From positions 1 to 25,884 of IMG/VR virus record IMGVR_UViG_3300035661_004721: DNA of 25,884 nucleotides. One strand, written 5' to 3'. The notes under the pieces are model-generated. The model ran no database searches, was not told the DNA's origin, and was given only the letters and a program-made list of their open reading frames with translations. This stretch comes from a virus. Below, in pieces: positions 1 through 25,884 of the stretch. Both the position numbers and the translations under genes were made by a program. Each line of letters begins with the position of its first letter. Within the stretch, counting starts at the first letter, position 1.

Positions 1-303
1 ATGCCATTCAGCAACGACGTGATCGGGAAGGTGTGGAGCAAGGCGCAGTATGTGAGCCCTGACGCGGATGCCAAGGGATTCCGCAAGGATGCCTGCGGGG
101 CGTGGATTCTCTGGTCAGCGTACGGTGACCGCGACAACCTGTACGGCTGGGAAGTCGACCATATCGTTCCGGTCGCGGCTCGCGGCTCGGACGACTTGAG
201 CAATCTGCAGCCGCTCCACTGGGAGAACAACATGGCCAAGGGGGACAACGCCCGCTTGGTGTGTGCGCTCAGGGGCTCCAACGGCAAGAACGTTCCTGCA
301 TAG
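1..303 (+). CDS. HNH endonuclease, small phage type
   Basis: A 100-residue protein with a complete HNH (beta-beta-alpha metal) nuclease domain. The core is seen at residues 49-82: W50-E51, D53-H54 (general-base histidine in the DHI motif), N68 in SNLQPL, then W74-E75-N76-N77 and K80-G81-D82. Stand-alone HNH proteins of this length are common in phage genomes, often cutting DNA near packaging sites or acting with terminase (family knowledge). The ATG is the first base of the window, so its ribosome site cannot be seen; the length fits the family, so the gene is probably complete. It is on the plus strand, opposite the late genes, and is followed 12 nt after its stop by a strong terminator hairpin. 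The exact substrate is unknown. Confidence 0.85.
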   Translation: MPFSNDVIGKVWSKAQYVSPDADAKGFRKDACGAWILWSAYGDRDNLYGWEVDHIVPVAARGSDDLSNLQPLHWENNMAKGDNARLVCALRGSNGKNVPA

Positions 304-315
304 CCAGCACTCGGC

Positions 316-365
316 GCAAAAGAGATGGCCGCTCACTCAACAAAGTGGGCGGCCATCTCTTTTGC
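316..365. terminator. Bidirectional intrinsic terminator, copy 1
   Basis: Two 22-nt arms (316-337 and 344-365) pair with one mismatch around a 6-nt loop. The arms begin GCAAAAGAGATGGCCGC, so an A-run and a T-run flank the GC stem on each side. It serves the HNH gene on the plus strand and the zinc-protein gene (stop at 384-386) on the minus strand. Its core is shared with the hairpin at 748-781. Confidence 0.85.
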
Positions 366-383
366 TGGGCGAGGCGCTGAAAG

Positions 384-665
384 TTAGGTGCATTGCACCG
401 CGGACACCCAAACCACAGTCTCGTGGACCTCCAGAACCTCGTAGGTCTGGTTGCACTCTTGGCACATCGGCAGGATGTAGTGGTGCCCGCTGGCGTTGCC
501 GTGCGCATTTCGCACGTGAGCACCAACCTCAGCAGGCCCACCGCAGCCGCGGACGCAGCATGTCTCTCGTCTACTGCCAGAGTGCTTCTGGTGGTGCTTC
601 AACCAAGTCTTGCAGGGACCACACTTCCGAACCGAGGAACCGTTGACGTGGACGACCTTGGACAT
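384..665 (-). CDS. Small cysteine-rich (zinc-binding, HNH-like) protein
   Basis: A 93-residue basic protein with paired cysteines: C15xxC18, C36-C37 with C41, H50 and C68xxC71. This arrangement is that of a zinc-ribbon or treble-clef fold, and the GAH...C..CN pattern resembles degenerate HNH-type small proteins. No confident catalytic residue set is visible, so function is unknown. The chosen ATG at 665 starts MSKVVHVNGS; a longer reading from GTG at 740 would start inside the terminator hairpin and is unlikely. No good Shine-Dalgarno precedes the ATG. The gene lies alone between two near-identical terminators (316-365 and 748-781), so it is insulated from both the HNH gene and the lysis genes, as expected of a phage moron with its own promoter. 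Confidence 0.6.
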   Translation of the reverse strand: MSKVVHVNGSSVRKCGPCKTWLKHHQKHSGSRRETCCVRGCGGPAEVGAHVRNAHGNASGHHYILPMCQECNQTYEVLEVHETVVWVSAVQCT

Positions 666-747
666 GAGCGTGAGCGGAGGTTTGAGGGCCCTCCTCTTCC
701 GCTGACGCAGGAACCTTTTCGACCCTGAACGGAAGAGCACTGAAAAC

Positions 748-781
748 GACGGCCGCTCACTCGCTCGAGTGGGCGGCCGTC
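748..781. terminator. Intrinsic terminator ending the late operon, copy 2
   Basis: Perfect-looking GC stem with 15-nt arms (748-762 and 767-781; one T/G position) and a 4-nt loop, followed on the minus strand by GTTTTC. It lies 58 bp past the endolysin stop and so probably ends the late transcript. The core GGCCGCTCACTC/GAGTGGGCGGCC is shared with the terminator at 316-365, including the same single imperfect base pair. Confidence 0.8.
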
Positions 782-838
782 ATTCTTGAAGCCGCGGCCA
801 GGCGCCGAAGCGATGGACGGGCCTCCCGCGTGGTTCGA

Positions 839-1378
839 TCACGCCGCGCTGGGCAGGAGGATGCGCGCCGCCCGGGCTCGCCGCTCCTGTCGGTCGACCA
901 GGCCGTTCAGGCCGCCATTGATGGCGCGGGTCAGCCCGATGAAGTCGCCACGGTCACAGAAGAAATTGAGCCGGCGGGTTTGCCAATACCAGGCTGCCGC
1001 GCGGGCGCCGACATCTGGCTCGAGGACCAGCTCCGGATGTCCTTCCAGGTCGAGCCCGAGCCCCATCGAGGCGGCGCGGTAGTTCAGCCGACCGGTGAGC
1101 TGGATAGGTCCTCGGCCCCGGTAGCGGTAGCCGTCGCCGGGCTCGACGTTTCCGAGGTCTGTGCGGCCCTCGTAGCCCGCCTGGGCCTTGGTCGGCCCCC
1201 AGATCTCCTCCACCCATCGCAGGCCGTTCGACTCGTGACCGAGCTGCGCGAGGAAGTCGACCAGCCGGCGGGGCGTGCTGATGTCCGCCTCTTCGCAGGC
1301 GCGCTGGAGCGGCGCAGTCCACCGCGCTGCGACCTCGGCGCTGATGCCCATCGCGTCCTGCAGTGTCTTCGCGTCCAT
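839..1378 (-). CDS. Endolysin, glycoside hydrolase family 19 (chitinase-like muramidase)
   Basis: A 179-residue enzyme expected to cleave the peptidoglycan glycan at the end of the lytic cycle. GH19 marks are clear: FLAQLGHES at 42-50 with the probable catalytic Glu49, GYEGRTDLGN at 68-77 with probable second acid Glu70, and the substrate-groove motif YRGRGPIQLTGRLNY at 86-100, then TRAINGGLNG at 150-159. Length fits single-domain phage GH19 endolysins. There is no signal peptide, so release needs a holin, which the two membrane-protein genes just upstream (1504-2576) could supply. GGAG precedes the ATG by 6 nt. It is the last gene of the late operon, followed by the terminator at 748-781. 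Confidence 0.92.
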   Translation of the reverse strand: MDAKTLQDAMGISAEVAARWTAPLQRACEEADISTPRRLVDFLAQLGHESNGLRWVEEIWGPTKAQAGYEGRTDLGNVEPGDGYRYRGRGPIQLTGRLNYRAASMGLGLDLEGHPELVLEPDVGARAAAWYWQTRRLNFFCDRGDFIGLTRAINGGLNGLVDRQERRARAARILLPSAA

Positions 1379-1404
1379 GGTGTGCTCCGCGTGGTTCCTG
1401 ATGG

Positions 1405-1474
1405 GGTCGCGCCCGGACTCGAACCGGCAGCCGCTCCTGCGCGGAGTGGTGCCCCTCCCGTGGAGAGCGCGACC
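1405..1474 (-). other. Degenerate tRNA-like element
   Basis: In the 125-bp gap between endolysin and the next gene the minus strand reads a 7-bp acceptor pair (GGTCGCG/CGCGACC), a T-arm with a perfect B-box-like GGTTCGAGTCC and 4 of 5 stem pairs, and an encoded CCA directly after the acceptor. The total is only 70 nt. The D-arm has a 3-nt loop, the anticodon stem has a mismatch, its loop lacks U33, and there is no discriminator base. This is a pseudo-tRNA, a tRNA-derived remnant or chance. Confidence 0.3.
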
Positions 1475-1503
1475 AGGTGCCCGGCGCGTGCCGGGCGGTG
1501 CAA

Positions 1504-1866
1504 CTACTTGTGGACGGCCAGCATCACCACGACGGCCACCGCGGCCCCGACAGCAGCGCCGCCGACTCCAGCCAGCACCAGCCCAGGGGGAAGGCCACCA
1601 CTCATGCCCTGCGCTGTCAGCGCCGCCTGGCAGTCGGACTCATGCGCGACCAGCAGCCGCGCGCGAGTGTCGCTGAGCAGCCAGCCCGGCATCGGCGCGG
1701 GCTGCCCCTTCACGAGCTGGATGGGCGGGTCTACCGGCCCCGCGTCGACCGGCGCGCCGCCGTCGACCTGGACCAGGTCCGGGCCCGCATCGGGCTCCGC
1801 GAGGGCGGCCTGCCCCGGCGCACCCAGCGCGAGCATCCCGACCATCACGAGGACCAGCGCCTTCAT
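1504..1866 (-). CDS. Lysis-cassette membrane protein with signal peptide and C-terminal TM
   Basis: A 120-residue protein of unknown family. Residues 1-23 look like a Sec signal peptide (MKALVLVMVGMLALG, then AxA near 20-23). Residues 24-60 are rich in Pro, Asp and Gly. Residues 92-117 form one strong transmembrane segment ending in HK. Its place between holin-like and endolysin genes suggests a role in lysis, such as an auxiliary holin or spanin-like component, but no spanin motif or lipobox cysteine is seen. The ATG overlaps the stop of the upstream holin-like gene by 4 bp (1863-1866), so the two are translationally coupled. Confidence 0.65.
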   Translation of the reverse strand: MKALVLVMVGMLALGAPGQAALAEPDAGPDLVQVDGGAPVDAGPVDPPIQLVKGQPAPMPGWLLSDTRARLLVAHESDCQAALTAQGMSGGLPPGLVLAGVGGAAVGAAVAVVVMLAVHK

Positions 1867-2576
1867 CGCGCCACCCCGCCGCTCATGCTGACCAGCGCGG
1901 AGGCCACCGCGTCAGGGGTGAGGTTCGATGCCGTGGCGATCTCGACGGCGGTCGGGGTCGCCGTGACCGTCGGCAGGTCCGCGACCGCGACCTCCACCGC
2001 GATACCGAGCCGCTGCTCGAGCTGGGCGTCGGTCATGCCCAGCGAGATGTGGAACGCGCCCCATCCCTGATTGCGCAGCCAGTCGAGCGACGCGGCCCGC
2101 GCGGCGTCGGCCGCCTTCTTCTGAGCTTCCGGGTCGAGCTTGCCGTCGGGACCTCGCAGCGCGGGCGCGACGGTCTGCTCGATGAGCAGCGCGCCGACGC
2201 GGCCGGCGTCCAGGATGGCCAGGCCGAAGTGACGAATGCGGCCCTGCTTCAGGTGGCTCCAGAGCTGGGCGAGGCCCCAGAAGATGGCGCCGGTGATGGC
2301 CGTCAGCAGCGGCAGCGCGTAGGGCAGGAGCTGCTCGATGACCCAGCCGATGACGGCCGCCGAGGCCGCGCCGCCCAGGGCCGACGGGCTCGCGGGGGCA
2401 GGGGCAGGCAGGCTCTCGACCGCGGCGACGATGGATGGCGGGAAGTAGCCGGGCTGGTAGAGCGCCTGCCTGGCGGGCTCGTGTGGCGACGCGAGCGCCA
2501 GCACAGGGAGGACCGTCACGGCGGCAAGCAGGCCGCCCAGAAGCAGGGCCGCGACGTCGCGGAGGAAGATGCGCAT
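1863..2576 (-). CDS. Holin-like membrane protein (LLH-type holin candidate)
   Basis: A 237-residue membrane protein. Residues 7-30 form an N-terminal hydrophobic segment, 31-68 a Pro/Ala-rich linker, and 70-106 one or two transmembrane helices. The stretch 125-170, with RVGALLIEQTVAPALRG followed by KKAADAARAASLDWLRNQG, resembles the cytoplasmic part of LLH-family phage holins. The C-terminus (180-237) is soluble with a repeated Asp/Thr-rich helix pattern. It is larger than most holins, so a regulator or tail-spike-like membrane protein is not excluded. GGAG lies 7 nt before the ATG. It overlaps the next lysis gene by 4 bp. Confidence 0.6.
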   Translation of the reverse strand: MRIFLRDVAALLLGGLLAAVTVLPVLALASPHEPARQALYQPGYFPPSIVAAVESLPAPAPASPSALGGAASAAVIGWVIEQLLPYALPLLTAITGAIFWGLAQLWSHLKQGRIRHFGLAILDAGRVGALLIEQTVAPALRGPDGKLDPEAQKKAADAARAASLDWLRNQGWGAFHISLGMTDAQLEQRLGIAVEVAVADLPTVTATPTAVEIATASNLTPDAVASALVSMSGGVAR

Positions 2577-2642
2577 AGAGGACTCCAGCGTGGGGTGGTT
2601 GCCATGCGCGCCGAGCCCCCACGAGCCCGAAGCGCGGGAAGC

Positions 2643-2984
2643 TCAGTGGAAGAGGAAGCGCAGCAGGACACCGCCAGCGGTCACCAGTAAGAACCCCGCG
2701 CCCGCCCAGCCGCGCCAGGAGTTCATCTGGGCTCGCAGCTCCAGCAGCGCCTGGTCGACGCCCTTGCGCCACTCGGCAGCCTCGCCCAACGCCCGGCTAT
2801 GGTCGGCGACGTGCGAGCCGAGCCGCTCGGCGAAGACCGCCAGGTCGCGCCCGGTGCCGCTCTGGGCCGCGCCGACGGCGTCGACCTTCGCGGAGAGCTC
2901 GCCCACGCGCTGGCCCACTCCGCCGACCTGGGCGGAGAGGTTCGTCAGTGCGAGGAGCACGGGGTCGTTCGAGGTCGGTGGCAT
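2643..2984 (-). CDS. Coiled-coil protein with C-terminal TM, XhlA/holin-associated type
   Basis: A 113-residue protein: heptad-rich helix at about 10-85 (LLALTNLSAQVGGVGQRV, then similar), followed by one transmembrane helix at about 92-111 ending RFLFH. This plan is that of XhlA-like (hemolysin-type) proteins that work with a holin and endolysin, and the gene heads the lysis module. The ATG at 2984 is preferred because GGAAGG lies just before it; the ATG at 2996 has GGAG only one base upstream. Both are closely spaced. The late motif at 3009-3020 is 24 nt from the first and 12 nt from the second, unlike the fixed 20 nt seen elsewhere. Confidence 0.6.
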   Translation of the reverse strand: MPPTSNDPVLLALTNLSAQVGGVGQRVGELSAKVDAVGAAQSGTGRDLAVFAERLGSHVADHSRALGEAAEWRKGVDQALLELRAQMNSWRGWAGAGFLLVTAGGVLLRFLFH

Positions 2985-3008
2985 GGACCTTCCCATGCTC
3001 CGCGCAAG

Positions 3009-3020
3009 AATTTTCGCAGG
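3009..3020 (-). promoter_or_regulatory. Late motif copy 5 (lysis module)
   Basis: Minus-strand CCTGCGAAAATT, one change from the consensus CCTGCGGAAATT. It precedes the lysis genes immediately after the opposing + strand pair 3095-4105. It lies 12 nt from the ATG at 2996 and 24 nt from that at 2984. A perfect 6-bp dyad (CTCGTC/GACGAG, 3021-3034) touches it. Confidence 0.5.
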
Positions 3021-3034
3021 CTCGTCAGGACGAG
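3021..3034. promoter_or_regulatory. 6-bp dyad in the divergent intergenic region
   Basis: CTCGTC AG GACGAG is a perfect inverted repeat between the divergent lysis genes and the GhoS-like gene at 3095. It may be a small operator controlling either side. A weak sigma-70-like pair for the + gene, TTGGCA at 3054-3059 and TCTAAC at 3078-3083 (18 bp apart), lies just downstream. Confidence 0.3.
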
Positions 3035-3094
3035 GAAGCCACGGCGTCCCCGATTGGCAACGCGACCCGCTGTTGTCTCTAACCGAGGAAACCC

Positions 3095-3442
3095 ATGACG
3101 ATCTTCAACGTACGGATTCAACTTCCAGGCTCTCCGGCTGCCGAAGTCTACGAGCGGCTGCACGTCGCCATGAAGGCTGAAGGCTTTGAGCGGGAAATCA
3201 CGCTTGACGATGAGAAGCTCTATCGCCTGCCACACGGTGAGTACATCTACGTGACGTCTGGAACACCAATCTTCGGTTTTGACGACGTATGGGAAAAGGC
3301 GTGCCGCGGCGCCGCTACCGTTTCACCCAACGCAACAGTCCGCCTCTCCGAAACCTCTCACTCGATGTTTGCCAATCTTGAAGAGGTTGTGACTGCCCCA
3401 GCCGTGCCCTTGCTCAAGATGCCCCCATTCCGGCGGCGATAG
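3095..3442 (+). CDS. GhoS/DUF2622-like small protein, copy 1
   Basis: A 115-residue protein. The pattern FNVRIQL (residues 4-10), Y-x-x-L-H-x-x-M-x-x-x-G-F (19-31), Y-R-L-P-H-G-E-Y (43-50), then a helix WEKACRGAA and strand VRLSET, fits the ferredoxin-like DUF2622 family, which includes GhoS, the endoribonuclease antitoxin of the type V GhoT/GhoS pair (family knowledge). Assignment is by eye and moderate. No GhoT-like small membrane toxin is next to it. SD GAGGA lies 5 nt before the ATG. About 60 of 97 aligned residues match the second copy (3770-4105). It is transcribed against the late genes and closed by its own terminator, as a moron would be. Confidence 0.6.
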   Translation: MTIFNVRIQLPGSPAAEVYERLHVAMKAEGFEREITLDDEKLYRLPHGEYIYVTSGTPIFGFDDVWEKACRGAATVSPNATVRLSETSHSMFANLEEVVTAPAVPLLKMPPFRRR

Positions 3443-3470
3443 GCGCTCCTGCCAGCCCATCACCACGAGG

Positions 3471-3505
3471 CAAAGGCCCGCTCAAGGTGAGCGGGCCTTT
3501 GCTTT
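3471..3505 (+). terminator. Intrinsic terminator after the first GhoS-like gene
   Basis: Arms CAAAGGCCCGCTCA (3471-3484) and TGAGCGGGCCTTTG (3488-3501) pair perfectly over a 3-nt loop and are followed by CTTTT. The A-run and T-run allow action on both strands. It is absent from copy 2 of the duplication. Confidence 0.88.
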
Positions 3506-3728
3506 TGATGGCTACTGCGTTGGGCAACTCGCCGGCCACGAGCTGGCGCCAGCGAGCTCGACACATGGCTTTCCGGCGCCCCCATAGCCAGCTCAAGCCC
3601 TGGACCCGAGCGTCACGCCCGCGGCGCGGGCAGGCTCCCTCCATCGCCATTGAGCATGCAGGAGACGTATTGCGCGGGCGCAGGCCCAGGCTGCAGTCAG
3701 GGACCCGGCAACCTCTGCGTCCCACTAC

Positions 3729-4180
3729 GGCAAGACGACCCCGCTGGCACTACTCAACAAGAAAAATCAATGACCTTCTTCAACGTGCGGATTCAGCTCC
3801 CGGGCTCTCCATCCACTGCAACCTATGACCTGCTGCACGCCGAGATGGAAGCCGAGGGGTTTTCACGCTTGGCGCGGGCCAACGACAACAAGGTCTTTCG
3901 CCTGCCACATGGTGAGTATCTCTATTCGACCTCCGGAACGCCCCCGTTTGCCTTTGAGGACATCTGGCAGAAGGCGTGTCGAGCCGCGACCAAGGTCTCG
4001 CCCCAGGCGGCCGTCCGTCTCTCCGAAACCGTCCAGACGATGTTCATCAACCTCGAAGAGGTTCCTCCGGCGCGGTCGTTCCCAGACATCGTCATCATGG
4101 GATAGGGCCACGCCCCGTCCGGCATCTCGTTGGCCACGAGGTGATGCCAGCGAGCTTGAGCAGGGCTTTCCGATGCACGC
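3729..4180 (+). repeat. Tandem duplication unit, copy 2
   Basis: Second unit: upstream homology GGCAAGACGACCCCGCTGG at 3729-3747, the gene 3770-4105, and the noncoding tail 4121-4180, which matches 3523-3580 at roughly three quarters of positions and can fold (GGCATC/GATGCC with CGT/ACG). The 3581-3728 stretch between the units contains no convincing gene. Confidence 0.65.
3770..4105 (+). CDS. GhoS/DUF2622-like small protein, copy 2
   Basis: A 111-residue paralogue of 3095-3442. FNVRIQLPGSP, the LH..M.AEGF.R block, FRLPHGEYLYSTSGTP and VRLSETVQTMF.NLEEV are kept; the C-terminus after residue 97 and the segment 33-41 differ. The start is the ATG at 3770, where similarity to copy 1 begins and an AAGAAA stretch precedes; a reading frame open upstream to 3650 is not supported. 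No terminator follows it, so its transcript runs into the convergent tail-fibre gene ending at 4193. Two diverged copies side by side suggest either different targets or a toxin/antitoxin-like pair, but nothing in the sequence decides this. Confidence 0.6.
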   Translation: MTFFNVRIQLPGSPSTATYDLLHAEMEAEGFSRLARANDNKVFRLPHGEYLYSTSGTPPFAFEDIWQKACRAATKVSPQAAVRLSETVQTMFINLEEVPPARSFPDIVIMG

Positions 4181-4192
4181 CAGGCCAGCGGC

Positions 4193-4633
4193 TCATACCA
4201 AGAAGCTGACGCCGTCGAGCGAGATCAGGTTGTTGGCGCCCACGGTGGGCACGACCGTGCCCGTCGAGGCGACCTCGACCATGCCGTAGATGTTCGCCGC
4301 GCCGTTGTAGCTGGCCACCGCGAACTGGTGGTTTTTGGCAGGCCGGAAGCCGGCCGCCAGCGTGAAGGCCGAGGCTCCCATGGTGCCGCTCTTGATGCTA
4401 CCTTGCAGCCATACGCGGCCGAATGGGTCGAGGTAGTAGCCCGCGTTCTCGTAGACAGGGCCGCCACCCACGAAGTTGACCCAGCTGTTCGTGAAGGTGG
4501 GCGTCTGCAGCGAAACGAACGTGCCCGAGCCGGAGCCAAAGGCGAGGCTCGCCGCGCCGGTGCCCGTCGAGTAGAGCAGTTGCTTGGCGGCCGTGGGGGC
4601 GGCCCCTGCGGCGTAGAAGTCGAGGACTGGCAT
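4193..4633 (-). CDS. Tail fibre / receptor-binding tip protein
   Basis: A 146-residue protein rich in Gly, Ser, Thr and aromatic residues. Residues 49-62 (NSWVNFVGGGPVYE), GRVWLQGSIKSG at 72-83, and FTLAAGFRPA at 90-99 are the usual pattern of small C-terminal fibre domains (a 'LPAGFRP' type beta domain), ending with a hydrophobic strand LDGVSFLV. Such proteins form the distal adsorption device. It follows the tail hub gene by 12 nt, with AAGGAG as its ribosome site. It is the last gene of the tail module and meets the + strand moron tail to tail. Confidence 0.75.
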   Translation of the reverse strand: MPVLDFYAAGAAPTAAKQLLYSTGTGAASLAFGSGSGTFVSLQTPTFTNSWVNFVGGGPVYENAGYYLDPFGRVWLQGSIKSGTMGASAFTLAAGFRPAKNHQFAVASYNGAANIYGMVEVASTGTVVPTVGANNLISLDGVSFLV

Positions 4634-4645
4634 GGAAGCTTCTCC

Positions 4646-7159
4646 TTACGAGGGCACCGACTCAATTTCCCAGTAGCTACCCATGGTGACGGCCGACGCG
4701 CTCGAGGCCTGGATGGTCCGCGCGCCAGCGCCCGTGCCAGCCCACGACGTCTTCACCGAGAGGGTCTGCCCCGCGGTGAGGGACATCAGCCCCACGAAGA
4801 AGGCGTGCTGCACGTCACCTGTGCCGAGCTTGTCGGTAACGGTCATGGCCACCGGGCCAGTGTGATACGTCCCCGCCGCCTGATTGACTCGAATCTGCAC
4901 GCGGTCGCCGGGCACAGCGCCGGTCAGGTGCAGGAACACGCGGATGCAGTACCAGCCGGTCGTGGGGACGTTCCAATTCTGCTTGCCGGCGGTCCACCCG
5001 CCCGTGTTGTCGACGTCGGCCGCGGTCGCCCAGGTGAGCGTCACGTCGTCGCCTGGAAACGCGGTCGTGGAGCCCGAGCCGAAGCCCACCCGGAACAGGG
5101 TCCTGATGCTGGGGTCGAGCGCCGCGGCGTCGACGGCGTTGTTCGCCAGCTGCGTTGCGCCCACCGAATTCGCGGCGAGCTGCGCCGACGTGATGGTCGA
5201 GTTCGCCAGCTGGGTCCCGACGATGCCAGCGCTCGCCGCGAGCTGGCTGCCGGTGATGCCCGCGGCCGCGGCGACCTGAGCCGTGCCTATGGTGCCGTTC
5301 GCAATCTGCGCGTTGGTGATGGTGAGCGAAGCAATCTTCGCGGCCGTGACCGCGCCCGACGCCAGCAGCGTGGTGGTGATGTCGCCCGCGTTGAGCCCAG
5401 TCGCCACGGCGGCCGGCGTGAAGCTCTGCTGCGTGCTGAAGTCGCTGAGGTTGCCCAGCATGTCCCGATGCGCCAGGCGCACGTAGTAAGTCGTCCCGGC
5501 CGTGAGCCCGGTCAGGTCGAAGCGGCCCGTCCGGTTCACCGTCTGCATGGTGGCCGCGCTCGGCGTGAAGCCCGGCGTGGTCGAGTAGTGGAGCTCCGTC
5601 GTGTCGTAGCGGTCCTTCGGGTCCGTGGGAGGCCGGAAGGTGATCTTGCCGCCGCCGATGGTTGCTGCCACGGCGACGTTCACCGGCGCCCGAGGACCCG
5701 TGAAGCGGTTCTGCGGCGCGCTCCCCGGCTGGGCGATGAGGCCGTGCCACTTCGTGATGCCAGAGCTGGGCTTGCCCGAGAGCGTGAAGGTGGTCTGCGC
5801 GGTCCCCTTCGCAGGGAAGTCGTGCTGCATGCCGAAGATGGCGACGCTCTGGTCCGCGGAGCTGTGGAGCCCGTCAGCCTTCACCGTCACGTAGTCGTTG
5901 AGCTCCAAAAACCAGATGTGCTCGGTGACCAGGCCGACCGACAGCGGCGAGTTGTTGAGGTCGGACAGCACCGCGGCCGCCAGCGCCGAGGCCTGCGCTG
6001 AGGTGTCGATCTGTGAGGTCGCGTCCTCGGCAATCTCACACCACAGGTCGCCGTTGGCCGCAATGCTCGCCGAGTCCTGAGCGTTGACGGTGGACGGCGT
6101 CGGGTTGCTACCCGTCGTGAGCGCAGAGCGGTCGTAATACTTCACGTCAACGTCGTTGCGGATGCTCTCGATGTTCTGCGCAAAGGTGGTGATGGGCTGG
6201 TACTTCGACGGCGCCAGGTCGTAGACGCTCGAGGGCGACGCGCGCCCGCCGCCAGCGCTGCCAGGCTCCTGGAAGGAGAGCCGGAAGGAACTGGAGAACC
6301 ACAGGAAGCGCAGGTCCCATCCGTTCTGGTCCGCGATAGTGCGGATGGCATCCCAGACGCTCTGCTTTCGCTGGTTGTAGTCGCGGATGAAGTAGGCGCT
6401 GGTCGACGGCGTGAGCAGGTTCACCGCGCCCACGCCGAGGTTGTCGTCGAGCAGCATCTGAATCTGCGTCTCGGCGAGCGTGCCCGCGATGTTCTGCTCA
6501 ATCCAGCCCGAGACTGAGCCATCAGCGGCGGTCGTGCTGCCGCTGCCCTTCGCGGGCCAGGTGGGCTCCGTCGTGGCGGAGCTGGTGCCCGTGCCCAGCG
6601 CCATCATGTAGACCGTGCCCGCAGCGTTGGGGTCCACGTTGCGCGGCACGACCACGGCGCCGGAGATGTAGCGGCGGCTGGGCTGCCAGACGCCATAGAC
6701 CCTCTCCGTCTTGATGAAGGCGCGCTTGAGCCGACTCGCGTTGTCGGTTGCCTCGACGCTGATCTCCTCGCCCGACGCTGGGTCCACGTGCTCAATGTTC
6801 CCCTCGAAGAGGCGCGTCCAGGTCGCCACCTTGGCGTGCCCAGCCGGCAGCACCTGGACCTCGAGCCGAACGTCCGAGTTGAGCCGCAGGAGCGCCGCGC
6901 CACCAAGCGCGCTGAGCCGCGAGGTCGAGACGAGTGGGGCCAACGAGTCCTTGAAAATCTCCCGCGCCACCTTGAAGCTCAGGCGAGCGATTGGGTCGTC
7001 CACCGTCAGCGTCAGCTGCACGTCGCCGAGCCAGTTGCGGTTCTGAAGCGCGGTGAGGTCCCGGAACGTGCCGCCCGCGTCCTTGACCAGCACCCGCACG
7101 TACGTCGCCTGCCCCTTGCTCAGGGCGATGCGAAGGTCGCCTGCCGTCGTGGTCCGCAT
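4646..7159 (-). CDS. Tail hub / central fibre protein with CBM-like, FN3, stalk and C1q-like domains
   Basis: An 837-residue mosaic tail-tip protein. Residues 1-150 and 225-480 look like a siphovirus tail hub (Tal/gp27-like: GDVQLTLTVDDPIARL, DAIRTIADQNGWDLRF, DYVTVKADGL). A small inserted module lies at 157-219 (Y-x-x-G-x-x-V-x-P, TEPTWP, then DGSVSGW). A fibronectin type III domain spans 490-582 (TTELHYSTTPG, LTAGTTYYVRLAHRD). Residues 588-682 are a stalk of repeats such as ITNAQIANGTI and ITSAQLAANSV. The end, 690-837, resembles a trimeric C1q-like head (WNVPTTGWYCIRVFLHL). The protein likely caps the tail tube and binds the host envelope. Start ATG 7159 follows the previous stop by one base, with GGAGG inside the preceding gene. 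Confidence 0.82.
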   Translation of the reverse strand: MRTTTAGDLRIALSKGQATYVRVLVKDAGGTFRDLTALQNRNWLGDVQLTLTVDDPIARLSFKVAREIFKDSLAPLVSTSRLSALGGAALLRLNSDVRLEVQVLPAGHAKVATWTRLFEGNIEHVDPASGEEISVEATDNASRLKRAFIKTERVYGVWQPSRRYISGAVVVPRNVDPNAAGTVYMMALGTGTSSATTEPTWPAKGSGSTTAADGSVSGWIEQNIAGTLAETQIQMLLDDNLGVGAVNLLTPSTSAYFIRDYNQRKQSVWDAIRTIADQNGWDLRFLWFSSSFRLSFQEPGSAGGGRASPSSVYDLAPSKYQPITTFAQNIESIRNDVDVKYYDRSALTTGSNPTPSTVNAQDSASIAANGDLWCEIAEDATSQIDTSAQASALAAAVLSDLNNSPLSVGLVTEHIWFLELNDYVTVKADGLHSSADQSVAIFGMQHDFPAKGTAQTTFTLSGKPSSGITKWHGLIAQPGSAPQNRFTGPRAPVNVAVAATIGGGKITFRPPTDPKDRYDTTELHYSTTPGFTPSAATMQTVNRTGRFDLTGLTAGTTYYVRLAHRDMLGNLSDFSTQQSFTPAAVATGLNAGDITTTLLASGAVTAAKIASLTITNAQIANGTIGTAQVAAAAGITGSQLAASAGIVGTQLANSTITSAQLAANSVGATQLANNAVDAAALDPSIRTLFRVGFGSGSTTAFPGDDVTLTWATAADVDNTGGWTAGKQNWNVPTTGWYCIRVFLHLTGAVPGDRVQIRVNQAAGTYHTGPVAMTVTDKLGTGDVQHAFFVGLMSLTAGQTLSVKTSWAGTGAGARTIQASSASAVTMGSYWEIESVPS

Positions 7160-7160
7160 G

Positions 7161-7967
7161 TCAGGCCTCCTCGACGTCGAGATCGATTGCGCGCAGCACC
7201 GCGAACCCCGCCGAGAGCACGCCCATCACTGCTTTGGCAGAGGTCGTGTGGCCCACGCAGGTGAGCGACACCGGATGAAAGTCCCCAGCGCAAACGAAGG
7301 CGGGCGCGAGGGCCATTGCCTGTGCTGAGCGGAACGTCGCCAGCGAGGCGAGCCAGCTCGTGGGAGCCTCGAAGGCCCAGACGGAGAACTCGTCAAGGTC
7401 CTGCGCGCTGCCAGCCGTGTTGAGCAGCTTCACCTGCCCCGTAGCGGCCGTGACCGTGAACCACGAAGGGAAGGCCGTCGCCTGAACTACGCCGCTTCGC
7501 AGCAGGTTGGTGCAAGCCCCGGCGGCTGACCAGGTGATGCCGTAGTCAGCCCAAGCGCCGCTCTCGAAGCGAGCCACCAAGGCCGTGCCGCCGTACGTGC
7601 TCCAGACGCCGTCGTAAGCGAGCGCGCCCGTCGTCGCCCCCAGCGTGAGCTTTCCTGAGTAGCGACCGCCAGCGGCCTGCGTGGCCAGCGTGGACACGCT
7701 CGGCGCGGTGCCCTTGTCCGTGTAGAGGTCCGCGTCGTAGCGCGCGTGGTCCGTCTGCCCCGCGAAGAGCAGCGCCCAGGCCACGGCCTCCTTCAAGGTC
7801 ACAGGCACGCTGCGGCCTTTGAGGTGATGCTTCAGGTTCTGGAAGTTGACCCGCGCGCTGCCGTCCTGCGCGCGGGTCTGCCCCGAGCCGGTCCACACCA
7901 GCTCTACCGTGACGCTGTCGTTCGCGGCCGGGAAGAGCACGCCGTTGACGTCGAGAAAGTCGCTCAT
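7161..7967 (-). CDS. Distal tail protein (by position)
   Basis: A 268-residue, beta-rich protein without a motif I recognise. It begins MSDFLDVNGVLFPAANDSVTV and has a central GRYSGKLTLGATTGALAYDG segment. Its position between tape measure and tail hub is that of the Dit (distal tail) or minor tail protein of long-tailed siphoviruses, which forms the ring joining tube and tip. It is tightly packed: ATG 2 nt after the tape measure stop and its own stop 1 nt before the hub start. The function is inferred from order only. Confidence 0.6.
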   Translation of the reverse strand: MSDFLDVNGVLFPAANDSVTVELVWTGSGQTRAQDGSARVNFQNLKHHLKGRSVPVTLKEAVAWALLFAGQTDHARYDADLYTDKGTAPSVSTLATQAAGGRYSGKLTLGATTGALAYDGVWSTYGGTALVARFESGAWADYGITWSAAGACTNLLRSGVVQATAFPSWFTVTAATGQVKLLNTAGSAQDLDEFSVWAFEAPTSWLASLATFRSAQAMALAPAFVCAGDFHPVSLTCVGHTTSAKAVMGVLSAGFAVLRAIDLDVEEA

Positions 7968-7969
7968 GG

Positions 7970-10948
7970 TTAGCTCAGTCGGCTGAGAGCAAAGCGACCG
8001 CCAGGCATCATCGGAGCGATGCTGCCCGTGCGGCGGTAGGTGAGCTTCTGCATGGCCTTGTCGACCAGGTCGACCAGCTTCTCGGGCGTGGCAACTCCTG
8101 CCATCTCGATGTGGATGTGGACGTCGCCCGTGACCACCGTCCCCTGGTTGCCCGAGAGCTTCGGTGCCGTCGCCGGACTGAACGGCGAGCCGCCGCTGCT
8201 CCCGCCCGTCGTGCCGATGGCGTGGTACTCGGCCAGCGCCAGCTTGAAGCCGCTGGGCATGTTCGTGATGGAGGCAGCAGCCGCGGCCGTCGCCGCCGTG
8301 TTGGCGTCCGTCGCCTGGGTGTTGCTCGCTGTCGCGCTCGCGGCCTCTGCCTGAGCTGCGAGAAGCGCCTGCCGGTCATGCGCAACGGCGTTCTGCGCGT
8401 CCTGGGCGTCAGACAACATCTTCGCCGTCACCGTCCCCGAGCCCACGCCGTTGGCGGCGTTGTCGATGGCCTGCGTGGCGTTCTGAAGCGCGAGCTGGTC
8501 CGCAGCGAGCTGCGCCTGCAGCGTCGAGTTGTTCACGTCGCGCTGGGCCGCCGCGATCTCGCGCGTGTACTCGTCGACCAGCGCCTGCGCGTTGGGGTCG
8601 TCGCCCACGTGCGCCTGCGCGCCCTCGCGGAGGGCCATGAGGTCGGCGAGCTTGGTATATGCGTCGAGCTCGTTCAGCCGCGCGTTGTCCGCGGCGTCCC
8701 TCGCTGCTGCGGTGGCCTGGTTGACCGCCGCAGTGAAAGTGATCACCGATGCGGTGGCCTGGACGGTGTGGACCTTCCACGTCTCCATCGACTTCGACAG
8801 GTCGCTGAAGACGTCGCCCACGCCCGGCAGTTTCGCGAGTTCGTTGAGGACAGATTGAAGCTCGCTGACCATCCAGTTCCACGCGCCCGTGATCGCGTCG
8901 ACCACAAACTTGATGCCGTCGGCGAGGTAGCCAATCAGCGGCGCCAGCAGCGCCATCAGCTCGCCGAGAAGCATCAGCTCCGGGCCCACCAGCGACAGCA
9001 TCAGCGCCAGCTGAACCGAGACAGCAATGAGGGGCGCAAACGCCGTCAGCAGCTGGCCAATCACCTCGAGCAGCGGCTGAAGTCCGGCGAGCAGCGGCGT
9101 CAACGCCTGCCCGACCGTCGCGGTCACCGTCTCCAGGATGTCGCCCACGCTGAGCAGCACCGGCGCGAGGTCCTGCGTGATGATGCTGATGAGCGGCGTC
9201 AGTCCCTCGAAGAGCTGCCCGAGCGCCCCGCCGGTGCTGTCGATCAGGGTATTGAGCGCACCCAGCAGGTCCTGGAATCCCTTCGACTTGCCAACGATCT
9301 CGATGGCGGCCGTTGCCACCGCAGCCATCGGGTCGCCCGACTTGATGCCGCTCTGGACGGCGTCAGCGATGGTCCTGGTGGAGCCCGACAGTTGCCCCAT
9401 CGCGGCGGAACCGGCCGCGCTCCCGAGTGCATGCGCGCGGGCGTATTCGGTCCGTGCCTTCTCAGCATCTTGCGAGTCTTTGTCGGACTGCTTTTTGACC
9501 TGCGCGGCAGCCTGTTCGGCTGCAACACGGGCTTGCCCCGCCTTGACGGCCGCGTCGAGTTCAGCCTTGTGCGCCGCATCGTAAATCTTGGTCGCTTCGG
9601 TGGCCGCCTGAATCGAGGCCGTCACGTGGTCCGCATCCGCCTTGGCCTGGGCCGCGACCATCGCGTCCTTGGCAGCGGCGTCCGCCTCTCGCGCCTTGGT
9701 CGCCTGAGCCTCCGCTTCAGCTTGCGCCTTCTGGGCCGCCGCGGTGTAGGCCTCACCCCTGGCCTTCTCTGCGTCGAGGGCGTCCTTGGCCACCTGCTGA
9801 GCAGCAGCGACCTGCTCGACGGTGCCGTGACGATAGGCCTCCTCCAGAGTTGCCTTGGCAGCGTCGAGCCCGTTGTGCGCCTCGGCGAAAGCCTCTTTGG
9901 CCCCGGCTACATCAAGGGCAGCGCGCTGCATGGTCGCCTGAAGTGCCAGCGCCTCGTCCTGGCGGTGCATCGCGGCGACGGCATCAGCGTTGGCCTTCTG
10001 GGCGGCCGCGTTCTCCTTCTCGGCCGCCTCCGCGTCGCTCTTCTCCTTCGGCGTCTTGAAGTGCGCCACCTGCATGGGCGCGTCGGAGAGGTACTTCTTC
10101 GACAGGTCATCCCCAACGCCGCTCATGCCGCTCTTGAGCGCGGTCAGGCCCATCTTGGCGCCTTCCTTGAAGCTATCGACCAGCGAGCCGCCGAAGCTGT
10201 CCTTGACGTCCTTGGCAAAGTCGCGGAGCGAGTCCGCGGTCCCGGCCGGAATGGCATGGACCTTCTCGGCCGCCTCCATGATGAGGGCGATGCCGTTGAG
10301 GATGGTCTGGAAGCTATCGAGCGCGGTGTCGCGCATCATCTCGAAGGGCTTGAGAAGGAAGCGCGTCAGCTGCTCCGCGCCATCGAGGAGCGCGCCCAGC
10401 ATTCCCTTGAAGGCGTCCCAGAGGATGCCGAAGACCTCCTTGGCGTTCTGCCAGATGGCATCGAACTTGATGCGCCCGATGAATTGGAGCGCCTCCGTCG
10501 CGTAGCCCATGACGGACTCGAGCACGGGGCGCAGCTCGGAGCCGAGGTGGGCCTCCAGCGTCTTGAAGGTGTCGGTCAGCTCCGTGACCTGGGCGTTCCA
10601 CTTCGCAGCGCCGGACGGGTCGAGCTCGTTCGCCATGCCGACCGCGGCGAGCGCCGCATCGCCCAGCTCCTTGGCCACCTTGGCGGCGGCCGCGTAGCCC
10701 TGGGCGAGGTCGCTCACCGACACGCCGTTGTCCTGCGTCGCGCCGCTGGCCTCCGCCTGCGCCGCCGCTTGCTCGCGGAGCGCGGCCGTCTCCTCGGCCA
10801 GCGCCTGGGTCGCCTCGTGCTCGGCGGCCTGCATGGCGGCGAAGGTCTGCGACAGCGCGAGGTTCTGCTGCTGCAGCTGGGCGATGCCCGCGAGGTACTG
10901 AGCGATGTCCGCCGTCATGCCAACCGACAGCCCTTGAACGTCGGACAT
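7970..10948 (-). CDS. Tail tape measure protein
   Basis: A 992-residue protein, by far the longest in the window. The N-terminus (MSDVQGLSVGMTADIAQYL) is followed by a helical half with Ala/Lys/Glu/Gln-rich coiled coils at about 290-510, then a hydrophobic region at about 560-715 (LLGALNTLIDSTGGALGQLF, LMLSLVGPELMLLGELMALL) expected to enter the host membrane, and a C-terminal segment HIHIEMAGVATPEKLVDLVD typical of tape measures. At about 0.15 nm per residue it predicts a tail near 150 nm. It lies directly after the frameshifted G-T chaperone, the expected order; SD GAGGTGA precedes the ATG by 3 nt. Confidence 0.93.
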   Translation of the reverse strand: MSDVQGLSVGMTADIAQYLAGIAQLQQQNLALSQTFAAMQAAEHEATQALAEETAALREQAAAQAEASGATQDNGVSVSDLAQGYAAAAKVAKELGDAALAAVGMANELDPSGAAKWNAQVTELTDTFKTLEAHLGSELRPVLESVMGYATEALQFIGRIKFDAIWQNAKEVFGILWDAFKGMLGALLDGAEQLTRFLLKPFEMMRDTALDSFQTILNGIALIMEAAEKVHAIPAGTADSLRDFAKDVKDSFGGSLVDSFKEGAKMGLTALKSGMSGVGDDLSKKYLSDAPMQVAHFKTPKEKSDAEAAEKENAAAQKANADAVAAMHRQDEALALQATMQRAALDVAGAKEAFAEAHNGLDAAKATLEEAYRHGTVEQVAAAQQVAKDALDAEKARGEAYTAAAQKAQAEAEAQATKAREADAAAKDAMVAAQAKADADHVTASIQAATEATKIYDAAHKAELDAAVKAGQARVAAEQAAAQVKKQSDKDSQDAEKARTEYARAHALGSAAGSAAMGQLSGSTRTIADAVQSGIKSGDPMAAVATAAIEIVGKSKGFQDLLGALNTLIDSTGGALGQLFEGLTPLISIITQDLAPVLLSVGDILETVTATVGQALTPLLAGLQPLLEVIGQLLTAFAPLIAVSVQLALMLSLVGPELMLLGELMALLAPLIGYLADGIKFVVDAITGAWNWMVSELQSVLNELAKLPGVGDVFSDLSKSMETWKVHTVQATASVITFTAAVNQATAAARDAADNARLNELDAYTKLADLMALREGAQAHVGDDPNAQALVDEYTREIAAAQRDVNNSTLQAQLAADQLALQNATQAIDNAANGVGSGTVTAKMLSDAQDAQNAVAHDRQALLAAQAEAASATASNTQATDANTAATAAAAASITNMPSGFKLALAEYHAIGTTGGSSGGSPFSPATAPKLSGNQGTVVTGDVHIHIEMAGVATPEKLVDLVDKAMQKLTYRRTGSIAPMMPGGRFALSRLS

Positions 10949-10959
10949 CGCTCACCTCT

Positions 10960-11669
10960 TCAACGGCTTTGGGCTCTCGCCTCGGCTTCGCGGCGCGCCT
11001 CTTCCAACTGCTCGGTTTGTCGATCGTTCTGGATCTCGAAAAACGCCAGCCATCCAGCTACCTCTTCGATGTCCCAGTCCTCGACGTCGCCCCGAACACG
11101 ACGGCCCAGGGCGTGGGCGATGAAATGGAGATTGAAGAGACTGGGGCTGGCGCTCAGGCGTTTTTTGCGGAGGCCACCAGCTCCACATCGGAGCCCATGA
11201 ACTCCAGCGCCTCCTTGCCAAGGACCTCGACGATGCTGGTCGGGCCGCACGCCTGGTTGAGCAGGTCCTGCTTGTGGACCTCCTTGAACACCGGGGTCAG
11301 CGGCTCGCCGTTGGGGCCGACGGTGAAGAGCGACGCGATGAGCGCGGCGACGTTCATGCGCTGGATGTTGAAGAGGGTCTGCCCCTTCGCGTCAGTGGTC
11401 GAGCCGGACTGCTGGATCTCGCCGCGCTGGCCAACGCTCGGGCGGCGAAGGGCGAGCTGGACCTGCTGCTCGGGCGCGACGTTCCGCGGCCACACGACCA
11501 GGCGGAAGGGCGCGGGCTTGGAGGCGAGCAGGAAGGCTTGCGCCTCGTCGAGGCTCGGGCGCTTCGGCGCGGGCGGCGTGACGTCGACCACGGCGGCGGC
11601 CGCGCCGCCGCTCGTGGGCTCGGTGTCGACGGCGGCGAGGAGAGCGAAGGCAGAGAGGAAGCGACGCAT
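10960..11669 (-). CDS. Tail assembly chaperone G-T fusion made by -1 frameshift
   Basis: Reading gene G from 11669 and slipping -1 at A AAA AAC (11166-11160) gives 170 residues of G joined to 66 residues of the overlapping frame, which ends at the TGA 10962-10960. The T part contains SLFNLHFIAHAL and EDWDIEEVAGWLAFFEIQND, a typical T-domain pattern (W..EE...W.AF), and then a charged helix QLEEARREAEARAQ. In lambda-like phages G and G-T bind the tape measure and recruit the tube protein before assembly. The fusion ends 11 nt before the tape measure ATG. The T frame has no convincing start of its own, which supports production by frameshift. Confidence 0.85.
11154..11669 (-). CDS. Tail assembly chaperone G, with capsid-like N-terminal peptide
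   Basis: A 171-residue product of the zero frame. Residues 38-170 form the chaperone body (DEAQAFLLASKPAPFRLVVW, TPVFKEVHKQDLLNQACGP, SIVEVLGKEALEFMGSDVEL). It lies between tail tube-like and tape measure genes, with the canonical slippery heptamer at its end. Odd feature: residues 1-27 (MRRFLSAFALLAAVDTEPTS, then GGAAAAV) match the start of the major capsid protein, and the coding DNA (11614-11648) is identical to capsid DNA (17390-17424) at 33 of 35 bases. No internal ATG would remove it before residue 105. SD GGAG lies 7 nt before the start. Confidence 0.85.
   Translation of the reverse strand: MRRFLSAFALLAAVDTEPTSGGAAAAVVDVTPPAPKRPSLDEAQAFLLASKPAPFRLVVWPRNVAPEQQVQLALRRPSVGQRGEIQQSGSTTDAKGQTLFNIQRMNVAALIASLFTVGPNGEPLTPVFKEVHKQDLLNQACGPTSIVEVLGKEALEFMGSDVELVASAKNA
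11160..11166 (-). promoter_or_regulatory. -1 programmed ribosomal frameshift slippery site
   Basis: On the minus strand A AAA AAC falls exactly in the zero frame of gene G (codons GCA AAA AAC), two codons before its TGA. The -1 frame stays open for 66 residues with a T-domain. This is the X XXY YYZ type used by many phage tail chaperones. Confidence 0.88.
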
Positions 11670-11699
11670 GAGTGACTCCGATGGACAGCGGGTGAGGGG

Positions 11700-12389
11700 T
11701 TACGGCGTGTCGACCATGAAGCTCACGCCGTACTGCGTGGACGCGGGCATGGAGGGAGCGAGAGGGGCGAGGGTGCCGGAGACGGTCATCTCCTGGATGC
11801 CGGCGACGGGGGCCGTCTTCGGCAGACCAGAGAGCTGGAACCAACCGCGGATGACGCCGCTGGTCCCGCTGCCGTCCATGTCGATGTTGATCAACTTGGG
11901 CGTGCCCGCGGTGAAGTCGGCCCACAACGACTGCGTGCCGCCAGTGCCCGTGTCGTAGTCGTCGTTCGGGCTGGCGAGGCTCTTGATGGTCAGGTCCGCG
12001 TCCATCAGGCCCGCGAGCTTCTGGGCGAAGGAAGAGCCAAACACCGTGCTGGGGAGAACGGTGCGCTTGGCCGAGAACTGCAGGTCGTTGCCGAGCAAGA
12101 ACGGCAGCGTCGGAATGAAGGCGCCGTCGATGGTGACCGCGCCCGAGGGGGCGTGACCGGCCGCAAAGGTCACCCGCCCGAAGAGGTAGTCGATGAGCGC
12201 GATGTTTGCGATGGGCACCGCGACGCCGCCGTCCTTCACGACCAGCGCGGTGCGCGGGTCGAGGATGCGGTGCGCGGAGTTGGTGACCTGGTAGCGGAGT
12301 GTGCTGACCAGACCGCACGCATCGCCGGTCGTCACCACCGGCGGGCCGTCGAGCATCAGGCTGACGAGAAATCCAGGCAGGGTAGCCAT
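11700..12389 (-). CDS. Tail tube-like protein (second tube gene or tail subunit)
   Basis: A 229-residue beta-rich protein. Segments LVVKDGGVAVPIANIALIDY, LFGRVTFAAGHAPSGAVTIDG and the end IQEMTVSGTLAPLAP resemble tail tube/tail fibre tube families in which a 'GRVTF..A...VT' strand pair is followed by a tube barrel. It follows the shorter tube protein gene and precedes chaperone G, where the major tail protein usually lies. Two tube-type genes in a row could give a tube protein and a decoration or terminator subunit; which is the main tube cannot be told. GGAG precedes the ATG, directly after an 11-bp hairpin (12402-12428). Confidence 0.65.
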   Translation of the reverse strand: MATLPGFLVSLMLDGPPVVTTGDACGLVSTLRYQVTNSAHRILDPRTALVVKDGGVAVPIANIALIDYLFGRVTFAAGHAPSGAVTIDGAFIPTLPFLLGNDLQFSAKRTVLPSTVFGSSFAQKLAGLMDADLTIKSLASPNDDYDTGTGGTQSLWADFTAGTPKLINIDMDGSGTSGVIRGWFQLSGLPKTAPVAGIQEMTVSGTLAPLAPSMPASTQYGVSFMVDTP

Positions 12390-12401
12390 GACGGCTCCAG
12401 C

Positions 12402-12428
12402 GCGGGCGGCGATGAGCTCGCCGCCCGC
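12402..12428 (-). other. 11-bp GC hairpin between tube genes
   Basis: GCGGGCGGCGA (12402-12412) pairs perfectly with TCGCCGCCCGC (12418-12428) over a 5-nt loop. No U-run follows, so it is not a classic terminator. It stands just before the ribosome site of 11700-12389 and may stabilise or process the late mRNA or tune the ratio of tube proteins. Confidence 0.7.
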
Positions 12429-12440
12429 CGAGGGGTGGGC

Positions 12441-12845
12441 TTAGATCGCGGTCGGGATGCTGTTGAACTCGAGCGTGCCGCTGAACTCGGCCTTGCCCGT
12501 GGTGCTGGCCTTCACCTGGTAGCCGGAGACGATGCCGGCGACGCTGAAGCCGTGGGTGCCGTCGAACCGGAAGCGGAAGTAGCAGGCCGCGCCGTCGGCG
12601 AAGCGCGCGAGGAGCTGCACCTGGCCGGCGTCGGCGTAAATCCAGTCGCCGCTGAGCGCAGACTGGCCGTCCTTCAAACCCTGGAACTTGTGGACGGCCG
12701 CGTCGCCCTGGTTGAAGTACGTCTTGTCCAGCATGTTGGCCTTCGGCGAGAAGCTGCCGTTGTTCATGCCGCCCAGGGCCGTCCAGGTCGTGCCGTCCGG
12801 CGAGATGTCGAGAAGGTTCAGATATCCAGCGTTCGGGTTGCCCAT
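12441..12845 (-). CDS. Major tail tube protein
   Basis: A 134-residue protein with the layout of the phage tail tube family: N-terminal strand GYLNLLDISPDGTTWTALGG, a loop with LDKTYFNQGDAAVHKFQGLK, then DGQSALSGDWIYADAGQVQL, ACYFRFRFDGTHGFSVAGIV and AEFSGTLEFNS. The 'GLKDG..SLSGDW..D..Q..L' signature is characteristic of small siphovirus tube proteins that stack as hexameric rings. AGGAG lies 6 nt before the ATG. It follows the tail terminator gene (stop at 12868) by 22 nt. Confidence 0.8.
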   Translation of the reverse strand: MGNPNAGYLNLLDISPDGTTWTALGGMNNGSFSPKANMLDKTYFNQGDAAVHKFQGLKDGQSALSGDWIYADAGQVQLLARFADGAACYFRFRFDGTHGFSVAGIVSGYQVKASTTGKAEFSGTLEFNSIPTAI

Positions 12846-12867
12846 GACTTGCTCCTGTGCGGATGGC

Positions 12868-13287
12868 TCACGCCACCCACGTCAGCGTGAAATTGACCGT
12901 GAACTCCCACTGGCCCGAGTCGTTGGCACCGAGCCGGTTGGGCTCGCTCTCATTGGCCCAGCAGCCGGAGTAGGTGGCGGGCGCGTGGGTGTGCAGCGCC
13001 TCGCGGACCTGCCGCGCCAGCGCGAGGCCAGCTCCGAAGCTGTCAGCCGCGGCGCGCACGACGGCCTGAATATTGGTGCTGTAGTAGCTGCCAGCCGCGT
13101 TGAAGTAGGGCGCCGGAGGAGGGCCGCCGCTCGCGTCGACGTAGAGCTGAACCGGACCAGCGCCTGGCTCAACCGTCGCTCGAGGTGGACCGCACTTGAT
13201 TGTGGCCGTGCCGGTCTGGTTGAAGTTGCCCAGCCCCGCCGTCTGCAGCAGCAGCGCGACGTCCTGCTCAGGAGCCCGCGCCGTCAT
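12868..13287 (-). CDS. Tail terminator / minor capsid-type connector
   Basis: A 139-residue protein: EQDVALLLQTAGLG near the start, a Gly/Pro-rich loop, then IQAVVRAAADSFGAGLALAR and VREALHTHAP, ending with GQWEFTVNFTLTWVA. This pattern matches 'minor capsid' proteins of siphoviruses that act as tail terminators, stopping tube growth and joining the head. The start at 13287 is chosen because its ATG overlaps the TGA of the preceding gene (ATGA, 13284-13287); the longer frame to 13392 lies inside that gene. Confidence 0.7.
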   Translation of the reverse strand: MTARAPEQDVALLLQTAGLGNFNQTGTATIKCGPPRATVEPGAGPVQLYVDASGGPPPAPYFNAAGSYYSTNIQAVVRAAADSFGAGLALARQVREALHTHAPATYSGCWANESEPNRLGANDSGQWEFTVNFTLTWVA

Positions 13288-13646
13288 TGGTCGCCCCCGA
13301 ACTTGGCAGCCAGGGCCGCTCGGAGAGCAGGGCCAGCGGCCTGAAGCGGGTCCGTCAAAAACTTGGCCTTGCCCTTGCGATGCCGGACCCACGTGCGCTC
13401 GTGAACCGGGAGCGCCTTGGGGTCCGAGAAGCCGACGGTGGCGGTCGCGCCCTGGGTCGTCTCCACGACTTCGACGTAGCCGCTCGCGCGCAGCTCGCCC
13501 GTCTTCACCGGGACCTGCGCCTGCGAGGCCGCCAGGAGGTCCGCCGCCTGCTCGCGCACGACCTCGGCCGCCATGGCCGGGGCTGCGTCAATCATCCGCT
13601 GGATGCGCGCCTGGAGCTGCTCCAGCCCTTTGATTTCGACGGGCAT
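13284..13646 (-). CDS. HK97 gp10-like neck/tail-completion protein
   Basis: A 120-residue protein of the HK97-gp10 type: N-terminal helix MPVEIKGLEQLQARIQRMID, then AADLLAASQAQVPVKTGELR (the PVKTG-LR motif is diagnostic), a strand with VGFSDPKALPVHER, and KFLTDPLQAAGPALRAALA. The family forms part of the head-tail joining neck. Its ATG overlaps the upstream stop (TGATG at 13648-13644), and its own stop overlaps the next start, so the neck genes are translated as a coupled set. Confidence 0.87.
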   Translation of the reverse strand: MPVEIKGLEQLQARIQRMIDAAPAMAAEVVREQAADLLAASQAQVPVKTGELRASGYVEVVETTQGATATVGFSDPKALPVHERTWVRHRKGKAKFLTDPLQAAGPALRAALAAKFGGDQ

Positions 13647-13966
13647 CAGAGCGTGACCTCAAAGTGCGAGGTGTTGCCGTCCAGGTCGACTTCCTCGCTG
13701 ATGTCAGCGGGACGACGCGCCTTCGTGGCATCGCTGGTGTCGCCGTCCGGCAGCCACAGCCGGTCAGTCGTGAGGACGGGCTCGATGGTGAAGAGCCGGT
13801 GGGTCGCGGTGACCACGGTTCCCTGCGCGCTCACGAGGCGCCGGTTCGACGGCTCGACCCGCGCCGACACCGGCCGCTGAGCGCCCCAGGTCGCGTCGCT
13901 GTACTGGTCAGAGCCCGTCTGGCTCTGGAGGGTGATGGTCTGCGTGAGGCGCGAGCTGATGTCCAT
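13646..13966 (-). CDS. Head closure (stopper) protein
   Basis: A 106-residue beta-barrel type protein: MDISSRLTQTITLQSQTGSD, then ATWGAQRPVSARVEPSNRRL, HRLFTIEPVLTTDRLWLPDG. This is the pattern of SPP1 gp16/HK97-type head-tail joining proteins that plug the connector. Start ATG 13966 is chosen because GGGAGG lies 5 nt upstream; GTG at 13993 has no comparable site. Upstream lies late motif copy 1 with an orphan ATG at 14006 in another frame, opening a 32-codon reading frame that runs into this gene. Confidence 0.8.
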   Translation of the reverse strand: MDISSRLTQTITLQSQTGSDQYSDATWGAQRPVSARVEPSNRRLVSAQGTVVTATHRLFTIEPVLTTDRLWLPDGDTSDATKARRPADISEEVDLDGNTSHFEVTL

Positions 13967-13997
13967 CACGCCTCCCAGGCAGAGGAAGCTCACAGAC

Positions 13998-14041
13998 GAG
14001 CTTCATGCACCCACCTTGCGAGGCCGAATTTCCGCAGGCCT
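13998..14041 (-). repeat. 44-bp repeat A (matches 18670-18713)
   Basis: Forty of 44 bases match the portal-protease junction at 18670-18713, with a 25-base identical run that includes the ATG and the next two codons (ATGAAGCTC). In the portal reading frame this copy encodes RPAEIRPRKVGA-stop, close to the real portal C-terminus RPAQIPSRKVGA-stop, although no portal gene is here. Confidence 0.9.
14027..14038 (-). promoter_or_regulatory. Late motif copy 1 (neck genes)
   Basis: Minus-strand CCTGCGGAAATT, exact consensus, 20 nt before ATG 14006, and just after the terminator hairpin 14052-14081. A partial dyad TGCG-N12-CGCA runs through it. Confidence 0.6.
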
Positions 14042-14051
14042 GCAGACGCGA

Positions 14052-14081
14052 CAAAGCCCCACCCGCCATGAGGCGGATGGG
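14052..14081 (-). terminator. Probable terminator after the head-tail adaptor gene
   Basis: On the minus strand CCCATCCGCC (14081-14072) pairs with GGCGGGTGGG (14067-14058) over TCAT with one wobble, followed by GCTTTGTC. It is 27 nt past the adaptor stop and just ahead of late motif copy 1. The U-run is short, so termination may be partial. Confidence 0.6.
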
Positions 14082-14108
14082 TGGGTCCAGGTGGAGATGT
14101 CGCTGCCG

Positions 14109-14993
14109 TCAGTCGGCGCGCTTGTAGGGCAGACAGAGGGCGTAAGCGTCCGCAGTGAGGTTGCTCGCGTCCGCCGCCTTCGTGTCGTAGGACTTCGACG
14201 CCGCGCCGACCGCTTCGCTCTTCAGCGCCGGGTCGCGGTTGCGGCTGTAGTACCTGGCCTTCACCTCGACGACGCACGCCTGTTCCAGTTCGTCCGGCAG
14301 CGAGACCGCCGTTCCTCGGTCGCCGGCCGCGCCCGCCAAGCCCAGGTAGACCCAGACCAGCGCGCCGTCCGTCAGCGCGTCGCCGACCTCGGGCGAGCTG
14401 GGCCAGGTCGGCTCCACCAAGCCGGTGACCAGGTCGACGTTCACGGTCGCGGGCTGGGCCCGCCAGAGCTGCGCGGGCGACGGGCTCGCGGGCTTGCACA
14501 ACGTCCCCACCGCGAGCGACTTGGTCGAGCCCGGCCAGGTCCTCGCGCCGTACGCCTGGGGCCCGGTGATGTAGCCGCCCGCATAGGTGATGGTGGCGGA
14601 CTTCACCTCGGTGCCTGCGTCGCGGTCGAGGGTCAGGAGCGAGAGCCCGGGCCGGAGGTTGGCGCTCCATGGCCAGCCCGTCGAGCGCGTCAAGATGCCC
14701 GCGTCCGCGTCCTCGGTGCTCAGCTCCGACGGGTCGACCGGCCCGCGGTCATCCGCGGCCGCGCCCAGGACCACAAGCGGGTAGCGGTCGAGGATGAGCC
14801 CCGCGCGGCCTTGCATCGCAGCTTTCTCGACGATGCCCGCTTGATAGAGCAGGCGCCGCCGCGTGGCCCGGTCGATGGCCGACGACGCCACGCCGATGAG
14901 CCGCTCGATGAGCGCCTGACCCGTCGAGCCCGACAGCCCAATCTCGGCGGCGATGGTGGCGTAGTCGGTGAGGGCGTAGAGCGCGAGCGCCAC
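14109..14993 (-). CDS. Head-tail adaptor with inserted CBM-like module
   Basis: A 294-residue protein. Both ends form a gp6-like head-tail adaptor: helices LYALTDYATIAAEIG and ALIERLIGVASSAIDRATRR near the start, and SLPDELEQACVVEVKARYYS near the end. Between them, at about 156-217, sits a small beta module (AVGTLCKP, LVEPTWPSS, LTDGALVWVYLG) of the same type as in the tail hub at 157-219. Start GTG 14993 is preferred: GAGG lies 6 nt upstream, while TTG 14999 directly touches the GAGG. Typical adaptors are 100-200 residues, so the insertion explains the size. Confidence 0.78.
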   Translation of the reverse strand: MALALYALTDYATIAAEIGLSGSTGQALIERLIGVASSAIDRATRRRLLYQAGIVEKAAMQGRAGLILDRYPLVVLGAAADDRGPVDPSELSTEDADAGILTRSTGWPWSANLRPGLSLLTLDRDAGTEVKSATITYAGGYITGPQAYGARTWPGSTKSLAVGTLCKPASPSPAQLWRAQPATVNVDLVTGLVEPTWPSSPEVGDALTDGALVWVYLGLAGAAGDRGTAVSLPDELEQACVVEVKARYYSRNRDPALKSEAVGAASKSYDTKAADASNLTADAYALCLPYKRAD

Positions 14994-15035
14994 GGTCAAC
15001 CTCGGCGGGAAAGGGAAGGGTGGAGCTCAACGCAG

Positions 15036-15057
15036 CCCGGGCCCAACAGGGCCCGGG
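15036..15057 (-). other. 9-bp GC hairpin upstream of the adaptor gene
   Basis: CCCGGGCCC and GGGCCCGGG pair perfectly over AACA. It lies 22 nt past the stop of 15080-15295 and about 43 nt before the adaptor start. No U-run follows on the minus strand. Confidence 0.65.
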
Positions 15058-15079
15058 GACCAGCTCGACTCGTGGGCGG

Positions 15080-15295
15080 CTACTTCGTCTTCGGCTTGGC
15101 CACCTCGACGGGCGCCTCGGGCTCGGGCACGACGTAGACGGCGTGCTTCTTCGCGACCAGCATCGCGGCCGTCTCGGGCTCGTACGCGCAGATCTCGCCC
15201 GCGTTGTTCTGGTTGACGCGCACCAGCGGCCGGATGAGGTGATGGCCGGTGGCCTCGACAGCGTGCGGGGTGTTCGTTTCGCGGAACTTGCTCAT
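15080..15295 (-). CDS. Small hypothetical head-module protein
   Basis: A 71-residue protein: MSKFRETNTPHAVEATGHHL, then NNAGEICAYEPETAAMLVAK and a Pro/Glu/Lys-rich tail (VPEPEAPVEVAKPKTK). I do not recognise the family. It lies between the probable decoration protein and the head-tail adaptor, where small structural or head-completion proteins occur. Start ATG 15295 has GGAG 6 nt upstream (GGAGTCGCC), part of a leader resembling that of the two genes upstream of it; the in-frame ATG at 15370 lies in the hairpin-rich intergenic region and is rejected. Confidence 0.6.
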   Translation of the reverse strand: MSKFRETNTPHAVEATGHHLIRPLVRVNQNNAGEICAYEPETAAMLVAKKHAVYVVPEPEAPVEVAKPKTK

Positions 15296-15368
15296 GGCGA
15301 CTCCAGGGCAGGGGAGAAGGGTGGGGCAGCGGACACAGCAAAGAGACAGCGGCGCGTGGGTCGATTGC

Positions 15369-15458
15369 ACTCCCGCGCCGGGAGCGGGAGTCCGGGCGGC
15401 AGACCGCCCTCATCGGATCGACCCTGCCGGCTCGGGGCGCGGTGAGCTGCGCCCCGAG
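15369..15458 (-). other. Cluster of three GC hairpins in an intergenic gap
   Basis: The 183-bp gap 15296-15478 holds three stems: ACTCCCGC/GCGGGAGT (15369-15391), GGGCGG/CCGCCC (15394-15409) and CTCGGGGCGC/GCGCCCCGAG (15431-15458). None has a U-run. They may protect upstream mRNA ends or reduce read-through after the abundant capsid genes. Confidence 0.65.
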
Positions 15459-15478
15459 TCCGCGTCAGACGAACCGGC

Positions 15479-15961
15479 TTACGGGTTGGGCGGGGTGATC
15501 GGCGTGCGCGGCCCGCCGCCAGCGTGGAGGGTCAGCGCCACGTCGTTGGTCGGGGTGCTGCCGCCCGTGAAGACCAGCGTGCCCACGCCGCGCACGAAGG
15601 CGCGCGCGTTCTTGATGCGGCCGTTCAGCTGGGTCACGGCCCCGTTGGTCGAGCCAGGCGCGGCCGCGGCGATGCCGGCGACGCTCTGGATGGTGCTGCC
15701 CGACTCGTCCTTCAGGTCCGCCGAGCCGGTGCCGCTCGAGTCGGTCGCGTCCTGGAGCTTCAGCGTCAGGCTCTGCGTGGTCGGCGTGTTCGCCGCGGTG
15801 CCCAGCACGCCCGAGAGAATGACGCTCTCGAAGGCCCCCTCGATGTCGCCGCTCTTCACGGCCACCCAGGGGGTGGTGATGGTTCCCGCCACCTGGGCCG
15901 GGGCCACCTTGGCCGTGAGCAACTTGACCTCGCCGCCAATGTCCGTGCTGACGTTCGCCAT
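15479..15961 (-). CDS. Probable capsid decoration or other abundant head protein
   Basis: A 160-residue beta-type protein rich in Thr, Ser, Ala and Gly: MANVSTDIGGEVKLLTAKVA, TPWVAVKSGDIEGAFESVIL, SLTLKLQDATDSSGTGSADL and a Pro-rich end. I do not recognise a family. It directly follows the major capsid gene, the usual place of decoration proteins. Its leader (15962-16004) is nearly the same as the capsid gene's, with an identical final 20 bases up to the ATG, which suggests it is made in similar amounts. The ATG 15961 is chosen for this leader; the frame runs on to 15991 without a site. Confidence 0.6.
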   Translation of the reverse strand: MANVSTDIGGEVKLLTAKVAPAQVAGTITTPWVAVKSGDIEGAFESVILSGVLGTAANTPTTQSLTLKLQDATDSSGTGSADLKDESGSTIQSVAGIAAAAPGSTNGAVTQLNGRIKNARAFVRGVGTLVFTGGSTPTNDVALTLHAGGGPRTPITPPNP

Positions 15962-16004
15962 GGTGAAACTCCTGGGCCTTATCAGGGCCAAAGGAAAAGG
16001 GTGG
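15962..16004 (-). promoter_or_regulatory. Hairpin-SD leader of the probable decoration gene
   Basis: On the minus strand: CACCC, TCCTTTGGCCC, a small hairpin (GGCC 15975-15978 with GGCC 15986-15989), CAGGAG, TTTCACC, ATG. Almost the same leader stands before the capsid gene at 17443-17485; only the hairpin loop and a few spacer bases differ. Confidence 0.7.
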
Positions 16005-16021
16005 AGCTTGCAACGCCCCGA

Positions 16022-16058
16022 GCCCGCGCCGGCCCCACGGATGGGACCAGCAGCGGGC
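16022..16058 (-). other. GC stem-loop in the capsid-decoration gap
   Basis: GCCCGC (16022-16027) and GCGGGC (16053-16058) can pair, with the flanking CCCC and GGGG extending it imperfectly. It lies after the capsid stop and before the leader at 15962-16004. It is weaker than the other stems. Confidence 0.4.
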
Positions 16059-16083
16059 GGGGTTCAGCGACCTACGGCGCGGC

Positions 16084-17442
16084 TTAGCCGCCGTACTTGA
16101 CCTGGTCGATGACGGCGAAGCAGTTGGTGTAGCGGAGCTGGAAGTCGTGGCGCATCGTGCCGCGAATGGGCGTGGTGCCCGTGCTGATGCCGCTCACCAC
16201 GTTGCCGCTGGCGTCGTTGTAGGCGCCGCCGGGGAACATCTGGACGATGAGCTCGTCCTTCTCGCCCAGGATGTACTGGGGGAAGGGCCCGAAGTAGATC
16301 TCGGACTCGATGCCCGAGCCGCCCAGGTTGGTGGGAATCTGGGTGGTGACCTTGAAGGGGTAGCCCAGGAGGGTCCCCTTGGTCATCTCGTCCCTGAACA
16401 TGTAGAAGCCCTGCGCGTTCAGGATGGTCATCAGGAACGTCTTGACCCGCGGCGCCATCAGCCAGCCGCAGCCGCGCAGCGGGACGTTGCTCTCCTCGAC
16501 CAGCCGGATGGCCTTGGAGAGGTCGGCGTTCACCTCGATGAAGGTGGCCGCGCTGCCCGCCTGGGTCGCGTGGAACTTGTTGGCGGCGATGACCTGGAAG
16601 AGCAGGCCCATCGGCGTCTCCTGCGTGCCGTCGCCGCGGATGCCCGCCAGGTCCATCTTCAGCGCCAGGACGAAGACCAGGTCGTCGCGGATGAACTCGT
16701 CCGCGGCGGCCCCGGCGTCCTCGAGCAGCTCATCGGTCACCGAGGTGATGCCGCTGAGCTTCTTCGCGCTGAGCTTCAGCGCGCCCGTCTTGGCCTGGGA
16801 GTGGGTCTGGACCTGCGTCTCGCCCGCGTAGCTCGCCGTGGCCGGAGCGTTCTGCCTGGCGTAGATGAGCTGCGAGGACTCCATCGGGACCACGCGGACG
16901 CCGCTCTCGCGCAGCACGGTGGCGGCGCGCAGGAGGGGGATGATCTCGGCCGCGAACTGGGGCGGGACGAGGGTGCCGCCGTCCGCCGTGGTCGACTCCA
17001 TCAGCGCCTTGGCGACGAAGGGGTCGATCTTGCCGCGGGCGAGCAGGTCGGCGGCGACGCGCTCGATGGTCTGCGAGGTCTTCTGCGCAATCATCTGCGC
17101 CTTGATGAACTGGGCGGCGCGGATGCCCTTGGCGCCGCGCTCCGGGTCGTTGGCCTCGTAGATGAAGGCGCGGCTGACGGGCGGCAGGACCTCGATGATG
17201 GAGGCCTCCGTCTCCTCGTGGGCCTTGCGGTAGGGCTTCCAGCTCTTCACCTCGGCGGTGCGCACGGTCAGGCCGTACTTGGCCATCTCGTGGGCGGCCG
17301 CCGAGCGGGCCTCGGTGGACGCGGCGTCGAAGAACTTCCGGAGCACGTCCGGCGAGAGGGGCGGCACTGCAGGCGCGGCGCCGCCCGAGGTGGGCTCGGT
17401 GCCGACGGCGGCGAGGAGGGCGAACATCAGGCGGCGCTTCAT
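16084..17442 (-). CDS. Major capsid protein, HK97 fold
   Basis: A 452-residue HK97-type capsid protein. Residues 30-150 are a helical N-terminal part (delta/scaffold-like), and the core runs from MESTTADGGTLVPPQFAAEI at 148 to the end. LLRAATVLRESGVRVVPM, LSGITSVTDELLEDA and the final FAVIDQVKYGG are typical. The upstream protease should remove the delta part during maturation. Odd feature: the first 27 residues (MKRRLMFALLAAVGTEPTSG, then GAAPAV) reappear at the start of tail chaperone G. The gene has a strong AGGAG ribosome site 8 nt before the ATG, behind a small hairpin; the same leader serves the next gene. Confidence 0.95.
   Translation of the reverse strand: MKRRLMFALLAAVGTEPTSGGAAPAVPPLSPDVLRKFFDAASTEARSAAAHEMAKYGLTVRTAEVKSWKPYRKAHEETEASIIEVLPPVSRAFIYEANDPERGAKGIRAAQFIKAQMIAQKTSQTIERVAADLLARGKIDPFVAKALMESTTADGGTLVPPQFAAEIIPLLRAATVLRESGVRVVPMESSQLIYARQNAPATASYAGETQVQTHSQAKTGALKLSAKKLSGITSVTDELLEDAGAAADEFIRDDLVFVLALKMDLAGIRGDGTQETPMGLLFQVIAANKFHATQAGSAATFIEVNADLSKAIRLVEESNVPLRGCGWLMAPRVKTFLMTILNAQGFYMFRDEMTKGTLLGYPFKVTTQIPTNLGGSGIESEIYFGPFPQYILGEKDELIVQMFPGGAYNDASGNVVSGISTGTTPIRGTMRHDFQLRYTNCFAVIDQVKYGG
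17390..17424 (-). repeat. 35-bp coding repeat shared with chaperone G (11614-11648)
   Basis: 33 of 35 bases are identical between the capsid and chaperone N-terminal codons. One difference is silent, the other changes Gly to Asp. They encode FALLAAV(G/D)TEPT. Confidence 0.92.
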
Positions 17443-17485
17443 GGTGAAACTCCTGGGCCCTCTTCGGGGCCAAAGGATGGGTGGG
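17443..17485 (-). promoter_or_regulatory. Hairpin-SD leader of the capsid gene
   Basis: Minus strand: CACCCATCCTTTGGCCCC, hairpin GGCCC (17456-17460) with GGGCC (17467-17471), then CAGGAG, TTTCACC, ATG. A near-copy precedes 15479-15961. A hairpin just before the SD may keep the site open or protect the 5' end of processed mRNA. Confidence 0.7.
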
Positions 17486-17526
17486 TAGCTGCTGCACTTC
17501 GGGTCGACTGCTTCAATCGGGTCAGT

Positions 17527-18678
17527 TCAGCCCAGGCCGCCACGGTCGTGGGCCAGCTGCGCGGCGAGCTGCCCCGCCAGCTCCACGTCCGGGTCACGCC
17601 CCAGCCCGCGGACGTGCTCGCGCCACTGCTCGAGGCTCTCGAAGACGGGCTCCGCCTTGACGGTCGTGGCGACCGGGGCGGCCTTGGACTTGTCGTCGCC
17701 CGCGTCGGTGTCGTCCTCGGCTGGCTCCTCGCCCTTGTCGTGGAGCGAGCGCATGGCCGCGGCAGCCTTCTCCAGCTTGCCGAAGTGCTTGACCATCGCC
17801 TTACTCATGGCGTGGCTGGCGCCCTTCTTCTTCGCGCCGTCGACGGCCTTGTCGGCGGGCTCGGTGTCGTCGCCCTCGGCCGGGTCGTCGCTCATCGCAT
17901 CGGCGAAGGACTTGACGCAGTCCTCCAGCGACTTGGTCGCGCTGTCGAGGCGCCCGAGCATCGCGGCCTTGGCTTCGAGCTGGCCCGCGATGGTGCCGCA
18001 GTGCTGCTCCATGGCCTTGGCGCTGGATGCGAAGCTGGCCATGCACTCCGCCATCTCGGCGGCGATGCCGTCGGCGGGCGGCGCTTCGTCGTCGGTGGCC
18101 TTGGCCTGCTTCGCGCGGAGCCCCTTGACCAGCGTCTCCAGGTCGTCGATGGACTTGCCGTCGAGGATGAGCGCGGCCGGGTTGCACGGCACCGGCACGA
18201 CGGACACCTCGAGCAACTCCCAGGTGATGAAGTCGCAGCCGCCCGCGGCGTCGTTCCACACTGTCTTGGTCGGGATGAAGCCGACAGACACGGCGCGCAG
18301 GGTGCCAAGACAGACCTGCTTCCAGATGCGCTCCGCCTGGGGATTCACCTCGGCGGCCAGGAACTCGAAGGTGGCGACGATCTTCCCGTCCTTCAGCTCC
18401 GGCCCGGCCACACAGCGGCCGATGGGCTCGCTGGAGTAGTCGTGCGCGAAGAGCAGGATGGGATTGCCCGCGTAGTTCTTCCCGTCCATGCCCTCGGGGT
18501 AGAGGCTGTCCCGGGCGCGGTCGCGGGTCGCGTCGGAGATGACAAACGTGGCCTGACGCTTGGCCTCGTCGATGCCCACCGCAGACACCGCATCGCGGTG
18601 CATCGCGGGCGTCTCGGCCTTGCCGACGGCGAGGCCCTCACGGATGCGGCGCCGGAACTCTTTGACGTTGAGCTTCAT
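17527..18678 (-). CDS. Prohead protease (HK97/S78 type) with long scaffold-like tail
   Basis: A 383-residue protein. Residues 1-185 are the protease: AFVISDATRDRARDSLYPEG-type start region, PILLFAHDY with catalytic His79, LRAVSVGFIP with catalytic Ser131, and WELLEVSVVPVPCNPAAL at 153-170. The rest (186-383) is helical and acidic (EEPAEDDTDAGDDKSKAAP near 325), a likely scaffold domain fused to the protease. It would trim the capsid delta part and itself. The ATG overlaps the portal stop (ATGA, 18675-18678) and lies exactly 20 nt after late motif copy 2, which sits inside the portal gene. Confidence 0.92.
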   Translation of the reverse strand: MKLNVKEFRRRIREGLAVGKAETPAMHRDAVSAVGIDEAKRQATFVISDATRDRARDSLYPEGMDGKNYAGNPILLFAHDYSSEPIGRCVAGPELKDGKIVATFEFLAAEVNPQAERIWKQVCLGTLRAVSVGFIPTKTVWNDAAGGCDFITWELLEVSVVPVPCNPAALILDGKSIDDLETLVKGLRAKQAKATDDEAPPADGIAAEMAECMASFASSAKAMEQHCGTIAGQLEAKAAMLGRLDSATKSLEDCVKSFADAMSDDPAEGDDTEPADKAVDGAKKKGASHAMSKAMVKHFGKLEKAAAAMRSLHDKGEEPAEDDTDAGDDKSKAAPVATTVKAEPVFESLEQWREHVRGLGRDPDVELAGQLAAQLAHDRGGLG

Positions 18679-18713
18679 GCACCCACCTTGCGAGAAGGAA
18701 TTTGCGCAGGCCT
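18670..18713 (-). repeat. 44-bp repeat B, portal-protease junction
   Basis: Contains the last portal codons, the ATGA overlap and the first protease codons, plus late motif copy 2. It matches 13998-14041 at 40 of 44 bases. Confidence 0.9.
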
Positions 18714-20120
18714 CGGAGCCACCCAGGCCGGGTCAGCGTGCGCGCCGCGCGGCATCGACGCGGGCATCGGGACAGCGAGCGTGAGCGTCGAAGCGGGCGG
18801 GCGAACCTGGCCCGCGCCATCCGGCAGCGGTGCGCGTCCGGCGAGTTCGCGCGCCTCGTCGTCGAAGAAGGCCTGCGGCCGGGCCTGCATGACCAGCAGC
18901 GTGAAGGAGCGATCTTCCGGGACGTCGTTGTCGTACTCAACGAGCCCGCGCTCGTCCCATTCGGGCATCAGGCGGAGCTGCAGGACGTGGCGGATGATCT
19001 CGCGCCACGGCTCCACGCAGTATTTCTCCACGCGGTAGGCGGCCGTGTCGATGGTGCTGCGGTTCGCGTCCTCCAGGATGCCCAGCAGCTCCTTGGGGTA
19101 GCCGAAGGCCTCCAGGATGGTGTTGCGCATCTGGAGCCGCAGCTCCAGGACCTGCTGGTCTGCGAAGGTCTGGCTGAGCTGGGCGACGCTCACCTTGGCG
19201 TTGGTGAAGTGCGTCTGAAACGCGCGGAGAACGCCCTTGTACTTCTGGCTCCAGTCCTCCTTGATGCGCTTCGCCTCCGTCTCGGTGCCGCCCTCCATCG
19301 AGACGATGGCGGCGGGCAGGTTCCGGTTGAAGAACGAGCTGTCGACCAGCTTGCTCGCGCTCTCGTCTGCCGAGAGCTCATCCGCCAGGCTCTCGCCGAT
19401 GCCGGCGCTGCGACCGTAGGGCTGGTGCGGGTCCGGGTCGGTGAAGCGCACCACCTCCGTCTCCGGGACCCAGACGCTGAAGCCGTTCCACTGGAGCCGG
19501 TAGCCCGGGCGGCTGACGCTGGGCGTCTCCTGGACCCAGTGGGGCGGGACCGGCCAGAGGTAGCGCGGCAGCCCCTTCAGCGGCCCATCCTCCCACCGCT
19601 CGATGAGCAGGAAGGCCTCGCCCTTCAGCTGCAGGTAGACGGCCACGAGAAAGAACACCGTGCGCCCGTCGAGAGGCGGGCACCCCGCGTGGATGACGTC
19701 CAGCATCGGGTGGTCAATCTGGTCCGTCGCGGTGAGCGCGCCAGGCCCGCGCGTGGCGGCCGTGAAGGCCCTGCGGCGCGCGTCACCGTGGGCGCGCTGG
19801 AGAGCGATGGGCCGCACCGCCCGCGAGCCAGCACCGGGCCGGAGCGCGTAGACGTGCCAGTTCGCCTGCGAGACGCGGCCAGCCACGCGGCCCACCACGG
19901 CGCGAAGCCAGGGCGAAAGGGCGTAGGTCTGGAGCAGCTCGCGCGTACCGCGGCGGGGTGGCAGACCGAAGGGAAGGACGCCCGCGAGGAGGCCGAAGGC
20001 CTCTTCTTTCGCGTCGGGCGCGCCGAACACCTGGCCTGCCACCTCCGCCGCTTTGGCGAGCTGGGCAGCGGGAATTTCGGGTCCGAAGACCCGGGAAAAA
20101 GTGCGCCGTAGCCAGCCCAT
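18675..20120 (-). CDS. Portal protein
   Basis: A 481-residue HK97-type portal. Segments include SPWLRAVVGRVAGRVSQANW at about 70-89, FLVAVYLQLKGEAFLLIERW, LQWNGFSVWVPETEVVRFTD, NRNLPAAIVSMEGG and MRNTILEAFGYPKELLGILE, all at the places expected for wing, stem and crown. Twelve copies form the DNA entry ring at the capsid vertex and bind terminase. Start ATG 20120 is exactly 20 nt from late motif copy 3 and has no clear Shine-Dalgarno (GCGCGCAAGTAGCGCGT precedes). The gene is separated from terminase by the three-gene + strand cassette, an unusual break in the terL-portal order. Confidence 0.93.
   Translation of the reverse strand: MGWLRRTFSRVFGPEIPAAQLAKAAEVAGQVFGAPDAKEEAFGLLAGVLPFGLPPRRGTRELLQTYALSPWLRAVVGRVAGRVSQANWHVYALRPGAGSRAVRPIALQRAHGDARRRAFTAATRGPGALTATDQIDHPMLDVIHAGCPPLDGRTVFFLVAVYLQLKGEAFLLIERWEDGPLKGLPRYLWPVPPHWVQETPSVSRPGYRLQWNGFSVWVPETEVVRFTDPDPHQPYGRSAGIGESLADELSADESASKLVDSSFFNRNLPAAIVSMEGGTETEAKRIKEDWSQKYKGVLRAFQTHFTNAKVSVAQLSQTFADQQVLELRLQMRNTILEAFGYPKELLGILEDANRSTIDTAAYRVEKYCVEPWREIIRHVLQLRLMPEWDERGLVEYDNDVPEDRSFTLLVMQARPQAFFDDEARELAGRAPLPDGAGQVRPPASTLTLAVPMPASMPRGAHADPAWVAPRPAQIPSRKVGA
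18699..18710 (-). promoter_or_regulatory. Late motif copy 2 (protease/capsid genes)
   Basis: Minus-strand CCTGCGCAAATT, one change from consensus, embedded in the last portal codons, 20 nt before the protease ATG (18678). TGCG-N12-CGCA dyad form is kept. Confidence 0.6.
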
Positions 20121-20140
20121 ACGCGCTACTTGCGCGCGCT

Positions 20141-20152
20141 AATTTCCGCAGG
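20141..20152 (-). promoter_or_regulatory. Late motif copy 3 (portal)
   Basis: Minus-strand CCTGCGGAAATT, exact consensus, 20 nt before the portal ATG (20120), in the 85-bp divergent gap between portal and the + strand cassette. Here the late transcript would have to restart after opposing genes. Confidence 0.65.
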
Positions 20153-20205
20153 TTGTCGAGCGCACTAGCTTTGCGCGTCTCGCGGCTTAGAGTATCGGCG
20201 CTGAG

Positions 20206-20787
20206 GTGACCGCAAAGGGGTCGGAGTTGCCTTCCATCGACGACCGGATCATCGAGTTGTCAAGTCAGGACGTCAACCGCGTCCGTGACGGGGACCGTGC
20301 GGGCATCCTGGAGCGGGTGCGTATTGGGCCGTTCAAGAGGAACCCAACGCAAACGGCCGAGAGGTGGGAGGATGAAGATTACCCCGTCATCGGACAGCTC
20401 CACTCCGAGACGGGAGAGGCGGTTAAGCCTACAGACTCCTTCAACAATCTTATCGCCCATGCAATCAAACACACCGCTGATGGAGGATTTCGCCAAGGAA
20501 CCACTTCGGCGCAATACTTGGCGAACATCAAGGCCATCGTGGGGCACCCTCAAGTGCTCGTGAAGGTGGGAATCAGCAACAGAGGGGACCCGTGCGCCAC
20601 TTTGATGGCTATGATTCCTTATGTAGCGTTCCCCGACTTGCGGCCTCCATCAGCCCCCCCGTGTAGTCTCTTCGTGGTATACGCGCCGAAACAAAGCAGC
20701 ATCGTTAGTGGTTACGTGATCAACAACGCGTCGATGACCGACCTGTACAAGACCTGGAAACGAACCCCTTTCCTGGTGAAAAAATGA
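20206..20787 (+). CDS. Unknown moron protein A, first gene of the three-gene cassette
   Basis: A 193-residue protein of no family I can name. Visible features: an acidic and charged N-terminal 80 residues, then SFNNLIAHAIKHTADGGFRQ with AQYLANIKAIVGHPQVLVKV, and a C-terminal FVVYAPKQSSIVSGYVINN followed by KTWKRTPFLVKK. The spaced KH, K-VG and SGYVIN elements recall the layout of BECR-fold RNase toxins, but this is a guess. The codon use is visibly more AT-rich than the late genes, a sign of transfer. The start is uncertain: GTG 20206 has only weak upstream signals. The stop overlaps the next ATG (ATGA). Confidence 0.6.
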   Translation: MTAKGSELPSIDDRIIELSSQDVNRVRDGDRAGILERVRIGPFKRNPTQTAERWEDEDYPVIGQLHSETGEAVKPTDSFNNLIAHAIKHTADGGFRQGTTSAQYLANIKAIVGHPQVLVKVGISNRGDPCATLMAMIPYVAFPDLRPPSAPPCSLFVVYAPKQSSIVSGYVINNASMTDLYKTWKRTPFLVKK

Positions 20788-21239
20788 GCTCCCGCCTCGA
20801 AGTCCAGAACAACTACTTCCTCCAGTCCTACAGCGGCTCCGTGGCCCGCATGCTGCGGTTGCTGCCAGAGCTCTCTCGTCCGGCCTCCGCCGGGCGCTCG
20901 CCTCTGCTTGAGGACCCCGAGGATTCGCTCGAGGACAAGCGCGCCCGCGTTGGTGACGCCCTTCTGTTGACCCTGGTTCGCCGGCTGGAGTTCTTGAACA
21001 CGGCTGAGAATCGCTACTCGGCGCTGTTCAACCTGATGGTCACCGATTGGTTGCTGCGCTTGAACAAGGCCGCCATCAAAGAGGTCTTGTCGGTAGACGT
21101 CGACAAGATGATGGAGGCGCAAGGGGAGTTGCCTGCTTGCGTGGCGCCATCCATCCGCGTGTTTGACGGGTGGAGCACGTCTCAGGCGGCTACGCCCGAC
21201 GAGGCTCGGGACGAGGTCCGGTTGGCGGTGGCAGCCTGA
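20784..21239 (+). CDS. Unknown helical moron protein B
   Basis: A 151-residue, almost fully helical protein: MSSRLEVQNNYFLQSYSGSV, DALLLTLVRRLEFLNTAENR, YSALFNLMVTDWLLRLNKAA and an acidic C-terminal helix. Family unknown. The ATG overlaps the stop of protein A by 4 bp and its stop overlaps the start of protein C (TGATG), so all three are one translational unit. GGTGA lies 5 nt before the start. If A is a toxin, B sits where an immunity or partner protein would; the sequence does not prove this. Confidence 0.6.
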   Translation: MSSRLEVQNNYFLQSYSGSVARMLRLLPELSRPASAGRSPLLEDPEDSLEDKRARVGDALLLTLVRRLEFLNTAENRYSALFNLMVTDWLLRLNKAAIKEVLSVDVDKMMEAQGELPACVAPSIRVFDGWSTSQAATPDEARDEVRLAVAA

Positions 21240-21694
21240 TGCCCACTCGGATCGCCACGATGCTTGCCGAAGGTGTTGCCTTCGACCAGACGAGTGGCGG
21301 TCGAGTGACTGTCTTCAACGCTCTCGACTTCGTGATCGTCCAGAAGTTTCCCGCGAAGATGCCGAAGCTGATCGTGGTTTCGACCTACGCCATCGGGAAA
21401 GATGCTGAGCTGTTCACGGAGCGCCTGACCATCACCAGCCCTTCGGGGAAGGTGGTTGTGGATACGGCGCTCCACGTGTCGATCGTTGGTCGTATGGTTG
21501 GCAGCCCACAAACCACCCACAAGGTCATTCATCCGCTCTGGCACGTCGAGTTCGACGTGATGGGTGACTACAGGGTCCAGGTTCAACACGCGCCTATGGG
21601 TTCAACGACGTGGGTCGAATCAGCCTCGTGGAACATCGCGGCCATCGCGGGGCAATACGAGTTCTTCCCGCGCCCGAACTCCAAGCCAGGCTGA
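21239..21694 (+). CDS. Beta-sandwich protein C (DUF6941-like)
   Basis: A 151-residue beta protein. It opens TRIATMLAEGVAFDQTSGGR and VTVFNALDFVIVQKFPAKMP, a pattern like DUF6941-type proteins ('...AE.....G...ifGA...i....FP...p.l.vv...'), then IVVSTYAIGKDAELFTERLT, ITSPSGKVV and HPLWHVEFDVMGDYRVQV. Such proteins form an immunoglobulin-like fold of unknown role. The ATG at 21239 shares its A with the upstream TGA. The stop is only 4 bp from the terL stop on the other strand, so no terminator separates them and both transcripts must overlap. Confidence 0.62.
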   Translation: MPTRIATMLAEGVAFDQTSGGRVTVFNALDFVIVQKFPAKMPKLIVVSTYAIGKDAELFTERLTITSPSGKVVVDTALHVSIVGRMVGSPQTTHKVIHPLWHVEFDVMGDYRVQVQHAPMGSTTWVESASWNIAAIAGQYEFFPRPNSKPG

Positions 21695-21698
21695 AAAG

Positions 21699-23453
21699 TC
21701 ACACCACCCAAACCTTCGGCGTGAGCGCCATCCGCGCGAGGGCCTGGCTTGTGGTGTCGACTTGGTCATCGTGCGCGCCCTTCGGGAAGCAGCCGAACTC
21801 CTCCAGGTAGTCCTTCACCCATGGCGCGTTCTCGGGCAACGGGATGAGGACGTCCCCGGCCTCGATGAGCGGCGCGATGGCAGTGGCCCGTTGCTCCTTG
21901 CTGTCCTCGGGCGTGATGGGCACCAAGCCGCTGATCTGGCCCTCCAACATGCGGATGACGTTGGGGCCGTTGGCCTTGTCCTCGACCAACTTCGCGGTCG
22001 CCCTGGGCCAGCGGAGCGTCAGGTTGCGCACCGCTTCGATGCACGCGGGCAGCGCCATGCGGTCGCGCACCTGGTCGAGCAGGAAGTAGCGCGTGCCCTT
22101 ATGGCCCCAGACCTCGCCGACGGCGAAGTCAGCGCCGCTCGTGTCCTTGACGGCGAAGTCCCAGCTCTGGAGTTGCTCGAGGTCGTCGAGAAGGTCGGGC
22201 AGGACGATGGTGCGCGCGCGGATGTCTTCGTCGCGCGGCTCGGGCTGCCAGCTCCGCCGCCAGAAGCGCCACCACTTCGGGCTGAAGAGCAGCCCGCCGG
22301 GCGGCTTGGGGCGCTGGTTGTACTGGGCCTCGTAGGCGGCGCTGCCCATGCCGACCTTCTCGGCGTCGAGGACCTCACGCGGCAGGCGCTCCGGGAAGAG
22401 CAGCTCGCCCTCGACGGTGCGCGGGTCGAGCGACCGCCCCAGCGCGGTGAGGTTGGACTCGGCTTGCTTTGGGTCGTACTCCGCCGGCAGCGACAGGCGG
22501 TTCCACTGCTTCGCGGTTTCCGCGTTCGCGAGCAGGTGACCGCTCAGGTCGTCTTGGTGAACGCGCTGCTGGATGATGACCCGCACGCTCAGGCGCAGGT
22601 CGTTCACGCGCGACTTCGCCGCGGCGTCCCACCACTCGTTCACCGCGTCGCGCTCGGCTCGCGACTGGCTGAGCTTGGCGTCGTTCGGGTCGTCTACGAA
22701 GAGCGCGTCGGAGCGGTCGCCGGTGATGCGCGCCTTTGCGCCGATGGCGAGCCGCTGGCCGCCGCGTGTGTTGCGGAAGAGGCTTTTGGCGTTCTGGTCC
22801 TTCGCCATCTCCCAGTCTTTGATCTTGTTGAGCTTGCCCTGCGTGGGCCCGAGCCGCCACGCAGGCGCGAAGGTCTGCGTGTACCAGGGCGACTCGATGA
22901 GCCGCCGGCAGAAGTCGCTGTCGCGCAGCGCCACGCGCGGGTTGGTCGAGATGTACGTCACTCGCCAGTCGGGGCAGTGGAGCCACATCCAGGCCGGCGC
23001 GTAGACGCAGAGCGCCCGGCTCTTCATCGTGCCAGGCGGGACGTTGACGAGGACGTTCTGCCAGAGGTGCGGCCGCTGCTCAGCGCGAGCGCGGCGCCAC
23101 TCGGTCAGGAGTTCCTGGACCAGATCACACAGCGAGTCGAGGTGCCAGTTCCAGGTGAGCGGCGTCGACGGCTCCAGCGCGCTCCAACCGCGGCGGAGGA
23201 ACTCCTTCAGCGAGCGGGTGCAGATCTCGGCGACCACCTGCTCGCGCGAGGGCATCCGCAGCATCCACGAGAGGCCACGCGCGTTGAGCTGCGCCTGCAC
23301 CGCTGAGGTGCGCGGGGGTGTCGGGAGCGAGGCGATTTCCTCGAGCCAGGCTAGCTGCTCGGCGTCGGCGCGCCCGAGTTCAACGCGCGGCGAGTCCTTG
23401 CCGCGCGCGAGGAGCAACTCAGCGTGAGCGATGCGAGAGGCGAGCCCGCTCAT
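21699..23453 (-). CDS. terL: Terminase large subunit
   Basis: A 584-residue packaging motor. The ATPase domain has an adenine-side helix region, Walker A NVPPGTMKS at 137-145 and Walker B ALFVDDPN at 250-257. Coupling motif is likely near RVIIQQRVHQDDL (291-303). The nuclease domain has D432 in SWDFAVKD, E491 in LVEDKANG, and D562-D563 in GAHDDQVD, the usual acid set of RNase H-like terminases. It docks on the portal and cuts DNA. The ATG overlaps the small subunit stop by 4 bp. On the other side it meets the + strand cassette tail to tail. Confidence 0.96.
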   Translation of the reverse strand: MSGLASRIAHAELLLARGKDSPRVELGRADAEQLAWLEEIASLPTPPRTSAVQAQLNARGLSWMLRMPSREQVVAEICTRSLKEFLRRGWSALEPSTPLTWNWHLDSLCDLVQELLTEWRRARAEQRPHLWQNVLVNVPPGTMKSRALCVYAPAWMWLHCPDWRVTYISTNPRVALRDSDFCRRLIESPWYTQTFAPAWRLGPTQGKLNKIKDWEMAKDQNAKSLFRNTRGGQRLAIGAKARITGDRSDALFVDDPNDAKLSQSRAERDAVNEWWDAAAKSRVNDLRLSVRVIIQQRVHQDDLSGHLLANAETAKQWNRLSLPAEYDPKQAESNLTALGRSLDPRTVEGELLFPERLPREVLDAEKVGMGSAAYEAQYNQRPKPPGGLLFSPKWWRFWRRSWQPEPRDEDIRARTIVLPDLLDDLEQLQSWDFAVKDTSGADFAVGEVWGHKGTRYFLLDQVRDRMALPACIEAVRNLTLRWPRATAKLVEDKANGPNVIRMLEGQISGLVPITPEDSKEQRATAIAPLIEAGDVLIPLPENAPWVKDYLEEFGCFPKGAHDDQVDTTSQALARMALTPKVWVV

Positions 23454-23878
23454 TCCGTGAGCCCCTTCTCCTTCATCGCGCTCTCAATGAGCTGCAGGCG
23501 CGTCTGCATGTCGTCCGTCTCGTGGAGCCTCACCGCCAGATCGACCAGGCGCGCGGCCGCGGCGAGCCGGACCGAGGGCTCTGCGTCGGGGTCGTCGGCG
23601 ATGGCGCGGATGATCTTCACGGCCGCGATGCTGTGAGCCCAGAGGTCGTCCGCCAGCTCGCGCACCTGGTCGCGCCGGTAGTCCAGCAGCGCCGTCAGAA
23701 TTTCCGGGTGCTCATCGAGGCGCTGGGCGAGTGCCTGACGCGAGATGCCCAGCGCCTTCGCCGCATCGACCCGCCGCGGGCTCGCAATGAGCGCCTGCAG
23801 CGTCGCGAGTTCCTTCTCTCCGAGGTCGCCCAGGAGGGCGAGGTCCAGCTCAGCGGGCACAATCTCGTGCGGGGCCAT
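23450..23878 (-). CDS. terS: Terminase small subunit
   Basis: A 142-residue helical protein. A helix-turn-helix is seen at about 31-57 (ASPRRVDAAKALGISRQALA), then an oligomerisation helical part (EPSVRLAAAARLVDLAVRLH). This fits small terminase subunits that bind the packaging site and load TerL. It is directly upstream of terL with a 4-bp overlap. ATG 23878 is exactly 20 nt from late motif copy 4 and lacks a clear Shine-Dalgarno. Confidence 0.85.
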   Translation of the reverse strand: MAPHEIVPAELDLALLGDLGEKELATLQALIASPRRVDAAKALGISRQALAQRLDEHPEILTALLDYRRDQVRELADDLWAHSIAAVKIIRAIADDPDAEPSVRLAAAARLVDLAVRLHETDDMQTRLQLIESAMKEKGLTE

Positions 23879-23898
23879 GCCCGCTGCGTGACCGAGCG

Positions 23899-23910
23899 AA
23901 TTTCCGCAGG
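23899..23910 (-). promoter_or_regulatory. Late motif copy 4 (terminase)
   Basis: Minus-strand CCTGCGGAAATT, exact consensus, 20 nt before the terS ATG (23878). The gap to the PIN gene also holds CGTCAAG at 23930-23936 and again at 23950-23956 (TTGACG on the minus strand), 20 bp apart, without matching -10 boxes. Confidence 0.65.
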
Positions 23911-23951
23911 CCTACTCAGCCAGCCGAAGCGTCAAGAGGGGGCAAGCTACG

Positions 23952-24554
23952 TCAAGTTGTCGCGGGGGCGGGGCGGGCCGGAACGGGCGCCGGGAACGGC
24001 ATCGCGTATTGATGCCCCGCTGGATATTCATCGCCCTTGATGACCCGCTCCGCATGGCCGAGCTTCCCAGCGATCTCGATGATCCATTCGTCCGCAGTCA
24101 GAAGAACACAATTGCGCGCGATGGCCATGGCCATCAGCATGATGTCAATCCGCATCGCGTTCTTGTCGCTCTTGCGGTTTGGATAGAAGGCGCGAGCTGG
24201 CGGCGCGATGAGTCCAGCGATCTCGGCATCCACAATGCGAAATGCCGCAGTAGCAGTCAGCGACAGGGTCAGTACCTTGTTCACCGCAGTGAACCACTGC
24301 GCATCCTCAAGCTCTGCAACAACCAGCGCAGGGACCTTCAGTCGTAGCCCCTCCTCCTGGCATTTCTCGATCCAGACGCGAATGGCCTTCCGACGATCAT
24401 CCCGGCGCGTGTCGTTCGGGTCGTCACTCAGCATCACGTAGAAGATGCTGGTGTCGACCAACACGGTTTTGGGTTCGGTCGCTGGGAGCTTCGTAAGCCT
24501 GGCCCCAGCAGCCGATTCGACCGACGCGCTCGGTGTCTCTTGTCCTTGGCTCAC
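23952..24554 (-). CDS. PIN-domain nuclease (VapC-like), probable toxin
   Basis: A 200-residue protein with a full PIN acid set: D34 in VLVDTSIFYV, E81 in VVAELED, D137 in RIDIMLMAMA and D155 in LLTADEW. PIN proteins are metal-dependent RNases, often toxins. It is longer than the usual VapC of about 130 residues, with an extra N-terminal tail (1-28) and a Pro-rich C-terminus. The GTG start overlaps the stop of the upstream gene (GTGA, 24554-24551), so the two are coupled; the first gene takes the antitoxin position. Its stop is 41 bp from late motif copy 4. Confidence 0.82.
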   Translation of the reverse strand: MSQGQETPSASVESAAGARLTKLPATEPKTVLVDTSIFYVMLSDDPNDTRRDDRRKAIRVWIEKCQEEGLRLKVPALVVAELEDAQWFTAVNKVLTLSLTATAAFRIVDAEIAGLIAPPARAFYPNRKSDKNAMRIDIMLMAMAIARNCVLLTADEWIIEIAGKLGHAERVIKGDEYPAGHQYAMPFPAPVPARPAPATT

Positions 24555-25327
24555 ACGCCCCCCCCATCCACGTCAGCATCATCTTCCGAGCGGTCGCGAT
24601 CGGAGAGTCGACCCGTCTCAGGAGAAAGTCGGATGTGGTTGCGCGCGAGGTCCTCACGCACCCGGTCGAATGCATCTGCGAGCGGCATCCCGGAGGCATG
24701 CGTCGCCTCCAGCCCACGGAGGAGAACATCCTGCTGCCCGTCCTCGCGGTGGGTCACTTCCAGAAGAAGCACGGCCGGCTCCTCAAACAGCGTGCCGGCA
24801 TGCTTGACGATGTCCTCTTCGACAGCCACATCGAAGGCCTGCTCAGACTCGAGGAGGAACAGGGTCGCTTTGTGGCCGCTCGCCGTCGCCCAGAGCCCCG
24901 TCAGCTTGCCTTCAATTTCAAGTTCTTCTGAGTAAGCCTGAAACTTCTCCGGCTTTGGATCGAGTTGAACGTGCTCACTCTCTGAACCATCCTCGTACTC
25001 AATCCAAACTTGAGTGCCCTGTCTAACGAGGTCGCTTGCTGGCTTGTAGACCGCGGCGGGTAGAGCCGTCCCCCGCGCTGCTTCCATCACGGCCACTCCC
25101 AGCGTCAGCGCAGCGGCCTGAAGCAGCAAAATGACCTTGAGGCTTCCCTCACCAAGACAGTCGATGGAGGGGAGGTCCTTTGTTTCAACCGCAGTAGCTT
25201 TTGCAACCGACTGGACGAACGCACTCACATCTCGAAGTGCCCGAGCGCCAAGATCCAGGCGCGGATGACCCGAGAGCCCATCCGCAGGGAAGCGGAACAC
25301 CAGCCGCTTTGGTTGCTTGTCCAGCAT
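24551..25327 (-). CDS. Unknown partner of the PIN nuclease (antitoxin position)
   Basis: A 258-residue acidic protein. The N-terminal part resembles a widespread unnamed domain: a strand RLVFRFPADGL, a helix ALRDVSAFVQSVAKA and the turn LGEGSLKVILLLQAA at 58-72. The middle and end form a beta-rich segment (QVWIEYEDGSESEHVQL, ELEIEGKLTGLWATASGH) and an acidic disordered tail (SDRDRSEDDADVDGGG). No DNA-binding motif of classical VapB is seen, so if this is an antitoxin it is of an unusual kind. GGAG lies 5-6 nt before the ATG. A 16-bp-arm palindrome stands just upstream (25336-25379). Confidence 0.65.
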   Translation of the reverse strand: MLDKQPKRLVFRFPADGLSGHPRLDLGARALRDVSAFVQSVAKATAVETKDLPSIDCLGEGSLKVILLLQAAALTLGVAVMEAARGTALPAAVYKPASDLVRQGTQVWIEYEDGSESEHVQLDPKPEKFQAYSEELEIEGKLTGLWATASGHKATLFLLESEQAFDVAVEEDIVKHAGTLFEEPAVLLLEVTHREDGQQDVLLRGLEATHASGMPLADAFDRVREDLARNHIRLSPETGRLSDRDRSEDDADVDGGGV

Positions 25328-25335
25328 GAACGCTC

Positions 25336-25379
25336 CAGGGGCAGATCCTATCAGAAGCAGTGCATAGGTTCTGCCCCTG
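25336..25379. promoter_or_regulatory. 16-bp-arm palindrome, probable operator of the PIN operon
   Basis: Arms CAGGGGCAGATCCTAT (25336-25351) and ATAGGTTCTGCCCCTG (25364-25379) match with one mismatch, over a 12-bp centre. It begins 9 bp upstream of the partner-gene start, touching the ribosome site, so it could act as an operator for autoregulation or as an RNA stem controlling translation. No U-run supports a terminator. TTGACT lies upstream as a possible -35, but I see no good -10. Confidence 0.65.
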
Positions 25380-25398
25380 TCGATTCACGCACACCTAG

Positions 25399-25581
25399 TC
25401 AAGACAACCGACCGGCCTTCCAGTCGTGCCTGACGCGCAGGCGGGCAAAGTGGGCGTTCTCGCGGTTGACCTGCTCGACAGTCTTCTCGCCCGACGCGAT
25501 GGCTCGCGCGTCCGCCTCGCGGGTGAGCGCCTTCTGCTGCTGGCGCTCGGCGAAGTCGTAGACGGGCCGGTCGTTGCTCAC
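25399..25581 (-). CDS. Small helical hypothetical protein
   Basis: A 60-residue charged helical protein: DFAERQQQKALTREADARAI, then EQVNRENAHFARLRVRHDWK. Family not recognised. The GTG start at 25581 overlaps the upstream stop (GTGA), and its stop is followed by the gap that holds the PIN operon palindrome. Its place upstream of terminase suggests a late-gene regulator or small accessory protein, without proof. Confidence 0.55.
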   Translation of the reverse strand: MSNDRPVYDFAERQQQKALTREADARAIASGEKTVEQVNRENAHFARLRVRHDWKAGRLS

Positions 25582-25754
25582 GCCTGCACCGATCGGGCGG
25601 CCAGTCGGGCCCGAGCGCGCTTGAGCACGCGACGCGCCTCCGCGCGGATGTCGTCGGGCAGCCCCCGGTCCTCGGCCAGCCGCTCGAGGACGGAGAAAGC
25701 TCCGTCTCGAAGGGTGGCGAGGTCGGCGGCGATGTCAGGGCGGGCACGGGGCAT
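25578..25754 (-). CDS. Small helical hypothetical protein
   Basis: A 58-residue helical protein: MPRARPDIAADLATLRDGAF, SVLERLAEDRGLPDDIRAEA, then a basic end with ARRVLKRARARLAARS. Family not recognised. The start ATG 25754 has GGAG 6 nt upstream in the same GGAGTTTC context as the capsid leader; the frame is open further to 25799 but without a site. Overlaps the next gene by 4 bp. Confidence 0.6.
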   Translation of the reverse strand: MPRARPDIAADLATLRDGAFSVLERLAEDRGLPDDIRAEARRVLKRARARLAARSVQA

Positions 25755-25779
25755 CGAAACTCCGGGGCAGGGCGCGACG

Positions 25780-25884
25780 TCAGCGGTGCAGCAGCTCACG
25801 CAGCGAGACGAGCCGCTCGCGTTCCTTGCGGTTTGGCTCGAGGGCTTCTGCCAGCCCGGGCAGAAGTAGGCTCTCCGGCTCGCC
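25780..25884 (-). CDS. 3' end of a gene cut by the window edge
   Basis: From the right edge the minus strand reads 34 residues (GEPESLLLPGLAEALEPNRK, then ERERLVSLRELLHR) to a TGA at 25782-25780, 25 bp before the next ATG. Codon use and the small coupled neighbours support a real gene. Family cannot be judged. Confidence 0.5.
   Translation of the reverse strand, partial: GEPESLLLPGLAEALEPNRKERERLVSLRELLHR

Follow-up and report, generated by a model that had tools for sequence, protein, structure and literature searches.

The occurrence of a PIN-domain gene and a larger, overlapping partner gene just ahead of the terminase genes in the genome of a tailed phage raises the question of whether the two form a PIN system of a new type, as a preliminary description of this DNA had proposed. 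The window analyzed here is the whole viral record, a linear IMG/VR entry of 25,884 bases. In order of transcription, the minus strand carries two small open reading frames (ORFs), a 71-base gap, the partner gene, the PIN gene, a 73-base gap that follows the PIN stop codon, the putative small terminase gene terS directly downstream, and the large terminase gene terL (Table 1). Genes for a portal, a prohead protease and a putative capsid protein lie past a plus-strand block beyond terL. The location of the pair just before the terminase was borne out, with terL recognized by PF17289 and terS assigned by position, and the coordinates and lengths originally given for both genes were all correct. 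Judged from the sequence, the pair is best read as an accessory module that joins a PIN protein to a partner other than VapB, and as a candidate variant of the PIN two-gene modules in which the partner is an orphan. In its fuller form, to which a probability of roughly 0.4 was assigned, this reading holds that the pair would be an accessory (moron) cassette in which the partner restrains a PIN RNase that is released for exclusion or addiction.

Table 1. Features of the PIN-partner pair and its immediate surroundings; positions are those of the window.
Feature	Position	Strand	Remarks
Two small ORFs, first in transcription order	25578-25799, 25399-25581	-	ORF list
Inverted repeat, candidate operator or mRNA hairpin	25336-25379	.	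16-bp arms, 1 mismatch, 12-bp spacer
Partner's putative GGAG ribosome-binding site	25333-25336	-	From sequence; touches palindrome
Partner gene	24551-25327	-	258 aa, ATG start, pI 4.7; first of pair; orphan
GEGSLKV codons, partner residues 59-65	25133-25153	-	Glycine-serine turn before hydrophobic stretch
Partner residues 63-81	25085-25141	-	Most hydrophobic 19-residue stretch; mean Kyte-Doolittle 2.13
PIN-domain nuclease gene	23952-24554	-	200 aa, GTG start; ORF list
PIN domain proper	24066-24464	-	Pfam PF01850, residues 31-162
D34 codon	24453-24455	-	Motif VLVDTS
E81 codon	24312-24314	-	Motif VVAELE
D137 codon	24144-24146	-	Motif RIDIMLMA
D155 codon	24090-24092	-	Motif LLTADE
Putative small terminase gene terS	23450-23878	-	Assigned by position and a weak HTH match; outside pair
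Large terminase gene terL	21699-23453	-	PF17289 Terminase_6C (Pfam); start of phage late operon; outside pair

The nuclease assignment was upheld on closer inspection. The PIN protein matched PF01850 with 24.4 bits (E 4.7e-5), above the curated Pfam cut-off of 23.6 bits, all four acids stand at the expected motif positions, and a family search also recovered the protein in the record (E 8.4e-7, for one genome). By analogy, it is probably a metal-dependent RNase of VapC-like fold. The partner gene comes first, as had been described, and its stop codon shares the four nucleotides GTGA with the PIN start codon. The arrangement resembles that of type II VapBC systems, whose toxins belong to PF01850: a PIN-fold protein with the acid tetrad, an adjacent upstream gene that overlaps it by 4 nt, would probably be co-transcribed with it and would encode the putative antitoxin, and a promoter-proximal palindrome. 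This partner-first, overlapping organization suggests that the two proteins are produced together and that the partner binds the nuclease. Both the complete acid set with its Pfam match and the antitoxin-like gene order argue for the favored reading. The PIN protein differs from the VapBC toxins in being too divergent to give tblastn matches in phages or plasmids.

The partner departs further from VapBC. It is larger than the nuclease (258 versus 200 amino acids) and acidic, as previously noted, and no match to it was observed in Pfam (up to E 10), PHROGs, NCBIfam, PADLOC or PDB sequences. PIN toxins are known to pair with several antitoxin families beyond VapB, and these carry DNA-binding domains of the HTH, AbrB-like, RHH or MerR-like kinds (PMC2701414), whereas no such domain was detectable in the partner. 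In comparison with VapBC itself, searches of the family libraries detected no DNA-binding family of the RHH, AbrB, Phd, MerR or DUF433 type. The claim that the partner has no VapB-like DNA-binding fold therefore stands as far as known families are concerned, but a DNA-binding fold may still be present, as the AlphaFold2 model, predicted from a single sequence, is unreliable (mean pLDDT 46.6). Single-sequence runs gave pLDDT values of 46.6 and 38.7, too poor for a fold search. This low-confidence model places a helix at residues 63-84, and the most hydrophobic stretch of the protein begins inside GEGSLKV; residues 63-81 could form a helix that spans the membrane or one buried in the protein core. 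For the reading of a partner-held RNase, the acidity of the partner and the precedent of many non-VapB antitoxins count in favor, and its size beyond that of typical type II antitoxins and its lack of a known DNA-binding or antitoxin family count against.

The base composition of the pair is foreign to the phage. Third-position GC is 0.71 in the PIN gene and 0.65 in the partner gene, versus 0.81-0.98 in the minus-strand phage genes measured, a range that includes the two small upstream ORFs, and overall GC drops to 0.60 at 24-25 kb. Third-position GC so far below that of the phage backbone makes the pair look like a late-acquired accessory cassette. A PIN model was also searched against 50 virus records, namely the studied record, 31 with related terminases and 18 with LAPAL genes (considered below), and matched in the studied record only. 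The PIN gene thus looks accessory on this count as well, being found in none of the 31 terminase-related phage records. From both observations, which support the favored reading, we infer that the two genes do not belong to the phage core and represent accessory cargo. The composition also bears on whether the locus is a decayed or chance remnant, in which two unrelated genes came to overlap after insertion and share no function. Such an origin would agree with the fact that no conserved linkage was seen, but it is highly improbable: both frames are fully open, the PIN acids are intact, the overlap is tight, and the two genes share a base composition that differs from that of the phage.

A palindrome had been reported at the ribosome site of the partner gene, and this is correct, since its end reaches one base into the GGAG motif. 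The longest arm within the 71-bp upstream gap is 16 bp, a length reached by none of 2000 dinucleotide shuffles (maximum 13), and as RNA the stretch folds with -39.9 kcal/mol, 4.9 SD below shuffles (z -4.9). The palindrome is single-copy in the record, and no further copy was found in the 173 other loci compared. Three more inverted repeats of this arm length (16 bp), each with no more than one mismatch, are present in the record, at 316-365, 748-781 and 3470-3502, so the PIN unit is not alone in having a strong palindrome and repeats of this kind are by no means rare in the genome. A mobile element of the REP/RAYT type would be expected to recur many times in the host or in related genomes; the palindrome had 0 copies in IMG/VR and in 247 genomes from the phylum to which a Terriglobia metagenome-assembled genome (MAG) belongs. 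Within the scope of these searches neither this identity nor that of a known RNA, for which an Rfam scan of the record gave no match, gained support. A sigma-70 promoter scan found nothing. The palindrome is a candidate operator, but a hairpin in the mRNA would suit its features equally well, as would a site near terS that serves regulation or packaging. Its departure from chance adds to the case for the favored reading.

A different account would have the palindrome, close to terS, act in processing, regulation or packaging, and the pair at work in the infection cycle of the phage itself, for example by processing RNA or by shutting off transcripts of the host or of early genes at the switch from early to late expression. 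The two genes run in the same direction as the late operon and therefore may simply be late-expressed phage genes, a point that weighs against the cassette reading. Their shared strand and position with the terminase-led late genes, and the very stable RNA hairpin beside the ribosome site, are what such a role has in its favor. It is nonetheless unlikely in view of the foreign codon-position GC, the lack of a PIN gene in the 31 terminase-related records and the 73-bp gap that separates the pair from terS.

According to the favored reading, that of a partner-held PIN RNase, a two-gene cassette would have been gained horizontally by a tailed phage and have come to lie immediately ahead of its terminase genes. 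The PIN protein would act as a metal-dependent RNase, and the partner, produced alongside it, would bind it and hold it off until superinfection or loss of the element triggered its release. Once free, the nuclease would attack tRNA or rRNA of the host, with exclusion or addiction as the outcome, and expression would be kept low by the palindrome, serving either as an operator or, beside the ribosome site, as a hairpin. A role in phage exclusion would be consistent with the cargo position of the pair, and phage cargo sites are described as productive places for finding defense genes (PMC9122126). That the pair is a PIN toxin-antitoxin or exclusion system of a new kind is a plausible hypothesis. 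If the partner does control the nuclease, a previously unknown protein family would join the regulators of PIN RNases, and the pair would be a unit for exclusion or addiction that is carried by a phage and distinct from VapBC.

PIN proteins are known to act in phage defense (PMC13092281), which agrees with this reading but also provides its closest competitor. The DS-5 system, found with DefensePredictor, consists of a PIN ribonuclease and an unrelated DUF5830/AcrIF4-like protein, and deletion of that partner abolished defense without releasing toxicity (PMC13092281). This precedent shows that a PIN protein can be paired with an unusual protein in a system other than toxin-antitoxin. By analogy with DS-5, both proteins here may be needed for defense, with the partner serving as a sensor or adaptor, possibly membrane-bound, that activates or recruits the PIN nuclease when infection occurs. 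The pair resembles DS-5 in having two genes, a PIN nuclease and a partner outside the classical antitoxins, and the partner is large with a possible membrane helix, unlike a small antitoxin. It differs in that the partner matched neither DUF5830 nor any other family; its gene order and overlap are also typical of toxin-antitoxin pairs. A DS-5-like unit is possible, although not the likely outcome. We regard as rather doubtful the bolder proposal that this is the first PIN-nuclease conflict system with a large, acidic, possibly membrane-anchored partner of an undescribed family, acting as both sensor and inhibitor in phage-versus-phage exclusion.

The ancestry of the partner was considered in relation to LAPAL, and it could be a distant LAPAL or DUF7946 member recruited to a PIN nuclease. 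LAPAL members were retrieved with a consensus sequence, and NCBIfam assigned the retrieved temperate-phage proteins to LAPAL (NF053583); one of seven members also matched DUF7946 (PF25678). The partner and the LAPAL proteins appear to share the order of strand, helix and strand ending in a GS(F/L) turn, followed by a hydrophobic stretch and a beta-rich C-terminus, and one hhalign run with the N-terminal 115 residues of the partner against the seven members gave the expected register. That run was not significant, however (probability 0.3%, P 0.23), and with a 60-member profile the hhalign probability was at most 0.2% and hmmsearch gave -2.2 bits. An NCBIfam scan of the partner returned no LAPAL match, and none of the 18 LAPAL-carrying phage records has a PIN gene. 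In the absence of significant sequence or profile similarity the partner was not filed under LAPAL, and a common ancestry is very unlikely; it can be reconciled with either a toxin-antitoxin or a DS-5-like mechanism. LAPAL proteins themselves, which are carried near integrases of temperate phages, were seen next to the integrase or close to it in four phages that are unrelated to one another (Listeria vB_LmoS_188, Lactobacillus A2, Bifidobacterium PMBT6 and a Vibrio Tectiliviricetes phage). NCBIfam names them 'putative phage structural protein', and their integrase-side position suggests lysogeny cargo or exclusion and not a structural role.

Relatives of the pair were sought widely. None was found by pattern scans of IMG/VR with the PIN or partner sequences or pieces of them, or by a scan of GTDB genomes with the conserved PIN C-terminus. 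Searches with tblastn of GenBank phages and plasmids gave no match for either protein, and for plasmids none even at E 10; the lack of even chance matches at that level suggests that the tblastn search was stringent. A single terminase sequence found no relatives in IMG/VR, whereas a three-row terminase alignment did. Relatives of terL are at about 30-48% identity; those in Terriglobia and Anaeromyxobacter MAGs, Nostoc and Myxococcus phage Mx4, at 35-48%, are too distant for the host to be named from them. No PIN or partner relative was detected by tblastn in the loci of the terminase relatives. Both proteins lacked relatives among 189-195 genomes of the phylum of the Anaeromyxobacter MAG and 297 genomes of that of the Terriglobia MAG, as did the partner among 179 genomes of the Microbispora phylum and 53 genomes with related terminases. 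Marginal matches were rejected as antisense or unrelated frames (L169, L170 and L172) or, for one PIN match, as lacking the motif when read in the alignment (L173); three others (L171, L174 and L263) are equally weak.

With no relative of either protein, no conserved linkage was seen, which counts against the favored reading of a partner-held RNase. As to the earlier suggestion that a lack of linkage between the two families elsewhere would refute the pair, the result is neither support nor disproof, because the searches, run without a positive control, reach moderately close relatives only. The proposal of a new type of PIN system retains the PIN domain, the overlap, the orphan partner, the foreign composition and the palindrome, but with no second linked pair found in any of the searches it rests on one instance. 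One orphan pair without relatives is a lead and not a system, and its value hinges on a second example or on a toxicity or defense assay.

Two other regions of the record may also be cargo. A plus-strand block of three genes at 20206-21694, between portal and terL, opposes the direction of the late operon and has low GC (third-position GC 0.70-0.83). Its products are 193, 151 and 174 amino acids long, the last with a DUF6941 domain (PF22091, E 3.9e-8); PADLOC and PHROG scans of the block gave no match, and it is likely a second accessory cassette. Plus-strand ORFs at 2569-4289 (203, 115, 113 and 154 amino acids), partly within a low-GC stretch, are a possible third cargo block; a Pfam scan of the 203-, 115- and 154-residue products gave no match. 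At the left contig end, an HNH endonuclease-like ORF (1-303, plus strand; PF01844, E 3.5e-7) is followed by the strong hairpin at 316-365, which ends in CTCTTTTG. The minus-strand ORF at 839-1378 encodes a chitinase class I (GH19-type) protein (PF00182, E 3.8e-10) that is a likely endolysin.
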